A DNA stretch of 64,000 bases from Paraburkholderia ginsengiterrae. GTDB taxonomy: Bacteria; Pseudomonadota; Gammaproteobacteria; Burkholderiales; Burkholderiaceae. The position numbers were made by a program, and so were the translations under genes. The stretch is taken from assembly GCF_001645125.1 (NCBI RefSeq), contig NZ_LXKA01000329.1:1-64000 (forward strand), given 5' to 3'. The notes below the pieces were generated by a model. The model did not search any database. It was not told the origin of the DNA and worked only from the letters and a program-made list of their open reading frames with translations. Below are positions 1 to 64,000 of the stretch, piece after piece; positions within the stretch are counted from its first letter, which is position 1; each line of letters begins with the position of its first letter.

Positions 1-1235
1 GAAGGTGCGTGTCGGGCATCGGCGCGCGGTTGCGCCTCTGGATCCCGGACCGCGTCGAGCGATGGCAGCCGTGCCGGCTCGTTGAGACCGACGACATCCA
101 GAACGTCGTTTGGCTGACGGACGACTCTGCGGGAAACCGGGTCGTTTTCCCGCAGACGCTGACGGACCTCGAGCAACAGTTCGCCTGGGTCGGCCTTGAG
201 GCGCGATGCTGGACGCGTTGCACCTTGGGGCGCATCCTGCGGAACGGGCATTCCGGTCTGCTTGCCATAGAACGGGCCGGGCGGGTCAGTGACCTTGATG
301 AGCGCCGGCATCAACTGGCGGAGGAAGTTTCCGTACGGAGTCAGTAGTGGCAGGAACAGCCCGGCCAGGACCACATTGAACAGCGTATGGAAGTCGGCTA
401 CCACCCGCGCGTTGTCGGGTTCCATCGTGACCATGAACCGCCCGATCGGCCCGAGTGCAACGAGCACGAGCGTGACGCCGGTCGCCAGGATGAGAAGATT
501 GCCAACCGGAGGTCGCCTTGTTGCAGGATCGTCAGGCACGGTCCATTCGAGCACCGGTTTGATTGCGGTGCCCAGGTTTGCCCCCAGCACGAGCGCGAAT
601 GCGGTGTCGGGCGGCACAACGTTTCTGGCGCAGAGCGACGCGACCAGCAGCACGGCAGCGACGTTTGAATTCGCGGCCCAGCTCAGGCTTGCCGCCAGCA
701 GCACATCCACCAGCGGCACGGTGGATGCCGCACCCAGCAGCATGCGCAGGCTGGGCGCGTCTTCGTAGTCCGTCATCAGGTCGAGCAGTTCGTGCAGCGC
801 GATCAGCATCAGGCCCAGTCCGATGAACGCACGGCCCAGATCATGGGCCCGAGCGTTCGATGACCTGCGGAACATCAATACGCCGACGAGTATCAGTGCC
901 GGCGAGACCGCCGCCACGTCGAACGACAGCACCTGCACGATCAGCGTCGCACCGACGTTGGCACCGAGCATCATGGCAAGCGCCGGAACGAGGTCGACGC
1001 ATCCGGTTGGGGCCAGGCTGGCTATCAGCGAGCCGGTTGCCGTACCGCTTTGCGTGACAGCCGTCGCGCCCACGCCGGCAAGGAAGGCATGTCCCCGGTT
1101 GCGTAGTGAACGCGCGAGGAGCGGCTGAAGATTTGCACCGAATGCCCGCTGCATACCTGTCTGGACCATCTGCGTGCCCAGCAGCAGAAGCGCGATCGAA
1201 CCCGCCAGATCGATCAGCGTGAATGTCGTCGGCAT
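1..1235 (-). CDS. Na/Pi cotransporter family protein, 3' end beyond the window edge
   Basis: Reading leftward from an ATG at 1235 the frame stays open to the window edge (411 codons). The product is a membrane protein that would import inorganic phosphate with sodium. It aligns along its length with the complete cotransporter at 4413-6074: both share the glycine-rich start TLIDLAGS, the repeat motif MMLGANVGATLIVQVLS, and the second repeat LVLGANLGTAIKP, which mark the two inverted Na_Pi_cotrans repeats. The QSSTAT-type motif of the intact copy is changed to QSGTAT here, and the second-repeat HSSVA region reads NSNVA, so transport residues may differ. After about residue 310 the sequence diverges strongly from the PhoU-like tail of the other copy. 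Family assignment is firm; whether this copy is functional is unknown. Confidence 0.8.
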   Translation of the reverse strand, partial: MPTTFTLIDLAGSIALLLLGTQMVQTGMQRAFGANLQPLLARSLRNRGHAFLAGVGATAVTQSGTATGSLIASLAPTGCVDLVPALAMMLGANVGATLIVQVLSFDVAAVSPALILVGVLMFRRSSNARAHDLGRAFIGLGLMLIALHELLDLMTDYEDAPSLRMLLGAASTVPLVDVLLAASLSWAANSNVAAVLLVASLCARNVVPPDTAFALVLGANLGTAIKPVLEWTVPDDPATRRPPVGNLLILATGVTLVLVALGPIGRFMVTMEPDNARVVADFHTLFNVVLAGLFLPLLTPYGNFLRQLMPALIKVTDPPGPFYGKQTGMPVPQDAPQGATRPASRLKADPGELLLEVRQRLRENDPVSRRVVRQPNDVLDVVGLNEPARLPSLDAVRDPEAQPRADARHAP

Positions 1236-1454
1236 GGCTGCGCCCCCGTTGTGCCGTCGTATTTCCGGTTTGCTCGACACACTTGCAACCTGGCGCCGCA
1301 CACCCGTCCATGAGCGCCGCAGGTAGTCGGATGAATATACGCCATTGTCGCGAAAACTGGCGCAGGCATTCGTGCGTCAGCGCACGGCGAGTCCGCTAAC
1401 AAGGGAGGTGCGGATCACGCGTGTGAAGCAGATCGGTGAGGCGCAGGCAGAATG

Positions 1455-1727
1455 CTAGTTGCCGTCCCCGCGGCCCAGGTCGTCGATCAGACGACGCCCA
1501 GCGGAAAAGCCGCTCATCAGGGCGTCTGCTTCGCTCCGGAACGGGCGGCCATCCACGTCGCCAAGCCGCAGGGGCGTGAAACATGAAACGGGCTCGCCCG
1601 CCTTACTGATCGTCACGACCGCCACATACCTGGGTGCCTCACGCGATTTGCCGGCATCGGCCACCGTGAGATTCGTTTCGACACTGACCTCGAATTCGAA
1701 TCCGAGATAATCGTACATACGTTTCAT
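1455..1727 (-). CDS. Small conserved protein, paralogue of the gene at 2728
   Basis: A 90-residue protein starting MKRMYDYLGFEFEVSVET. It matches the product of 2728-3075 in order: an aromatic start (YDYLGFEFEVSVE against YEYNGFTLQVAVE), then YVAVVTISKAGEPV against YVAVVRIFEAGSVV, then PLRLGDVDGRPF against QLRLGDVGGHAF, a short acidic segment with SEADAL/SEAAAL, and a final helix ending in IDDL/VDDL. No signal peptide or membrane segment is visible, so it should be cytoplasmic. It lies behind a Na/Pi cotransporter gene on the same strand. I do not recognise the function. The paired occurrence beside phosphate-transport genes is an observation, not proof of a phosphate role. Confidence 0.7.
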   Translation of the reverse strand: MKRMYDYLGFEFEVSVETNLTVADAGKSREAPRYVAVVTISKAGEPVSCFTPLRLGDVDGRPFRSEADALMSGFSAGRRLIDDLGRGDGN

Positions 1728-1953
1728 GTGACACCTCGCGGGATCACGCGCTCTGGCGGGAGGTGCCGAAGGCGGTCGCAGGCATCAGCTGGCCACCATT
1801 CATACACCAGCATACGCCTGCGGGGGCAGTTCGATTCCGCGTCTGAACGTGCCGGTAGGATTCGTCAACGATCACACCGGTTCGAGGTTGCCAGGCGCCC
1901 GTTGCACGCATGTGACGGTAAGGTGCAGCATGTCCTCGACGCGCAGCGGATTT

Positions 1954-2388
1954 TTATTTCGCCGCGATGGTCACGCTTCCGCCCGCTGGCGCCCCTGTCT
2001 GACCAGATGGCGTAACTACCTGAATCCGTCCATGCGGCAACAGCAGTTCGACGATGCCACGTGTAGGAACGCTGGCCGACAGTGTGGCGATCTTCGACGG
2101 CACAAACCACCGGCATCGCGCAATCTCGTTGCTCGGCTGTGCGATCGCGTCGGACGGCACACCCGCCAGAAAGACATCGTGCAGCGTGCCCAGACCGCCA
2201 AACCAGAACAGATAGGTCAGTTCTGTCGCAACAAGTCCCGTCTCTTCTTCAAGCTCGCGCCGCGCGGCATCAGCAGGTGTCTCGTCGCGCCTGATCCTGC
2301 CACCGGGGAGCGACCACCTGGCGCGCGCTCTCGCGACCAGCAGTACCCGGCCATCCCGGATACACAGGACCGTTGCCCTGTCTTTCAT
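1954..2388 (-). CDS. Nudix hydrolase
   Basis: A 144-residue single-domain Nudix protein that would cleave a nucleoside diphosphate linked to another group, releasing a nucleotide and phosphate. The Nudix box is complete: GGRIRRDETPADAARRELEE followed by ETGL fits GX5EX7REUXEEXGU, with the metal-binding glutamates present. Length and the N-terminal beta strand (VLCIRDGRVLLVARAR) are usual for MutT-like or ADP-ribose-type members. The substrate cannot be told from sequence. The gene is divergent from the small-protein gene at 2728 across a 340-bp A+T-rich spacer. Confidence 0.9.
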   Translation of the reverse strand: MKDRATVLCIRDGRVLLVARARARWSLPGGRIRRDETPADAARRELEEETGLVATELTYLFWFGGLGTLHDVFLAGVPSDAIAQPSNEIARCRWFVPSKIATLSASVPTRGIVELLLPHGRIQVVTPSGQTGAPAGGSVTIAAK

Positions 2389-2727
2389 GCGAAGTCTGTC
2401 CTCTTATGCGAGGCGCCGATTTTATGACGACACGGACGATGAATCGATGAAGTTGCGCGATCCAAACCCGGTGCCTTTCCTCGACGCTGGCAGCAAACGG
2501 CGATCCGGTGTGGTTTGCAACGGCATTCGATGTGTACTTTGCACACTATATCGTCACAAAAATGTCACAATTATGCGTTTTCATGCATTTTGGCACTATC
2601 GAAGAATAAACTTTGATAGTTATGACAATGCGCCGGCGACTGCAAGGGGATTGCGGTCGATTGTGCGCGGCTGAAAACCATGTCAGGCATGCGAGCCTGC
2701 AAGCACGGCAAGCCAACGGAGCACGCC
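2389..2727. promoter_or_regulatory. Divergent intergenic region, A+T-rich
   Basis: About 340 bases separate the leftward Nudix gene from the rightward small gene. The part from 2521 to 2640 is much richer in A+T than its surroundings and carries a close direct repeat of GTCACAA (near 2552 and 2563) and TATA-like hexamers, so promoters for both genes are likely here. I see no gene in it. Exact -35 and -10 boxes cannot be fixed by eye. Confidence 0.35.
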
Positions 2728-3075
2728 ATGACACGGACATACGAGTACAACGGCTTCACCCTACAGGTCGCAGTCGAATCTGACTTCTGCAGCGGCCCGA
2801 CCAAGCGCGCATTGGCTCATCCGGGCTATGTAGCTGTTGTTCGCATTTTCGAGGCGGGTAGCGTGGTGCCCCGATTGTCGCAACTCAGACTGGGGGATGT
2901 GGGCGGGCACGCGTTCGATAGCGAGGCTGCCGCCCTGAATGGCGGGTACTTTGCAGCATGCACGATCGTGGACGATCTTTTTGGCCAGGACATGGCAGAC
3001 GCCTTCGTCGTGCCATTACGGCCCTCGCCGGCTACGCTACGACGCCGGGCAGGGCTGTCGTCCAGAGAGGCGTGA
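2728..3075 (+). CDS. Small conserved protein, paralogue of the gene at 1455
   Basis: A 115-residue protein starting MTRTYEYNGFTLQVAVES. Residues 1-85 align with the 90-residue product of 1455-1727; the last 30 residues (from DMADAFVVPLRPSPATLRRR) are an extension absent from the paralogue. I chose the ATG at 2728 because homology begins exactly there, rather than an upstream in-frame ATG at 2680. No membrane segment or signal is seen. Its stop lies 48 bases from the convergent phoU-like gene. Function unknown. Confidence 0.7.
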   Translation: MTRTYEYNGFTLQVAVESDFCSGPTKRALAHPGYVAVVRIFEAGSVVPRLSQLRLGDVGGHAFDSEAAALNGGYFAACTIVDDLFGQDMADAFVVPLRPSPATLRRRAGLSSREA

Positions 3076-3123
3076 CGATCATCCGGCGCTTCGCACGATC
3101 GTTGGGCCGCTGCTGTCCGGTGC

Positions 3124-3831
3124 TCAATGATCCAGGGCTTCGCGCTCAAGCCGCTCGCGCGACACATGGCGCACATCCGTGCCCTTGACGACATAGATGA
3201 CGAGCTCGGCCAGATTCTTCGCGTGATCCCCGATCCGTTCGATGGCCGATGCAATGAACAGGTAGTCGAGCGCAGAAGCGATGACGCGAGGATTCCCGGC
3301 CATATACGCTGGTAGTTTGCGCACAAAAGCGCGGTAGCGGTCATCGATCGCCTCGTCCTCGGACATGATTGCGGCTGCCGCTACCGTATCGAGTCGGGCA
3401 AATGCGGCGAGCGCGTGATGGAGGATCGATGCGGCCATCTGTCCGGATGACTGGATATCGGCGACGTTTATGTTCCTGCCTGCACCGTCCTGCGCGATTC
3501 GCCGCGTGCGCTTCGCGATCTTGCGTGCCTCATCGCCGGCACGTTCGAGATTAGTAATGCCCTTCGAGATGGCCATCACCTGACGCAGGTCGGATGCAGT
3601 CGGCTGGCGCCGCGCGATGATGTTGCCGCACTCGGCATCGATCTCGACTTCCATTGCGTTGAGTCGATGCTCCTCATCCACCACCTTCGCCACGAGGTCC
3701 ATGTCGAAGCGGCCAAGCGCGTCCATCGCATCGGTCAGTTGTGATTCGACCAGTCCGCCCATCTCGAAAAACCTCGACGACAGGTGCTCAAGGTCGGCGT
3801 CGAACCTGCTGGAAATGTGCTTGTCGGGCAT
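3124..3831 (-). CDS. phoU: PhoU-family phosphate uptake regulator
   Basis: A 235-residue all-helical protein with two PhoU repeats. PhoU proteins bind metal and restrain phosphate uptake and Pho signalling at the membrane. The sequence opens MPDKHISSRFDADLEHLSSR, and both repeats end in the family motif: ISKGITNLERAGDEARKIAK near residues 80-100 and LFIASAIERIGDHAKNLAEL near residues 190-215, which carries the conserved ERIGDHA metal-binding segment. The start at 3831 is supported by an AAGGAGAG ribosome binding site about seven bases upstream. A longer open frame continues to 4044 but lacks homology there. No pstSCAB genes are nearby. The neighbouring Na/Pi cotransporter (4413) carries its own PhoU-like tail, so this PhoU may act with the cotransporter rather than with Pst. 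Confidence 0.9.
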   Translation of the reverse strand: MPDKHISSRFDADLEHLSSRFFEMGGLVESQLTDAMDALGRFDMDLVAKVVDEEHRLNAMEVEIDAECGNIIARRQPTASDLRQVMAISKGITNLERAGDEARKIAKRTRRIAQDGAGRNINVADIQSSGQMAASILHHALAAFARLDTVAAAAIMSEDEAIDDRYRAFVRKLPAYMAGNPRVIASALDYLFIASAIERIGDHAKNLAELVIYVVKGTDVRHVSRERLEREALDH

Positions 3832-3896
3832 TGAAAACTCTCCTTGCCAGAAAGAGGATAAACTGTTTGTACGGTTTGTCCAACCTGCGCAAAAAC

Positions 3897-4322
3897 ATGA
3901 AGCCACAGACCACCAGGAACAGAAGCGGCAAAGGACCGTCTGTGCGCCCGGCCACAGATGCGGATCAGTCACCAGCGGGCGACGACTCGACTGGCAGGAC
4001 CAAAGTTCGACGTTCGTCGACGATGGAGAAAGCCGGAAAGGCAACGCCCGTTGAAGCGCCCCCCATGCGCGTCGCCCGGTTCCGCAAGGAGCAGGTGAAG
4101 CGGGAAAAGGTCGTGCGGGACACCTTCACGATGCCGAGGTCAGATTACGAAACGATCGCGGCGCTCAAACAGCGGTGTCTCGACGCGGGGGTCGACGCGA
4201 AAAAGAGCGAAGTCCTGAGGGCGGCCGTGCTTCTGCTGGCGTCTGAACCGACGGAACGCATGCTCGCGACCATCGCGGCCCTCAAGCCGGTCAAGACTGG
4301 CCGGCCACCCAGGTCGAAGTAG
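3897..4322 (+). CDS. Putative ribbon-helix-helix-like protein
   Basis: A 141-residue basic protein. The first 80 residues are low-complexity and rich in Lys, Arg, Ser and Pro. The C-terminal part reads RDTFTMPRSDYETIAALKQR followed by a second helix KKSEVLRAAVLLL, the strand-helix-helix order of ribbon-helix-helix DNA-binding domains. The ATG at 3897 was chosen over an upstream start at 3741, which lies inside the divergent phoU-like coding region. It sits head to head with phoU and 90 bases upstream of the Na/Pi cotransporter, so it could regulate them. That role is inferred; the fold is a by-eye guess. Confidence 0.55.
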   Translation: MKPQTTRNRSGKGPSVRPATDADQSPAGDDSTGRTKVRRSSTMEKAGKATPVEAPPMRVARFRKEQVKREKVVRDTFTMPRSDYETIAALKQRCLDAGVDAKKSEVLRAAVLLLASEPTERMLATIAALKPVKTGRPPRSK

Positions 4323-4412
4323 AAGCTGCGCACGAGGGCTGAGGGTCGCGCCGTATGGCGCCCGCACGGAGAGACACATGAGCTCGTCGTCCGGCACGGA
4401 GGACTGCTAACC

Positions 4413-6074
4413 ATGACATGGACGTTGACGCTGATCGATCTGGCCGGGTCGGTTGCGCTGCTGCTGTGGGGTACCCACATGGTGCAGACAGGTATCCAGC
4501 GCGCATTCGGTGCCAGCCTTCGCTCACTGCTCGGTCGGGCCCTGCGCGGGCGACTGGGCGCCTTCCTGGCCGGTATGGGCGTCACCGCGGTATTGCAGAG
4601 CAGTACGGCGACAGGACTTATGACGGCCGGTTTTGCTGCCGGCGGCCTGGTCGAGCTGGTTCCCGCGCTCGCCATCATGCTTGGCGCGAACGTCGGCACG
4701 ACGCTGATCGTGCAGGTGCTGTCGTTCGATGTTTCAGCTGCCTCGCCGGCGCTGATCCTCATTGGCGTGCTGATGTTCCGTAAGGCGTCGACCACGCGGG
4801 CACACGATCTGGGCCGCGTGCTGATTGGCCTGGGCCTGATGCTGCTTGCGCTTCACCAGCTACTCGGGCTGATGACGGACTACGAGGATGCGCCCAGCCT
4901 GCGCATGCTGCTGGGTGCCGCATCCACCGCGCCGGTGGTCGATGTTATGCTGGCGGCGGGTCTGACCTGGGCTGCACATTCGAGCGTCGCGATCGTCCTT
5001 CTTATCATGTCGCTGTGTGCGCAGAATGTGATCCCGCCCGATGCCGCGTTCGCGCTGGTGCTGGGCGCGAATCTCGGCACCGCAATCAATCCATTGGTGG
5101 AGGGGGCCACCGCCGGCGATCCGGCCTCGAGGCGGCTGCCGTTGGGCAATCTGCTCTCGCGGGCCGTCGGCATCGTAATGGCGCTCGCCGCGCTCGGGCC
5201 ACTGGGCCGGCTCATGGTCACGCTTGAACCGGACAATGCCCGGGTGGTGGCCGATTTTCATACGCTGTTCAACCTGGTACTGGCGTGCCTGTTCCTGCCG
5301 GTGCTGTCTCCGTACGCGCGCCTGCTAGGACGGCTTCTGCCCCCGCGCACTGATCCCGCCGACCCGTCGCGGCCGCTGTATCTCGATCCGGCCGCACGCC
5401 AGATTCCGATGGTTGCGCTTGGCAACGCGGCACGTGAGGCCCTGCGGCTGGCCGATGTGCTCGGTGAGATGCTGGCGGGTGCCCGCGCGGCGCTGGTAGA
5501 GGGCGACCGGAAACTGATCGCGGAAACCCGCCGGCACGATGATGTGCTGGACAGTCTGAATACAGCGATCAAGACGTACCTGACGTCGCTCGATCCGGAG
5601 CAGCTTGCCGACAACGACCATCGACGTCTGCACGAGATTCTGACCTTCGTGATCAACATTGAGCAGGCGGGCGATGTGGTCGATCTGAACCTGCTCCCGC
5701 ACGCCAGCAAGCGCGTGAAGCGCGGCCTCGCGTTTTCGAAGGAAGGGGAAGCGGACCTGCTGGCCATGATGGACCGCCTGATGACCAACCTGCGTACCGC
5801 AGCTTCCCTGTTCATGACAGAGGATCCACGTACAGCACACATGCTGGCCGACGAAAAGGTGGCCTTCAGGGAAGCGGAGTCTGCCGCGACGGCCTCGCAC
5901 TTTGAGCGGCTGCGCGCCGGTCGCATCGACAGCGCCCAGACCAGTGCGCTGCACCTCGATCTGCTTCGTGATCTGAAGCTCATCAATTCGCATATTGTGG
6001 CCGCAGCCGCGTACCCGGTCCTCGAGCGCACGGGCGCGCTGTTGCCAAGCCGCATTGCCGCGAACGAGATGTAG
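4413..6074 (+). CDS. Na/Pi cotransporter family protein, complete
   Basis: A 553-residue inner-membrane protein that would import inorganic phosphate coupled to sodium. The N-terminal half holds two inverted Na_Pi_cotrans repeats. Each has its own signature: AVLQSSTATGLMTAGF plus MLGANVGTTLIVQVLS in the first, and WAAHSSVAIVLL plus LVLGANLGTAINPLVE in the second. About nine hydrophobic segments occur before residue 300. Residues 335-545 form a soluble, helical PhoU-like domain (for example HEILTFVINIEQAGDVVDL), as in NptA/YjbB-type bacterial proteins. The gene follows the RHH-like gene on the same strand. Unlike the partial copy at the left edge, its QSST and GANVGT motifs are intact, so I expect it to be functional. 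Confidence 0.9.
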   Translation: MTWTLTLIDLAGSVALLLWGTHMVQTGIQRAFGASLRSLLGRALRGRLGAFLAGMGVTAVLQSSTATGLMTAGFAAGGLVELVPALAIMLGANVGTTLIVQVLSFDVSAASPALILIGVLMFRKASTTRAHDLGRVLIGLGLMLLALHQLLGLMTDYEDAPSLRMLLGAASTAPVVDVMLAAGLTWAAHSSVAIVLLIMSLCAQNVIPPDAAFALVLGANLGTAINPLVEGATAGDPASRRLPLGNLLSRAVGIVMALAALGPLGRLMVTLEPDNARVVADFHTLFNLVLACLFLPVLSPYARLLGRLLPPRTDPADPSRPLYLDPAARQIPMVALGNAAREALRLADVLGEMLAGARAALVEGDRKLIAETRRHDDVLDSLNTAIKTYLTSLDPEQLADNDHRRLHEILTFVINIEQAGDVVDLNLLPHASKRVKRGLAFSKEGEADLLAMMDRLMTNLRTAASLFMTEDPRTAHMLADEKVAFREAESAATASHFERLRAGRIDSAQTSALHLDLLRDLKLINSHIVAAAAYPVLERTGALLPSRIAANEM

Positions 6075-6496
6075 TCGCGAAAAGGAGCGCTGACACCGCA
6101 CATACAGCCGGGACGGTCCGCGGGCAAGAGAGCCAGGGTAAGGGCACCTTCTTCGGCCACAGCGGACCCTGTCGTTCGCCACTCCTCCCAGTGTCCCGGG
6201 GCACCCATCATATGCATCTACCCGACACGCCAACGGCGGCACGACTTGCAATTGATACTCCGCTCGCATCGCGGGACGCCGAGGCAGGAGGTTTGTCCTC
6301 AGGCAGAGATAAATCGTAGTTCTTATTGTAGTTTCAAGGCTTATGAGGAATAGCCCCGATTTCTATCTTGATGCCATCCATGTTCGTCGCCTGCGATGTC
6401 GAACGTGACGGCTTGTTCCCAAGTCGAATTCGGACTGAGTCATTGCTTCGACGCGTCTTGGATCGACGCAGGACTTGGGTTTTACCGTTGACACAA
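6075..6496. other. Intergenic stretch without a recognisable gene
   Basis: About 420 bases lie between two convergent genes. Open frames here are short and are antisense reflections of the cotransporter end. An A+T-richer pocket at 6300-6370 could hold a termination or regulatory signal, but no clear hairpin with a T-run was seen. Confidence 0.3.
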
Positions 6497-7192
6497 TTAT
6501 TTCACACCGCGAAGCACCATAAACTGGCAAGGCTGAAGCGGCTCGACCATAGGTTTCGGCGCCCAGTTGACAAAATTATTGTCGCACCCTTCGCCGATGC
6601 CGCCCGCCATGATCGGCACCACTACATAAAAGAACGTATGGTGTGCACCGAGCCCGAGCGCCGTACCGACCAGCGTCCCGACGATACCGGCCGCAATCGA
6701 GCCGAGCGCGAGCGGAACGAAGATCTTGATGAAGCCCTGAATCAGCACGCGCCGGTCCATGCTCAGAATGCTGCCAACGATGATCGACGCAATGAACAGA
6801 TACAGGAAATTGGTCGATTTCGTGAAATCCGTGGTGAGCGTGAGGATCGGCCTGGGCAACAGATGGTAGTAGCTCAGCGCGGACGGAATGAAGGTCGCGA
6901 AGATCGCGGCGGCGCCGATATTGCGCACGATCGGCAGACGCTTGCCGATCTCCGCGCAGGTGAAGCCGAAGAAGGCCAATACAGCGATTGCCATCGAGAT
7001 CTCGCCGGGCACCTTGCCGGTGATCGCGAATCCGGCGATCAGCGCGAGCAGGATCACGTAGACCGGCAACGGAATGATGCCGATCCGATATTCCATCAGC
7101 TTCCACCAGCCCTCGGGCCAGAAGCGGGGCCTGATCCCGGGTTGCTGCGCCGACGCCGGTGCGGGCGTTGAGGTGTGTGAACTCGTTTGCAT
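6497..7192 (-). pseudogene. 2-hydroxycarboxylate (citrate/malate) transporter, truncated
   Basis: The 231-residue product matches the N-terminal half of the 2HCT family (CitS, CitP, MleP), secondary transporters that exchange or symport citrate, malate or lactate across the inner membrane. Typical features are WWKLMEYRIGIIPLPVYVIL at the start, IVGSILSMDRRVLI in the middle, and the first re-entrant loop motif IMAGGIGEG near residue 200. Full members are about 440 residues with a second GGxG loop. Here the frame departs from the family right after GGIGEG and ends 30 residues later. The second half is absent downstream, so this is a deletion remnant. It should not transport. Promoter and start appear intact. 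Confidence 0.75.
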
Positions 7193-7344
7193 GAAGTGTT
7201 TTCTTGCGGTTGAAGGCCGGTGGTGTATTGCCGCGAAGCGTTCCAGTGAGCGCGCGGAGCTTTGATCTGGTCAGTGGATCCTACTGGTGTCGTCGGCACG
7301 CATGCGACAGATCATCTACGGATGCGAAGCCCATTTGGACGTCC

Positions 7345-7596
7345 TCACCCGTCACGCAACCCGTATTGCAAGTTGTTCATCGAAGGGCGCCGGGTGTCTG
7401 GCGGGAATACATTCCAGTTGCCGTTGTCGTGACGAAAAAAGAAGATTACGTGCGCCGCCTGCGATCGAGAGAGTTCGACGTGCACGTAACGCCTCGATCG
7501 TCCATGACCATGACGGACGACCAAAATGGGATGCGCTGCCGTAGGTCCGACCCATTTGTCGATGGCCGCTCGCAAAGACATTCTGACATCGGTCAT
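7345..7596 (-). CDS. Small conserved Burkholderia-type protein
   Basis: An 83-residue basic protein with MSLRAAIDKWVGPTAAHP near its start, an RRYVHVE strand in the middle and FFFRHDNGNWNVFPPDTRRP near the end. I recall similar short proteins scattered through Burkholderia genomes; none has a known function. The ATG at 7596 is decided by a strong AGGAGG ribosome binding site five bases upstream; a GTG two codons earlier would sit on that site. No membrane segment is seen. Confidence 0.55.
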   Translation of the reverse strand: MTDVRMSLRAAIDKWVGPTAAHPILVVRHGHGRSRRYVHVELSRSQAAHVIFFFRHDNGNWNVFPPDTRRPSMNNLQYGLRDG

Positions 7597-7645
7597 CGAC
7601 ACCTCCTGCGTCGATTAATGATTCGCGCTATGTACATGGCTTCCT

Positions 7646-7927
7646 TCACGCCCCATTGCAAAACAGGATCGCAGCGCCGATGATCCCCGTCAGGAAGACC
7701 CAAAAAAGCGTACTCTCAACCTTGGTCGGACCGAAGAGCTTGCTACAAAGGAGTCCGACACTTCCAATGCCTCCGAGAAAGACCAGAAAGTCGCCACATG
7801 TAGGAACTGGCACGCCAGCAAGAGTTGACGCGCATTGCCCGAACGCGCATGCCTTCAACATCAGACCGCCGAGACAGACACACACAAGGGCCGCAAACGG
7901 CCACCGTTCCAATTCGGTATCTTTCAT
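7646..7927 (-). CDS. Small membrane protein
   Basis: A 93-residue protein with three hydrophobic segments: ALVCVCLGGLMLKACAFG, FLVFLGGIGSVGLLCSKLF and LFWVFLTGIIGAAILFCNGA. It probably sits in the inner membrane and is rich in cysteine for its size. I chose the ATG at 7927 because a GGAAG ribosome binding site lies about six bases upstream and the membrane-protein character starts there. The frame is open further upstream to 8227, adding 100 cysteine-containing residues of doubtful coding value. I do not recognise the family. Confidence 0.45.
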   Translation of the reverse strand: MKDTELERWPFAALVCVCLGGLMLKACAFGQCASTLAGVPVPTCGDFLVFLGGIGSVGLLCSKLFGPTKVESTLFWVFLTGIIGAAILFCNGA

Positions 7928-8227
7928 GGCTGCTTCCACAGATGACGCTAAATGCGGGCCTGCGCCATGCAATGATTCCGGCGCTACGTGACACATCGCA
8001 GGGAAATAGCATCCGTCCACCACTGTTTCTCCGCTGCCGCATGGTAGATAAACCTCTGGCAACGCATACGGGGTGACGCCGCATTTCAAATACGTGGCGC
8101 TCTCTGGATGATTGAAACGGATTGTAGAAAGCGGACACCTTCTGCAAGCTTTCTGTGCCGCCGCCAAGTCATGGGTGTTAACCCGCTTCTCCGCCGCAAC
8201 CGCAACGACGGATGTCGGCACTGCCAC

Positions 8228-8620
8228 GTCGACGAGTTAGTGACGCAAGAGGGAAGCGTGTCCGCCTCTGAAGCGCAGATCTCATGCATCAAGCGATGCA
8301 TGGGCGCAAAAGTGCCGACACAAAAACTTGGGTCACAGGAGCGTGAAGGCGTCTTCTTCGCCAACATCGTCAACCTGCGGAGCCGGCTTTTGGGCCGCGG
8401 CGGGGACACTGTCTTTCGCTGCGCCCTTGAAAGTTATCGAAGCAAGTCATCAAAGCTGGAAGGGCGGTCTTTGAATGGCAAGCTGTCTGGTCCTCATGGA
8501 AATCCCGTATGGAAAACCCATCCCCGTGTAAGTCGGCAGAAGGAATCGGTCCCCTAGAATCGCCTCCATCGATGCAGACGGGCGGCATTCCGCCGCACCG
8601 GACAATAATGGAGACTATCG
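8228..8620. other. Upstream region of the ABC importer, no clear gene
   Basis: Nearly 400 bases precede the substrate-binding protein gene. Overlapping open frames on both strands have no recognisable protein character. The last 100 bases probably carry the promoter of the ABC operon; no operator is obvious. Confidence 0.3.
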
Positions 8621-9634
8621 ATGACCCCTAGCTTTCGCACGCTGCGCCATATCGCCGTTGCTTCCAGCCTGCTGTTCGGTCTTGCGTCGCAGCACGCGAC
8701 AGCCGCCGACAGCGGGAAGATCACGATCATGGTTGGCGGCATCACGAAGCTGATCTACCTGCCCGCGCGCCTGACCGAGCAACTCGGCTATTTCAAGGAT
8801 GAAGGGCTCGACGTCGAACTGCTGTCGCAGCCTGCCGGGGTTGATGCGGAGAACGAATTGCTGGCCGGCGCCGTCCAGGCTGTCGTCGGATTCTATGACC
8901 ATACGATCGATCTGCAAACCAAAGGCAAGGACGTCAAGGCGATTGTCGTGTTCGGACAGGTGCCGGGTGAAGTGGAAATGGTTTCGACCAAGGCCGCCGA
9001 CACAGTCAAATCGATGGCCGACGTGAAGGGCAAGACGCTCGGCGTTACCGGTCTCGGATCATCGACCAGTTTTCTCACGCAATACCTCGCCGGCCAACAC
9101 GGCATCCAGTCGACGGAATACACAATGCTGCCGGTCGGCGCTGACGCCAGCTTCATCGCGGCGATCAAGCAGAGTCGTATCGACGCGGGCATGACGACGG
9201 AGCCCACCGTGTCCGCATTGCTGAAGTCCGGTGACGCCAATGTGCTGGTCGACATGCGCTCGGTCGAAGGCACGAAGGCGGCGTTGGGCGGCACCTACCC
9301 GGCGTCGAGCCTCTATGTGCAGGCGGCATGGGCCGATTCGCACAAGGCTGAAGCAGCGAAGCTCGCGCACGCGTTCGTTCGCACAATGCAGTTCATCCAC
9401 ACGCATAGCGCGGAAGAAATCGCCGCAAAGATGCCCGACGACTATCAGAAGGATAAACCGCTTTACGTGAGTGCGCTGAAAGCCTCGCTGCCGATGTTCA
9501 CGACGGATGGCAAGATGCCGGCCGATGGACCGACGACCGTGCTCAAGGTGTTGTCGGCGTTCAATCCGTCGGTCAAGGGCAAACATATTGAGCTGGCGAA
9601 AACCTATACCAACGAGTTCGTTGGCGTGAAATAA
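8621..9634 (+). CDS. ABC transporter periplasmic substrate-binding protein, NMT1/TauA-SsuA type
   Basis: A 337-residue secreted protein with a signal peptide (hydrophobic VASSLLFGLASQ, cleavage after ATAA near residue 30). The mature part has the NMT1/OpuAC-like fold of binding proteins for nitrate, sulfonates, taurine or thiamine precursors: GYFKDEGLDVELLSQPAG, the DVKGKTLGVTGLGSSTSFL segment and the SRIDAGMTTEP region. It would capture a small organic or anionic solute in the periplasm and deliver it to the permease. It is the first gene of a three-gene operon with the ATPase at 9735 and permease at 10572. The substrate cannot be set from sequence. Confidence 0.9.
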   Translation: MTPSFRTLRHIAVASSLLFGLASQHATAADSGKITIMVGGITKLIYLPARLTEQLGYFKDEGLDVELLSQPAGVDAENELLAGAVQAVVGFYDHTIDLQTKGKDVKAIVVFGQVPGEVEMVSTKAADTVKSMADVKGKTLGVTGLGSSTSFLTQYLAGQHGIQSTEYTMLPVGADASFIAAIKQSRIDAGMTTEPTVSALLKSGDANVLVDMRSVEGTKAALGGTYPASSLYVQAAWADSHKAEAAKLAHAFVRTMQFIHTHSAEEIAAKMPDDYQKDKPLYVSALKASLPMFTTDGKMPADGPTTVLKVLSAFNPSVKGKHIELAKTYTNEFVGVK

Positions 9635-9734
9635 GTCAGCAGCCTGCCGGTTGCGTCTCTGTGCCTGATGCAGCCGGCTTCGTTACGCTTCCGGTACCGC
9701 GTTCGCGGTACCGGCCATCTTCACGGATGTACAG

Positions 9735-10532
9735 ATGAACCAAGTTGTTTCTCCGAACGCACCGGTAATCGAGTTTCGCTCGGTGTCGTGCCGTTTCATT
9801 TCTCCCGACGGCAAGGCGACAATCGCGTTGCGCGACTTCAGCATGGCGGTCGCGAAGGGCGAGTTCGTCGCCATCGTCGGACCGACCGGTTGCGGCAAGT
9901 CGACCACGCTCAGCATGATTACCGGGCTCCTGAGGCCGACGACCGGTGAAGTGCGCGTGATGGGCGCGCCGGTCGACGGCATCGATCCTCGCATCGGCTT
10001 CGTGTTCCAGGCCGATGCGGTTTTCCCGTGGCGATCCGTGCTCGATAACGTCGCGGCGGGGCCGCTGTATCGTGGCCGTTCGAAATCAGCAGCGCACGAC
10101 GAGGCCAATGAATGGCTGCGTCGCGTCGGGCTCGAGAAGTTTGGTAAGCACTATCCGCATCAGTTGTCGGGCGGGATGCGCAAGCGCGTCGCGCTCGCAC
10201 AGACCTTCATCAACAAACCGGAAATCCTGCTGATGGACGAGCCGTTCTCGGCGCTCGACATGCAGACCCGCACGCTGATGCAGGACGAACTGCTGCAGCT
10301 GTGGTCGGCTAATTCGGGGTCGGTAGTGTTCGTCACGCACGATCTGGAAGAAGCGATCGCGCTGGCTGATCGCGTGTTCGTGCTGAGCGCGCGGCCCGCG
10401 ACTTTGAAGAAGGTCTATGAGATTGATCTTCCGCGCCCGCGGATCACGTCGGAAGTTCGCTACGAGCCGCGCTTCATCGAAATTTCGCGCGATATCTGGC
10501 ATGACCTGCGCGAAGAAGTGCAGATCGCCTGA
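9735..10532 (+). CDS. ABC transporter ATP-binding protein, NitT/TauT family
   Basis: A 265-residue ATPase that powers the importer on the cytoplasmic face. All nucleotide-binding motifs are present: Walker A GPTGCGKST near residue 55, the Q-loop in FVFQADAVFPWRSV, the ABC signature LSGGMRKR, Walker B ILLMDEPFSALD and the H-loop FVTHDLEEAI. The signature and DMQTR pattern fit the SsuB/TauB subfamily. It sits 100 bases after the binding protein and 40 bases before the permease, in one operon. Confidence 0.93.
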   Translation: MNQVVSPNAPVIEFRSVSCRFISPDGKATIALRDFSMAVAKGEFVAIVGPTGCGKSTTLSMITGLLRPTTGEVRVMGAPVDGIDPRIGFVFQADAVFPWRSVLDNVAAGPLYRGRSKSAAHDEANEWLRRVGLEKFGKHYPHQLSGGMRKRVALAQTFINKPEILLMDEPFSALDMQTRTLMQDELLQLWSANSGSVVFVTHDLEEAIALADRVFVLSARPATLKKVYEIDLPRPRITSEVRYEPRFIEISRDIWHDLREEVQIA

Positions 10533-10571
10533 CGTAGATCGCCTGATAAACCTGACTTCGGAACAACATTC

Positions 10572-11432
10572 ATGGCAACTCCTGAATACGCACTGCAGGC
10601 GGGCTTCGATAGCGCGTCGCTGGCAACTGTTGAAAAAATCGCACAACGCAGGTTGCGCCAGCGGCATGCTCTGATCATCGCCCTGCGGGTACTGGTGCTG
10701 GTCGTCGTGCTGGGTGGATGGGAGATCGGCGGACGGCATAAATGGATCGATCCGTTCTTTTTCTCGATGCCGTCGGCGATTTTCGCGCAGATCGTGGACT
10801 GGTTCGTGAACGGCACCTCGCAGGGCCCACTGCTGCAGCAGGTCTGGGTCACGCTCGAAGAAACCGGCATCGGCTTTCTCATCGGTGCGGTTGGTGGCAT
10901 CGTCTGTGGCGTCGTGCTGGGTCGCAATAAGCTGCTCTCCGACGTGTTCAGCATTTACATCCAGATCGCCAACTCGATTCCGCGCGTGGTGCTGGGATCG
11001 GTGTTCGTGATCGCGCTTGGTCTGGGCATGGCCTCGAAGGTCGCGCTGGCGGTCGTGATGGTGTTCTTCGTGGTATTCGGTAATGCGTTCCAGGGTGTGC
11101 GTGAAGCCGACCGCTACATGATTGCGAATGCGCAGATCCTGGGTGCCTCGAAGCGTCAGTTGACCACATCAGTGGTGATTCCGTCAGCGCTGTCATGGAT
11201 TCTGGCAAGCCTGCACGTGAGCTTCGGTTTCGCGCTGGTCGGTGCGGTAGTCGGCGAATTCCTCGGCTCGAAGCAAGGCATCGGCTTGCTGATCTCGACA
11301 GCGCAAGGGGCATTCAACGCGAGCGGCGTGTTTGCAGCGATGATCGTGCTCGCGGTGGTAGCGCTCACGGCCGACTATCTGCTTACCGCGCTGGAAAGGC
11401 GTCTACTGAAGTGGCGACCTGCGGCATTCTGA
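10572..11432 (+). CDS. ABC transporter permease, NitT/TauT family
   Basis: A 286-residue inner-membrane permease with about six hydrophobic helices, starting with LIIALRVLVLVVVLGGWEIGG. The EAA-like cytoplasmic loop that docks with the ATPase reads EADRYMIANAQILGASKRQL. It completes the importer with the genes at 8621 and 9735. The family is BPD_transp_1 of SsuC/TauC type, usually 250-290 residues, so the length is normal. Confidence 0.92.
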   Translation: MATPEYALQAGFDSASLATVEKIAQRRLRQRHALIIALRVLVLVVVLGGWEIGGRHKWIDPFFFSMPSAIFAQIVDWFVNGTSQGPLLQQVWVTLEETGIGFLIGAVGGIVCGVVLGRNKLLSDVFSIYIQIANSIPRVVLGSVFVIALGLGMASKVALAVVMVFFVVFGNAFQGVREADRYMIANAQILGASKRQLTTSVVIPSALSWILASLHVSFGFALVGAVVGEFLGSKQGIGLLISTAQGAFNASGVFAAMIVLAVVALTADYLLTALERRLLKWRPAAF

Positions 11433-11853
11433 GGTCCAGGAGAAGGGATGATCGCCGCTGGAGCGAAAGGGGCAGAGCGTCACGATGCCGCAGACCGGCA
11501 GTCTGGTGAGGCGCGTCGCCTTGCTGTCATTGGCGTGAACGTCGGGTGGCGATGCCGGCGCAGAAGGGCACTGGCCCTGACGAGTTCGCTGCAGTGCTGA
11601 AGACATTCGGGTCGCCGTCGGGCGACCGGGTCGTGAGGTGGGTCGAGCGGTGCGGGTATTCCTGCGGAGACACGCATGGGTTCGATCGCATTCATCGCGG
11701 CACGGCCGACCGTCGGGCACGGCGGGCTCGGGTTGTCAAATGTCCACGGGTTGCCTGGTCTCATGCTGGCACGGTGTGGGCCGGTACAGGAGGTTGAGCA
11801 TATTGGCCCCCACCACGGTTAGCGTGCGCGCGTCGCGCGATTGAGGAAAGGCG
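11433..11853. other. Intergenic stretch between ABC operon and response regulator
   Basis: About 420 bases without a convincing gene; competing open frames on both strands have no recognisable features. The final part should hold the promoter of the regulator gene at 11854. Confidence 0.3.
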
Positions 11854-12528
11854 ATGAAGCTGCTGCTCGTGGAAGACAACGCGGAGCTCGCGCACTGGAT
11901 TGTCAACCTGCTGCGAGGTGAAAACTTCGCGATCGATTGCGTGGGCGACGGCGAAAGCGCAGACAGGGTGCTGGCGGCTCAATGCTACGACGTGGTACTG
12001 CTGGACATCCAGCTGCCAGCCATGAACGGCAAGGACGTGCTGGCACGACTGCGCCGTCGTGGCGACAAGGTGCCAGTACTGATCCTGACCGCGCATGGGT
12101 CGACCGACGACAAGGTCGACTGTTTTAGCGCGGGCGCCGACGATTATGTCGTCAAGCCATTCGATGCACGGGAACTGGTGGCGCGTATCAAGGCGCTGAT
12201 CCGCAGGCAGGCAGGCGCCATGTCGGGCTGTCTCGTTTGTGGCGACCTGCAGTACATGCCCGACACGCGTGACTTCCGTCATAACAACCAGCCGCTGGCG
12301 TTGCGACCTCGTGAGCACACCATCCTCGAAGCCCTGATGCTGAGACAGGGGAAAACAGTCTCGAAGACCACTCTGATGGAAAGCGTGTTCAGTCTCGACG
12401 ACGAACCGAGCGCGGATGCTATCGACATCTATATTCACCGTTTGCGCAGGCACCTGGCCCTGTCGAGCGCACAGATTGTGACTTTGCGTGGGCTTGGCTA
12501 CATCTTGCGCAGCGGGGATGCGGCGTAG
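11854..12528 (+). CDS. OmpR/PhoB-type response regulator, orphan
   Basis: A 224-residue two-domain transcription regulator. The receiver (residues 1-115) has the acidic pair LVEDNAE, the phosphoacceptor aspartate in DVVLLDIQLPAMNG near residue 51, the T of LTAHG and the K of VKPFDARE. The C-terminal winged helix (about 130-220) includes LRPREHTILEALMLR and DIYIHRLRRHLALSS, as in OmpR-family DNA-binding domains. It resembles QseB/TctD-like regulators. No histidine kinase gene is adjacent, so its partner is elsewhere. The porin at 12715 is the next gene on the strand and could be a target; this is inferred from position only. Confidence 0.92.
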   Translation: MKLLLVEDNAELAHWIVNLLRGENFAIDCVGDGESADRVLAAQCYDVVLLDIQLPAMNGKDVLARLRRRGDKVPVLILTAHGSTDDKVDCFSAGADDYVVKPFDARELVARIKALIRRQAGAMSGCLVCGDLQYMPDTRDFRHNNQPLALRPREHTILEALMLRQGKTVSKTTLMESVFSLDDEPSADAIDIYIHRLRRHLALSSAQIVTLRGLGYILRSGDAA

Positions 12529-12714
12529 CGGATGCCAAATTCGAAGCGTATATCCGTGAATGCACTTAGTTGTGCGAATGGTACGGGAAAGCTGCCTGAA
12601 GGATTGGGGTCACTAGGATGGCACTCATTGACTGAACGGGACTGTCATCCGGGTGTCCAGATCGCATTTGCAGCGGGCAACGAGAAAAAAATTTCAATGC
12701 AGTAATCAGAGGAG

Positions 12715-13851
12715 ATGACCTTGAAGCAAAAGTATCTGACATTGGCCGTCGCCGCAGGCGCCCTGGCGGCGAGCGGCGCGCACGCCCAGTCGAGCGTGCA
12801 ACTCTATGGCCTCATCGATTTGAGCGCCCTCGCCTACACGACGAATGCCGACGCAGCTGGCAAGCACGTGATCGGCATGGGCCACGACGGCGAGCCGTGG
12901 TTCAGCGGCAGCCGCTGGGGTCTGAAGGGGGCTGAGGACATCGGTGGCGGCAACAAGATCATTTTCAAGTTGGAGAGCGAATTCGTCGCTGCGAACGGCC
13001 AGATGGAAGATCCGGGCCAGCTCTTCGACCGTGACTCCTGGGTCGGCATCGAGAACCCCACGATCGGGGAGGTGACGGCGGGCTTCCAGGACACCATTGC
13101 GAAGGACTTTTCGGGCCTTTACGCCGACCCGTACACCAGCGCGCAGTTCTCGACGAACGAAGGTGCCTACACCAACTCCAACAACTTCAAGCAACTGGTG
13201 TTCTACGCGGCTGGCCCGACCGGCACGCGTTCCGAGAACGGCATCCAGTGGCGCAAGCTGTTCAGCAATGGCATCTATGCGGCCGCCGGCTATCAGTTCA
13301 GCAACTCGACGCAGTTCGCCAACGGCTCGGGCTATCAGGCCGCGCTCGGCTGGAACGTTGGGCCGGCCTCCATCGGCGGCTTCTACAGCCACACGAACAA
13401 CGGCGGCTTCACCGATCAGACGTACTCGGTGGGAGGCGACTATCGTTTCGGCATCGGCCGTATCAACGCCGGCTACTTCCATTACACGGGCAAGCAGGGC
13501 TCGCTGCCGGATCGGGAGGACAATGCTTGGACGGTGTCCTTCAAGCTCGCACCAAAGGGTCCGTTCGACTATGAACTCGGCTATCAGCAGATGCATGTGA
13601 AGAACGCCGCGTACAACAGCGACGGCAACATCCCGAATGCCAACTCCGGCGCATTCGACACGACAGCCACGACGGTTCACAACGGCTACAAGGAGACGCT
13701 CTACGCGTCAGCTTTCTACCACCTCTCGAAGCGCACAGAGGTGTATCTGGCCGCCGACTACATGAAACTGCATGGTGGCTATACGGTGTCGACCACGTTT
13801 GGTCACAACAACCAGCTCGAAGTGGCCACGGGTATCCGCACCCGCTTCTGA
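12715..13851 (+). CDS. Gram-negative outer-membrane porin, Burkholderia type
   Basis: A trimeric beta-barrel porin of about 376-378 residues. It has a signal peptide (LKQKYLTLAVAAGALAASGAHA), the first strand SSVQLYGLIDLSALAY, the GSRWGLKGAEDIGGGNKIIF strand pair, and the C-terminal strand ending in TGIRTRF with terminal phenylalanine. The start is unusual. An ATG at 12715 directly follows AGAGGAG, leaving no spacing, while a TTG at 12721 has that site six bases upstream and gives the family-typical start (M)KQKYLTLAVAAG. I think TTG at 12721 is the real start. It would let small hydrophilic solutes cross the outer membrane, perhaps including the ABC importer's substrate. Confidence 0.93.
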   Translation: MTLKQKYLTLAVAAGALAASGAHAQSSVQLYGLIDLSALAYTTNADAAGKHVIGMGHDGEPWFSGSRWGLKGAEDIGGGNKIIFKLESEFVAANGQMEDPGQLFDRDSWVGIENPTIGEVTAGFQDTIAKDFSGLYADPYTSAQFSTNEGAYTNSNNFKQLVFYAAGPTGTRSENGIQWRKLFSNGIYAAAGYQFSNSTQFANGSGYQAALGWNVGPASIGGFYSHTNNGGFTDQTYSVGGDYRFGIGRINAGYFHYTGKQGSLPDREDNAWTVSFKLAPKGPFDYELGYQQMHVKNAAYNSDGNIPNANSGAFDTTATTVHNGYKETLYASAFYHLSKRTEVYLAADYMKLHGGYTVSTTFGHNNQLEVATGIRTRF

Positions 13852-13964
13852 TTCTGGCATCAGCTCCTCGCAGTAGATCTTTTTGATCGATTTCCTCCAA
13901 TTTGCGGCGGCGGATTTATCCGCTTGCCGCTTTTTTTCTGCTCAGCGGGTCGAGGAAGACATCC

Positions 13965-15590
13965 ATGTTCAGAAATATCACTATCCGGGTCGCTCTGACC
14001 ATCACCATCGCTGGTTATACGGGAGCGCTGATGCTCGTGATCGCAACGTCGATTGCGGGTCTGAAGGCGGCCAACACGGCGCTCGACAGGATGTACCGCC
14101 AGGAAACGTCGTCGCTGCGACACCTGTCCGCCAGCAGTGACGCGCTTCTGCAGGTGCGCGTCGATCTCGGTGCGTTCGAAACGCTCGTCGCGCAGGGCAG
14201 ACCGACTGACGCAGTGCTCGCAAGGGTGCATGCCGAGCAGACGAGCAGCGATCGCGAACTGGCCGGTTATGCGGCACAACCGCCTTCGAATGAGGTTGAG
14301 AGGAAGCTGGCCGACGCGCTGCGAGCGAAGCGCGAGCAATTGATGAAGCAGGCACTTGCACCTGAAATTGCGGCGCTCGACCAGAACGATTTCATGTCTT
14401 TTCGCACGACGCAGCGTCAGGCACCTGACACTCTTTTCAGTGACTACCGGAGCGCCGAGCTCGCGCTGGAGGATTTTCAGGCAGAGCAGCAAAAGGCGAG
14501 TTTCGCGTCAGCGCAACACCATTTTCATATGCTGCTCTGGCTCTTCGGCGCGATCGGATCCGCTGCGATCGTACTGGGCCTGTTCGCACGTTTCGCGTTG
14601 ACGGCGTCGATCGTGCGACCCATTGACGAGGCAATTCATCATTTCGAGCGCATCGCGGCTGGAGATCTGACAAGCGCGATCGATAAGCTGCGCGCCAACG
14701 AGATGGGCCGTTTGATGGCTGCGCTTGCGCGAATGCAGGCGGGGCTTGCTGCCGCCGTGGGACAGGTGCGGCGCGGAACGGCGTCGATCACACACGGCGT
14801 ACGTGAAATCGCGAGTGGAAATGGCGATCTGTCGATACGTACCGAACAGCAGGCGGCGACTCTGGAAGAGACCGCATCGAGCATGGAAGAGTTGACTGCG
14901 ACCGTTCGGCAAAACGCCGACAACGCGCGGCAGGCCAGCGCGCTTGCCGAAAACGCGTCGGAAGTCGCGGCACGGGGGGGCGAGGTCGTCAGTCAGGTTG
15001 TCGATGTGATCGCGGACATGTCATCGAGTTCAAACCGGATTGTCGACATCATTGGCGCGATCGAGGGCATCGCGTTCCAGACCAACATCCTCGCGCTGAA
15101 TGCAGCCGTCGAAGCTGCGCGTGCCGGCGAGGAAGGGCGCGGATTCGCGGTGGTCGCGGGAGAAGTCCGCGCGCTCGCGCAACGTTCGGCCGCTGCAGCG
15201 AAGGAAATCAGGGAGCTGATCGGCGATTCGGTTGCGAAGGTGAAGAACGGTGCCCACCTGGCGGCTCGCGCTGGCGACACAATGACCGAAATCGTCGCAG
15301 CGGCCCGCAACGTTACCGGCATCGTCAGCGAAATCAGCGTGGCCTCGGAAGAACAGTCGCGCGGCATCGATCAGATCAATCGCGCCGTGACACAGATGGA
15401 TAACGCGACCCAACAGAACGCAGCACTGGTCGAGCAGGCCGCAGCGGCGGCTATGTCGCTTGAAGAACAGGCACGCGCGCTCGATCACGCGGTGGCCGTG
15501 TTCCGGCTGGCTGAAACAGACATGCCGTCGGCAGTGGAACCCGGCAGGCAGAACTGGATGGCGTCCGGGCCATCGATCGTAGACGCATGA
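13965..15590 (+). CDS. Methyl-accepting chemotaxis protein, Tar-like
   Basis: A 541-residue chemoreceptor. It has an N-terminal membrane helix ([23 protein letters not shown]), a periplasmic four-helix-bundle ligand domain to about residue 185, a second membrane helix ([21 protein letters not shown]), a HAMP domain, and a long coiled-coil signalling domain. The conserved tip reads [20 protein letters not shown], which contacts CheA and CheW, and the flanking helices carry [14 protein letters not shown] and [16 protein letters not shown] methylation-region sequence. The ATG at 13965 follows a GAGGAAG site; the open frame extends upstream without homology. It overlaps the DUF3579 gene by four bases, so the two are translationally coupled. 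Confidence 0.93.
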
Positions 15591-15925
15591 CGGCAGCCGA
15601 CAGAAACGAAACTTATCTGATCAGTGGCCTCACGCGCCACCGGACAGTCTTCCGCCCGGGCGACTGGGCCGAGCGTCTGATGGGCGTTATCATCCTGTTC
15701 GTCGGGGAGCGTCGGCCCGGCATTCATATTGCCTCGACGCGCCTCGCCATGCCTGTCGTCGACGCTGGCATCAAATGCCTGATTGTGTCCGGTGAACTCC
15801 GAAGCGTTTGTCCGGAAGCCTTTGACTTCGTTGCCCGGTTTGCCGAAGACAATGATCTGCCAGTGGAGGTTCGTTTCCCGCCCGGCGACGGGGCTGGCCA
15901 GTCAGGTCCGGCTCCTGCCGACTGA
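15587..15925 (+). CDS. DUF3579 family protein
   Basis: A 112-residue protein with the DUF3579 pattern: [20 protein letters not shown] near the start, then the RLMGVIILF strand and the [20 protein letters not shown] segment. The family is common in beta-proteobacteria and has no proven function. The start codon overlaps the chemoreceptor stop (ATGA), which implies coupled translation and perhaps a shared role in signalling. No membrane segment or signal peptide. Confidence 0.85.
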
Positions 15926-16049
15926 CTTGCGCCGCAAAGGTGCGACGCGTTCGTGCGTGGGCCGGGCAATCGGTGGAACCCGCCGCGGCGCGACCTGCAG
16001 TGGCGACTGGCGGTTCAACTCATAGCCGGGCCAGATGCGAAGAGGCGCG

Positions 16050-16277
16050 ATGAACGCTCTAGCGGCAATGTGGCGCGTTTGCGTCGGTTTCCTCACGTGC
16101 ATTTTGTTGCTCATTCTCGCCGGATGCGATGCGGTTGTGGACTCAGTCAATTCGTTGCATGTTACGCGCACCGCCTGGAGAAACGTGGCGCTCGAGGCCG
16201 GCGCGCGGCTCCTGGAGATTGAGTCGTCGGCTCGCTACTTCTCTGCGGGGTCGTCGCGAAAACCGAGTGTCCTATAG
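16050..16277 (+). CDS. Small putative lipoprotein
   Basis: A 75-residue protein whose N-terminus has a signal sequence and lipobox: WRVCVGFLTCILLLILAGCD, with the cysteine near residue 26 as the lipidation site. The rest (VVDSVNSLHVTRTAWRNVAL and on) is unremarkable. An in-frame ATG at 16035 would add five residues; MNAL at 16050 gives the more typical signal length. Function unknown. Confidence 0.45.
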   Translation: MNALAAMWRVCVGFLTCILLLILAGCDAVVDSVNSLHVTRTAWRNVALEAGARLLEIESSARYFSAGSSRKPSVL

Positions 16278-16332
16278 AACGGTCTTTCCCCAAACGAGCC
16301 GAACGGCCCGAGCGAGAACGGGTCAAACGAGT

Positions 16333-16659
16333 ATGTCGTTTTTTGTGGAGAGGAAAGTGAAAGATCCTGCAAAGCATATCGTGCTGATTGCAGTGACTGT
16401 TTGCAGCACTGCCTGCCTGGCCGCGCAGCCCGACTACACGTACGAGACAACGGTACGTCTGCCCGACGGTAAAACGGTGCAGTGTGCCGTGAATGAGCCT
16501 GCGGATGCCGCGCGCGTCTCAAACACTGCGCTTGACCTGAGCGATCAGCGCAAGGCCGAGGTGCTAGCCACGCAGCGCCTGCGCGTGTTGAGCGGCCCCA
16601 AATCGGAATACCCGTCACCCTATACGGCGCCCGTCGTGAGGTGCGAGCCTGTGAACTGA
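16333..16659 (+). CDS. Small secreted protein of unknown function
   Basis: A 108-residue protein with an N-terminal signal peptide (HIVLIAVTVCSTACLAAQ, cleavage near residue 31). The mature part begins PDYTYETTVRLPDGKTVQCA and contains two cysteines that could form a disulfide in the periplasm. I chose the ATG at 16333, since upstream sequence in the same frame lacks protein character. It follows the putative lipoprotein gene by 55 bases, so the two may be co-transcribed. No family recognised. Confidence 0.5.
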   Translation: MSFFVERKVKDPAKHIVLIAVTVCSTACLAAQPDYTYETTVRLPDGKTVQCAVNEPADAARVSNTALDLSDQRKAEVLATQRLRVLSGPKSEYPSPYTAPVVRCEPVN

Positions 16660-17016
16660 GCATCGGGGTTGTCGTACTTTCCTTGCGAAAACTGTCTGCC
16701 GAACTCGCGTCACCGCTGTTCACCCCGCACACACGTCGCCTGTCCTGTCGAACCGTGGCGGCATGGTCATTTAGATCAATGGCCTTGCCGAATCACCATC
16801 CGTAAAACCGGGTGCACGTTTCGACCGTCCCTGCCAACCCGACTGCTCCCGAGTCAGTCCGCTTCGCACCTATCTCTGTCTACCCAGGCAGCACTTGTGA
16901 CAGCGTGCCCCCTTTCCTGCGTGAAGCAACCGGCTGCCCACCTTATGGTCTGGGCCTGACAGCCGTTCTGGTGCATCTCATCTAACGAGGTTTTTAACAG
17001 TTCGCGTAAGTTCAAT
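16660..17016. other. Intergenic stretch next to IS21 remnant
   Basis: About 360 bases with no gene I can support. A 96-codon open frame at 16669 has no recognisable composition or motifs. This is likely degraded sequence at the broken edge of the IS21 remnant. Confidence 0.3.
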
Positions 17017-17643
17017 ATGTTGCGCTTGCGGAACTGGCGTCTCATCTCGCACCGTGCGACGGCTGGCGGTGCCGAATTCCTGCGCGTCGCCGGGGTGAAC
17101 CGTCAGTCAGGAGGCACCACCGAGGGTGCGCACAACATGGTTCTGGTCGGTGGACCCGGCTCGGGCAAAACACATCTGGCGACCGCCATCGGCGTGTCTG
17201 GCAACATGCACCACGGCAAGCGGGTGCGCTTCTTCTTGACCGTGGATCTGGCCAATGCACTGGAGCCGGAGAAGGCGCAGGGACGCGCCGGGAGGATCGC
17301 GGCGAGCCTGCTGCGCCTTGATCTGGTCATTCTGGACCAACTCGGATATTTGCCCTTCAGCCAGGCCGGCGGGGCGTTGCTATTCCACCTGCTGCGTCGC
17401 CTGTACGAGCACACGAGCGTTGCGGTGACGACGAATCTGGACTTTGCCGAATGGTCCAGTGTGTTCGGCGACGCAAAGATGACCACGGCATTGCTCGATC
17501 GGCTGACGCACCACTGCCACATCGTAGAGACCGGCAACGAAAGCTACCGTTTCCGGCATAGCAGCGCCAGCGCAAAGAAGCGCATCCGGTCGCGTGAAGC
17601 GGCGCGCAAAGGCGACGCCGCAAGTGCTTCCGAGTCCGACTGA
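17017..17643 (+). pseudogene. istB: IS21-family helper ATPase IstB, N-terminally truncated
   Basis: From about residue 38 the 208-residue product matches IstB, the AAA+ ATPase that assists the IS21 transposase IstA. Walker A is [18 protein letters not shown], Walker B is [16 protein letters not shown], where the usual DE is changed to DQ, and the C-terminal part reads [20 protein letters not shown]. Complete IstB proteins are about 245-265 residues; the N-terminal helical region is missing and replaced by unrelated codons, and no istA gene is upstream. This is an IS21 relic. The Walker B change supports loss of function. Confidence 0.75.
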
Positions 17644-18418
17644 TCGTCGCCGGCCGCGCGGGGGAATCTGCTACGGGCTACGCCCTTCACAGCTTCCCCC
17701 ACGCAACACATCCTCATACACAGGAGGACAAACAACCCGAAAACCCATAGGCTTATCCACAACCGGTTCTGCTTCAGACCGGTCTCCACCCCGGCCCAAA
17801 ATTCAGTCGGCGCGGACAGTCGCCGTCTGCGAGCGATCTTGCACCGACAGATCCATCGTCCGGATCAGGGGCGCTGTCTTCGTGATCACACGCGATGGCC
17901 GAATGCTTTCTTCGCTAATCTTGGGCTGTTCACGATGTTCGAGGCCCTTCGATTGGCGCGCCAATCCCGATGCGGAAACAACTGACTGGAGAGCCCGTCG
18001 CGGGAAAACTGCACACCGGGTTCGGAGGGAGGGGACGGCGCTCGCCGTTTGCTCCCCCTATCCGTCGGCCACAAGCGGAGGCTCGACACTGTCTCCGAAA
18101 TCGTCGATCAGCCGGTTAGAGGATCCAATATCCATCAATATCGATCAACGTTCCCAAAACCGAGGGTGATAGCGAGTATGTCGTGACCTTGGTTAACTAG
18201 CGACGCGAGATCTTGTTCTCAGACCACTATCGGACAATTCTGCATCATCACGCTTGATGACGCGGCATAAGCGCTCGCCCCTAGTGCTTAGCCGTTCATC
18301 GCGCATCCCGCGCTTTATGTGTGGCAACGAACAGTGGGACATCTTCAAGTCCTACTAGGCTGAATGCCAAAGCAGTAGGATTTCGCCCGTCATCTGTCCT
18401 TTCCCCCGGAGGTGCAGA
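17644..18418. other. IS remnant and intergenic stretch with one DnaA-box-like site
   Basis: No coding frame here looks like a protein. The first 150 bases probably belong to the IS21 remnant. A perfect TTATCCACA, the DnaA-box consensus, lies at 17753-17761. The last part should hold the promoter of the lipoprotein gene at 18419, with a GGAGG site at 18408-18412. Confidence 0.35.
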
Positions 18419-19687
18419 ATGAAGCTAAGTGTCCGTAATAGCATTCTTTCCATTGTGAGCGCGATTCTTCTTGCGGCATGCGGCGGCGGCGGAGAATCGA
18501 AAAATTCCGATCCGGGGAAAACAGTCACATCCGCCTTCGGAAACGCGGTTGTGACCAAGACTTTGCAGCCCGGCGTCACGGATCTAAGTGGAAATCCGAA
18601 CGTCACCCAGAACTCTTCGAATGCATTTACCGCAGCGGCAAACATCGGCAATTACGATGTCGGTTCCGTGTTTATATACAATGATCGTGCTTATGTAATT
18701 ACACAGATCGTCGGCTCGCAACCCCCCTATACGATCGGAACGCGGGACGCCTATTTCGATGAGGTAATATCAGACATTCAGGTGACAGGGGATTTTACTC
18801 TTTCTGACCTTGATCCATCACGAGCAGTAATCGAGACATCTCCAGACATCGGGCTGACTCTCGATTCTGCCGCAGCAAAAAGCAACGTTGCGATATCACT
18901 ACCTGGTGACACAAAGATAGACTGCAAGATAGACAATGCCGCATCTAACGCCGATTTCAATTGTTCAGGGTCGCAATCTAGCAATTCGGTGGGAATATCA
19001 GGGACGCTTGGAATCAAGAACTTTCATGTCAAGGTCAATATCCACAAGTCAGCAGGACAACATTTAATTACCATTCTGTCAGCTGAGCCTTATTTCAGGG
19101 GTAGCATTGGCATCCTTGGGGGGAAGCTCATTGCGGACCAAGATTTTGAGTTATTCCGGCCGCAGTTCCCTGTTCCTTATACATTGGGCTTCATGGTTCT
19201 AAATATACCTTTTTCCCTTTTCGTTTCTGCTCCCCTCGTCGATGCAACCTTGAACTATGAAATTAATCTTAGCGACTCCAACGACAATGTAACTACTTCA
19301 AGTACCTTGACCTCCGCCCAGGGCGAAGTAACCTCCACGTCAGCAGAAGCAACGGCAACGGTATTCTTCGGATTCAAGCTTGGTCTAGCCGTGGCATTGG
19401 AGAGAACACCTACGTCGTTCATTCCGCACGCTTTGTGGCCGGCAGATGAGTCGGCCAATATATTCGCGTCGGCTGGAACCATGGTGAAATACGGACTTGC
19501 CGGGACCCTAGGAGTAAAGTCACTTGCAACAAGTCCGCCGTCGACATGCTTCAAATATTCACTTGGTCCGGCAGCAGGCGCAGATCTCGTCCTTAACTTT
19601 CCGACGGGAACAGATTCGATCAAACAGATACCTCTTGGTACGTTGACAACGTTTGGTACTCCATATACGAGTGCACCGTCGTGTTAG
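18419..19687 (+). CDS. Large lipoprotein of unknown function
   Basis: A 422-residue lipoprotein. The signal peptide ends in the lipobox SAILLAACGGGG, with cysteine near residue 21 and a glycine spacer typical of outer-membrane lipoproteins. The mature protein is rich in Ser, Thr, Asn and alternating strand-like segments (SNVAISLPGDTKIDC, NFHVKVNIHKSAGQHLITIL), suggesting an extended beta fold. Two cysteine pairs may form disulfides (DCKIDNAASNADFNC and the C-terminal TCFKY...SAPSC). A GGAGG site lies six bases upstream of the ATG. The gene is visibly richer in A+T than its surroundings, a sign of transfer. I do not recognise a family. Confidence 0.7.
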   Translation: MKLSVRNSILSIVSAILLAACGGGGESKNSDPGKTVTSAFGNAVVTKTLQPGVTDLSGNPNVTQNSSNAFTAAANIGNYDVGSVFIYNDRAYVITQIVGSQPPYTIGTRDAYFDEVISDIQVTGDFTLSDLDPSRAVIETSPDIGLTLDSAAAKSNVAISLPGDTKIDCKIDNAASNADFNCSGSQSSNSVGISGTLGIKNFHVKVNIHKSAGQHLITILSAEPYFRGSIGILGGKLIADQDFELFRPQFPVPYTLGFMVLNIPFSLFVSAPLVDATLNYEINLSDSNDNVTTSSTLTSAQGEVTSTSAEATATVFFGFKLGLAVALERTPTSFIPHALWPADESANIFASAGTMVKYGLAGTLGVKSLATSPPSTCFKYSLGPAAGADLVLNFPTGTDSIKQIPLGTLTTFGTPYTSAPSC

Positions 19688-20326
19688 CCGAAACCTTGTT
19701 GGTCCGCAGGTAGCCGGCTTGCAAGATTGCAAAGGTGGCGCACCATCGTTCCGGCAGACGTACAGCTTTGTGCGAGCGGCGCGATCTACGATAGCAACCT
19801 GTCGAGAATTGTTCGAGAGGCGCATATCCTCGCGAAACGTGAATGCACAGGCCCGGAATGTGGGGGCCTCCGGCCTTTTTGCGTTAGGCTATCGGTGGCA
19901 TGGAACTCGTTCTCGACCACGCCTGAGCAGTCGCGGCAGGATGCGGCAATTGGTGACAACATCAGCCGCAAGTTACCGTTCATCGTCTCGACGTGGACTG
20001 TTTGCTGCTCGTCGTTGATCAATGTCCGCTTCCCGGAAGATTGGCCGTCCCTTGGGTCGAGAGCACGCATTCTCTGATAGTGCGACCCGGCCCTCCAGCC
20101 ATCGACATGCAAATGGCGGGAAAGCGATCTGCAGCCGCCCCAGCGACGTCGTTAGCTGGTCGTTGGCAACGGCCGTGGCAGTAAGGTTCTCTCCGGCAAT
20201 CCGACGGCCGGTTACAAGCAGAGTCGAATACTGGATGTCCGACAGACGAAGCATGTGAATGAGGCTTTAATCGACGGCCTGAGAACTTGCGTTTCGAGGC
20301 TGCCGAACCGCGTTTCCAGCGACCCG
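19688..20326. other. Gene-free stretch beside the truncated recombinase
   Basis: About 640 bases with overlapping open frames on both strands but no convincing protein. It lies at the 3' end of the truncated recombinase gene and probably contains decayed mobile-element sequence. Confidence 0.3.
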
Positions 20327-21487
20327 TCACGAGCTGTCAGTCGAAACCTGCCAGTCTATCCGGTGCTTTTCTTCGGTCTCCCGATGACGTGCGTCGTCCG
20401 GTGTATGCAGGTAGGGATTGGTGCTCGTCAGCGAGGCGTGCCGCAGGTTGTCGCGCACGGTCCGCAGATCAGCGCCGCCGTCGGCCATGTGCGATCCGGC
20501 CGTGTGACGCAGCCAGTGGGCGGAGGCCTGCTCGAGCAGGTCCGCCTGTCCCGCGGAGTCCTCACCACGCCGGCGGAGCCGTTTGGCCGCCCCGGCAAAG
20601 ATGCTCTTGACGATGGTGTGGAGTGCGGCGCGGGTCAGCGGCTTCATGGATTGGCCCAGCGGCAGCACGAGCGGCGTGGCCTCATGCCGTGAGGGCAGGG
20701 CGGACAGGCCGCGCTCGCGCCGGTAGCGTCCGAGCTCGACCATCATTTCCGCAGAGGCCGGCACCAGCCCTTCCTTGTCGCCCTTGCCCAGCACCTCGAG
20801 CCACCAGCGCTCGTGGCCATCTGCATCGCGCCGGCAGAAGAAGCATCCCATGGTGTTGCCGCTGACCTCGGAGATGCGCAGACCGCCGAGATAGAACAGC
20901 GTGAACAGCCATCGAGCGCGCAGGTAGCGCTCCCGCTCGCGGGGCGTGTCCTTCGGCAGGCTGTCGATATGGGCCTTCACTTCCTGCCACAGCTCGCGGT
21001 CGAGATAACGCGTGATCCGGGGCTTGGAACGGCGGGCGCGCTGGCGCGACAACGACAGAGGGTTGCCGGCCAGATAGCCGGCTTCGACGAGCCACGCGAA
21101 TAGCGCGTTGACGATCACCATCGCCTGGTACTGGCTGCTCGGCCGGAGTGTCCGGTAGAACGGTCGCCAGCGCGGATCATGGCGCGGGTATTTGCGCCCA
21201 CCATCGGCGACCCAGCGTTCGTGCGGCTGCGGGTCCTGCAGGAATTGGCGGAACAGTTGCAGGTCGTCGTGCGTGAGCGACGACAGCGGTTTGCCCAGCT
21301 GCACGATAGCCCACAGCAGGAGCCGTTCGGCTTCCTTGCGGTAATTCTCGAACGTGGTCTTTTTGTCGGCAACCCGCGCGAGCCACGCCCGCACCGCGGC
21401 GAGATCATCGCGGGCGGCGATCTGGGAATGGCCATGCGACCGGTTCGAGCCATCGCGGCCGTCGAGGTCGGCGGGCAGTTCGAGCAC
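20327..21487 (-). pseudogene. Tyrosine recombinase (phage integrase family), 5' end removed by Tn7-like element
   Basis: The 386 residues contain a whole tyrosine-recombinase catalytic domain: first arginine in GGLRISEVSG, the lysine region GKGDKEGLVP, the box HWLRHTAGSHMADGG, then RHASLTSTNPYLHT with the nucleophilic tyrosine. The core-binding domain begins at TFENYRKEAERLLLWAI. The recombinase at 63081 aligns from its residue ~198 onward (LRLPHEVDG against LELPADLDG), so about 198 N-terminal residues are missing here. The break falls at 21487-21492, exactly where the Tn7-like left end begins, and a GTG gives an accidental start. Catalytic residues are intact, but the truncated protein is probably inactive. 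Confidence 0.85.
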
Positions 21488-21491
21488 CGTC

Positions 21492-21640
21492 GATCAAAAT
21501 AAGTCTGTCAATCCAGAATCCCGTCAAAGACAAGGCGTATAAGCTGGCGTCATTTTTAATTGACAATTTTATTTGCACTCGCAACTAAATTAAATCGTCA
21601 ATTCGCATAAGTCCGCATTAATTTCGTCAATTCGCGTCCT
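21492..21640 (+). repeat. Left end of the Tn7-like element with repeated transposase-site motif
   Basis: The end starts GATCAAAATAAGTCTGTCA and contains two direct copies of CGTCAATTCGC about 32 bases apart, within A+T-rich sequence. Its terminal bases match the inverted right end. Multiple short sites of this sort are the usual binding sites for TnsB-type transposases. Confidence 0.65.
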
Positions 21641-21674
21641 AGACTTCGAAGCCCGTGCCTACTGCGTTAATCTC

Positions 21675-22310
21675 GTGGAAGATTTTCTGGATAATCCGCA
21701 GCCTGTCGCGCTTGATCGGCCACGCGGCGCGCACCGGCTGGAAGCGTTCAGTCCGAAGCTCAACCGGCGGCTGACGTTCTATCGACGCTGCGCATTCGAT
21801 CAGTGGATCCTCATCGAAACAGATCCGGCAATACGGGTATTCTGCGAGCGCCCTGGGTACGTTCAGCTTCGTGGACAACGACAGCTTGCTGACTTCTGGG
21901 TCTCTTTCGCAGACCGGCAGGAGCTAATCCTGCTCCCGGGGCCGGTTACCGCGGACGATCCAACGCGCGGCGGCAAGTTCAGGGATGTCAACTCGATCGA
22001 TATCCGGAGCGTCAGTCCGGCCGATCTGGCGGCATCGCGCATGTGGATTGACAACTGGAAGCGCATGCTGCCATGTATCGTCGTCACCCGTGGCCTCGTG
22101 CCCGCGTCTCTCCTTGACGCGGTTGAGCAGTTCATCTGCAGTCCTCAGTCCTTGCTTTCCATCGAGCGCAAGTTTTCAGCGGGCGATCCGATTCTCGCGC
22201 GGGCGGCAGTCTTCGGGCTGCTGTATGCAGGCCGCGTGAGCGCCCCTGAGTTGCGAACCGACGCATTGTCGTCGATGACGCGATTCGCGTCTCAAGAGAG
22301 CCAGTCATGA
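21675..22310 (+). CDS. tnsA: TnsA-like transposon endonuclease
   Basis: A 211-residue protein in the tnsA position. The N-terminal half follows the TnsA-N pattern: a basic start, an acidic pair in LIETDPAIRVFCERPGYVQL near residue 50, and the aspartate of LADFWVSF. This enzyme cuts the 5' ends of the transposon so it can excise cleanly. The expected lysine of the PD-(D/E)xK site is not where I look for it: the strand after LADFWVSF reads QELILLPGP rather than an ExK, so catalysis is uncertain. The C-terminal half (from LDAVEQFICSPQ) is helical, as expected for the domain that contacts TnsC. The tnsB start codon overlaps its stop (ATGA). Confidence 0.7.
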   Translation: MEDFLDNPQPVALDRPRGAHRLEAFSPKLNRRLTFYRRCAFDQWILIETDPAIRVFCERPGYVQLRGQRQLADFWVSFADRQELILLPGPVTADDPTRGGKFRDVNSIDIRSVSPADLAASRMWIDNWKRMLPCIVVTRGLVPASLLDAVEQFICSPQSLLSIERKFSAGDPILARAAVFGLLYAGRVSAPELRTDALSSMTRFASQESQS

Positions 22311-24298
22311 GCCGTCGCAAACCCGAATTGCAGGCGCTCGATCTCGCGTCGTGGCCCGCCGTCGCATGGACAGATTTCGACGCGAAGGCACGTAAGGTTA
22401 TCAAGATACGAATGCAGGCGATCGAGCGCTTCGCGCGGGGTGAACCGGTCAAGGGCATTGAGCAGTCGACTGGCGTGAACAGGCGGCAGCTCTATCGATG
22501 GCTGGAACGTGGACTGTCACATCACCCTGATGGACGGATTTACGGGTTCCGCGGGCTGCAGAATTACGTGAGAGTCACGGAATACGCGCGACTGGGCCAG
22601 ATCACTGTGAGGGGAGAGCGGGGCAGTCGCGGTACGGCAGGCGCTTTCTCCCAACTTCTCGAACGCTACCCGTCACTTTCAGCATGGCTACGTTTGCAGG
22701 TCAAACGGCGTCGTGTCACGCTCGAGCAGATCCATACCGAAGGCCGGCTGCATACGAGGTTGAGCGGTTTGCAACCGCTGCACGTCGAGTTTCTGTGGCA
22801 GTGCCGCTCCGCAGGGCTAACGGTTGGAGACTACCCTTTCAATACCCGCGGGCGGGCGATCCGTTCACTGGCAGCGCATCTGAAGGCGGAAATGCTGCGC
22901 AACTTCGCCACAGGCGCGCGGGCGGCAGGAGCTTCGCACCTGAAAGGGATACCACGCCACGAGGACGATTTTGGCAGTCCACCAGCAACGCGGCCTTACC
23001 AGGTCGTGGAGTTTGATGGGCACCGGCTCGATATCCGGCTCAAGGTAGTAGTGCGTGATCAACTGGGCTTCGAGCACGAGTTCGAGATTGAGCGCGTCTG
23101 GCTACTCGCGATCATTGACGTCTGCACCCGGGCGGTGCTCGGCTATCACATTGCGCTGGGACGCGAATACAGCCGCTATGACGTCATCAAGACAATCGAG
23201 AACGCACTGGAACCGCATCGACCACGATCCTTCACGATTCCAGGCTTAACCTACGGACCACGTGACGGATTCCCATCGCAACGGTTGCCGGAACTCGCAT
23301 ACGTCACGTGGGAGTGGATGAAGCTTGACAACGCGAAGGCGAACCTGGCAAACGAGTCACGCGCTGCATTGTGCGAATTCGTCGGTTGCTGTGTTGATGC
23401 CGGGCCGAAGTACAGTCCAGATGAGCGACCCTATATCGAACGCTTTTTTGGCACCATAGCCGGCAGGCTGTCGTCCAGGTTGCCGGGTTACACGGGTTCG
23501 CATCCGCGTGACTTGCGCCGTGCTCTGGCGGATCCAAAAGGTAACCTGCGCCTGTACGTATCACTCGACGAACTGGAGGAACTGATCGAGTACGCGATCG
23601 CGAGCTACCATGGCACGCCGCACGCCGGGCTGAACAATGTCACGCCATTGGAGGCCATGGAATATTTCGTTCGCGGCAGTCAGCAACTGCTCACGTGGCT
23701 CCCGGAACATCACCGGCGTTCCCTCTGCCTGATGCAATCGGCAATACATTGCCAGGTGCGCGCCTATCTCGGCAAAGGTGTCCGGCCACATATCAATCTG
23801 CACGGCGCTCGATATACGAGCGCCGTGCTTGCGTGCAGCACACAGTTCATCGGCAAGCGATTGCTGGTCTATATGAACGCGGACGATATGCGTAGCGTGC
23901 GCGCGTTCCTGCCGGACGGTACCGAACTGGGCGTTCTCGATGTGCAAGGCGCCTGGCGCCTGATGCCACACAATCTCAAACTGCGGCAGGAAATCCTCAA
24001 GGAGAAGGGTAACCGACGTTCGCAGACATCGGTCGAGGCAAATCCGATCGAAGAGTACGTTCAAGGCAAACTGGCCAAGGCGAAGAAGACACGCAGGGCA
24101 GCCTCGGACCTCTCGCAGGCGATGCGCGTTATGTCAGCTGCGTCGACAGCACGTCCGCCCGTAGGCCCTCCGACAACTGTAACGGTTGCTGAGCTTACGG
24201 CGGAACGGCCGTCGGAACCAGAGACCGAAGGAGTAGCAGCACTGCGGGGGCCAACGCGTCCCCGAAAGCTCACCATTGGCACCGGCCAGGTCTTTTAA
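22307..24298 (+). CDS. tnsB: TnsB/TniA-like DDE transposase
   Basis: A 663-residue transposase with an integrase-core (rve) domain. An N-terminal helix-turn-helix (IEQSTGVNRRQLYRWLERGL near residue 55) precedes the catalytic core. The DDE triad is visible: Asp near 237 in VVEFDGHRLDI, Asp near 341 in WMKLDNAKANLA, and Glu near 378 in DERPYIERFFGTI, with D-36-E spacing. The C-terminal part includes a Mu-type beta-barrel segment and a basic tail (KLAKAKKTRRAAS) that should bind the ATPase partner. It joins the transposon 3' ends to target DNA. Its start overlaps the tnsA stop, and its end lies 23 bases before the next start. Confidence 0.9.
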   Translation: MSRRKPELQALDLASWPAVAWTDFDAKARKVIKIRMQAIERFARGEPVKGIEQSTGVNRRQLYRWLERGLSHHPDGRIYGFRGLQNYVRVTEYARLGQITVRGERGSRGTAGAFSQLLERYPSLSAWLRLQVKRRRVTLEQIHTEGRLHTRLSGLQPLHVEFLWQCRSAGLTVGDYPFNTRGRAIRSLAAHLKAEMLRNFATGARAAGASHLKGIPRHEDDFGSPPATRPYQVVEFDGHRLDIRLKVVVRDQLGFEHEFEIERVWLLAIIDVCTRAVLGYHIALGREYSRYDVIKTIENALEPHRPRSFTIPGLTYGPRDGFPSQRLPELAYVTWEWMKLDNAKANLANESRAALCEFVGCCVDAGPKYSPDERPYIERFFGTIAGRLSSRLPGYTGSHPRDLRRALADPKGNLRLYVSLDELEELIEYAIASYHGTPHAGLNNVTPLEAMEYFVRGSQQLLTWLPEHHRRSLCLMQSAIHCQVRAYLGKGVRPHINLHGARYTSAVLACSTQFIGKRLLVYMNADDMRSVRAFLPDGTELGVLDVQGAWRLMPHNLKLRQEILKEKGNRRSQTSVEANPIEEYVQGKLAKAKKTRRAASDLSQAMRVMSAASTARPPVGPPTTVTVAELTAERPSEPETEGVAALRGPTRPRKLTIGTGQVF

Positions 24299-24320
24299 TC
24301 AGACGTTCGTGGGAGGCAAC

Positions 24321-25301
24321 ATGTCGCTTGAGATACCTCGTCCAATCGATCCATCGCTACACCCGCTCGTGACAGGCAACTACCGCATTGCCACACCGGC
24401 TATCGAGTCTTTTTATGAACTGGTAGTTCGATGTCTGCATTACCGGATTATGGGCGCGCTTATCTATGGGCCGTCACGCATCGGCAAGACCCGTGCAATT
24501 GAATATGTCCGGCTGCTGCTGGCGCGCAACTATCCGCGGATGACGAGTTACCATGCGCAATGCGAGCACAAGCCGCGTCATGCCGAGGGGCCGTTCTTCG
24601 CAAATCTGCTTGAGGCGGTCGGTGACCCGGATCCGAACGCTGGCTCCAATCCTTCAAAGCGGATGCGCCTGACGCTGAGAATCCGTCAAGCGGCATCCTG
24701 TTCGGGCAGTGGGATGGTGCTGCTCTTTTGCGACGAGGCCCAACGATACAACGACAACGAATATGAATGGCTGCGTGATGTTCATGACGCGCTGGACCGC
24801 CAGCAAATCAAATTGTTCACCATTCTTGTCGGTCAACAGGAGCTGGTCGCGCAGAAGACCGCGATGCAGGTTGCGGGCAAGACGCAGATCGTCGCGCGTC
24901 TCATGGTCGAGGAGCTGTCATTTTATGGCATACGCAATGCACGTGACGTCGCGACATGCCTGAACGGCTACGATCAGACCGCCTATCCGGAAGGAAGTGG
25001 ATGGAGCTTTACACGCTTCTACGTTCCGCAGGCGTTTGACGCTGGATATCGACTCGTCAACGACGCAGACGTGCTGTGGAACGCGTTCGAGAAGGCGCAC
25101 CACAAGGCCAGTCTTCCAGGGCAACTAGAGATCCCGATGGAGTCGTTTGCCCGCGCCGTCGAGATCGTCCTCAAGGATAGTGAACTACAGGACGCGCGAG
25201 GCTATCGCCCCGATCAGGTCCTGTGGGAACACGCGGTACGCCACTGCGGTTATGTACAGTCTCGCCATGCAACCGGACGCGTCCTCGTCGCCGCGGCGTA
25301 G
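24321..25301 (+). CDS. tniB: TnsC/TniB-like AAA+ ATPase
   Basis: A 326-residue AAA+ ATPase that activates the transposase and carries target information from TniQ. Walker A is IYGPSRIGKTRAIE near residue 53, and Walker B is MVLLFCDEAQRYND near residue 135, followed by sensor regions in LFTILVGQQELV. The ATG at 24321 follows GGGAGG by about five bases. The last 35 bases overlap the tniQ coding region. A second copy of the C-terminal 100 residues lies at 62066-62365. In this family TnsC and TniQ meet near the C-terminus. Confidence 0.9.
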   Translation: MSLEIPRPIDPSLHPLVTGNYRIATPAIESFYELVVRCLHYRIMGALIYGPSRIGKTRAIEYVRLLLARNYPRMTSYHAQCEHKPRHAEGPFFANLLEAVGDPDPNAGSNPSKRMRLTLRIRQAASCSGSGMVLLFCDEAQRYNDNEYEWLRDVHDALDRQQIKLFTILVGQQELVAQKTAMQVAGKTQIVARLMVEELSFYGIRNARDVATCLNGYDQTAYPEGSGWSFTRFYVPQAFDAGYRLVNDADVLWNAFEKAHHKASLPGQLEIPMESFARAVEIVLKDSELQDARGYRPDQVLWEHAVRHCGYVQSRHATGRVLVAAA

Positions 25302-25920
25302 CGGGACGCTGCTGCAGGAGCCACGATTCCCGATCCTGACGCTCGACGAGAGCAAGCTGACGCCGGCGCTGGGCTACGTGTTTCGGAGGAAGTGGCTACA
25401 CCCCCATGAGTCGCTGATCTCGATCCTGTGGAAATTCGAGAAGGCCAATGCCTTGTCGGGCGCCGTCGTGGCCCGGCTCATGGGGCCGGACGTTGACCCC
25501 TACGAAGGGGTCGCGCCACGCCGGGGGATCGTTGATGTTGACCGACTTCGGGAAAATCTTGGCCTGCCCGGGAAAGTGCTGCACAGCGCGCTGATAGAGG
25601 GAACGGAGCGGCAACGGTACAGCGACGCCTTTCGCTTCTGTCGCCACTGTCTGACGCTGGGCTATCACAGTGTCGTGCATCAGCTTGAAAGCCTGAGCCA
25701 GTGTCCCGCCCATCACGGCATTCTGGAGTCGCGATGTCGACGCTGCGGGCATGAGACGCCGCATCGCATAAGTGTTCGGCTGCTTGAAGCGCGGTACCGT
25801 TGTGCCAACTGTCTTGCGCCATACGCGCGTTATGGCTGGACGCCATACAATGCGCAGCCGATGAGACCCGAGCATCGCAAGGCATTCACACGTCGCTATC
25901 TTGAGCGTTGTCGCGGCTAG
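25267..25920 (+). CDS. tniQ: TniQ-family target-selection protein
   Basis: A 217-residue TniQ protein. The N-terminal HESLISILWKFEKANAL segment is the TniQ signature. Three Cys/His pairs follow: CRHC...CPAHH, CRRCGHE and CANC, forming zinc fingers. TniQ proteins recruit the transposition complex to a target, alone or with a partner such as TnsD or Cascade. I chose the ATG at 25267 because the paralogue at 62331 starts at the same place; an ATG at 25252 is also in frame. It is short, without a TnsD-like C-terminal DNA-binding extension, so target choice may be loose or need another factor. Confidence 0.88.
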   Translation: MQPDASSSPRRSGTLLQEPRFPILTLDESKLTPALGYVFRRKWLHPHESLISILWKFEKANALSGAVVARLMGPDVDPYEGVAPRRGIVDVDRLRENLGLPGKVLHSALIEGTERQRYSDAFRFCRHCLTLGYHSVVHQLESLSQCPAHHGILESRCRRCGHETPHRISVRLLEARYRCANCLAPYARYGWTPYNAQPMRPEHRKAFTRRYLERCRG

Positions 25921-26109
25921 TGACGCTGGCAAAGCGAGCAAACGGCTCCCGTTTCGCCTCACCTCTGCTCCGCAAGTGCGGGGAGAGCATAGGGAGAATC
26001 GAGGGCGTCCAGCAATTGACACCTTCGCAGCGCGAGCGCCGTGACAGGTTTAATTCGCTCACGCTAGATGCCTGATTTTGCGGCGTTCGCCGCAGTCGCC
26101 ACCCTTGCG

Positions 26110-26162
26110 TGTACCCGAATTGACGCTATTAATTCGTAAACGGTGACGAATTTATTTTGATC
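26110..26162 (-). repeat. Right end of the Tn7-like element
   Basis: Read on the minus strand this end begins GATCAAAATAAATTCGTCAC, matching the left end over the first 11 bases and again at GTCA. An inverted CGAATTGACG site lies near 26115. Between the tniQ stop (25920) and this end are about 190 bases without a gene. Confidence 0.65.
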
Positions 26163-27086
26163 TACGGCCACGGCGTCACGCCAACCGCCAACCGGCTGTA
26201 TCAGCTGGTCCGGCGGGGCAGCATGGGCACGCCGACTGCGGTGCTCGGCGAGTTCTGGGCGGAACTGCGCGAGAAGAGCCGGGTGCGCATCGACCATCCC
26301 GACCTGCCCGCCGACCTCGGTGCCGCCGCCGGCGAACTGGTCGCCACCCTCTGGACGCGCGCTACCGCATCGGCGGAGGCTGCGCTCGATGCACTGCGCG
26401 GCGAAGTCGAGGCGCAGCGCGTCGAGGCGCAGCAGTCGGTCGTGGCTGCCCGGGACGAGCTGGGTCGCACCGAGACCGCGCTCGAGCAGCGCACCGCCGC
26501 GCTGCTGGCCGCGCAGGTCGAGATCCGCGAACTGGATAAGGCGCAGGCCGAAGGCCACGCGCAGCGGCAGGCACTGGAGGGGGAGCTGGCGCGGATCAGG
26601 GCAGCGCTGGCTGCCCGCGATCAGGAGCTCGTGGAGGTAAGGGAAGGGTTTTCGCGCGATCTGGGGAAGCAACGCGAAGCGGCGGAACGCGCCGAAGACC
26701 GCCTCCGGGCCTCCGAAAAGCGCGCCCTGCTGGAGATCGATCGTGAGCGCAGTACCGCGGCCAAGCTGCAGAAGGAGCTGGACGAAGCCATGCGTCGCGC
26801 GGACCACAAGGACGCCGACCATCGCCGTGCGATTGAAGCCATACAGGCGCAGCTGGGCGACGCGCGTCATCAGGCTGGCGTGCTGCAGGGGCGGCTTGAC
26901 GCTGTTCAGACCGAGAACCTACGGCTGCAGACCGAGATGATGACGCTGCGGGAAGCGGAAACGCGTGCACGGGAAACCCGGGCGTCGTCCGCGTTGGCTG
27001 GAGTCCGGAAGGCACCACCGGCGACCCGTTCGTCCCCCACGGTGCCGACGGCCAAAGCAGTAACGCGGCGAAAAAAAGCGGTATAA
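26157..27086 (+). pseudogene. kfrA: KfrA-like plasmid DNA-binding protein, 5' end removed by Tn7-like element
   Basis: About 309 residues remain. Residues 1-50 hold the C-terminal part of a KfrA N-terminal DNA-binding domain (VTPTANRLYQLVRRGSMGTP...), followed by a long Ala/Glu/Arg-rich coiled coil to about residue 270 and a basic tail ending RRKKAV. KfrA proteins bind their own promoter and help plasmid partition. The usual first 20-30 residues, before the turn helix, are missing. The open frame starts at a TTG at 26157 lying inside the transposon right end, so any expression would come from transposon sequence. No intact second kfrA is in the window. Confidence 0.7.
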
Positions 27087-27119
27087 ATGCAAAGGTACTC
27101 GCCACCAGGAAACGGGTGC

Positions 27120-27473
27120 ATGGCTGATATCTATCTGCTCGCCGGACTGACGCTTCCGCCGGGCGTCGCGCCTGAGTCCCTGCCCGGGACCGTGACGCGT
27201 TTCATGTCGGATTGCTGGCCGGGCATGAGCCGCACGCAGATGATGGCCCGCGCGAAGCGGCAGGGTCTGCGCCTGTCGTTCCGCGCGACGGCGCGGTGTC
27301 TGCCCGGCGAAACCGGCGCGTTCGAGTTGCGCTTCAACGATGGGGCAGTGCAATGCGTGATGCTGGCACGGCTACAGCGGGTCGGAGACAGGAGCGGCAA
27401 ACGCCGGCAAACCAGCCGGACTGACGTATCCCGCCCCCCGCCACGCGACCCCAGACAGACCCGGTTGTTCTGA
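27120..27473 (+). CDS. Small protein of unknown function
   Basis: A 117-residue basic protein beginning MADIYLLAGLTLPPGVAPES, with a central helix MSRTQMMARAKRQGLRLSF and a disordered Arg/Pro C-terminus. I chose the ATG at 27120 since an in-frame ATG at 27087 adds eleven residues without protein character. It lies 34 bases after the kfrA-like gene and 74 before the SET gene, so the three may be one transcript. Not recognised. Confidence 0.5.
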   Translation: MADIYLLAGLTLPPGVAPESLPGTVTRFMSDCWPGMSRTQMMARAKRQGLRLSFRATARCLPGETGAFELRFNDGAVQCVMLARLQRVGDRSGKRRQTSRTDVSRPPPRDPRQTRLF

Positions 27474-27546
27474 CGCGACGGTACCGGTTGCCGCGCAGCG
27501 TGCCGCTCGGTATGCTCGCAGCCTTCAACGGATCGGGAGTGATGAA

Positions 27547-27993
27547 GTGCGGCGCGTGACGGTCAGGAAATCATCGGTCCACGGGCGAGGCGTGTTCGCG
27601 CTGCAGGCAATCCCAGCTGGCCAGCGCATCTTCGAATATCGCGGTGAGGTGACATCGTGGCGACGGGCCTCTGCCCGGTACCGGCGATCCGGCGTGCGCG
27701 GCCACACGTTCATTTTCGGACTGGCTGACGGGCGCGTGATCGACGGTAGTGTCGGCGGCAACAGTGCCCGCTGGCTGAACCACTCCTGCCAGCCAAACTG
27801 CGAGGCGATCGAGGACGAGCGGGGGCGGGTTTTTATCGGGACGCTCAGGGACGTGCTGCCCGGCGACGAACTCTTTATCGCCTACGGACTCACGACCGAT
27901 GAGGGGATGACTCCCGAACTGGCCGCCGACTATGCGTGCCGCTGCGGAACGAAGCGGTGTACCGGTTCGATGCTGACCATGGGGAACGAATAG
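27547..27993 (+). CDS. SET-domain protein lysine methyltransferase (copy 1)
   Basis: A 148-residue SET protein beginning at GTG 27547. SET enzymes transfer methyl groups from S-adenosylmethionine to protein lysines. The SAM and substrate motifs are complete: GRGVFAL near residue 14, the YRGEVTSWR strand, the pseudoknot GGNSARWLNHSCQPNCEA, and the catalytic-tyrosine segment DELFIAYG. The C-terminus has a post-SET-like zinc motif, YACRCGTKRC (CxCxxxxC), like eukaryotic histone methyltransferases and some plasmid or Chlamydia SET proteins. It is about 50% identical by eye to the second copy at 58923. Its substrate is unknown; a histone-like protein is one guess. Confidence 0.9.
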   Translation: MRRVTVRKSSVHGRGVFALQAIPAGQRIFEYRGEVTSWRRASARYRRSGVRGHTFIFGLADGRVIDGSVGGNSARWLNHSCQPNCEAIEDERGRVFIGTLRDVLPGDELFIAYGLTTDEGMTPELAADYACRCGTKRCTGSMLTMGNE

Positions 27994-28125
27994 GGGCCCA
28001 GGATCCGGATTTGTTCGCGCGCCAGGCGTCCAGGTGCGGACTCTCCGACTGTCGCTGAGCGGGACCCGTAAGTGACCTTCGGCTTGCGAAGAAGCGGCCG
28101 TTAGAAACGATTCGCGGTCGTTGTG

Positions 28126-28548
28126 TTATCGCATTAATGACGTGATGAGAAAAATCAGAGCCTCGGGAGATGTTCCTTTTTGACAGTAGGCATCAAATCC
28201 TGCCGAGACACCGCGATCATGGATTGTCGTTTCGTCCTCAGAGGTGTACGCAACGATTGCGGCGGCGCTTGTCGTAAGCAGTGAACGGAGAATCCCTGCA
28301 GTTTGGAAGCCGTCGAGCTCAGGCATGTTGATATCGAGGAGAATTATCTCTGGTACCCAGCGCCGGGCGAAGTTCACTGCATCGTGTCCACTCGAAGCGA
28401 ATTCGGTATCGAAGCCTTCGTCCTTCAGTACCGCGATCACGGCGGCTGCACCCAACATATTGTCGTCAACGACGAGTAGCCGCCGCCTACCGGTTGCTGA
28501 CTCTACTCTCCGGTCAGTCCAGAGACAGTGATAATTTGGATATCCCAT
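28126..28548 (-). CDS. Stand-alone response regulator receiver protein
   Basis: A 140-residue CheY-like protein with only a receiver domain. The acidic pocket LLVVDDNML, the phosphoacceptor aspartate in EIILLDINMPELDGFQ near residue 75, the T/S position in VAYTSEDE and the lysine in YCQKGTS are all visible. With no output domain it would work by binding a partner kinase or target. No histidine kinase gene is adjacent. Confidence 0.85.
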   Translation of the reverse strand: MGYPNYHCLWTDRRVESATGRRRLLVVDDNMLGAAAVIAVLKDEGFDTEFASSGHDAVNFARRWVPEIILLDINMPELDGFQTAGILRSLLTTSAAAIVAYTSEDETTIHDRGVSAGFDAYCQKGTSPEALIFLITSLMR

Positions 28549-28596
28549 GAAAGTAACGGAAGGGGGAAGGGGCTTTCGATATCTTGGGACGGCAAT

Positions 28597-28806
28597 CTAA
28601 ACACACATATGCTTTTCCATTAGATGGTCCGGCGCAATTCTCATTCCCGGGAAAAAATGGCGAAGGTGGGATAGTGCCGGCATGCGCGCCGCAATGCGTT
28701 TAATCGGCCTCGTCGTGTGCCGGCGAACTGCCTCCTCGACAAAGCCACCACCACGAACCGGCAACACTGCGGCATCACTGCATTCGCAAGCGCAAACCCT
28801 CATCAT
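28597..28806 (-). CDS. Small ORF coupled to the gene upstream
   Basis: A 69-residue reading frame whose ATG overlaps the stop of the gene at 28803-29096 (ATGATGA), an arrangement typical of translational coupling. Sequence includes RRHTTRPIKRIAARMPALSH. No family or domain recognised, and it could be noncoding. Confidence 0.3.
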   Translation of the reverse strand: MMRVCACECSDAAVLPVRGGGFVEEAVRRHTTRPIKRIAARMPALSHLRHFFPGMRIAPDHLMEKHMCV

Positions 28807-29096
28807 TGTCTTTTCCAGCGCGGAGCCGGCCCGGCGCGTCGCACGGCCGACAGCAGTGCATCGACTCGATCAAGCGCGGCCGACAGGCGCTCCAGTACGA
28901 CCAATGACCTCGCAGCATCGAGACGGCTGCGAAACGGTTCGTCGGGTGGCCCGATGGTTTCCATCAGATCTATCAGTTGCCCGATCTCCGCGCGCAGCCG
29001 CCTTTGATCAGTATGTCCGTGACGGATGACCCTGCTGCGCAGAGTCGCCACCAGCACCCGGCAGTCGTCGTAGTCACTGTTCACGCCATCCATCAT
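28803..29096 (-). CDS. Small helical protein of unknown function
   Basis: A 97-residue protein with amphipathic helices, such as DCRVLVATLRSRVIRHGHTD and RSLVVLERLSAALDRVDALL. No membrane segment. Two adjacent ATG codons near 29096 are possible starts; the longer open frame to 29384 has no protein character. Unrecognised. Confidence 0.4.
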   Translation of the reverse strand: MMDGVNSDYDDCRVLVATLRSRVIRHGHTDQRRLRAEIGQLIDLMETIGPPDEPFRSRLDAARSLVVLERLSAALDRVDALLSAVRRAGPAPRWKRQ

Positions 29097-29520
29097 CGTC
29101 TCCCGAGTCCTAGCACCTTTATCCCAGGATATAGCAAGCGCGATGCCACATTTCACCGCGCCGCGTCGAGCGCTTCGAGACCATTCGTTGAATTGCTTGC
29201 AGATTGCCAACGATCTGGGCTTGCAGTCCACTGACTGTTCCTCGCCGAACCCTGACCGATGTCCCGCATGCGTGAACTCGCAGCCCGTGCATTGCGCGTC
29301 GGACCGTAGCCGACCCGAAGCAGGCACTCGTCGCATCAACTCGAACGACCGGAACTGCAGGAGCAGCGGACGCCGAAATTGCACTTCGAAGATATTGCTG
29401 CGCCGTGCGCGTCCCCACGTTATCGGCGTGTGCGCGAAACTGCAATCTAGTATGTAGTCGTTGGTAGCGGGACAGCGATCAGTATTCGATCGCCGTCGGG
29501 CGGAGCCTTCGCTGTCTGAT
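29097..29520. other. Intergenic stretch downstream of tadG-like gene
   Basis: About 420 bases without a supported gene. Open frames here conflict with each other and show no motifs. A promoter for the minus-strand small gene at 29096 is expected. Confidence 0.3.
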
Positions 29521-30729
29521 TCACTGAACTAATTTTGGTGGCATATAGCCACCGTAATAAGTGGTCCCGCCGCCCGAACCGGTAACAGTGCATTTGGATT
29601 GCCGGGACGACGGCATGGTGGAGAGACTCTCCATCTGGACGTACACGTCTGCATTGGCACCCTTTCCGGGCGCCTTGAGTATATGCAGGCAGGCAAGTGC
29701 CTGAACGGTCTGGTCGGAGCCTGGGGTGACGTCGGTCACGACGGGTACCATCACGTAGGCACATGCGCCATTGCCGTCCAGCTCACTGCATGCATCTGTA
29801 AGGCCGAAGAGGTTGCTCTTCGTGCCATTCTCAACCCATATCTGTTGTCCGGTGGTCACGGAAGGGGCCCCACTCGACACCCCATTGGTGATATTCGTAA
29901 TGACATTCTGGTTGTTTTTATCGCTGTTATCTTTTGGAGCAGACAGCGGCGTCCATTCTCCCCCTTGGCAACTGTTATTGCTGGCGGTGTGGTAGATCGA
30001 CTGTATCTGGAAGACATACGGCTGCCCCGCTGTTTGAGGGTAGTCGGAGTATGTGCTGTTGACTCCCGAGGTGGGTGACAGAACGGGCGCGTTGTTGGCG
30101 GTGCTCCAGAACTGTTTATAAAGGCACTGCGAGATGGCGAGAGGGAACAGATTATCTGGGCTTGCAGTGGAGCCGGGCGTGGCGACGGCTGCGGTCGCTG
30201 TCGCGCTGATTGGCATCGACGATATCCCAAGCACGGGTGCCAACAGGAGCTGCAAAGGTCCACCGTTGTGCTTGCCCGAAAGGCTCACGGTCACCTGGAC
30301 AGCGGGAAAGTCGTATTGTCCAGGTGTGATGGTCGTCGCTTGCATGCCAGCCGGCGATCCCTGCACGTTCCAATATCCCACTTGAATCTGTTGCGCGTCA
30401 ATCAGGGCTGCGCCATTTGCATGATTGCCGGTAATGGCGGTGCCCACCGCCGATTGCGCCGCGCTGTCCGCTGAATTCCACTTGCCAGCGGGCGCGACCG
30501 TTCCCGGTGCGGCGACGAGGCCAGTAAGCTGGTTGACACCGGCAAGTGCAGCGGCGTCCGCGGCGTTCTGCAATTCGTTGCGCACAACCAGCGCGCGTCC
30601 AATGTCGATTGCGAGCGCTGCAAAGCCGAGCAGGACCACCAGAAACAGCGCCACCTGAATTGCAACCACACCTTGTTGATGTTTCCGCGCCTGGCGGCGA
30701 AGGGCCTGAGCGTGAGGGTTCGCGTTCAT
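29521..30729 (-). CDS. TadG-like minor pseudopilin protein
   Basis: A 402-residue protein with the Tad_N (TadG-like) start: a basic cluster RRQARKHQQG then GVVAIQVALFLVVLLGFAAL with a transmembrane helix, then AIDIGRALVVRNELQNAADA. This is the flp/Tad pseudopilin signature, where the processed N-terminus embeds in the inner membrane and the rest is periplasmic. A GGGAAGA ribosome site precedes the ATG at 30729. Residues 150-402 show Gly/Ser/Asn-rich periplasmic sequence. It follows tadE-like 30777 by 47 bases on the same strand. No TadA, TadV, RcpA or other Tad genes are near. Confidence 0.85.
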   Translation of the reverse strand: MNANPHAQALRRQARKHQQGVVAIQVALFLVVLLGFAALAIDIGRALVVRNELQNAADAAALAGVNQLTGLVAAPGTVAPAGKWNSADSAAQSAVGTAITGNHANGAALIDAQQIQVGYWNVQGSPAGMQATTITPGQYDFPAVQVTVSLSGKHNGGPLQLLLAPVLGISSMPISATATAAVATPGSTASPDNLFPLAISQCLYKQFWSTANNAPVLSPTSGVNSTYSDYPQTAGQPYVFQIQSIYHTASNNSCQGGEWTPLSAPKDNSDKNNQNVITNITNGVSSGAPSVTTGQQIWVENGTKSNLFGLTDACSELDGNGACAYVMVPVVTDVTPGSDQTVQALACLHILKAPGKGANADVYVQMESLSTMPSSRQSKCTVTGSGGGTTYYGGYMPPKLVQ

Positions 30730-30776
30730 TTTTTCTTCCCTGCTTTATGTGTCCGCATGCGATGCAAAGGCAAGGA

Positions 30777-31415
30777 TCACTCGCAATTCATTGTCGTGGA
30801 CGCGGTCAACGTGAGCGCATTCTTGGCGAAACCGGCTAACGGGTTGAGTGGGGTGCCCTCAACAACGCCGCTGCCTATCGCGAGGCCCGTGAACGGATAA
30901 CTCACCGTTACAGTGAGTGGTGTGCCGGTGGTCGTGCATCCTGTCGTCGGGCTAACGGTAGCGGACGGAGTCCCGCTTCCACCGAATGTAATCAGGTTCT
31001 TCGCCAGATTGCCCGTGGCAGTACTAACAATCACAGCGGAAGCCGGATACGGCATGCTGTACACAACCCCCTGTCTCGTTGCTTCACGGCTGGCATTGGT
31101 GATCACTGCCTTGTCGTAAAGCATGACGCTGAATTCGATAATTCCGAAGAGCAGCAAGAGAAGCAGGGGTAAAACGAGTCCGAACTCAACAACCGCTGTC
31201 CCGGATTGACGTCGCGCACCAATCCTGATCCCGGACACGGACTGCCGCCTGGCGCCCCGCTGAGATGGATCTGCATTTGATTGATGATGATTGTGGTGCC
31301 GCGAAAGAGCGGCGCGATGCTGTGATTTCTCCGCGCGCGCGGTACTCGCCGCGCTGCTGCACGCAAATTTTCTCATCAGATGCCCCGTTGGCGATGTTTT
31401 TCGATGGGGTCCCAT
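30777..31415 (-). CDS. TadE-family pseudopilin-like protein
   Basis: The reading frame encodes 212 residues, with a TadE core from about residue 66: RRQSGTAVVEFGLVLPLLLL, a membrane helix, then LFGIIEFSVMLYDKAVITNA. TadE-type proteins are minor pseudopilins of the Tad pilus. The core is followed by a periplasmic Thr/Gly-rich domain with a final Cys. A 60-residue basic N-terminal extension before the core is unusual; a GTG at 31238 would start directly before it (VSGIRIGARRQSG). I prefer that shorter form but cannot be sure. It pairs with the TadG-like gene downstream. Confidence 0.8.
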   Translation of the reverse strand: MGPHRKTSPTGHLMRKFACSSAASTARAEKSQHRAALSRHHNHHQSNADPSQRGARRQSVSGIRIGARRQSGTAVVEFGLVLPLLLLLLFGIIEFSVMLYDKAVITNASREATRQGVVYSMPYPASAVIVSTATGNLAKNLITFGGSGTPSATVSPTTGCTTTGTPLTVTVSYPFTGLAIGSGVVEGTPLNPLAGFAKNALTLTASTTMNCE

Positions 31416-31861
31416 ACCTATGAACTGACCCGTTCATTGATGCCCATCTCTCCTGCGTGACCGTCCGCGCCGCACGGACTATGCCAGCATCGGGAAATCA
31501 AGGCTTGGCGCGGAAACCAATATCGTCGACCGGTGCTCATTCGAAGATATCCGGCAAAAATGGTTCACATCCGCAACGTCGGCTGCCTTGCCACCATGAC
31601 CGGCACAGCCTCGGCTTGCCCACCCCGCCGTGTTTTCCTTAATCGGGCACATACCGCTAGCTATTCCAGCATCGTCGCTACAGCCTGAGCACCCATACCG
31701 CCGCCCGCTAATGCAAGAGTGCGCCTGTTGACTGCGCACAAGAGAGGGTCAAATTGCTGTCTTGACTCAAATGCCTCACATTTGAGACGTGGCTCATACA
31801 CGTGAACCCGCAAACTAACGTGGCCGAGGCCGGTACATCGTTGCGCTGCGGCACCCAATAC
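31416..31861. other. Gene-free stretch at the edge of a transposon relic
   Basis: About 450 bases with no supported gene. A small inverted repeat of CAAATG/CATTTG near 31768-31785 is visible. The promoter of the tadE-tadG pair should lie at its left side. Confidence 0.3.
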
Positions 31862-31884
31862 GGGGTATTCGTCCTTTTCGTGCT
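31862..31884 (+). repeat. Solo Tn3-type terminal repeat
   Basis: The sequence GGGGTATTCGTCCTTTTCGT and the next three bases match the ends of the Tn3-family element at 33022-36401 at 22 of 23 positions, in the orientation of a left end. No transposase gene continues from it. It looks like the remaining end of a second, related copy. Confidence 0.65.
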
Positions 31885-32017
31885 TGTATGGACCCGGCGC
31901 CTCTTGCAAGCTTCTTGTTCGTGATATCGAAATGGTCTGCATGCATGTATCCGGCTTGCCAGATGGGCAGTTGCCGAAGCACGCCCGTCGCCTCGATGAG
32001 ATCCGCGCGCCCCGTCC

Positions 32018-32717
32018 TTAAATGGGCTCTTCAATCACAGTCAGATGCTGCAGCAGTTCTGCCAGCAGCGTCTGGCAGAACTCAGTCAGCTCGTCGGCGC
32101 TCGTTTGCAGCAGTTCCGGAGTTGCACATTTGACGGCTTCCGGCGACCGTGCGATGGTGAACCCACGCTCTCCGAGCAGGCCACGCATCGGGTTAATCCG
32201 CGCGGTGCGCTGGCGAATCAGGATCGCGCGCATGCGGTGCGCGGCCAGGATATCCTGTTGCTCGACAGGTTTGACGGTCACAAGTCGCATGGTAGGCCGG
32301 CTCGCGGCTTCCACAACCGCCTGTGTATCGTTGCGATCGTTCTTGTTGGTCTTGACGAACGGCGTCACATACTGCGGGTTGATTAGGCGGACCTCGATGC
32401 CCAGAGACTGGAAACGCCGTGCCCAGTGATGAGCGGTGCCGCACGCCTCCATCAAGATTACTCCGGGCGCGAGTGTGCGCACTGTTTCGAACAGCGACCC
32501 ACGCGCCCAGCCAGGACCGGGCGAAACGAGCAGCATACGGCCGATTGAGGAGACGCTGTGGCTGTGGCGGCCTTGCACTGTAGAGGATCACAAATGAAAC
32601 AGAATTTCGAGGTGGTCTGTGCATAAGCGCCACGTTATCCACAGATTCGGTGCATAGAGTTGTGGATAACGCGCCCACTACCCGCGCAAAGTGATTGGCC
32701 TGTATAGAACTTTTCAT
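32018..32717 (-). pseudogene. IS110-family transposase, interrupted and truncated
   Basis: Two parts of one IS110 transposase are visible. The N-terminus begins at 32717 with MKSSIQANHFARVVG. About 140 bases later another frame gives GVILMEACGTAHHWARRFQS, VRLINPQYVTPFVKTNKNDR and TARINPMRGLLGERGFTI, typical of the family. Between the two, the expected LDIAK catalytic segment is replaced by unrelated sequence that contains two DnaA-box-like sites. The C-terminal half of the protein is missing after LLAELLQHLTVIEEPI. This copy cannot transpose on its own. Confidence 0.8.
32635..32669. promoter_or_regulatory. Inverted pair of DnaA-box-like sites
   Basis: TTATCCACA lies at 32635-32643 and its reverse complement TGTGGATAA at 32661-32669, with 17 bases between. 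Both match the DnaA-box consensus exactly. They sit in the foreign segment that interrupts the IS110 transposase. Two boxes are too few to call an origin; no iterons or Rep gene are adjacent. Confidence 0.4.
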
Positions 32718-33021
32718 GCTGCGGGCAGCCTAGGCCGAATCTGCCAACAGGTCCGGCGACTTCCGCGAAGGTCAAGTAGTACGGCTTGCCGGCCTTGAGG
32801 AGTTCGCTTGCTGCCGGATTGCGAATCGGTAGATCGATCGAGCCGCGCGGCGTCCAATGCCCGAAGATTGCGTTGGCTAACGCGCTGTGGCTGGACGGAC
32901 CCTGCCCGGATCGCGCCCGTCCGGAACTGCATCAAATCCGGCTGCTCCAGATCGCTCTGCGGGTCACCACAGGCACGATAGTCACACCACCGGAACGGCA
33001 TGCGGGCAACATTGGCATTCT

Positions 33022-33057
33022 GGGGTAATCGTCCTTTTCGTGCTAAATCTGGCGGTT
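33022..33057 (+). repeat. Left terminal inverted repeat of the Tn3-family element
   Basis: It begins GGGGTAATCGTCCTTTTCGT and is identical over 36 bases to the reverse complement of 36366-36401. Confidence 0.9.
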
Positions 33058-33305
33058 TGATTTGATTTTTCATTTAAAAACAATGGGATGTGAATTTCCT
33101 GTTTTGCGGGAACGAATCCTTTTGATGCCAAATCTGGCGCTTGTGTTCGCTTGCGTCTGATAGGCGAGCGGGTGATTGAGTACCGCTAGCAAATCCTCGC
33201 CATGCGCTGCTGTTTGCGCGCACGTTTCGTCGCAACTACTGCTTCGGAAACGAGTCGCGTTGTCCCGATTCAACTCCGGGATCACGGCTCTATTGCAGAA
33301 CCGCT

Positions 33306-36239
33306 TCACGATCCGGCCACGCGTCGCCATGGCGCTGCGTCGAGCAGCATTTCGCGATAGCGGTCGATCGGAAAGCTCAACGTCCCGCGAAAATTGACAT
33401 GTGCGAAGTGCGCCGGCCCCATCCGCCGCAGCCAGTCGTCGTCAACCCCTTGACCCTTGCTTCGCCAACGATCAAGGGTTGCCTGGATACGCTGCGTATT
33501 CCACGCAATGACCAGATTTGTCAGCAGCGTCAAAGAGCCGGATATCGCGATCATTTCGTCGCGGCGCCGTCCGCGCTCCGGTGCAATCTTGCCGGTATAG
33601 ATTGCGCGCTGCAACTGGTGGACTGATTCACCCCGGTTGAGCAGCGTATGCATTTCTCGCCTGAATTCAATGTTGCTGAAGTAATCGCACAGGAAAAGCG
33701 TGCGCAGCAGTCTGCCAAGATGGTCCGCTGCCCGGTACACCGGGTCGCCCTGCGCCGCGCTGCCGAACCGCTGCAATGCGACCATTGCGCTCACGCGTCC
33801 CGCATGAATCGATGCGACGAGCCGCAGCAGTTCCGTCCAACCCGCGCGAATCGCCTTGATGGAGATCTCGTAGGCGACGACCGCTGCCAGTCCCTCGGGA
33901 GCAGCCACGCCTTTCGGCAGATGCAGTTTGCGTTCCGAGAGGTTGCGCAGACGCGGGCAGAGATCAAAACCGAGCAGCTTCGACACCGTCATGCCTACGT
34001 TCGTGTATCCATGCGTGTCTACTGAAAGTCGCAACAGTCCGCCGTCGTCGCGGTTCTCGTTGTGGCGGATCACGCCCTCGATCGCCGCTCCAGCCTGGCG
34101 TTCATTCAGCACGATGGGCTGGTTATAGACAATGCCGTGCTGATCCAGCACGTGCGTATACATGCCCACCGCATGAGTGCGACGTCGCGGATCGACCCGC
34201 GCATAAAAGAGGTGCGGTGACGTATCCAGGCTCATTGAGTCGCTCGATGCCTGCCGTCCGGTACCCCAGAGTTCCGTAATCGGATGCGTACGCTGGAACT
34301 GCACCACGCGATCGTTTGCACGCAGCAGCCGACCGGGCATCTCAAGGAAGCGCATTGCCGTCGAAATGTGCGCCCGGTCCAATTGCGGGATCATGGCGGC
34401 AACGCTTTTCGTGTCCAGTTCCGTGCCATGGGCGATCAACGCAGCGTACAGCGAGACGAGTTCGTTCGCATCGCGCGCCTTGCGTGACCGGAGCACTTCA
34501 CTGAAGCCAGTGTGGGCATCCATCTCCATGATCATGTCGGCGAACTGTGCGGTGCCGATCTCCCTGAATATCAGATCCCGCGTGCGTTTCGGTATTCCAT
34601 CGGTCGGCAACGCTTCGATAGCCGACAGATGCAGCGCGCCGTCGGTCCCGATCGTCACGCGGTCTGCCTCGCGCGCTTCCTCCAGCGCGGCCAGGCCTGC
34701 CTTGAGGTTTTCCGTCAACCGTTCGAGGAACGGCTCCGCGGTTCCCGGCAATCCGAGCGACGACAGGTAGCGTTCGCGTTCGCTTTCCCATTGCGCGGGT
34801 GGAATCAGCAACTGGTCGCGCTCCCGGAACGACAGGCTGTGGTTGATCCAGACCGAGCCGCGGCGAAGCCCCTTGCGCAGACCCGTGATTGCCGATGCCT
34901 CCAGTGCCCGCAACGCGCGCGTCCGATCGTCACCCTCGACGAGATCGCGCCAGGCGGCGCTGACCGGCACATCGCAGTCGGGCGGCAATTCGGTCGCGCC
35001 GCTGTCATACAGTGTGCCGACAAGTTCGAGCTGTCGCAGGCTCGGTTCCGCTTCGCGGCCCACGAAGCCTAGCTCACGTAACGGCCCCAGCAGATTGCGG
35101 ATGCGGTGATGATCGTCGGTGAGCGTTTCCCGTACGCTGGCTGCGTGACTTGCTGGTGGCCTGTCCCCGAGGTCCTCAAGCAACTTGCCAATATCGTCGA
35201 GACGCTCTTGCGCCGTACGCTTGCCATCCTGAACCAGCGCCTTGATCGCGACCAGTTGCTGCCGGTATTCGATAGCAGAACGTGCCTGCCGGACCGTCGT
35301 GCGATCGTAAGCCTGCCGTACGAGGTCGGAGACCCGGCGCCCTGCTTGATAGAGTAGCGCGTCCGTCAGCTCGAGCAGCGTGATGCGCAGGAAAAAGATC
35401 AGCTCAATAGTGCGGGTCGACTGCTTGAGTTCGCGGACCTTCGCAGGACGGCGAGCCTGGATGCGCTGCGCGTATGCGTGCTGCTTTGCGATTGGCACGC
35501 CGTCGAGTTCCCACGTATGCGCGCCAAGTTCCTTGAGAAACCGGACCTTCTCAAGGGTTTCGGTGAGCGTCGTGGGGCTGTGTCGCGCTGGCGGCGTCTT
35601 GAGCCATTCGAGCACTCTCACGCCGGAGGTGTCGTGCTGGGCAGATAGGACAGCATCGGCGCGCATCAACTGCGTTTCTGTGACCGTTGCCTCGATAAGT
35701 GCGAGCAAGCCACGTTCAACGTCCGACCAGATCGACCGGCCGAGATCCCGCAGTTTCCGCTCGGCAGGTATCAGAATGCGACGCTCATACAGCCAGCAAT
35801 GGGCGTGCAGGAGCAGCTCGTCGAGCGTGAGCGATTCGGCGGCGTCCTGTCGCATCCACGCTTCAAGTTCCGCCCAGTCGGTCGGTCTGATCGACGTCAT
35901 GCCGAGGTATTCGCAGGTCCAGGCCTGATGCTCGTACAGCGTCTTATAGCGCTGATAGAGCGTGCGGAGAGAGGCAATCGTGGGGGTGGGCAGGCTGAGC
36001 CGCTCGCCGATATAGCGCAACAGCTGGCGTGGCAATGTGCCGACATGATCGAGAGTGTGGCCACTCGCCCGCAGAAAGACCAACTGGATCGCGACGCCGG
36101 CACGGCGGTCACGCCGAAAATGCTCGTTGACGGCGGCAACGTCGCTGTCAGTCAACGCGAAGTAGCGCTCCACGTCGAATTCTGACAATCGGGTGGGCAG
36201 GCGATCCTTTCCCACATAGCGAAATTCCAGACCTGGCAT
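33306..36239 (-). CDS. tnpA: Tn3-family transposase
   Basis: A 977-residue DDE transposase of normal Tn3 length. The N-terminal part carries FDVERYFALTDSDVAAVNEH and further DNA-binding helices. The C-terminal catalytic domain shows family motifs: LSVDTHGYTNVGMTVSKLLGFDLCPRLRNL with the second aspartate region, and NLVIAWNTQRIQATLDRW near the end. The ATG at 36239 has a GGAGG/AGGAG ribosome site directly upstream; the frame continues to 36320 without homology. It would carry out replicative transposition of the surrounding 3.4-kb element, with cointegrates resolved elsewhere. Confidence 0.93.
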   Translation of the reverse strand: MPGLEFRYVGKDRLPTRLSEFDVERYFALTDSDVAAVNEHFRRDRRAGVAIQLVFLRASGHTLDHVGTLPRQLLRYIGERLSLPTPTIASLRTLYQRYKTLYEHQAWTCEYLGMTSIRPTDWAELEAWMRQDAAESLTLDELLLHAHCWLYERRILIPAERKLRDLGRSIWSDVERGLLALIEATVTETQLMRADAVLSAQHDTSGVRVLEWLKTPPARHSPTTLTETLEKVRFLKELGAHTWELDGVPIAKQHAYAQRIQARRPAKVRELKQSTRTIELIFFLRITLLELTDALLYQAGRRVSDLVRQAYDRTTVRQARSAIEYRQQLVAIKALVQDGKRTAQERLDDIGKLLEDLGDRPPASHAASVRETLTDDHHRIRNLLGPLRELGFVGREAEPSLRQLELVGTLYDSGATELPPDCDVPVSAAWRDLVEGDDRTRALRALEASAITGLRKGLRRGSVWINHSLSFRERDQLLIPPAQWESERERYLSSLGLPGTAEPFLERLTENLKAGLAALEEAREADRVTIGTDGALHLSAIEALPTDGIPKRTRDLIFREIGTAQFADMIMEMDAHTGFSEVLRSRKARDANELVSLYAALIAHGTELDTKSVAAMIPQLDRAHISTAMRFLEMPGRLLRANDRVVQFQRTHPITELWGTGRQASSDSMSLDTSPHLFYARVDPRRRTHAVGMYTHVLDQHGIVYNQPIVLNERQAGAAIEGVIRHNENRDDGGLLRLSVDTHGYTNVGMTVSKLLGFDLCPRLRNLSERKLHLPKGVAAPEGLAAVVAYEISIKAIRAGWTELLRLVASIHAGRVSAMVALQRFGSAAQGDPVYRAADHLGRLLRTLFLCDYFSNIEFRREMHTLLNRGESVHQLQRAIYTGKIAPERGRRRDEMIAISGSLTLLTNLVIAWNTQRIQATLDRWRSKGQGVDDDWLRRMGPAHFAHVNFRGTLSFPIDRYREMLLDAAPWRRVAGS

Positions 36240-36365
36240 CTCCTGCCTCCCATCAAGGTCGCGCGATCCGCAGTCGCGGGCAGGTATGTTATCGCAGGCG
36301 CTTTTGGGACCTCCAGACAACAGTTAGATCCGATGGCAGCCTTATAGATAAGGGCTCTACGGAGG

Positions 36366-36401
36366 AACCGCCAGATTTAGCACGAAAAGGACGATTACCC
36401 C
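36366..36401 (-). repeat. Right terminal inverted repeat of the Tn3-family element
   Basis: Reverse complement of the left end, identical over 36 bases. The gene at 36417 starts just outside it, so its promoter probably lies inside the transposon end. Confidence 0.9.
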
Positions 36402-36416
36402 GCATACGGAGTGGAT

Positions 36417-36764
36417 ATGTTTCGATTGTTGAGCGTGGGCGCAATGCTGCTTGCAGTTGCTTCAACGGGAGTCGCAGGCGAACACTATGTCGAGATCTGG
36501 AACCCGCCCGAAGCACAGATGCAGCCGTCCCGGAGCATTAAGCCGAAGCCGCGCAAGGTTGCAGTTCTCCCACGTCACGCGTCCAACGCTGCGCCACGCC
36601 GGGTCGCCGAGCCGGTAGCGAAGTCACTACCGAACACGCGCGCGGCGAAGGGTCCCCGGAAAGCTGCGATGCCGAACGCTGCTGACCTTCCCCGAATGAT
36701 GACGCCCGAAGGCAATGTGCTCCGCGTACACGATGGGGGAGCAATGGTCGAGGTAGTTCGATAA
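36417..36764 (+). CDS. Small secreted protein of unknown function
   Basis: A 115-residue protein with a signal peptide (MFRLLSVGAMLLAVASTGVA, cleavage after AGE near residue 22) and a Lys/Arg/Pro/Ala-rich mature part. The ATG at 36417 has GGAG five bases upstream. It lies 15 bases past the Tn3-family element, so it may be driven from the transposon. Not recognised. Confidence 0.45.
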   Translation: MFRLLSVGAMLLAVASTGVAGEHYVEIWNPPEAQMQPSRSIKPKPRKVAVLPRHASNAAPRRVAEPVAKSLPNTRAAKGPRKAAMPNAADLPRMMTPEGNVLRVHDGGAMVEVVR

Positions 36765-37385
36765 AAGAATCTCCATCCGGGAAGGACCTGCTCCTTGATC
36801 GAAAAGTCACCGGACAACTCCTGATTCTCTCGCTGTTGCGGGGTTGAAAAATTGTGCGGGATTATCGATTGTCTGAGACACCGCTCTCCGGCGCAGCCCC
36901 AGGCGACGATACTGACCGGCGATGCGCTGGAAGCAGGTCTCGCGCCGCCGCAACCTTTTGCTGCAGATCGCGGCGCGCCATTCCAGATCGAAAGATGACG
37001 CGCCCGCTGCGCGGTCACGTCGCCTTTCTCATGTCAAAAAGCAACGCACCACCGCCCGAGTGCCCGTGCGCCATCGTCCGGATCAAGCCAGTTAACGAAA
37101 AAGCCTGGTTATCCTAATCGGGATTTCACTACCCGTCGCCAACAATCGCCGGTCGTGCTCCGACGGACGGCGCGTGCTGCCGCGCGCGCCGAGTGTCGCA
37201 CGCCAGCCCACCCCTTCAAGGGCTTTCGCGGCATAAACGGTGCCCGCCTACGGCCTGCCTCCCAATTATTCCACGGTCCCCTGACCGCCGAAGCCCGCCC
37301 GACGCTCGCCAGCGCCGGGTAGTGAAATTGTGCGGCCGCACGCGTCGCCTTGCTACCCACGCCCTAAACTTCCTGGAGAGCAAGG
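36765..37385. other. Gene-free stretch
   Basis: About 620 bases with many conflicting short frames but no gene I can support. The part from 37130 to 37370 is strongly G+C-rich. The methyltransferase ribosome site GGAGAGCAAGG lies at its end. Confidence 0.3.
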
Positions 37386-38027
37386 ATGAGCTATCTCATG
37401 CACGGCGACTGTCTCGACCTTTTGCCGGAAATTCCGGACGCGATCGTCGACTTCGTCCTCACCGATCCACCGTATCTTGTCAATTATCACGATCGCAGCG
37501 GGCGCTCGATCGCAAACGATGTTCATGCGGACTGGCTTGTACCAGCCTTTGCTGAAACGTTTCGCGTCCTCAGGAATGATGCGTTGTGCGCGAGCTTCTA
37601 TGGGTGGACGCGGACCGATCTGTTTTTCGACGCATGGAAGCGTGCCGGCTTCCGGATCGTTGGGCACATCGTGTTCGCCAAGCCATACGCATCCAAAGCG
37701 CGGTTCGTCAAATATCAGCACGAATCTGCCTACCTGCTTGCAAAGGGATCGCCCGCGGTGCCGAAGCTGCCTGTATCTGACGTCATTCCGTGGAAGTACT
37801 CAGGCAACCGCCATCACCCGACCGAAAAGCCCCTGGGATGCCTGATGCCGCTTATCAAGGCTTTTACCCAACCCGGCGACGTCGTACTCGACCCGTTCGC
37901 GGGTTCCGGCTCGACATGCGTGGCTGCGCAGCAGCTGGATCGCCGATACATTGGCATTGAGCTTGACGCGAACTGGTATGCCGCTGCGCAAGCCCGCCTG
38001 AACAGTTGCGAGGTGATCGCCGAATGA
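37386..38027 (+). CDS. Orphan DNA methyltransferase (beta-class N6-adenine/N4-cytosine type)
   Basis: A 213-residue SAM-dependent DNA methyltransferase. The catalytic motif IV is LTDPPYLVNY near residue 27, and the SAM-binding motif I is LDPFAGSGSTCVAAQQL near residue 165, the order of beta-class enzymes. The sequence FRIVGHIVFAKPYASKARFVKYQHESAYLLAKG resembles small phage and plasmid methyltransferases. No restriction endonuclease gene is adjacent, so it is probably a protective or regulatory methylase. A plasmid leading region is a common place for such genes. Confidence 0.88.
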   Translation: MSYLMHGDCLDLLPEIPDAIVDFVLTDPPYLVNYHDRSGRSIANDVHADWLVPAFAETFRVLRNDALCASFYGWTRTDLFFDAWKRAGFRIVGHIVFAKPYASKARFVKYQHESAYLLAKGSPAVPKLPVSDVIPWKYSGNRHHPTEKPLGCLMPLIKAFTQPGDVVLDPFAGSGSTCVAAQQLDRRYIGIELDANWYAAAQARLNSCEVIAE

Positions 38028-38287
38028 CGTCATGCGCCCGCGACGTAGCGTCACGGGCGCCATTCACGGGCTTCCCATCATGGAATGGAAACCAACGCGC
38101 ATTGCGATATCACCGTCCGTCAGCGTCTTCCCGCTACCGGATATCCGACCTCGATTCGAACGATGATCTGATCAACCTGCGTGCCGTCTGATTTGATGTG
38201 GTTACCGTTTTCGCCGGACGGGCCGCGCAATATCAATCCACCGGCTCCCGGTCGTGATACTGAGCGTACCGTCGACCAGGACAAACT

Positions 38288-38548
38288 TCACGGTTCCCAT
38301 ATCTGGCCTAACCCGGCCGCAGCGCAGAGCAGCGCCCATGCCGAATAGGGAATGCCGGCTTCCCCGCTTATCCAGCGTCTGAGCTGGCGGCCGCTCTTAT
38401 CTGCGAGCCCAAGGAAATCAGCGGCCTGCCTGCCGGAGAATCCCGCGAGGCGAATCACTTCCTGGATTTCCGCTCCGGTGGGTTCCATCCAGTTGACGGC
38501 CGGCTGCAGGCACTCAGGGCGAATTGTGATCTGAACGGTTGTTGTCAT
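38288..38548 (-). CDS. Helix-turn-helix DNA-binding protein
   Basis: An 86-residue protein with a helix-turn-helix in the middle: EIQEVIRLAGFSGRQAADFL then ADKSGRQLRRWISGEAGIPY. The pattern fits Cro/CI-like regulators. It is the last gene of the leftward cluster that includes the genes from 38576 to 42349, and is a candidate regulator of it, for instance through the operators at 42403 and 42501. Confidence 0.6.
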   Translation of the reverse strand: MTTTVQITIRPECLQPAVNWMEPTGAEIQEVIRLAGFSGRQAADFLGLADKSGRQLRRWISGEAGIPYSAWALLCAAAGLGQIWEP

Positions 38549-38575
38549 CTGTTTTCCTTGCGTGCGATCGGATTC

Positions 38576-39286
38576 TTAAAGCCACAAGGGCCGGCGCTCG
38601 CCTTCCTTCCTGTCGATGGGGCCGTCGCGGTGCTCGCGAGGCGCCCATGCCAGACGATGAGTCTCCACAAGATCGCGCGCGATGCCCTCGGAATCCGCCG
38701 CCGAAAAGTGTAGCTCGATCGGCAACTCGCGGGCTGGATCCCCGTCGATCGCGACAACCAACGTGACATGACGATAGCCGGGCGCCTCCGAATGCGTCAC
38801 ATAGCGCGCCTGATAGCGTTCGCCGCGAACAGGAGGCGGCTCAGGTGCGGGACGTTTGTCCAGATTCCAGCGTGCGATTATCCGCTGCCACCGCTGCTGT
38901 CCGTCGGGAAAATAACGATGCACCTCAACGTCGGGACGATGATCGAGCCGCAGAACGGCCAGGCAGTGCTCGAAAAGATCGTCGTCCAGTGCACGCAGCG
39001 CCGTGAGATCGAATCGGTAGTCGGTTCCGTTGTACAGGCCCGCGAGAAATTCCGCGACGGTCTCCGCCTGTTCTGTAACGCCTTCGGCAACATCGACAAG
39101 CTGCAGGAGCGAATCGAGGCCGCGGTCCCGATCTCCCGCGCGGATCTCGGCTGCACGCTGCGCTGGCGTCAGGCCGCCGTGCGCATTCGCAAAAAACTCC
39201 GTGAGGGTATGCTGGAACGCCTCGAGCAGGTGCTCGGGCACCTCGCTGGTAATCCGGTGCGTTTGTGGGCGAGGCGGAATGTTCAT
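38576..39286 (-). CDS. Plasmid-type protein of unknown function
   Basis: A 236-residue soluble protein beginning MNIPPRPQTHRITSEVPEHL, with a helical middle (SLLQLVDVAEGVTEQAETVA) and YVTHSEAPGYRHVTLVVAID near the end. Usual starting point is the ATG at 39286. I do not recognise a named domain. The gene is in a run of leftward plasmid genes with SSB, DUF932 and an antirestriction protein, so a plasmid-housekeeping role is likely. Confidence 0.6.
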   Translation of the reverse strand: MNIPPRPQTHRITSEVPEHLLEAFQHTLTEFFANAHGGLTPAQRAAEIRAGDRDRGLDSLLQLVDVAEGVTEQAETVAEFLAGLYNGTDYRFDLTALRALDDDLFEHCLAVLRLDHRPDVEVHRYFPDGQQRWQRIIARWNLDKRPAPEPPPVRGERYQARYVTHSEAPGYRHVTLVVAIDGDPARELPIELHFSAADSEGIARDLVETHRLAWAPREHRDGPIDRKEGERRPLWL

Positions 39287-39290
39287 GGTG

Positions 39291-39410
39291 TTACCTTGCT
39301 TGTCTGGCGTAGAGGGCTTCGGTCTCATGCCCGTGTTCAGTGATAATAGGAGCGGTGCCGAACGACACCGCCGCATCCAGAGCTTCGGCTGGCGCAAGCA
39401 CCAAGACCAT
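39291..39410 (-). CDS. Possible short peptide upstream of the 39286 gene
   Basis: A 39-residue reading frame ends five bases before the start of the next gene and reads MVLVLAPAEALDAAVSFGTA then PIITEHGHETEALYARQAR. Its composition looks protein-like and its position suggests co-translation. There is no strong ribosome site. Weak support. Confidence 0.3.
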   Translation of the reverse strand: MVLVLAPAEALDAAVSFGTAPIITEHGHETEALYARQAR

Positions 39411-39607
39411 ACTGCGGAAATCTACGTCCCTGTAACCAGCGCCAGTGTCCTGCTTTTGTCGGCGCCAGGCCACAACCCTGTGTGGCTTGAGACGTCCCGG
39501 TCCTTCGGCGCCTCTGCCTTTCCTATCTACTCCTGCTGATTCAGTCTGTGTACCGGATCGTACGACAACTCGGGGCTCGACGGTTCGCAAGCCGGTCCTG
39601 GATCCAG

Positions 39608-39630
39608 CCCCCACGGCTTCGCCGTGGGGG
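39608..39630. terminator. Strong hairpin, possible terminator
   Basis: CCCCCACGGC at 39608-39617 pairs perfectly with GCCGTGGGGG at 39621-39630 across a three-base loop. There is no T-run on either side, so it may be a Rho-linked or REP-like structure and not a simple intrinsic terminator. Confidence 0.4.
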
Positions 39631-39945
39631 AATCACGCAGCCTGCGACTGCTTGACGACCCCGGTCGTGGTCTGCTTGCGCCTGACCGGATTGTCCCGGC
39701 GTTACAGCGCCGCGCCGGCGCTCTCCCCACGCCTGCCGGCGCGGGTCCCCGTGCGCCTCAATCCGGGCGCGCCGGCGCGCGCGTGACGCCTGCGGTTATC
39801 CGCACTCAGGGTCTGGCAGGAAGGAGCCAGCCCTACCGGCCGGCTGGGGCGCGCATGCTGATGATGCTATCTTCAGGCAGGTGCGAGGCTGTGCGGAATA
39901 TCGCCACCGCCCACGGTTCCAGCGTCATCCCCTGTACCGGTCAAC

Positions 39946-39967
39946 GGCCCCGGCATGGACCGGGGCC
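39946..39967 (-). terminator. Hairpin downstream of ssb
   Basis: GGCCCCGG and CCGGGGCC pair over eight bases around the loop CATGGA. It starts nine bases after the leftward ssb gene and is the likely end of that transcript. No T-run follows. Confidence 0.45.
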
Positions 39968-39975
39968 GAAAGGGA

Positions 39976-40338
39976 TTATTCCTGACGTCGCGCGAGTTGC
40001 GCCCGCTTCAGTTCACCCGGTGCGCCGAATTCGAAGTCGTCAACAGTGAAGTTGTAGCCGTAACGCTCGACGCCCTGGCCGTCCCGGAAGTCGTTGTTCG
40101 ACAGCCTGGCTTCAACGATCAGTTGATCGCCCTTCAGGACGTTTCTGGCGATGGCCTCACCGCGCGAACCGAAGGCAGTAAACTGGATTCGCACCTGACG
40201 CTCTTTCGCTTCGCCGCTGCCTTCGTCGCGACCGGCGTACTCGTTGGAAATCAGGGTGAATTTTGCCACCCTCGAATCACCGTGATTCGAGAGAACCGGG
40301 GTCGCAGCAAGGCGGCCAGTAAAGAAAAGCCTGTTCAT
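39976..40338 (-). CDS. ssb: Single-stranded DNA-binding protein, plasmid type
   Basis: A 120-residue SSB with a single OB fold: MNRLFFTGRLAATPVLSNHG at the start, then VAKFTLISNEYAG, IQFTAFGSRGEAIARNVLKG and NFTVDDFEFGAPGE. It coats single-stranded DNA during replication or after conjugative entry. It lacks the long acidic C-terminal tail of chromosomal SSB, which is common in plasmid versions. It belongs to the leftward plasmid cluster (42349 to 38288), matching genes expressed early after transfer. Confidence 0.9.
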   Translation of the reverse strand: MNRLFFTGRLAATPVLSNHGDSRVAKFTLISNEYAGRDEGSGEAKERQVRIQFTAFGSRGEAIARNVLKGDQLIVEARLSNNDFRDGQGVERYGYNFTVDDFEFGAPGELKRAQLARRQE

Positions 40339-40392
40339 GATATGTACTCCTATATGTGTGGGAAACGATGAAGGACTGCGGAACGTGGGGTG

Positions 40393-40650
40393 CTACTGGT
40401 GAATGCCGAGCGAGCGCCGGATCGCGTAGCGCGCTTTGCGCTCGCCGGACAACTCGCCGTGCTTGGCGCCGCGCCGGTAGGCCTGGACCGCTACATTGAT
40501 CTGTCCGGGCAACCAGTCGGCAGGGGCGGTGAACAGCAAGATATCGCCGTCTTCATCAAACACGTCGATGCGGGCGAGTTCGCCGATACCCCGGCGCAGC
40601 GCGAGTGCGCCGTCTACGCCATGAACAATCGTGTCGGTTGCGTCATGCAT
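40393..40650 (-). CDS. Small plasmid protein of unknown function
   Basis: An 85-residue protein beginning MHDATDTIVHGVDGALALRR, followed by a DVFDEDGDILLFTAP strand pair and a basic C-terminus. Its start overlaps the end of the gene at 40643, implying coupled translation. No family recognised. Confidence 0.5.
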   Translation of the reverse strand: MHDATDTIVHGVDGALALRRGIGELARIDVFDEDGDILLFTAPADWLPGQINVAVQAYRRGAKHGELSGERKARYAIRRSLGIHQ

Positions 40651-40996
40651 GGTGTGATCTCCCGGGGGTGTCTGCAGGCTTAGGCGGAAAGGCGTGATAA
40701 AGGTCCGCGTCGGAGGAGGCCGGCAGGGGGGCGCGCGGCGGCACCCGGTCGAACTCGGACAGGGCGGCCCGTGCGATTGCACGAAGTTCGTCGCGGTGCA
40801 TCTCGATCGCGTGACTGTCGCCGTCAAGCATGTTTGCGATGCGGTTGAGCGCTTCGGCTGACCTCGCAGCAGCGTCGGCCGACAGCGCCATGCGCAGCAG
40901 TTCGGCGCGCACCACCGACCGGTCGCCATACTGCCAGACGGCCAGCAGGGGAAAGAGTGCGGTTAGCCATGTAGGTCGGATATGAACGGTATCCAT
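40643..40996 (-). CDS. Small plasmid protein of unknown function
   Basis: A 117-residue protein, mostly helical, with VVRAELLRMALSADAAARSA and EMHRDELRAIARAALSEFDR. It overlaps the next gene by eight bases. It lies 50 bases after the DUF932 gene in the same leftward run. Function unknown. Confidence 0.5.
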   Translation of the reverse strand: MDTVHIRPTWLTALFPLLAVWQYGDRSVVRAELLRMALSADAAARSAEALNRIANMLDGDSHAIEMHRDELRAIARAALSEFDRVPPRAPLPASSDADLYHAFPPKPADTPGRSHHA

Positions 40997-41049
40997 TTGA
41001 TGTCCCTATCGTGAGGGTATGCCCCGACCGGCAGGCCGGGGCATACCGG

Positions 41050-41883
41050 TTAGCCGCGCAGGCGGCGCAGTTCGTCAGCGAGGACCCAGAGGGCGCGGTT
41101 GAGCCTGATGTTCTGGTCAATGCCGGTCACGGGGCGGGTCGTGGTACCCCGGCCATTCGCATTACGACCGCGCAGACCGCCGTTGATCATGTTTTCCTGC
41201 ACGCGATTGAACGTCGTCCACAGGTCCGGGGCACGATCCTCCATGCGATGCGGTGTCAGGAGTTGACGTTCAGTAATGGGAGCTGGCTTGTCATCGTCGT
41301 ACCGCAGCGCAAGCGCGGCCCGCGCGAAAGCGGCCTGTTCTCCGTCGGTCAGCGCCAGACCGGCCATTCCCTCGCGCTGCCGGGTCGCCGACTCGAAGCC
41401 GTCGAGCACCCTGAACGCCCCCTCGATCACCTCGCCGATCACGTCGCCCTTGTGGGGCACGCGGATATCGCCAACGGTGTCTCCGCAGACCATGCCGTTC
41501 TGGCAGACAAACCGGAACATGCCCGCGATCATCTGGTAGCTGCTGGTGCCATCGTGGCTGTTAAGGAGGATGATTTCGTTGGCTTCATGGCCCGTAATCT
41601 GGTCCGCGTGCCGCAGACGGACCATGTGTTTCGTGTGGGCGCGCTTGTCGTCGTCGCGTACGCGGGTCTGGCAGACCATGAAAGGCTGGAAGCCTTCCTT
41701 GCGCAGGCCGTCCAGCACATCGCTGGTCGGGATATAGCTGTAGCGCTCCGAGCGGCTTTCGTGTGCGGACAGCGCAAAGATCGACGGGGCAACCTCCGCA
41801 ATCTCGTCATTCGTCAGCGGGCGATCCGAACGTGTGCCAACTGCAGTGCGGCTGAAGCGGTTTGTCAGGTAAGTGGTGTCCAT
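41050..41883 (-). CDS. DUF932 domain protein
   Basis: A 277-residue protein of the DUF932 family, common on plasmids and phages. Recognisable parts are YSYIPTSDVLDGLRKEGFQP near residue 48, KHMVRLRHAD, the NEIILLNSHDGTSSYQMIAG segment and FRFVCQNGMVCGD. DUF932 proteins resemble LGT_TIGR03299-type plasmid proteins but have no firm function. The ATG at 41883 fits the homology; the frame runs upstream to 42057 without it. Confidence 0.85.
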   Translation of the reverse strand: MDTTYLTNRFSRTAVGTRSDRPLTNDEIAEVAPSIFALSAHESRSERYSYIPTSDVLDGLRKEGFQPFMVCQTRVRDDDKRAHTKHMVRLRHADQITGHEANEIILLNSHDGTSSYQMIAGMFRFVCQNGMVCGDTVGDIRVPHKGDVIGEVIEGAFRVLDGFESATRQREGMAGLALTDGEQAAFARAALALRYDDDKPAPITERQLLTPHRMEDRAPDLWTTFNRVQENMINGGLRGRNANGRGTTTRPVTGIDQNIRLNRALWVLADELRRLRG

Positions 41884-41935
41884 GCTGTTCCCCAATATCG
41901 GGATCAGCCCCGGCCCGCAGGCCAGGGCTGGTCGG

Positions 41936-42349
41936 TTAGTCAATTGCGCGGAGGATGTTGGCGGCTTCCACGTGCTGGGCCGCGTAGGCGCGCAGTGCGT
42001 GGTAGTGACCGATGATCGTGTCGTTGCCACACTTTTCGGCCAGATGGCACAGGGCAAACAGCGTGACGACGATGCCGAATGCGTCGGCGCCCATCATGTC
42101 GTTGTAGCCGTTCATGTGCCACCGGACGTGCATTCGCCCACAGCGCTCAGGGGCCATGTAAAAACCGCCGTTGGACAGCTGGAAGAAATTCCATGATCCA
42201 CCGTTGTAGGCACGGCAGAGACGGCGTGCCCAGTCGTACACCAGTGCTTCGCCCTCGAGATGATGCGCACCCAGGTAGTGAGGAAGAAAGTTAAGGCGCA
42301 GCTCTTCCGCAACGACGCTCGACGATACCTTGAATTCATTATCAATCAC
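41936..42349 (-). CDS. klcA: Antirestriction protein, KlcA/ArdB family
   Basis: A 137-residue protein matching the KlcA/ArdB family, which blocks type I restriction and helps plasmid DNA survive entry into a new host. Typical segments are LNFLPHYLGAHHLEGEALVY, RRLCRAYNGGSWNFFQLSNG and GFYMAPERCGRMHV, then IVVTLFALCHLAEKCG and a C-terminal HYHALRAYAAQHVEAANILR ending RAID. Translation starts at a GTG (42349) preceded by GGAG, lying in the 49-base inverted repeat shared with the divergent parB-like gene. Confidence 0.9.
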   Translation of the reverse strand: MIDNEFKVSSSVVAEELRLNFLPHYLGAHHLEGEALVYDWARRLCRAYNGGSWNFFQLSNGGFYMAPERCGRMHVRWHMNGYNDMMGADAFGIVVTLFALCHLAEKCGNDTIIGHYHALRAYAAQHVEAANILRAID

Positions 42350-42571
42350 GGTTTATCTCCGGTTTCGGACCACAACGGAATGTCGGGCCACGCTTTAATA
42401 ATAGGTCTTTTAGACCTTAAATCAAGGAATAATTGGATTGATGTTGTTAACTATGCGTGATTGGTGATTAATATTGTTGATCGGTTTATTCTTGTGTAAT
42501 AGGTCTTTTAGACCTAACATATAAGCGTGGCCCGACATTCCGTTGTGGTCCGAAACCGGAGATAAACCGTG
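42347..42571. promoter_or_regulatory. Symmetric divergent control region with perfect 49-base inverted repeat and two operators
   Basis: The arms 42347-42395 and 42523-42571 are perfect reverse complements over 49 bases, including the ribosome binding site (GGAG) and GTG start codon of both divergent genes. Inside, seven bases from each arm, are two identical copies of the palindrome AGGTCTTTTAGACCT (42403-42417 and 42501-42515). The 83 bases between them are A+T-rich and not repeated. So both genes are read from mirror-image leaders, and a repressor bound to the two operators would control them together. -10-like TATAAG at 42520-42525 suggests the operator overlaps the promoter. Confidence 0.8.
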
Positions 42572-44560
42572 ACTGTATCTGTTGAAAACAGAATTACCGA
42601 GACCGTACTTGAAACCAGTTTCGGCAACGAAACGAAGATCGAGTACGTTGCCTATGGGCTGCTTTGCAAATCACCGTCGAACGTGCGCAAAAAAGCGCCG
42701 ACCGGAATTGAGGAGCTGGCTGTTGCCATTGAGGCCAAGGGACTGATGCAGAACCTGGTCGTGCACGCGATGAAGGGTTCACGCGCGAAAAAGGCAAAAC
42801 TCGGCGTGTGCGCCGGTCAGCGCCGTCTCGCCGCGCTCGACCTCCTGTTCGAACGGGGCAAGATCACGACGGACCATCCCGTTCCGGTCAAGGTTGTCAG
42901 CGAGGCCGAAGCCGTCGCGGCGTCGCTGCTGGAAAACCAGCATGAGCCGATGCACCCGGCAGATCAGTGCGAAGCGTTCCGGATGCTGGCCGGGGAAGGC
43001 AAAAGCATCGAATACATCGCGGCGCTGTTCAGAATCTCACTCTTGATGGTGCGGCGGCGGCTGAAACTGGCGAACGTCTCGCCGAATCTGCTGAACCTGT
43101 TTCGCAACGACGAAATGAATATCGACCAGGTTACGGCGCTGGCGCTGGCCGACGATCACGATCTGCAGCAGCGGGTGTGGTCGGAGGCGACCGAGGCATG
43201 GCAACGCGAACCGCGCGAACTGCGTGCCGCGATCACCGGCACTGAGATCGATGCGAGCCGCAGCCATCTGGCCAGATTCGTCGGTCTGGACGCCTACGAG
43301 GCCGCCGGTGGCCATGTACGGCGCGACCTGTTCAGCGACGCGGAGAACGCTGGTTATATCGCCGATCCGGATCTGTTGCACAAGCTGGCCACCGAACGAC
43401 TGGTGGCGGCGTCGCAGGAAGTCGCCAAGGAAGGATGGGCCTGGGTCGAAACGCGCACGAAGCGAGACTATGGCGAAGTCATGGCCTATGGACGGTTGCC
43501 GTCGTTTTCGCGTGAGCTTACGACTGACGAGCAGACCGAGCTCGACGCGCTAATTGCTAAGCGCGACGAAGCCGATGCGAAGCTTAATACTTACAATGAC
43601 AGCGAAGCCGACGAGGACGATGCACAGCGCGAGCCACTGGAAGAACAGGCGTATGCGCTGAACGACCAGGTCCACACCTTCGGAGAGCGTCTTGAAACCT
43701 GGGCCGACGACGACATGAAAATGGGCGGGGTGTTCATCACGATCGACCAGGATGGCGAGCTCAACATCGAGCGCGGACTGGTGAAGCGCGACGATGTGGC
43801 GCGCGTGTATCCGAAGGACGACGCGAGCGATGGCGAGGCAGGCATGGCGACAGCTGACCCGCAACCCAAAGAGAAGCCGCTGCACGGGGAAAAGCTGTGC
43901 CGCCGTCTGACGGCGCACCGGACCGCTGCCGTGCAGGCCGAGCTTTCCCGCCGTCCAGTCGTCGCACTGGCCGCTTTCATGAACCGGCTGATTCCCACCG
44001 TGTTCGACGAGCGCTACCGGTTTGCGTATGCCGAAAGCGCCGTGAAGATCGACGCACACACCTCGCGCGATGCGCTGGTGCGCGAGGCGGACGACATGGA
44101 GTCGAGCGTGGCTTTTACGCAAATTGAGGCCGACCGGGCGAAGTGGGCAAAGCTGCTGCCCAAGGACGTTGACGACCTGCTGCCATGGCTGCTGAAACAG
44201 GAATCGGACGTGATGGCCAGGCTGTTTGCGTTCTGCGTGGCCGCGACGCTCGACAGTGTGAGTTCGACGGATCGCATCCACCCCATCAACACGCTCGCGG
44301 ATGTAATGCAGATAAACATGGCGTACTACTGGAAGCCGACGCAGCAAAGTTATCTGAATCACGTATCGAAAGCGAGGATCATCGACGTAGTGACCGAGGC
44401 GGTCTCGGTGGAATCGGCCGCGGAACTGCAAGGCATGAAGAAGGGCGACGCGGCCGCAGGTGCAGAGCTTCGGATTGCCGAATCGGGCTGGCTTCCGGAA
44501 GTGCTAAGAAAGCGCAAGGCAAACGATAAGGGCGAAACAAAGCGCAAGCAGACGCGCTAG
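42569..44560 (+). CDS. Large ParB-like plasmid protein
   Basis: A 663-residue protein with an N-terminal ParB/sulfiredoxin-like domain. The CTP-binding region reads LGVCAGQRRLAALDLLFERG and ASLLENQHEPMHPADQCEAF, where ParB has GERR and ENxxR-type motifs. A helix-turn-helix follows (KSIEYIAALFRISLLMVRRR). The large C-terminal part (300-663) is acidic to mixed and unlike chromosomal ParB. A ParA gene is not adjacent. It may be a plasmid transcription or partition regulator. It starts at GTG 42569 in the mirror-image leader shared with the antirestriction gene, so it may be coregulated during plasmid establishment. Confidence 0.8.
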   Translation: MTVSVENRITETVLETSFGNETKIEYVAYGLLCKSPSNVRKKAPTGIEELAVAIEAKGLMQNLVVHAMKGSRAKKAKLGVCAGQRRLAALDLLFERGKITTDHPVPVKVVSEAEAVAASLLENQHEPMHPADQCEAFRMLAGEGKSIEYIAALFRISLLMVRRRLKLANVSPNLLNLFRNDEMNIDQVTALALADDHDLQQRVWSEATEAWQREPRELRAAITGTEIDASRSHLARFVGLDAYEAAGGHVRRDLFSDAENAGYIADPDLLHKLATERLVAASQEVAKEGWAWVETRTKRDYGEVMAYGRLPSFSRELTTDEQTELDALIAKRDEADAKLNTYNDSEADEDDAQREPLEEQAYALNDQVHTFGERLETWADDDMKMGGVFITIDQDGELNIERGLVKRDDVARVYPKDDASDGEAGMATADPQPKEKPLHGEKLCRRLTAHRTAAVQAELSRRPVVALAAFMNRLIPTVFDERYRFAYAESAVKIDAHTSRDALVREADDMESSVAFTQIEADRAKWAKLLPKDVDDLLPWLLKQESDVMARLFAFCVAATLDSVSSTDRIHPINTLADVMQINMAYYWKPTQQSYLNHVSKARIIDVVTEAVSVESAAELQGMKKGDAAAGAELRIAESGWLPEVLRKRKANDKGETKRKQTR

Positions 44561-44821
44561 TGTGAAACAAGCCCGGGCCGGACGGCTCGGGCAACGCCTC
44601 CCGGGTCGCAATTCGTGCGGCCCGATTTTCACCGCAGCGGGCTGATCGCCCACCTTCCTGCAAGTGCATTCTCCCGCACCCAACCCGACAGCGCCAGTTG
44701 CGCACGCGTGAGCGTTCGGATTGAGGCGCGCGAATCGACAGGGACCTTGCCGCGCCTTAGGTGCAGGGAAACCGCCGCGCCAGAGCGCAGCCCGGAGGGC
44801 CATCCAGTCGGGCGTCGTGCG
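44561..44821. other. Intergenic stretch between convergent plasmid genes
   Basis: About 260 bases without a supported gene between the parB-like gene and the convergent traD gene. No strong hairpin with T-run noticed. Confidence 0.3.
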
Positions 44822-45304
44822 TTACGCGGAAACCTTCTCCGCCGCCGCTTTAGCAGTTGCCTCTGTGCTGCCCTGCGCTTGCACCTTCTTCTCACTTTCG
44901 CGCTCAGCGATGAAAGCGTCACCGCGTTTTTTGAGCGTCCGCTGCAGATCGCCATCCGCCCTGAACTGATCAAGCGCCCATAGCAGCGCACCGGTCAGCG
45001 TGCCGCGATCCACCGGAAAATCAACCGTTGAAACGACGCCGCCGAGATCGATAAGTTCGCGCGTGTGCGCCTTGCGCTGATCCTCGCGCCGTGCGCTAAG
45101 CATGCGGGCCGCTTCGGCCTTCATTACGTCGGCCTTCTGGTTGATCTTTTCAAGCCGGACCAGCTTGTCGAGCTGGCGCGACTCCTGCGCGGTTGGATTC
45201 GGAATCGCAGCGAGTTCGACCAGCAGCGATTGGGTGGCGGTGGGCGACTTCAAACCCTTGATGTACTGGACGTGTTCCGTGAGCCATTCGGCGTTTGCCA
45301 TCAT
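44822..45304 (-). CDS. traD: Conjugal transfer protein TraD (relaxosome accessory)
   Basis: A 160-residue helical protein with the TraD-type core: RREDQRKAHTRELIDLGGVV and VDRGTLTGALLWALDQFRAD near the end. TraD and related proteins of Agrobacterium-type plasmids assist relaxase at oriT. The gene is divergent from the relaxase traA, as in such transfer regions. C-terminus ends in Lys/Ala-rich sequence. The first two codons are both ATG. Confidence 0.75.
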   Translation of the reverse strand: MMANAEWLTEHVQYIKGLKSPTATQSLLVELAAIPNPTAQESRQLDKLVRLEKINQKADVMKAEAARMLSARREDQRKAHTRELIDLGGVVSTVDFPVDRGTLTGALLWALDQFRADGDLQRTLKKRGDAFIAERESEKKVQAQGSTEATAKAAAEKVSA

Positions 45305-45518
45305 GTTTCTCCTGGATCAGTTTCAGGTTGCGTTGGGCGACAGCGCAGGCAGACCATCGGCTCCTTCCTGTCAGGCCATTCCGGATGATGAAAAATCGCA
45401 AACCGGTTTAGCAAGGATGGGCCACGTAAAATCTGGCGAGCAAAGCGGGTCAAAGCGCGCTTCCGCGTTTCCATGCTAGCATGGAAACAGCTTATGGTAA
45501 GACAAATGCCAATCCGCC
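45305..45518. other. Candidate oriT region between traD and traA
   Basis: The 214 bases between the divergent traD and traA genes are the usual position of oriT in pTi/RSF1010-type transfer systems. It contains a perfect 22-base palindrome at 45467-45488 (half-site GTTTCCATGCT) just upstream of the relaxase start and a short A+T-rich bubble. No exact nic consensus could be confirmed by eye. Confidence 0.45.
45467..45488. repeat. Perfect 22-base palindrome upstream of traA
   Basis: GTTTCCATGCT followed directly by its reverse complement AGCATGGAAAC. It is 30 bases before the traA ATG and could be an operator or the relaxase recognition hairpin of oriT. Confidence 0.6.
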
Positions 45519-48341
45519 ATGCCAACCTACCACCTAAGCGTGAAAGCAGGCAGGAAAGCCGCCGCTGGCGAGCACGCCAAGTACATTGCGCGTGAGGATC
45601 ACTACGCCTACATTTCCCGCGGCGGCCGGTACGAGGAGCGCGGCGACCTGAAGATGACCGAGAGCGGCAACATGCCGGCGTGGGCCGCACATGACGCGAG
45701 CATTTTCTGGCAGGCCGCGGACACCCATGAACGCGCGAATGGTCGACCGTACACGGAAATCGAGGTTTCGATACCGCGCGAACTGGACGATGAACAGCGC
45801 GTCGCGCTCGTGCGCGAGTTCGTTGAACACACGCTCGGCGAGCGTCACGCGTACACGTGGGCGATCCACAATCCGGCGGCAAGCGACGGACTCGAACAGC
45901 CGCACGCACACATCATGTTCACGGAACGCGTGAACGACGGCATCGCGCGTGATCCGGAGCAATATTTCAGGCGCTGGAATGCAACGGAACCTGAAAAGGG
46001 CGGCGCTGGAAAAGACCGCTATCTGAGCAGCCGGCAGTTCGTGCGCGACGTGCGCGAAGAATGGGCCGTCACGGCAAATCACTTCATGGCGCGGGTGGGC
46101 ATCGAGGCCCGCATCGACCACCGCAGCTACCGGACGCTGGGCATCGAACTGGAGCCGTCGGTCAAGGTGGGCGTCGCGCGCTACGCGGGAGAGCGCGGCG
46201 TGATGGCGAGTGTGCTGGAAGAGAACCGCCAGCGCGCATTCCGCAACGGCCAGCGGCTACTGATCAATCCGGCGATCGCCGTCGCCGCCCTGACGGTCAA
46301 CCAATCCACGTTCTCACGACGCGACGTCGAGCAGTTCGTGTTTCGCAACACCGACGGGGCCGAACAGTTCCGGCAGGTTTACGCGCGCCTGATGAATTCG
46401 AAGGAACTGCTGGCGCTAAAGGATTCCGGACGGGCGGGCGAGTGGTTCACGTCAGCGGATCTGCGTGCGATCGAGGTACGACTGGTCGAACGCGCGCGTG
46501 AAATGAGTCATGCCGGCGATGCTGCGGTGGGCGATACCGCAGCGCGTGAAATGCTGCGTGCGACCCGACAGTTCAATGCGGGGCAGGATGCGGCTTTTGT
46601 TGCGCTCGCCGGCGGCGCCCAGCTGGTGGTCGTGAATGGCGCAGCGGGTACCGGCAAAAGCTACGTACTCGCGGCAGCACGCGAAGCGCTCGAGGCGGAC
46701 GGGCTGCGCGTAGTCGGCGCAGCGCTGCAGGGTAAGACGGCCGACGATATGCAGCGCGATGCCGGCATCGCGAGCCGGACGCTGCACAGTCTGCTTTCGG
46801 GCATCGAGCGCGGCACCGTTACGCTCGATGCAAAAACGGTTCTGGTGATCGACGAGGCCGGCATGGTCGGCTCGCGGCAAATGGAAAAACTGCTCGGCCA
46901 CGCGCAGGCGGCCGGTGCGCGCGTACGCCTGGTGGGCGATGCGTGGCAGCTGCATGCGGTCGATGCAGGCGATGCTTTCCGCGCGGTATCGCGCGAAGCG
47001 CTCGCCGGGGACCGGTTGGAAAGCCTGACCGAGATCAAGCGCCAGAACGAGGCCTGGCAGCGCGAAGCAACGTTGGCGCTGGCCCGGCATGATGTGCAAA
47101 CGGCGGTGTCCGCGTATGCGGAGCGCGGTGGCGTGCAGCTGTATGCCACCGTCGGTGACGCGCGCGAGCAGCTGATTGCGCAATGGCAGGATGATCGCCG
47201 GAGAAGCCCTGGCAAGGACCTGTTGCTGCTGACTCATACCAACGAAGAGCGCTGCGCGCTGAATGCGCGAGTGCGCGAATTGCGACGGTCCGCCGGCGAG
47301 CTGGGTGCCGAACAGACCGTGCGAGCCGAAGACCGGCACATTGCGATCGCCGCCGGCGAGCGGATCGTGTTTCTGCAGAACGAGTACGTGATGCAGGTCA
47401 AGAATGGGACGCTGGGCGCCGTCGAACGGATCGACGCGCCGGCGGACAGGAAAGCGACCGGTGCCGTCCTGCATGTGCGGCTCGATGACGGCCGGCGACT
47501 CGCGGTCGATACGGCACAGTACGGCCATTTCGATTACGGTTACGCGCTCACGGTCCACAAGAGCCAAGGTGTAACAGTCGACGGCGCGTATGTGCTGGCC
47601 ACGAAGAGCATGCACGCCGAACTGGCCTACGTCGCGATGACCCGGCACAAGGAAAATCTGGTTGTGGCGGCCGGACGGGACGAATTTGCGGACGGCACGG
47701 CGCTGATGCGCAGCCTGTCGCGTGCCGACGAAAAATCGTTCAGTGCACAGCACGAACTAAGGCCGGATCGCGATCGTCGGCCGGAGACGGGCTACCGGCA
47801 CACACTGAACCAGCGACGCGTCGAATTTTCGAATGCGCCGCGGCCGCGACGGACGGAAATGACGCTCGGTCGGGCCGTCGAACAGTATGCCGACGCGCTA
47901 TCCCGCGCGTCGGTCGCCAAGGGCGACAGCAGGCCGCTGGCTGCAAAGGAGCGTGCTGCGCTGAAACGGGCAGGGGCTGCGCTAGACCGCCGTGACTCCA
48001 CGATGCGACGCGAGATCCGTTACGTTGTTGAGAGGGACGATCGTGCCTGGAGGGCACTCGTTGAGCTCAGCGGCGCCGAGCGGGCAGCTGCTCTGGTGAA
48101 CGAGGTCGTCGCCGCGCGGGCGCAGCAACGCGGACTTGATCTGCGAGCAACTGAAGGCACGCTACCGGGATCGCGTAGCGGAACGTTCAGACGTTTTGCG
48201 GACATGACGCGTGAGGAACGGCAGAATCGTCGTAGCGAATCCAAGGCGCCATTGCGTGAGGCGGCAAGTGAGCCAGTCGCGCTCGACCGGTCACAAAGTA
48301 CGAAGGACCGTGGTCGAGGCGGGCCGGAATTCGGCGATTGA
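45519..48341 (+). CDS. traA: TraA relaxase-helicase, MobA/MobL (MOBQ) type
   Basis: A 940-residue conjugative relaxase. The N-terminal MobA/MobL domain has the family start MPTYHLSVKAGRKAAAGEHA, with a catalytic tyrosine candidate in KYIARED near residue 22, and the histidine motif EQPHAHIMFTE that binds the metal ion. The C-terminal half is a superfamily 1 helicase: Walker A VVNGAAGTGKSYVLA near residue 370, Walker B VLVIDEAGMVGS near 441 and the helicase VI-like ALTVHKSQGVTVDG near 680. This domain order is that of Agrobacterium TraA. It nicks oriT and unwinds plasmid DNA during transfer. The ATG at 45519 is 178 bases after the traD start region. Confidence 0.92.
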   Translation: MPTYHLSVKAGRKAAAGEHAKYIAREDHYAYISRGGRYEERGDLKMTESGNMPAWAAHDASIFWQAADTHERANGRPYTEIEVSIPRELDDEQRVALVREFVEHTLGERHAYTWAIHNPAASDGLEQPHAHIMFTERVNDGIARDPEQYFRRWNATEPEKGGAGKDRYLSSRQFVRDVREEWAVTANHFMARVGIEARIDHRSYRTLGIELEPSVKVGVARYAGERGVMASVLEENRQRAFRNGQRLLINPAIAVAALTVNQSTFSRRDVEQFVFRNTDGAEQFRQVYARLMNSKELLALKDSGRAGEWFTSADLRAIEVRLVERAREMSHAGDAAVGDTAAREMLRATRQFNAGQDAAFVALAGGAQLVVVNGAAGTGKSYVLAAAREALEADGLRVVGAALQGKTADDMQRDAGIASRTLHSLLSGIERGTVTLDAKTVLVIDEAGMVGSRQMEKLLGHAQAAGARVRLVGDAWQLHAVDAGDAFRAVSREALAGDRLESLTEIKRQNEAWQREATLALARHDVQTAVSAYAERGGVQLYATVGDAREQLIAQWQDDRRRSPGKDLLLLTHTNEERCALNARVRELRRSAGELGAEQTVRAEDRHIAIAAGERIVFLQNEYVMQVKNGTLGAVERIDAPADRKATGAVLHVRLDDGRRLAVDTAQYGHFDYGYALTVHKSQGVTVDGAYVLATKSMHAELAYVAMTRHKENLVVAAGRDEFADGTALMRSLSRADEKSFSAQHELRPDRDRRPETGYRHTLNQRRVEFSNAPRPRRTEMTLGRAVEQYADALSRASVAKGDSRPLAAKERAALKRAGAALDRRDSTMRREIRYVVERDDRAWRALVELSGAERAAALVNEVVAARAQQRGLDLRATEGTLPGSRSGTFRRFADMTREERQNRRSESKAPLREAASEPVALDRSQSTKDRGRGGPEFGD

Positions 48342-48379
48342 CTTCGGATATCAGAATAACTGAATGAGATAAAAATTAC

Positions 48380-48619
48380 GTGAATTACCTGAGTCCTCAA
48401 TTCAGATCTGACTGGTCTCTTCAGGCGATGCGGCCACCATATCAATCACTCGAACAGATGAGCTGTGCGCAATGGGATCGTTTTCTGCATTTTCCATATG
48501 AGAAGGAAACGATTTCAATAATTGCAGGATTTGTTAGACGACCCCGATTGGCATCGCCTGATTCAGATCATGACACTCTGGTTTCGACGATTGAATCCGT
48601 GGGCAATTCGTCCTATTAA
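48380..48619 (+). CDS. Possible small gene downstream of traA
   Basis: A 79-residue reading frame starting at GTG, with SDWSLQAMRPPYQSLEQMSC and FLHFPYEKETISIIAGFVRR. The DNA is A+T-rich. No ribosome site or family recognised. Could be noncoding. Confidence 0.25.
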   Translation: MNYLSPQFRSDWSLQAMRPPYQSLEQMSCAQWDRFLHFPYEKETISIIAGFVRRPRLASPDSDHDTLVSTIESVGNSSY

Positions 48620-48657
48620 AATCAACGGCCATTAGTCAGGCTGTCACGGTTGAAAAT
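48615..48657 (+). repeat. First copy of a 40-base hairpin-like repeat
   Basis: It starts ATTAAAATCAAC and ends GTTGAAAA, with TCAAC/GTTGA inverted ends. It resembles the copy at 48711-48750. Confidence 0.45.
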
Positions 48658-48710
48658 GACTTTCGGCGCTGGGAATTACTTTGGTGAACTCGTGGATCAA
48701 AAGCTAGTAC

Positions 48711-48750
48711 ATTAGAATCAACCCCGATTAGTGGTGTTATCAGGGTTGAA
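48711..48750 (+). repeat. Second copy of a 40-base hairpin-like repeat
   Basis: It starts ATTAGAATCAACCCC and ends GGGTTGAA, where TCAACCC and GGGTTGA make a perfect seven-base stem. Compared with the first copy, changes preserve the outer inverted bases, suggesting the hairpin matters. Confidence 0.45.
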
Positions 48751-48762
48751 CAGTGCAAAAGA

Positions 48763-48790
48763 AAACGCCCGCGTTCTGTCGCAGGCGTTT
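48763..48790. terminator. Hairpin, possible intrinsic terminator
   Basis: AAACGCC at 48763-48769 pairs with GGCGTTT at 48784-48790, with further GCG/CGC pairing inside. The T and A tracts at the base of the stem are those of a bidirectional intrinsic terminator. Confidence 0.5.
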
Positions 48791-49070
48791 CCGTGGCCCC
48801 GCTACCGCGTCCTATGGGGCGACTTCGAGCCCCTTGCTGCTGTTAGGACCGGCTTCCGCGCGGCTCCCTTCCAGTATAGGGCGCACGTTGGGATATCCAA
48901 GGTCGCCCTTCGCTGGCTCGCTGGCGACAGCGGAGACCGTCATGCCTGACATCATTTGCGGACCTTCGTTGATACCTCGACAAATTGTGGCTATTAAGCG
49001 CGGTTTTGCTAATAGCAGTTATCAAAACTGTATGCGATACGGCCCCAATTTTATGGGTGATGTGCGCTCA

Positions 49071-49382
49071 CACAACTAAAGTTGTTATTAAATTTCAACT
49101 AAAGTTGTGACTGCCCGCGCGCCTTGCCATCCGGTGCGCCTTTCCCCCGCGTCGCCGCTGGAACAGGCCGCCGACCTTGCGCGCGACGACCGTCTGGCCG
49201 CCCCCCGCCGCGCACTGCGATACAACTTTCGTTGAAATTGCGCATCGCGTTACAGCTTTAGTTGCCGACGTCGACGCGATGGTTACAACATTAGTTGAAA
49301 TGGGATTTGGCCCGGAAGCCTTGCGGGAAGGAGGTTTGCTGGAATTTTTGCGATGCACAACCGTAGTAACAACTTTAGTTGT
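49071..49382. repeat. Array of six short palindromes (CAACTTTAGTTG type)
   Basis: Six copies of CAACTTTAGTTG or its reverse complement lie within 310 bases: 49073-49084, 49096-49107, 49223-49234 (CAACTTTCGTTG), 49253-49264 (CAGCTTTAGTTG), 49286-49297 (CAACATTAGTTG) and 49370-49381. Three are exact. Most are preceded by A or TA and followed by T or A. Distances between neighbours are 23, 127, 30, 33 and 84 bases. This looks like a binding-site array for one dimeric protein, such as a partition protein or replication regulator, or a cis region of the transfer system. Antisense and sense frames through it encode repeated TT(L/K)V, which is a by-product of the palindromes. Confidence 0.7.
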
Positions 49383-49564
49383 GTGAGCGGGCATCGATCG
49401 ATTCAGGCTTCTGCGCAAATGCGGAGCGTCCGAAGTTGGTGCGTTCCAGCGCGCTCGCCTGTCTCCGGTTGCGAACACGCGATGGCGGGCACGGACCTCT
49501 CGCAGGTGTTCGGACGTCAAGATGTGAGCCCGGATGCCGATATACTCGCTACGCATTTACGGAC

Positions 49565-51184
49565 ATGGCGACTTTCCCGGCAGAAAACCCCCCGCCGCCA
49601 GGCGCCTCCAGGCCGCCCACGGAGAATTGTTTGATTTTGAACCGACCGTCCATCATCTGGCGCGCGATCACCTTCGTGGTGATCGTGTGCCTGTCTCTCG
49701 TCGTGCTTGATGGCTGGCGAAGCTGGACCGCACGGGCAGTCGAGTTGGGCGAAATGGATGTCGCCACCTCGAATCTCTCACGGGCAATGGCCCAGCAGGC
49801 CGACGACACGTTCAAGGAAGCAGACACGGCGTTGCTGGGCATCGTCGAGCGCGTGCAGCACGATGGCACGGGCCCGGCTGCTCTTAACCGGTTGCACGAC
49901 GTTCTGGTGATGCGTCGGCAGGAGCTTTCCCAGCTTGACGGTCTGTTTGTATTTGACGAAAACGGAATCTGGATCGTCAATTCCACGTCGGTGCCACTCG
50001 ATCGATTCAACAACTCGGATCGCGAATATTTCAACTTTCATCGACACAACGCTGATCCTGGTCCGCACATTGGCGTCCCGGTAGTAAGCAGATCGAGTGG
50101 AAAATGGGTTATTCCCGTTTCACGGAGAATCAATAAACCGGGTGGCAGTTTCGGCGGCGTTGTGTTGGCCACCGTCGATATCCAATTTTTCAAGACGTTT
50201 TACGATAGCCTTCAGATCGGCAATGCGGGAGCCGTTGCCCTCGTCCTGGATAGTGGCGTGATGCTGATGCGTCGACCGTTTGACGTAAAAATAATCGGCA
50301 AAAACATGAAGGGAACCGAGCTGTACCGCTATTACACGACGCAGGGGCCGGCCGGAACGGCTTTCATCAAGTCGGCGCAGGATGGCGTCACGCGGCTGAA
50401 CAATTATCGAAGCCTCCCGAATTACCCGGTCTTTGTAGCCGCTGCGTTGTCCAAGGACGAGATTTTGCACGATTGGTGGAGTGACACAGTCTGGCATTCC
50501 GCTGGCGTGCTTTGCCTTGTCATTGTGGTGGGCTTGTTCGGCTGGCATCTGATCCTGCAAATCGAATTGCGAACGACCGCCGAAGCGGAACTGACAAAGA
50601 CGCACGCCACCCTTGAAACGCTCAATCGGACGCTTGAACGACTTGCCATGCAGGACGGCCTGACCGGGCTCGCGAATCGCCGTCAATTCGATGTCGCATT
50701 GCATAACGAATTCAGCCGCGCCGCGCGTGAAGCGAGTGCGCTTGCACTGATCATGCTGGATGTCGATTGCTTCAAGCAATACAACGACATCTATGGGCAT
50801 GCCGCAGGCGATGACTGCCTGCGAACGATTAGCCACCTCATCAGGGATCTGACCGCCGGACGTCCGGGAGATCTTGCTGCCCGCTATGGTGGAGAGGAGA
50901 TCGCAGTGCTTCTTCCGGACACCGATGTAGCCCGCGCCGTGGCAATCGCGGACAATATCCGTAGCGCCATTCGTGCTCTGGAAATTGAACATTCGGGCAA
51001 TCCAACGGGCTTCGTGACGATAAGCGCAGGTGTTGATGCCTGGGTCCCGATTCGAGGCGCGGACGAGCCTGCGGCGCTGATACTGGCGGCCGACAAGGCA
51101 CTGTATGAGGCAAAGGAAAAAGGGCGAAATCGGGTACTTGCCGCCCGGGGTAGCTTTCTCTCATCGACAACGACTTTACGTTGA
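49565..51184 (+). CDS. Membrane diguanylate cyclase with periplasmic sensor
   Basis: A protein of about 539 residues that makes cyclic di-GMP. An N-terminal membrane helix (AITFVVIVCLSLVVLDG) precedes a dCache-like periplasmic sensor domain of about 230 residues (SQLDGLFVFDENGIWIVNST, IPVSRRINKPGGSFGGVVLA). A second membrane helix (LCLVIVVGLFGWHLILQIEL) then leads to a coiled linker and a GGDEF domain: DGLTGLANRRQFD, the inhibitory I-site RPGD five residues before the active loop GGEEI. The start is uncertain: ATG 49565 has no clear ribosome site, whereas a TTG at 49631 follows GGAGAA and starts just before the first helix. Confidence 0.9.
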   Translation: MATFPAENPPPPGASRPPTENCLILNRPSIIWRAITFVVIVCLSLVVLDGWRSWTARAVELGEMDVATSNLSRAMAQQADDTFKEADTALLGIVERVQHDGTGPAALNRLHDVLVMRRQELSQLDGLFVFDENGIWIVNSTSVPLDRFNNSDREYFNFHRHNADPGPHIGVPVVSRSSGKWVIPVSRRINKPGGSFGGVVLATVDIQFFKTFYDSLQIGNAGAVALVLDSGVMLMRRPFDVKIIGKNMKGTELYRYYTTQGPAGTAFIKSAQDGVTRLNNYRSLPNYPVFVAAALSKDEILHDWWSDTVWHSAGVLCLVIVVGLFGWHLILQIELRTTAEAELTKTHATLETLNRTLERLAMQDGLTGLANRRQFDVALHNEFSRAAREASALALIMLDVDCFKQYNDIYGHAAGDDCLRTISHLIRDLTAGRPGDLAARYGGEEIAVLLPDTDVARAVAIADNIRSAIRALEIEHSGNPTGFVTISAGVDAWVPIRGADEPAALILAADKALYEAKEKGRNRVLAARGSFLSSTTTLR

Positions 51185-51698
51185 TCTACTGCAGCGCACC
51201 CTGTTCTCATTTCTGCGACGTTTTCGGCGCTCGCGTCCATGATGCGGATGAACACCGCCTTCGCTCGCCCGCTGCAACAGAAGCGGGGACTGCCAGAGCG
51301 TCGAAGTCGACCGGTTGATACCGCCGCTTTCGCTCAGGAGCGTTACAGGATTGAAACGGTTCGTGCAGGTGTAGAGCTTTGGAAGAACCGCCCCGCCTCT
51401 GCCTCGGGTGCCCGCCTTGATGAAATCAGGGATGGTCCGCAATTTGCGTAGACACATTGCAGACCACGAAGACGCTGCATCGAGCAAGTTCAAACGGCAG
51501 CAGAAAAACAGTACGCCAATCGGGGAAAATCATGTTCACACACACTCCGGCCGCCCTCCTGGCGACACTGCCATCTGTGCTTCTTGTCGCCGCACTCCAC
51601 CATAAGCGCAACGAACCAGTTCGATGGCGCTCTGGATGACAGCGCCATCAGGTCGGCAATGCTTCATTCGCATTTCCGCGAAGACGGAAAACGAAAAC
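51185..51698. other. Gene-poor stretch with at most a tiny ORF
   Basis: About 510 bases with no supported gene. A 35-codon frame at 51532 (MFTHTPAALLATLPSVLLVA) looks like a hydrophobic microprotein but has no other support. Confidence 0.3.
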
Positions 51699-52115
51699 AT
51701 GAAGCGCGTGCTATGTATTGCCCTTGCCGTATTGTTTCTCGCGTCAGGCGAGATGATCTACACGATGCAACAGGAGCGCCATAGGCACAACGTGATCACG
51801 GACGATTTCCGTGAGGACCATACGCTGAGGTCTAGCGATATCAAAAACTGCTGGTCTGGGCGCCGCATTTCGACTGCTGGTTTCACACTGCCGGTGAATG
51901 AACGGTTGGCTTCTATCCCGCAATCAAAGGCAATCGGGGGAAACGATGGAATTCTTGCTTGGCTTGGGAGTGGGGGTGTCCTTTGGCGCGAGCCTTGGCG
52001 TGATCGTCGCATCTGTGCTTCGAATGAGCAAGGACGAAAACCCCGAGACTCGGTTCATGAAACCGGACGGAGCAGCGCTGCGCGAGGCGAGGCCCGCGGC
52101 AGACATCGTGTTTAG
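51699..52115 (+). CDS. Small exported protein, C-terminal part doubtful
   Basis: The frame starts MKRVLCIALAVLFLASGEMI, a short signal anchor, then MQQERHRHNVITDDFREDHT. The last half runs through the other-frame ORF at 51946 and has shadow-like sequence. Either the real gene is shorter through a frameshift, or this is noncoding. Confidence 0.3.
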   Translation: MKRVLCIALAVLFLASGEMIYTMQQERHRHNVITDDFREDHTLRSSDIKNCWSGRRISTAGFTLPVNERLASIPQSKAIGGNDGILAWLGSGGVLWREPWRDRRICASNEQGRKPRDSVHETGRSSAARGEARGRHRV

Positions 52116-52128
52116 CCGGATCGACTAG
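51946..52128 (+). CDS. Small single-pass membrane protein
   Basis: A 60-residue protein starting MEFLLGLGVGVSFGASLGVI, which forms one membrane helix, with a charged tail SKDENPETRFMKPDGAALRE. A GGGGGAAAC-type site precedes the ATG. Its stop overlaps the end of the convergent NTF2-like gene by four bases. Not recognised. Confidence 0.4.
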   Translation: MEFLLGLGVGVSFGASLGVIVASVLRMSKDENPETRFMKPDGAALREARPAADIVFSRID

Positions 52129-52628
52129 AACATCGTGTTGTCGTTGGCCGACTGCTCGGGCACGGGTTGAATCACATCCCAGTGCTCGGCGATCTTGCCG
52201 TGCTCGACGCGGATCATATCCACGATCGCGTTGCCGCGGTCTTGCGGGTTGCTGGTCGAGTGAACATGCAGGAAGACGAGATCGCCGTCGGTCGCACTGC
52301 GCACGATGGCCGAACGGGCATCGGGGGCATGCTTGAAGTATTCGGTAAAGAAGCTGATGAACGGCGCGGACCCGGTGGGCACGTGCGGATTGTGCTGAAT
52401 GTAATTCGGGGCGAGCACGGTGCTGGCAGTCGTGAGATCGTGCCGGTTGAACACCGCATCATAGAAGTTCACGACCAGCGCGCGGTTGCGCTCTTCCTGG
52501 GCAATATCGCGAACGGCCGGATGAACCGGCGCGACGCTATCTTCGGCGCGGGCCACATGGCTCGCGATCAGCGCGAAGAACGCAGCGGCGGCTGCCGCGC
52601 GCTGGAGCAGGGAGTTTCTGTTTGTCAT
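52125..52628 (-). CDS. Secreted NTF2/SnoaL-like protein
   Basis: A 167-residue protein with a signal peptide (AAAAAAFFALIASHVARA, cleavage near residue 28) and an NTF2-like fold: NFYDAVFNRHDLTTASTVLA, NYIQHNPHVPTGSAPFISFF, then VDMIRVEHGKIAEHWDVIQP, the typical SnoaL/ester-cyclase pattern. Most family members are enzymes or binders of small molecules; the substrate is unknown. Secretion of such a protein to the periplasm is common in Burkholderiales. Confidence 0.85.
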   Translation of the reverse strand: MTNRNSLLQRAAAAAAFFALIASHVARAEDSVAPVHPAVRDIAQEERNRALVVNFYDAVFNRHDLTTASTVLAPNYIQHNPHVPTGSAPFISFFTEYFKHAPDARSAIVRSATDGDLVFLHVHSTSNPQDRGNAIVDMIRVEHGKIAEHWDVIQPVPEQSANDNTMF

Positions 52629-52872
52629 GACGGTCCCCTTCTTTTCGTTGGAAGCCGGCGGCTGCAAGGACTTTAGCATCTGCAGGTGGCGACGACGAGA
52701 CGGATCTTGCCAGTGCATCGACGCTCCCGCGCCGAATGGCCTGCTGCTGTCGGTGTTCACAAATGCTGGGAGCGGACGAAAAGTGGGGGGAGTGTTCGTT
52801 CAACTGTTGCAGTTTCGACCCGGCGTGCCTCCCCCAGATTTTGTCCACTCCCCGAATCTGCGAACTTCAACA

Positions 52873-54357
52873 CTAGACCGAAGCAAACGCGGAGGCTCCT
52901 GCGGCTGGATCTCTCTGTTGCTGCAACACAGTCCGTAAGGCCTTACCAAGGCGATGGATACCAGCAGGAATGTCTGCCAGAGCCGGAGCCGCGTAACACA
53001 GCCGGATGTGGCCAGATGTCCCACCATCGGGCAGGAAAGCCTCCCCACTGCGAACGGATACGCCCTCGCTCGCGGCCACAGCCTCGATCTGATGCGCGTG
53101 GATACCCTCGGGCAGTTGCGCCCAGAGATAGAGCCCGCCTTGCGGTATGACATAGTTCAGTTCAGGGCACCACGTTGCGAGTGCATCGATCAGGGCGTCA
53201 CGGCGCGCGTGCACCGCTGCGCGAATTTGCGGCAGGTGGCGGACGTAGCCGCCGCTTTTCAGGAACCTGGTCAGGACGGCCTGGGTCAAGGTGGGGGTCG
53301 CGAGATCCTCGCTTGCTTTGGCTTGCGCGATGAGCGGCACTGCGGCACGGGGTACGACAAGCCATCCAAGGCGCAAGGCAGCGCTGATGGTCTTGGACGC
53401 GCTCCCCTGCTGGATAACGATGCCCGCCGTGTCGAGGGCCTTCAATGAGGGCGGCGTGTCGCCAAAGGCGATATCGCCATAGACGTTGCTTTCCACGATC
53501 GGCGTGCCGAAGCGGGTGCAGATCGCCAGAATCCGGCGACGACGCTCCAGGCTCAGCAGCCGGCCTGTCGGGCAGTGGAAGGTCGGGATGAGATAAACAA
53601 ATTTGGGCCGTAGTCGGCCCAGCGCGCCCTCCAGCGCATCCGGATCGACTCCCTCGCGATCCATGGCGATACTCACCACGTGCGCTCCCGTGGCCTGAAA
53701 GGCCCGAAAGGCACCGTGCCAGGTAGGACTTTCACAGACCACCGTATCGCCAGGCGAGAGCAGCGCGCGGGCGATGACGTTGAGGCCCTGCTGAGCACCG
53801 CCGGTGATGAGAACCTCGCCGGAGGTCGCATTCACCCCATTCGTGCACAGCATGTCACTCAGCGCTTCGCGCAGAGCCGGGTACCCCAGTATCGGCGCTG
53901 CCTTTGACAACACATCCGCGTCCTCCATCGCACTTGCCGCGCAGCCCGCAAGTGCGGCATGAGGCGTGAGACCCGGATGCAGCCAGCCGTCCCCGAAGGA
54001 GATAAGGCCGGAATCTGTGGCGGTACTGCGAGGTTGAGCAAGTCGTCCGAGTCGCGACCAGGCGACCGTGTCGATGGACGATCGATCCGGGTTGTCAGCA
54101 ACGACTATCGCTCCTCTTCCCACATAACCCCGTACCAGGCCCGAGTCTTTCAGCTCCTGATAGGCGGCGGTGACGGTCGTACGACTGACGCCCAATTCTC
54201 CGGCGTAGATGCGCTCGGAAGGCAACTTCGATCCGATAGCGATACGGCCGGTGCGGATTGCGTCAGAGAGGGCCGCGGTCAATTGAACGTAGAGCGGCTG
54301 GGACGCTTTGGGATCGGGCTGGAAGCCAAGCTTGTCCAGCGTTGACGGTGTCACCAT
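52873..54357 (-). CDS. MocR/PdxR-family transcriptional regulator
   Basis: A 494-residue GntR-type regulator with an aminotransferase-like domain. The winged helix covers about residues 20-85 (LSDAIRTGRIAIGSKLPSER, GVSRTTVTAAYQELKDSGLV). The PLP-binding fold follows: GGAQQGLNVIARALLSPGDT, YLIPTFHCPTGRLLSLERRR and the lysine loop GSASKTISAALRLGWL. Such proteins sense PLP or an amino compound and regulate nearby genes. It is divergent from the GGCT-like/PhzF/GST operon at 54575, with a palindromic operator candidate 16 bases upstream of its start. Confidence 0.92.
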   Translation of the reverse strand: MVTPSTLDKLGFQPDPKASQPLYVQLTAALSDAIRTGRIAIGSKLPSERIYAGELGVSRTTVTAAYQELKDSGLVRGYVGRGAIVVADNPDRSSIDTVAWSRLGRLAQPRSTATDSGLISFGDGWLHPGLTPHAALAGCAASAMEDADVLSKAAPILGYPALREALSDMLCTNGVNATSGEVLITGGAQQGLNVIARALLSPGDTVVCESPTWHGAFRAFQATGAHVVSIAMDREGVDPDALEGALGRLRPKFVYLIPTFHCPTGRLLSLERRRRILAICTRFGTPIVESNVYGDIAFGDTPPSLKALDTAGIVIQQGSASKTISAALRLGWLVVPRAAVPLIAQAKASEDLATPTLTQAVLTRFLKSGGYVRHLPQIRAAVHARRDALIDALATWCPELNYVIPQGGLYLWAQLPEGIHAHQIEAVAASEGVSVRSGEAFLPDGGTSGHIRLCYAAPALADIPAGIHRLGKALRTVLQQQRDPAAGASAFASV

Positions 54358-54574
54358 GTCGAGCCCTTACTCATATCCAATTTGAAATTGGATATTAACA
54401 TTGGTATGAAGGTAGTTTAAGTTACCAATCGACTGCTTCAGGTGGTCTTTTGAAAACTACATCTTGATTTGCGCTGATATTCAGATTGGTGAGTACTTTC
54501 CACCAGCTTGCAGGCATCCCCAGCGCGGTGATGTCGATAGATTGCTGTCTGCACATGACACTTTATTGGCTTGA
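54358..54574. promoter_or_regulatory. Divergent control region between MocR regulator and GGCT-PhzF-GST operon
   Basis: A perfect 23-base palindrome lies at 54373-54395 (arms ATATCCAATTT and AAATTGGATAT around one G). A second inverted repeat, ATTGGTA and TACCAAT, lies at 54400-54406 and 54423-54429. Both share the ATTGG core. These are likely binding sites of the MocR protein, controlling its own gene and the divergent operon. Confidence 0.65.
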
Positions 54575-55072
54575 ATGGATATGACGACGATCACTGAATC
54601 TACCTGCCGCGACTTCCCGGGCGCCACGCAGCGAAACGCGGCAATTTCGAAGGCTCAGGAACATACCTTTGACGTGTTCTTCTACGGCCTCAACATGGAT
54701 GCCGAACTGCTTTCCTCCAAAGGCGTCGTGCCGCGCGACCCGCGGGCGGCGTTGGTCGAGGATCACGTCGTAATCCTCGGGGCAAAAGCGATGCTGCTGC
54801 GTTCGCACGGAGGACGGGCGTACGGCATGCTGTTCCGGTTGACGCATCGGGAGATGGACACGTTGTACGCCGGCCTGCACGACTACCGTCCCGAGCCATT
54901 TACGGCAATCCTCGTGAACGCCGACGAGGATGCCAGGCCTGTGGCGGCCATCAGCATGGTGCACCGGGACCCTCCCGTCGACTCGAACCACGACCCCGCC
55001 TATTGCACGCGCTGGAAAAATCTCGTTCGGCAACTGGGATTTCCAGATGGCGCATCAACCGGGGCAGATTGA
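54575..55072 (+). CDS. Gamma-glutamylcyclotransferase-like (AIG2-like) protein
   Basis: A 165-residue protein of the GGCT/AIG2 fold: the FFYGLNMDAELLSSKG motif (family YGSL-type loop), then VILGAKAMLLRSHGGRAYGM and LFRLTHREMDTLYAGLHDYR with the acidic position used in catalysis. The usual family reaction releases 5-oxoproline from gamma-glutamyl compounds. It is the first of three genes with PhzF and GST, opposite the MocR regulator. A role in gamma-glutamyl or glutathione metabolism is inferred from the neighbours. Confidence 0.75.
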   Translation: MDMTTITESTCRDFPGATQRNAAISKAQEHTFDVFFYGLNMDAELLSSKGVVPRDPRAALVEDHVVILGAKAMLLRSHGGRAYGMLFRLTHREMDTLYAGLHDYRPEPFTAILVNADEDARPVAAISMVHRDPPVDSNHDPAYCTRWKNLVRQLGFPDGASTGAD

Positions 55073-55112
55073 GTCACTTGCAACGTACTACTGTTTTGAT
55101 CAAGGAGAAGAA

Positions 55113-55946
55113 ATGGAAGTCCTCAGGATTGCTGCATTCTCCGACGGGGATGCCGGAGGTAATCCCGCGGGAGTCGTCATCGTCAATGAACTCCCGACGA
55201 GTACCGAAATGCAGGGGATCGCAGCGGAAGTTGGATTCTCGGAGACGGCCTTTGCCGCTCGAGCGGGTAGCGGTTGGCGGGTGCGCTATTTCTCACCGGC
55301 ATCCGAAGTGCCATTCTGCGGACATGCAACGATTGCCCTCGGCGCAGCGCTAGCGCTCAGGCACGGCGACGGTGTATTCGCCCTGGTTCTCAACCAGGCC
55401 GAGATTACGGTCGAGGCGTGGCGCACAGGTGATCTCGTTATGGCTGCCCTGCAATCGCCACCCACGCGCAGCGCCCCGGTTCCGGCCCCGCTCGTTTCTG
55501 CGGCGCTGGATCTGTTCGGCTACACGGACAGGGATCTGGACTTCCGCATCCCGCCCGCACTCATTCATGCAGGTGCAGGTCATCTGCTGCTGATGCTTGA
55601 CAGCCGGCAGGCCCTGGCGGCGATGAAGTACGAATTCGATGCCGGCAGGGCGCTGATGATCCGGGAAGGGTGGACAACCATTCTGTTAGGGCACGCCGAG
55701 ACGCAGCAGTGCTTCAGCACGCGCAACCCATTTGCGTATGGCGGAGTGTACGAAGATCCTGCGACCGGTGCAGCGACGGCTGCCCTCGCCGGGTACCTGC
55801 GGGACATCCGGTGGCCGCATGCGGGGGCAATTGAGGTCGTTCAGGGCGAGGACATGGGCATGCGCTCTTACCTGCGAGCCGACATCACACCGAACTGCGG
55901 AAGCTCAATCCGCGTCTCCGGTACTGCGCGGATCATGCGGTCCTGA
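55113..55946 (+). CDS. PhzF-family isomerase-like protein
   Basis: A 277-residue PhzF protein with two related lobes. The conserved glutamate in VGFSETAFA, GNPAGVVIV near the start, SEVPFCGHATIALGAALAL, and the second-lobe DPATGAATAALAGYL are all present. Members isomerise small acids or act as epimerases; the specific reaction is unknown. An AAGGAG site lies close upstream of the ATG at 55113, and the frame runs upstream without homology. It is the second gene of the MocR-opposed operon. Confidence 0.9.
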   Translation: MEVLRIAAFSDGDAGGNPAGVVIVNELPTSTEMQGIAAEVGFSETAFAARAGSGWRVRYFSPASEVPFCGHATIALGAALALRHGDGVFALVLNQAEITVEAWRTGDLVMAALQSPPTRSAPVPAPLVSAALDLFGYTDRDLDFRIPPALIHAGAGHLLLMLDSRQALAAMKYEFDAGRALMIREGWTTILLGHAETQQCFSTRNPFAYGGVYEDPATGAATAALAGYLRDIRWPHAGAIEVVQGEDMGMRSYLRADITPNCGSSIRVSGTARIMRS

Positions 55947-55973
55947 ACGTCCATCTCTTGAAAGGTAACAATC

Positions 55974-56597
55974 ATGCTCAAAATCCTCGGCAAATCCTCC
56001 TCGATTAACGTGCGAAAGGTGCTCTGGCTGTGTGCCGAGATGGAGATGAGTTATGAGCACGAGGAATGGGGTTCAGGGTATAGGTCTACAGAAGCGCCCG
56101 AATTCGTAGAACTCAATCCCAATGCAATGGTGCCCGTGATCAAGGATGGCTCGTTGGTCCTATGGGAGTCGAACACGATCTGCAGGTATCTCGCGAGCCG
56201 GAGTCAGCGAAGCGATCTTCTTCCTGCAGATCCGGAGAATCGGTCACGCGTCGAGCAGTGGATGGACTGGCAGGCCACGGAGCTAAATAATGCCTGGCGC
56301 TTTGCGTTTATGGCTCTGGTGCGCAAGAGCCCGGCGCACAACGACCCGCAAGCTCTCGCAATCAGCGTTGCGAGCTGGAATCGACACATGCAGATGCTCG
56401 ACGCACAGCTCGAGAAAACCGGTGCATATGCCGCAGGCCCTGGCTTCACGCTCGCCGACGTGGTGCTTGGACTGTCCACGAACCGGTGGTATATGACGCC
56501 GATGGAGCGCCCGGAACTGCCCGCTGTGCAGTCCTGGTTTGAGCGACTGAGTCAGCGTCCGGCGTTCATGTTGCATGGACGAAATGGCACCCCGTGA
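55974..56597 (+). CDS. Glutathione S-transferase
   Basis: A 207-residue GST. The thioredoxin-like N-terminal domain begins MLKILGKSSSINVRKVLWLC and has the cis-proline and glutathione-site segment NPNAMVPVIKDGSLVLWESN. The helical C-terminal domain has YAAGPGFTLADVVLGLSTNR. It would conjugate or transfer glutathione on a small substrate. It is the third gene of the operon with GGCT-like and PhzF proteins. Confidence 0.93.
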   Translation: MLKILGKSSSINVRKVLWLCAEMEMSYEHEEWGSGYRSTEAPEFVELNPNAMVPVIKDGSLVLWESNTICRYLASRSQRSDLLPADPENRSRVEQWMDWQATELNNAWRFAFMALVRKSPAHNDPQALAISVASWNRHMQMLDAQLEKTGAYAAGPGFTLADVVLGLSTNRWYMTPMERPELPAVQSWFERLSQRPAFMLHGRNGTP

Positions 56598-56655
56598 CGC
56601 TCGCCCGGTCCAGCTCCGATATAAACGGTTATTCCTCTCGTCAAGCAAACGGTTG

Positions 56656-57387
56656 ATGCAAATGATTAGAAAAACGCTTCGCATCGCTGGCGTCGGCACT
56701 CTCGCAATACTTGCTACAGTCATAGCAGGAACGGTCTATGCGTTACCTTCTTCCGCCGCTGCAGTCTGTCCCGCATGTTATGGCTTTCAGGAAGTGCGGC
56801 CCGAAATCTATGTTCAGAAGAAGACCGGAGAAGACGAGCGCCTTGCAATCGTCGGTACGGTCGAGCAGGCTCGCAGGAAACTGACCCAATTCTGGGGGCC
56901 GCTCGAAGCGACGCCCCGGATTCTTGTTTGCTCGGACGATGATTGTTTCCGTCGCCTCGGTGGCGGCAGGCGAAGGGGCATGTCGCTCTTTGACCAGGTA
57001 GCCGTGCTATCTCCACGAGGCAGCAACGTGACCATTGCCGCTCACGAACTCTCGATGAACGAATTACACCACCGTATTGGCCTATGGGCGTTCGCAACGG
57101 GACGAATCCCCATCTGGTTTGACGAAGGCATAGCGATGTACTCATCCAATGATCTCCGATATCTGTCGCCTGCTAGCGAAGCGAACCGCTGTCTGGTTCC
57201 GGCCCCCACCTATCTGCCTGCCGGCATGTTCGAGTGGAATAAGACCGCACTGGTGGACCACCAACTTTACGCAAAGGCAGCATGTCGTACGATTCAATGG
57301 ATTGCTTCACACGGTGGTGCGCCAGGTGCCGTGGCCCTCGTTGAGAAGATCGCTGCTGGGCAACCATTCACGGAAGCATCGCGGTAA
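56656..57387 (+). CDS. Exported protein with degenerate zinc-protease motif
   Basis: A protein of about 243 residues with one N-terminal membrane or signal segment (GVGTLAILATVIAGTVYALP) and a CPACYGFQEVRP beginning of the mature part. The central motif HELSMNELHHRIG followed by WFDEGIAMYSS is like zinc peptidases of the HExxH type, where the downstream glutamate is in FDEG. In ordinary members the motif is HELSH; here the second histidine is replaced by methionine, though nearby HH residues could serve. It might be an inactive or altered protease. The start is uncertain; ATG 56656 or 56662 directly precede the hydrophobic segment. Confidence 0.55.
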   Translation: MQMIRKTLRIAGVGTLAILATVIAGTVYALPSSAAAVCPACYGFQEVRPEIYVQKKTGEDERLAIVGTVEQARRKLTQFWGPLEATPRILVCSDDDCFRRLGGGRRRGMSLFDQVAVLSPRGSNVTIAAHELSMNELHHRIGLWAFATGRIPIWFDEGIAMYSSNDLRYLSPASEANRCLVPAPTYLPAGMFEWNKTALVDHQLYAKAACRTIQWIASHGGAPGAVALVEKIAAGQPFTEASR

Positions 57388-58042
57388 TCCATCCGATATC
57401 AACTTGAACTGCTACGGCTTCGGAAACAGCCCGACGTATGCAGCAGCGAACTGCCGCAGATCTCTTGGAGACAACGTCCTGATGACTGCCGCTGGCACGG
57501 CTTGTGCCCCTCGCATAGTGCACCGTCGGTCGGCGCCGGTCAAAGCGACGCGAGACCCGGTTCGGCCGATTCTGTTTGAGCCCCGCTTACCGAGGGCCTC
57601 CGGCCGGTGATCACGCCGGCTGGGGCGCTTTGGCGTCCGGACCGGATTCTCCGCCCGAGGGCAGAAGACTGGACGAATGGGATGAGGCCGGATGGCAAGC
57701 GGCCCGCCGGGCAGGGGCAACCGGAGAGACGTCATTACACCGGGAGCGGGTCTGACCGGGGGTTGTCGATGTGTCGATGGCGTGTCGGTCGGTTACCGGG
57801 GAGGTTGGCCCAGGGCTCGCCCTGGAGCCCTGGGCGTGGGTCGCGGATGGTAAGCCAGATCCTGGTCGTGCAACGGGTCTCCGGCAGCTGTTCACACTGG
57901 ATCCTCGTGTTCGACGCCCCTGCGCGTCGGCCGCGGATGTCGAAGCCGTGCCGCTGAAGCGGTACGGCCGCCCCGATTGCCGGAAGGGGTGCGGATCGGG
58001 TAGGGTGACGCCATCTCCACCACCTCAGAAGGGAATGACACA
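57388..58042. other. Gene-free stretch upstream of HU
   Basis: About 650 bases without a supported gene. Open frames on both strands are long only because of the high G+C content and show no protein character. The promoter of the HU gene should lie in the last 100 bases; a GAAGGGA-type site precedes its ATG. Confidence 0.3.
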
Positions 58043-58321
58043 ATGAACAAGCAGGAACTTATTGATGCGGTCGCCACGAAGACGGGCGACACCAAGGCGG
58101 CAACGGGAGAGACGCTGGAGGCACTGATTGCCGCGATCACGGGTGAAGTGACAAGGGGCGGCACCGTGCAACTGGTGGGATTCGGTTCGTTTTCGACCGG
58201 CGCGCGTGCCGCACGGGTCGGCCGCAATCCGGCAACCGGCGCCGAGATCCAGATTCCGGCCGCGAAGACGGTCAAGTTCACGGCTGGCAAGGCGTTCAAG
58301 GATGCGGTGAACGGCGCCTGA
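58043..58321 (+). CDS. hupB: HU-family histone-like DNA-binding protein
   Basis: A 92-residue HU protein. It starts [20 protein letters not shown], has the [20 protein letters not shown] arm base, and the DNA-intercalating proline in [16 protein letters not shown] bends and compacts DNA. It is plasmid- or island-encoded, one of the genes near a SET-domain protein methyltransferase (58923). HU is lysine-rich, so methylation of it is possible in principle; nothing in the sequence proves it. Confidence 0.95.
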
Positions 58322-58524
58322 AGCCGGAAGAGGGCCGCCGGCCGGATCGCTGCTGGCGGCGTCCCTGTCAAATCGCCGCGACCGGGGGGGCGGCAGTCGC
58401 ATTGGAGCGAGTGATCAGGACGGCGGGCCTGGACCCAGGTCGGCTGGCCTGGTAGCATGGGTGGCGAGATGTCGCGGTGGATTGCGGCCCTTGTGCTTTA
58501 CTGCTCGTCTAGCTAGATACCCGA

Positions 58525-58731
58525 ATGGAAACGAAACGCTCACGGACCCGGCGGCAGACCTCGTGCCCGACCATCGGTGCATTGCTGCGCTACCGGACGC
58601 GCATTGTGCGCGTCATTGCGGAAGCGCGTGGGCAGCGCGCGATGATCGAATCGCTCGATACGACGGGCAGGACCTTTGTGAGTACGGTGAAGTGGGGCAG
58701 CCTGCGCGAGTTGGGTAATCAGCTTTTCTGA
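58525..58731 (+). CDS. Small basic protein between HU and SET genes
   Basis: A 68-residue protein starting METKRSRTRRQTSCPTIGAL, with a C-terminal WGSLRELGNQLF. It is rich in Arg and Thr. It lies 200 bases after HU and before the SET gene on the same strand. Not recognised. Confidence 0.45.
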   Translation: METKRSRTRRQTSCPTIGALLRYRTRIVRVIAEARGQRAMIESLDTTGRTFVSTVKWGSLRELGNQLF

Positions 58732-58922
58732 ACCTGGGTTGAGCCGCACGGCGACTGACGACCATTCCGCGGTGTCGCTGATCAAAACCTGCATGCAGCC
58801 CAGGACGAAAATGCTTCTCCTGGAAGCTGAACGTAGCGGCAACGATATCTTCCTTCTCTATCAATGACGGTCGAAATTGGCCACTCTATACTCGCGCAAG
58901 GACCACAGTCAGGGGCAACACA

Positions 58923-59363
58923 ATGCGACGCATCACCGTCCGGAGATCGCCGGTTCACGGTAAAGGGGTATTTGCGATGCTGCCGCTTGCGGCGGGCGAG
59001 CGCGTGCTCGAGTACAGGGGCGAAATCACGACGTGGCGAAACGCGTTGCGCCGGCACCGGCGCGAAGGCGTCGCTGGGCATACATTCCTGTTCGGCCTGT
59101 CGGACGGACTCGTCATTGATGGTAGCCGGGGCGGCAACAGCGCCCGCTGGCTGAACCACGCCTGTACGCCGAACTGCGAGACCATCGAGGGTGAAGGTCG
59201 GATTTTCATCCACACGCTCCGACCGATCGACGCGGGCGAAGAGCTGTTCATCGATTACCTGCTGGCCGTTGACGACCCTGAGGATGAAGCGGCCTGGGCG
59301 CAGTACGCGTGTGCCTGTGCCGCCCCGGATTGTCGTCGGTCGATGTTGGCGATTGCGGCGTGA
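58923..59363 (+). CDS. SET-domain protein lysine methyltransferase (copy 2)
   Basis: A 146-residue SET protein starting MRRITVRRSPVHGKGVFAML. It aligns with copy 1 (27547) from end to end. Shared motifs are GKGVFAM, YRGEITTWRN, the pseudoknot GGNSARWLNHACTPNCET and the EELFIDYLLA tyrosine region. The post-SET-like zinc motif is YACACAAPDC. It should transfer methyl groups to a protein lysine. It sits close behind the HU gene and a small basic protein gene. Its stop overlaps the start of the next small gene by four bases. Confidence 0.9.
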   Translation: MRRITVRRSPVHGKGVFAMLPLAAGERVLEYRGEITTWRNALRRHRREGVAGHTFLFGLSDGLVIDGSRGGNSARWLNHACTPNCETIEGEGRIFIHTLRPIDAGEELFIDYLLAVDDPEDEAAWAQYACACAAPDCRRSMLAIAA

Positions 59364-59575
59364 ACACGCCGGCGCAGACGACGGTCGACAGCGGTACTGG
59401 TTTGGAGGATGCTCGCAATTCAATGCAGCTGGACGACGGGTTTGTCCGGATCTGCGCGGATGCGGTTTTTCATCGCGATGTGCTGAAAATTGCATCGCCC
59501 GAAGGTTATGTGTCTGGCGGCGCTGCTGGTACCAGGACAAAGGAACAGCTTTCGCTGGATCTGGACAAGTGGTGA
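59360..59575 (+). CDS. Small protein coupled to SET gene
   Basis: A 71-residue acidic protein starting at GTG 59360, overlapping the SET stop by four bases, so translational coupling is likely. Sequence includes RNSMQLDDGFVRICADAVFH. Unrecognised; may work with the methyltransferase. Confidence 0.45.
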   Translation: MNTPAQTTVDSGTGLEDARNSMQLDDGFVRICADAVFHRDVLKIASPEGYVSGGAAGTRTKEQLSLDLDKW

Positions 59576-59617
59576 TGACGCCATTGCGCGGTGCTTTTCC
59601 GAACGGGGGGCGGTCTC

Positions 59618-59854
59618 ATGCGAAAGCGGAAGAACATGGAGCAGGTGATGGGCGCCGCTAGCCTTCCGGAACTGCTCAGCCGTCTTGAGGCGGCGTTAGG
59701 GGAAACTCCGTTTCACGTTTCGGTCTGGAAAGGGATATCGGATATCAACATGCGCCTTGCGGCAGACGGGACACGGGCGGCAGCCATCAAGCGTCAATCT
59801 CCGATGAGTTCGCGTAGACGGACGCCGGCCACCGGATCTTTGTCGCCGTTTTGA
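59618..59854 (+). CDS. Possible small gene
   Basis: A 78-residue frame starting MRKRKNMEQVMGAASLPELL, with a helical start and an FHVSVWKGISDINMRLAADG middle. The end overlaps the opposite-strand frame at 59794. Weak support. Confidence 0.35.
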   Translation: MRKRKNMEQVMGAASLPELLSRLEAALGETPFHVSVWKGISDINMRLAADGTRAAAIKRQSPMSSRRRTPATGSLSPF

Positions 59855-60096
59855 TGAGCGCAGCGGATGCGTGGCTGCACGTAATCCGGAGGGAAGAGCC
59901 AGCGATGCGGGCTGCAACAACGGGCATCGGGCGAACTTCCGTAGTCGCCCGTAGGAGACCCTCGACTCGCCCAGCAGCGGCCGTTCAAATGGCGCATCAC
60001 CGTCTGCGGTTTGAGACAAAATAAGGTTGTATAGCGCTCCGGGGGGTAATAGAGGGCCAGTTGACCAAAGGGGGTAGGCGATGGAGAACTGGGCAT
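59794..60096 (-). CDS. Possible small cysteine-containing protein
   Basis: A 100-residue frame on the minus strand reading FGQLALYYPPERYTTLFCLK, then ARCCSPHRWLFPPDYVQPRI and RVRELIGD-like sequence at the end. The composition is protein-like and cysteine-rich. It overlaps the 59618 gene and the start of the broken gene at 60081, so at most one set is real. Confidence 0.4.
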   Translation of the reverse strand: MPSSPSPTPFGQLALYYPPERYTTLFCLKPQTVMRHLNGRCWASRGSPTGDYGSSPDARCCSPHRWLFPPDYVQPRIRCAHQNGDKDPVAGVRLRELIGD

Positions 60097-60552
60097 GGTT
60101 CATCGTAGACTGCTGCGACGGCAAGGATCCACAGACGGAGGGCCCGCCAAACGTGGTTCCGTGAGGAAGGCAAGCTGACACATCTCGGATCGAAATTGAA
60201 AAGAGCAAAAACACCCAAGACGCCGTCCCTAGTGGGGCAATGGACCGGCAGCTTTCAAGCAACCGAAATTGAGGGAACGCTAGTAATCGATCTTGAGGAA
60301 CTGTCCGGCCAGACAGTGGGCAGCGTCATGATGTTTCCCAAGACAGGTACACCTGTCATGGTCGGCAAGATATGGTCCATCTACGCGGCACCTGATCGGG
60401 CATTTGCCGCCATCTCCCTTAACCCAGTGAATCCTCAATTTCAAAACTTGGTGATGTGGGAGCAGATACCCCAAGTATTTCCTAACATGGAAATCGCCAA
60501 GAAGGCACAGGCCGTACTGACTTGGACAGACTCGAAGATGGAAGTGCATTGG
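60081..60552 (+). pseudogene. Hypothetical protein gene, frameshifted and cut by the ISKra4 element
   Basis: From ATG 60081 the frame reads MENWAWFIVDCCDGKDPQTE and ends at a stop near 60163. A shifted frame then continues in protein-like sequence (TWFREEGKLTHLGSK, PSLVGQWTGSFQATEIEGTL, MVGKIWSIYAAPDRAFAAIS) until the left end of the ISKra4 element at 60553, where its 3' part is lost. So this gene has a likely one-base frameshift around 60152 and a truncation by the IS. Product unknown. Confidence 0.55.
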
Positions 60553-60575
60553 GGGAGCGTTAAGATCCTTGGGGT
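60553..60575 (+). repeat. Left inverted repeat of the ISKra4-family element
   Basis: Begins GGGAGCGTTAAGATCCTTGG; matches the right end at 21 of 23 positions. It overlaps the end of the transposase gene. Confidence 0.8.
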
Positions 60576-61996
60576 AGCGATTCAGAGGCCCGGCGAAACT
60601 GATCGAGGAATACCGCGACCTCGAGAGAGGTCGCGTGGGGACGTTGCCTGAAGATTTCAAGTCTCTCGCGCAAGTCACCATTTATCACTGCGCATCGCAC
60701 TTGGGCAAGCAGATGAACTCCGGTCGGCGACCAACGCATCTGTTGGCGCTTGCACATGCGCTGGTTGAGCACCTGATTCACTGCAGACTCGGCCGTGGCG
60801 GTCGAGATCGGTTTGCCGCGGCGGTGTCGTGCGCCGTAATTGATCGTTGAGCCGCCATTCGCTTCGACGTATTCAACAAGCTCTCGAGTCCGGTAGTCGA
60901 GCTGCGCCAGACTCTCTGCAACGCCCGGCGTTTCAGGCACGATCACCCGACAGAGGAGCAGGATGCCTTGCATCCTGTCTTTCGCCTTCTCGAGTTTGGC
61001 ATGCCAGAAGCACCAGCGCAGCTTGTCAACGCGGGATATCAGCACACGTCGGGCGGCCTTTTCCGTTTCCGTTCGTGCGTGTATGCCCTTGATGATCTGC
61101 TCGAGATACCTCACCCTCATTGATATATGGAACCAGTCCAGAACAGGTGTAGGAGAAAACGGCAATCGACAGGCGATTGACTGGAGGCCATTGGCACCAT
61201 CGGTTATGACCGACAGCTTCGGTTGATCGCTTCCAGTTGTGGCCTTCACGAGAGTGGTGAGCCGGTCCACGATATCCGGCAGCCTCTTTCTCACGAACGC
61301 GAATACGCGCGACGTCTGCCCCCTGGCGCTCAAGCGGCCCGTTAAAACCTCAAAGCTAGAACATTCGGATTTGCGGCGCCCTCTAACGAATCCTCCGTCG
61401 ATCGTCAGGGTCCACTCCGTCTCTTCCTTCGGGGCGCGACACGCAGCTGGTTGAACCGCTTCAATGCGCGCGCCGACGCGGAGCGCCCTGTTCCGCACGG
61501 TCACATGGTTCAATGTCTTCCGCGCGGGCAGGAACTCGCGCAACATAGTAACGACCTGCCGGTACGGCATCTGTGCCGAAAGCCTGGCCTCAAGCGACAG
61601 AAGTTCCTCGGTCGCCCTCTCCGGAACGAATTCGGTCATCGGACTGTACGGATACTCCAACTGCAACGGAGTCTCGCACGGACAGCAAACAATCCGGGCA
61701 CTGCGAAAGGGCACGGTACCGAAGACAGTATCCACCTTGCGGATACGCCGATCCTTGAGTTCGAGGAACCGGTGACAACGGGTACAGAAGCGTCGGAGCA
61801 TGCAGACCTCTTCAGCTTGCGCTGCGACTACTACCCGCTGAAGCCTGTGCAGCAAATCTTTTCCTTCGGCCAATGACAGTCCGACCTTGTCCGGGTCAAG
61901 CTGTCGATATGGACGTTCCAGTTGACCGAGTTCGAACGTTTCTGTTTCGTCCCAATCGGTGGTGATCTCGACGCGAATTGTGAGTTTCATCTCCAA
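60560..61996 (-). CDS. ISKra4-family transposase
   Basis: A 478-residue transposase. An N-terminal Cys-rich region (RRFCTRCHRFLELKDRRIRK and VCCPCETPLQ) is the zinc domain, followed by the catalytic core: TIDGGFVRGRRK, the LSVITDGANGLQ and VLDWFHISMRVRYLEQ motifs, and the late part STATAESAVNQVLNQRMCKR with QQMRWSPTGVHLLAQVR, typical of the family. The stop codon falls inside the left inverted repeat. Complete in length and probably active. Confidence 0.88.
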   Translation of the reverse strand: MEMKLTIRVEITTDWDETETFELGQLERPYRQLDPDKVGLSLAEGKDLLHRLQRVVVAAQAEEVCMLRRFCTRCHRFLELKDRRIRKVDTVFGTVPFRSARIVCCPCETPLQLEYPYSPMTEFVPERATEELLSLEARLSAQMPYRQVVTMLREFLPARKTLNHVTVRNRALRVGARIEAVQPAACRAPKEETEWTLTIDGGFVRGRRKSECSSFEVLTGRLSARGQTSRVFAFVRKRLPDIVDRLTTLVKATTGSDQPKLSVITDGANGLQSIACRLPFSPTPVLDWFHISMRVRYLEQIIKGIHARTETEKAARRVLISRVDKLRWCFWHAKLEKAKDRMQGILLLCRVIVPETPGVAESLAQLDYRTRELVEYVEANGGSTINYGARHRRGKPISTATAESAVNQVLNQRMCKRQQMRWSPTGVHLLAQVRCAVINGDLRERLEIFRQRPHATSLEVAVFLDQFRRASESLPQGS

Positions 61997-62041
61997 CTCC
62001 GGCGGCCATGATTGCCGGAATCCTAGGCGCTCTGCGCTGAA

Positions 62042-62064
62042 ACCCCAAGGTTTTTAACGCTCCC
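62042..62064 (-). repeat. Right inverted repeat of the ISKra4-family element
   Basis: Read on the minus strand it begins GGGAGCGTTAAAAACCTTGG. It abuts the remaining tniB codons directly. Confidence 0.8.
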
Positions 62065-62065
62065 G

Positions 62066-62365
62066 TGGAGTTTTACCCGCTTCTATATTCCGCAGGCCTT
62101 CGACTCTGGCTATCGACTCGTCAGCGACGCCGATACGCTTTGGCAAACGTTCGAAGCGGCCCATCACAAGGCCAATCTGGCTGGGCGGCTGGCCATTCCG
62201 ATGGAGTCGTTCGCGCGCGCCGTGGAGATCGTGCTGAAGGAAAGCGAGCTCAAGGACAATGCCGGATATTGCCCGGAGCCCGCCTTGTGGACTTATGCCG
62301 TGCAGCACTGCGGCTACGTGCAGTCACGCCATGCAACCGGCCGCGTCCTCGTCGCTGCCGCGTAG
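62066..62365 (+). pseudogene. tniB: TnsC/TniB-like ATPase, C-terminal fragment of a second copy
   Basis: One hundred codons starting WSFTRFYIPQAFDSGYRLVS match the C-terminus of the protein at 24321 (WSFTRFYVPQAFDAGYRLVN) to its end VLVAAA. The N-terminal 230 residues, with both Walker motifs, are missing because the ISKra4 element begins right at the upstream codon. Not functional as an ATPase. Confidence 0.85.
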
Positions 62366-62981
62366 TGGCGCATCGCCGCGCACGTTGAGCTTTCCCATCC
62401 TCACACTCGACGAGCGCAAGCTGACACCCGCGCTGGGCTACGTGTTCAACAGGAAGTGGCTCGATCCCTGCGAGTCGCTGATCTCGATCCTGTGGAAATT
62501 CGAGCGGGCGAACGCGCTGCCAGGTCACATTGTTGCCCGACTGATGGGACCGGACGTTCATCCCTACGAGGGCATTGTTCCCGAGTTGGGCGCGGTCAAT
62601 CTCGAGCGGTTGCGCGAGAACCTCCCGGTGCCCGTCAGAATGTTGCGCGTGGCGCTGTTGCAACCTTCGCAGCGGCGACGGTACAGCAATGTCTTTCGTC
62701 ACTGCCGGCACTGCGTGGCGCACGGTTATCACAGCGTGCTCCACCAGCTGGAGAGCATCAGTGCGTGTCCCGCCCATCATCGGGCATTGGAAACAGCGTG
62801 TCGGCGCTGCGGCTACGAAGCGCCGTATCGGGTCAGCGTGCGGCTGCTCGAAGCACCGTATCGTTGCGCGTCCTGCCGCGCGAGCTATGGTGGTCAGGGC
62901 TGGACGCCGAACACACCTTTGATGAAAGCGGAGTATCGCAAGGCGTTCACGCGCCGGTATTTCGAGCGCTATCTGGGCTGA
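62331..62981 (+). CDS. tniQ: TniQ-family protein, second copy
   Basis: A 216-residue TniQ close to that at 25267 but clearly diverged. The signature CESLISILWKFERANALPGH, the zinc-finger pairs CRHC...CPAHH, CRRCGYE and CASC, and the C-terminal YRKAFTRRYFERYLG are all present. The start ATG at 62331 matches the other copy. It is intact, but its tniB partner is broken and no tnsA or tnsB remains, so it can only act with another element's proteins. Confidence 0.88.
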   Translation: MQPAASSSLPRSGASPRTLSFPILTLDERKLTPALGYVFNRKWLDPCESLISILWKFERANALPGHIVARLMGPDVHPYEGIVPELGAVNLERLRENLPVPVRMLRVALLQPSQRRRYSNVFRHCRHCVAHGYHSVLHQLESISACPAHHRALETACRRCGYEAPYRVSVRLLEAPYRCASCRASYGGQGWTPNTPLMKAEYRKAFTRRYFERYLG

Positions 62982-63080
62982 TTGCGTCCGTTCTTCGCGC
63001 TGAAAAAGTCACTGGATCGACAGCTATTCAGATAATCGTTCTTATCGTAACGGATGTATTTTTGCACTAAACTTCAGGTC

Positions 63081-64000
63081 ATGAAAACGCGTCAGTCGCC
63101 GGCCGCCATCCACGACCAAACTCCCGAACCGCTAACGTTGCCCGATGCCGACCGGCTCGCAGCGCTGCGCGGCTGGTATGCAGGCCTGTCGTCCCGCTCC
63201 GCGGTGGACCGTTATCTGCCGCACGGTAAGGCGCCGGGCGAGTCGGCGCGCGGCGTCATCGGCCAGATCCGCAGGCAACTGATCACCTTCGCCCGTCATC
63301 GCCAACGCACCGATCTCGTCGATCTCCTGCAACACCCTGTAAACGAGCGGCTTGAGCGAGCCAGTGCGGTCGCACATGTGCTTAAAATACTCAGCTCCTT
63401 GCCGGAGCCGCAGCCACAGATCGCCGACGACATCGAGCTGTGGCTGAGATCCCGCGCCGTACGCGTGCTGCGTGCCGCTGGCATTACGACGCTTGCGGAC
63501 CTGACCGTGCGGGTACCGCGTCGGCGTCAATGGTGGAGCGCGATTCCCGGGCTAGGCCGGGCCAGTGCCCGACAGATCGAGATGTTCTTCGAGGCCCATC
63601 CCCAGTTGACAGAACGGGCCCGCGCATTGATCGTGACGGCGTCGCCAGGCCTGGTCGTGCCGTGGGAACGGCTGCGGCTACCGCATGAGGTTGATGGTTC
63701 GCACGGCAGTTTCCGCGCGCCCCAGCAGGCCTGCACGCTGGACGCGTCGAACGACCACCAGGCTGTGCAGGCATGGCTCGCGCTGCACGAGGCGCCCACG
63801 ACCCAGCGCGCCTATCGCAAAGAAGCGGAGCGGCTGATCCTGTGGGCGATCGTGGAGCGTGGACGGGCGCTGTCGTCACTCACCACGGAAGATGCAATCG
63901 CCTATCGGAGCTTCCTGCGCCGGCCGGCGCCCCGGGAGCGCTGGGTTGGACCGCCACGGCCACGCACAGCGCCCGACTGGCGTCCGTTCGCCGGGAATCT
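63081..64000 (+). CDS. Tyrosine recombinase, 3' end beyond the window edge
   Basis: The open frame from ATG 63081 runs off the window. Residues 1-190 form an N-terminal domain seen in large plasmid/island recombinases (LAALRGWYAGLSSRSAVDRY, HGKAPGESARGVIGQIRRQL), possibly the DUF3701-type domain, with a helix-hairpin-helix-like AIPGLGRASARQIEMF. The core-binding domain starts near residue 235 (TTQRAYRKEAERLILWAIVE), matching the gene at 20327. The catalytic residues lie beyond the edge. It follows the second tniQ by 100 bases, so the recombinase family and the Tn7-like genes keep company twice in the window. Confidence 0.85.
   Translation, partial: MKTRQSPAAIHDQTPEPLTLPDADRLAALRGWYAGLSSRSAVDRYLPHGKAPGESARGVIGQIRRQLITFARHRQRTDLVDLLQHPVNERLERASAVAHVLKILSSLPEPQPQIADDIELWLRSRAVRVLRAAGITTLADLTVRVPRRRQWWSAIPGLGRASARQIEMFFEAHPQLTERARALIVTASPGLVVPWERLRLPHEVDGSHGSFRAPQQACTLDASNDHQAVQAWLALHEAPTTQRAYRKEAERLILWAIVERGRALSSLTTEDAIAYRSFLRRPAPRERWVGPPRPRTAPDWRPFAGN

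Follow-up and report, generated by a model that had tools for sequence, protein, structure and literature searches.

The window considered here, the whole 64,000-nucleotide stretch of Paraburkholderia ginsengiterrae DNA that was analysed, contains two divergent genes that share a short intergenic region. The leftward one (41936..42349, minus strand) encodes an antirestriction protein of the KlcA/ArdB family (PF03230, E = 6e-37) and heads a run of genes that includes an ORF with a DUF932 domain (41050..42057, minus strand; PF06067), whose true start probably lies inside the ORF, and a gene for a single-stranded DNA-binding protein (SSB; 39976..40338, minus strand; PF00436), and that ends with the gene for a KorC homologue of 86 aa (38288..38548, minus strand), the predicted repressor of both promoters described below. 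The rightward gene (42569..44560, plus strand) encodes a 663-aa ParB_N-like protein whose domain match, at E = 4.6e-5 and 23.8 bits, falls below the Pfam cut-off of 26.3. Farther to the right, a TraD-like gene (44822-45304, minus strand) diverges from the gene for a Ti-type TraA relaxase (45519-48341, plus strand), and an oriT may occupy the gap between them (45305-45518); a nic motif, allowed up to two mismatches, occurs at chance level in the window (21 occurrences, 22.9 expected) and not at all in this gap. To the left, a DNA methyltransferase gene (37386-38027, plus strand) is convergent with the korC-like gene, a methyltransferase gene likewise being found downstream of the DUF932 gene in a Burkholderia contaminans plasmid (L014), and a Tn3-family transposase gene (33306-36320, minus strand) lies about 2 kb past the KorC homologue.

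The divergent genes are read out of an exact inverted repeat with 50-nt arms (left arm 42346..42395, right arm 42523..42572, both defined from the sequence without regard to strand), and each arm contains the Shine-Dalgarno sequence and GTG start of its gene. The initial annotation had recognized this repeat with its two start sites, giving 49 nt for the arms. Of the window's exact inverted repeats whose arms measure 14 nt or more and start no more than 400 nt apart, none is longer, and the sequence has a single matching locus in the 8.5-Mb genome. One other repeat of this class is present in the window, with 23-nt arms (49065-49087 / 49367-49389). As DNA, the 233-nt minus strand of the region folds to -78.8 kcal/mol (z = -16.7), a value reached by none of 200 shuffles. 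The evidence presented here indicates that the mirror repeat consists of a cassette present twice, back to back, each copy comprising a KorC-type operator between -35 and -10, a 5'UTR hairpin, a Shine-Dalgarno sequence and a GTG start.

The operator part of the cassette is the palindrome AGGTCTTTTAGACCT, which, as had been noted at the outset, lies seven bases inside each arm (42403..42417 and 42501..42515, with no strand assigned); it occurs nowhere else in the window. Each copy fills the spacer between the -35 and -10 elements of its predicted promoter. On the antirestriction side this is TTGATT-16-TATTAT (42398..42425, minus strand), found in a promoter scan that returned one promoter where 0.5 would be expected by chance; on the ParB-like side it is TTGTGT-17-TAACAT (42492..42520, plus strand), a weak match in both elements that was read by symmetry and that the scan did not report. 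The initial annotation took the palindromes for operators and named the protein encoded at 38288 as a possible binder, and both ideas have gained from the comparison: they look like KorC-type sites, and the nearby protein, a KorC homologue, is likely to be what binds them. This protein has no Pfam or NCBIfam match, but it is 58% identical over 80 aa to a small protein of the IncP-1 plasmid pTE_C_3 that is encoded downstream of the antirestriction gene and, although unnamed in the record, sits in the korC position; it also matches a five-member profile that includes it with E = 2e-42, and it can be aligned with the KorC annotated in R751. It is the presence of a KorC homologue on the same element, together with an operator between -35 and -10, that would place the palindromes in KorC-type promoters, and KorC would be expected to bind the AGGTC-type operator. 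With the locus read as a KorC regulon, binding of the ParB-like protein to the palindromes, which had also been suggested, is not required. Precedents exist: klcA is described as controlled by KorC in RP4 and RA3 (PMC7314908, PMC7414963), KorC of RP4 as controlling klcA, kleA and kleC, and the KorC site of pOXA-48 as predicted between -35 and -10 (PMC12365149).

Between operator and ribosome binding site, each arm can form a small RNA hairpin of identical sequence, at 42368..42389 (minus strand) in the 5'UTR of the antirestriction mRNA and at 42529..42550 (plus strand) in that of the ParB-like mRNA, with eight base pairs, one bulged base on the 3' side and a 5-nt loop. Relatives of the locus are informative here. 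Plasmid and genome searches yielded 61 divergent antirestriction/ParB pairs, which were reduced to 40 distinct loci by removing near duplicates, with the locus in the window included; the two leaders of a locus align with a score of at least 50 in 34 of the 40, counting one (L034) whose score comes from its operator and whose halves overlap by 40 nt. Three leaders were dropped (the right one of L010, the left one of L105, and the right one of L069, which the leader pattern had missed), and the 69 leaders were cut to 45 for alignment by discarding identical or redundant ones. These 45, together with one IncP-1 leader, were used to build a covariance model, R1, which matches both arms of the window (42356-42394 and 42524-42562) with 41.9 bits and E = 4.5e-8, the window leader being itself part of the alignment behind the model, and each match has the 8-bp bulged hairpin before its Shine-Dalgarno sequence.

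The typical leader hairpin consists of two four-pair helices, separated by a bulged base on the 3' side, and a loop of about five nucleotides, and is followed by ACCGGAG. Each arm's own hairpin persists among the relatives with compensatory changes. In a sequence-only alignment of the 46 leaders, 85.3% of cells are paired (27-47% with one side slid), and covariation scores 0.363, compared with 0.161 at most. The model-fitted set of 92 matches (81 distinct), which retains one match that looks like a chance hit (L007:4314), gives 87.5% and again 0.363, the structure and model having been derived from the same families and the pair counts being inflated by kinship and by the fitting itself. RNAalifold returned no consensus pair on the leader alignment designated A3, and shuffled versions of the window hairpin are as stable as the original (z of about 0). 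Wobble pairs favour the sense strand in both arms, G.U outnumbering A.C by 15 to 4 in left arms and by 22 to 4 in right arms; as a role in one DNA strand predicts that the bias should reverse in one arm, this excess points to RNA rather than to transferred single-stranded DNA. The location of the hairpin is also constrained: in 72 of 76 arms the stem begins 7-9 nt downstream of the hexamer that best resembles a -10 box, a spacing that would put its first base at roughly +1 to +3 of the transcript. Thus, the hairpin probably starts the mRNA, and on the basis of this spacing across the 76 arms, transcription in the window would begin near 42391 for the antirestriction gene and near 42527 for the ParB-like gene. 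Rfam has nothing in the window at gathering score, its three matches below threshold being spread over two miRNA families and one snoRNA family, and no klcA or KorC leader hairpin is described in the titles and abstract openings of the open-licence literature among the matches listed.

An operator-like palindrome, in some cases imperfect, stands upstream of 82 of the 92 model matches at one offset (23-28 in a 54-nt window), with at least five of six outer positions paired in 49 of the 92, a level reached by 6.3% of random windows and by 0.8% of shuffles. Exceptions identified by eye are L097 and L107, which have no clear operator, and four leaders of L072 (1860, 4464, 4947 and 7254), where the palindrome ACAAG...CTTGT replaces the KorC operator. 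The KorC homologue of L072 is more divergent (E = 5e-25), and operator and repressor seem to have changed there while the hairpin stayed.

R1 also recognizes leaders beyond the family that supplied it. In the window and its genome, only the two arms rise above noise. In R751, which was held out, the model finds the kleA leader at 42.6 bits and the antirestriction leader at 36.3 bits, and a KPC plasmid is matched at the same two genes. In RA3, also held out, the orf02 and antirestriction leaders score 26.5 and 26.4 bits, respectively; these are two of the five KorC promoters of that plasmid, and both are under KorC according to the RA3 study (PMC7414963), the other three having no R1 match. A weak match in pOXA-48, likewise held out (21.2 bits, E = 0.004), falls at a promoter, bearing TAGGACAAAATGTCCTA, of a JAB-domain gene that is followed by an HTH gene; it fits the orf24-korC promoter, the only KorC site predicted for pOXA-48 according to PMC12365149. 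Among 300 Burkholderiaceae genomes, 26 have an R1 match at E of 0.05 or below. An antirestriction gene lies no more than 2.4 kb from every one of the 22 matches that reach 31.6 bits, and nine of these matches are in genomes that supplied no leader to the model. The remaining 16 of the 38 matches are weaker: 14 lie elsewhere and two (in G102 and G009) are antirestriction/ParB leaders, and none of the 12 other weak matches that were read is preceded by a palindrome of the AGGNC type. An antirestriction gene is present in 25 of the genomes, of which 11 gave no match in the filtered search, yet three of these do hold leaders of 34 to 36 bits (one that of L102, the two others exact copies of the L030 and L032 leaders); the remaining eight may lack one. 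At ParB-like genes with no antirestriction neighbour (51 of 75 loci scanned), the best match was 18.9 bits, and the leader therefore appears to be tied to an antirestriction neighbourhood.

Why, then, are the two arms so alike? We compared them in the 38 loci in which the model finds both arms, leaving out the one-armed L010 and L105. Left and right hairpin segments of the same locus are on average 0.892 identical, against 0.638 for permuted partners, while the 45 nt upstream, which contain the promoter, are 0.657 identical in own arms and 0.614 between strangers; none of 20,000 permutations, which ignore plasmid kinship, reaches either own-arm value, and the gain in the promoter segment is far smaller. 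This is difficult to square with the proposal of the initial annotation, that single-stranded plasmid DNA entering by conjugation could fold the repeat into a long hairpin and so provide a single-strand promoter, a duplex that RNA polymerase would read before the second strand is made. Frpo-type promoters of this kind are known in leading regions (PMC11541004), the nearby antirestriction, SSB and relaxase genes would fit such a region, and a long stem is possible in the single-stranded DNA here as in the Frpo/ssi elements, given the strong fold noted above. However, a promoter that works as a folded single strand should keep its -35 and -10 elements paired across relatives, whereas what is shared in loci of this type is the transcribed leader (0.89) more than the promoter (0.66). 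In addition, any given strand can template only one of the two divergent genes, the sense-strand wobble bias holds in both arms, and arm-to-arm mismatches, tested with repeated pairs and arms less than 0.85 alike left out, show no clear strand bias (16 versus 12). The arms are less than 0.85 alike in nine of the 38 loci, and in 16 the left arm is closer to some other plasmid's left arm than to its own right arm, with 12 closest to their own right arm and ten ties, so that arm identity is common rather than obligatory. Equally similar leaders also occur as direct repeats: those of RA3 are 389 bp apart and identical at 31 of 32 positions (promoters, 32 of 50), and in the IncP-1 plasmids pTE_C_3 and R751 the leaders agree at 33 of 33 and 30 of 34 positions (promoters, 50 of 50 and 46 of 50). 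It follows that mirror geometry is not what keeps leaders alike. The authors of the RP4 study report having identified no single-strand promoters for its induced genes (PMC7314908), and we regard a single-strand promoter as very improbable at this locus.

Two further explanations dispense with folding of the transferred strand. One is ordinary duplication, in which the leader has no role as RNA and a copied promoter cassette is kept alike by inverted-repeat conversion or template switching. Conversion between arms does appear to occur, at least in one tract-like case, L022, in which the right-arm sequence is also present in the left arm as far as the -10 box, a state not shared by the relatives L004, L012 and L025; and the two IncP-1 plasmids, R751 and pTE_C_3, fit plain duplication too, since their promoters resemble each other about as closely as their leaders do. 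Yet duplication alone would not account for the covariation of the hairpin, its fixed place at the predicted 5' end, or the drop in identity upstream of the predicted start in divergent loci even though the promoters, too, are part of the repeats, and we think it improbable as a full account. The other supposes a plasmid-specific factor acting in trans, an RNA-binding protein or a small RNA, that recognizes the leader, so that the leaders of one plasmid match and drift jointly between plasmids. In seven of the 38 loci own arms are at least 0.92 alike with no other plasmid's left arm above 0.85, and the RA3 leaders are alike where its promoters are less so, both of which favour this. Nine loci nevertheless have two rather different leaders, and in L014, of three leaders (5357, 5483 and 7664), those of the antirestriction and DUF932 genes agree at 31 of 34 positions while that of the adjacent ParB-like gene does not (23 of 34), which makes two kinds of leader on one plasmid; no candidate factor came to light in the analyses described here. 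We consider a trans factor unlikely, if less so than duplication by itself. The initial annotation had offered selection or gene conversion as the source of arm identity, and it seems that both may take part: the L022 tract speaks for conversion, and the fall in identity upstream of the predicted start in divergent loci and in RA3 suggests that selection on the RNA is also involved. We therefore propose the two together.

The closest parallel is the KorC regulon of IncP-1 plasmids (R751 and pTE_C_3, with RP4 from the literature), which shares with the window a KorC-type gene downstream of the antirestriction gene, an operator palindrome between -35 and -10, and a hairpin leader, before both the antirestriction gene and kleA. 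It differs in that its two leaders, separated by about 2 kb, are repeated in direct orientation and have upstream of them a GTTTAGCTAAA site, a KorA operator, whereas in the window the operators have AGGTC half-sites and the second promoter drives a divergent ParB-like gene. In the IncU plasmid RA3, the nearly identical orf02 and klcA leaders each have a KorC-type palindrome and a hairpin, but the orientation is direct, the half-sites are AGGCC, and the other KorC promoters are not matched by the model. Repeated upstream cassettes of antirestriction genes under a plasmid repressor, as in the window, are also a feature of the CUP elements of the IncN plasmids pKM101 and R46; identity with a CUP element was considered and set aside, as R1, the hairpin model being all that was tried, has no match in the R46 leading region at E up to 1.

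A more distant resemblance is to NDM-sR5a-d of pNDM-HK (IncL/M), 53-55-nt RNAs found by RNA sequencing in four near-identical copies, one of them before klcA, and called sRNAs by the authors (PMC5880898). Each folds with a hairpin beginning at base 2-3, and its 3' end lies a few bases beyond AGGAG; they have two hairpins each and no evident sequence relation to the window leader, and our own reading is that they would be mRNA leaders. In pOXA-48 (L231, 25000-37000), five near-identical copies of a promoter and two-hairpin leader precede leading-region genes (at about 25768, 27071, 28373, 29334 and 30260), and the first base of the RNA would fall 7 nt after TATAAT. These copies of NDM-sR5 may be 5'UTRs rather than independent sRNAs.

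The reading that we favour, and hold to be reasonably probable, is that KorC represses a pair of establishment promoters, that the mRNAs made from them start in a hairpin which protects them or tunes their translation, and that conversion together with shared selection keeps the leaders alike. The comparison behind it draws on operator position, the KorC homologue, hairpin covariation, wobble bias, the spacing from -10 and recurrence at KorC promoters. KorC, made from the end of the antirestriction run, would repress both promoters through the operators between -35 and -10; upon entry of the plasmid into a KorC-free cell, both genes would fire until KorC builds up. At the head of each mRNA, a short way before the Shine-Dalgarno sequence, would stand the small bulged hairpin, which would most likely shield the 5' end from RppH and RNase E and keep the ribosome site open, resulting in a longer burst. 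The leaders of one plasmid would stay alike through their common RNA role and through occasional overwriting by one another, with the long inverted repeat being a consequence of the head-to-head layout. Stem-loops of the ompA/papA type provide a precedent for hairpins at or near the 5' end of an mRNA, and the window leader would resemble them if it starts the mRNA, as the 7-9 nt spacing from -10 suggests. Base pairing of the 5' end is reported to slow RNase E cleavage in vitro (PMC3997798), although for the window leader both stabilisation and an effect on translation are suggestions. The induction expected upon entry has a counterpart in RP4, for which it is reported that in one mating klcA (223.7-fold) and kleA-D (37-51-fold) were the most induced, with klaA close at 35.9, and that in the other klaA was second to klcA (PMC7314908). 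It is tempting to go further and imagine the leader as an undescribed RNA element of conjugative plasmids, a plasmid-specific 5' hairpin tag on establishment mRNAs, through which one plasmid factor would control the anti-defence burst at the RNA level atop KorC, and which, perhaps like NDM-sR5, might also be set free as a stable RNA of short length, but this we consider a rather doubtful extension.

The locus illustrates a caution: when a perfect inverted repeat lies next to transfer genes, it does not have to act as a single-strand promoter. The leader is shared by Paraburkholderia replicons, R751, RA3 and a KPC plasmid, and perhaps by pOXA-48, and R1 offers a compact search model for such operons. 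Its recurrence in relatives and in well-studied plasmids suggests, from sequence comparison, an overlooked RNA element for the establishment of plasmids in a new cell, and the hairpin may contribute, in a way open to testing, to the strong induction of klcA in the zygote. Work on the KorC promoters of IncP-1 and IncU plasmids has long treated them as switches at the DNA level; a conserved RNA hairpin on KorC messages would add an RNA layer to anti-restriction expression just after transfer.
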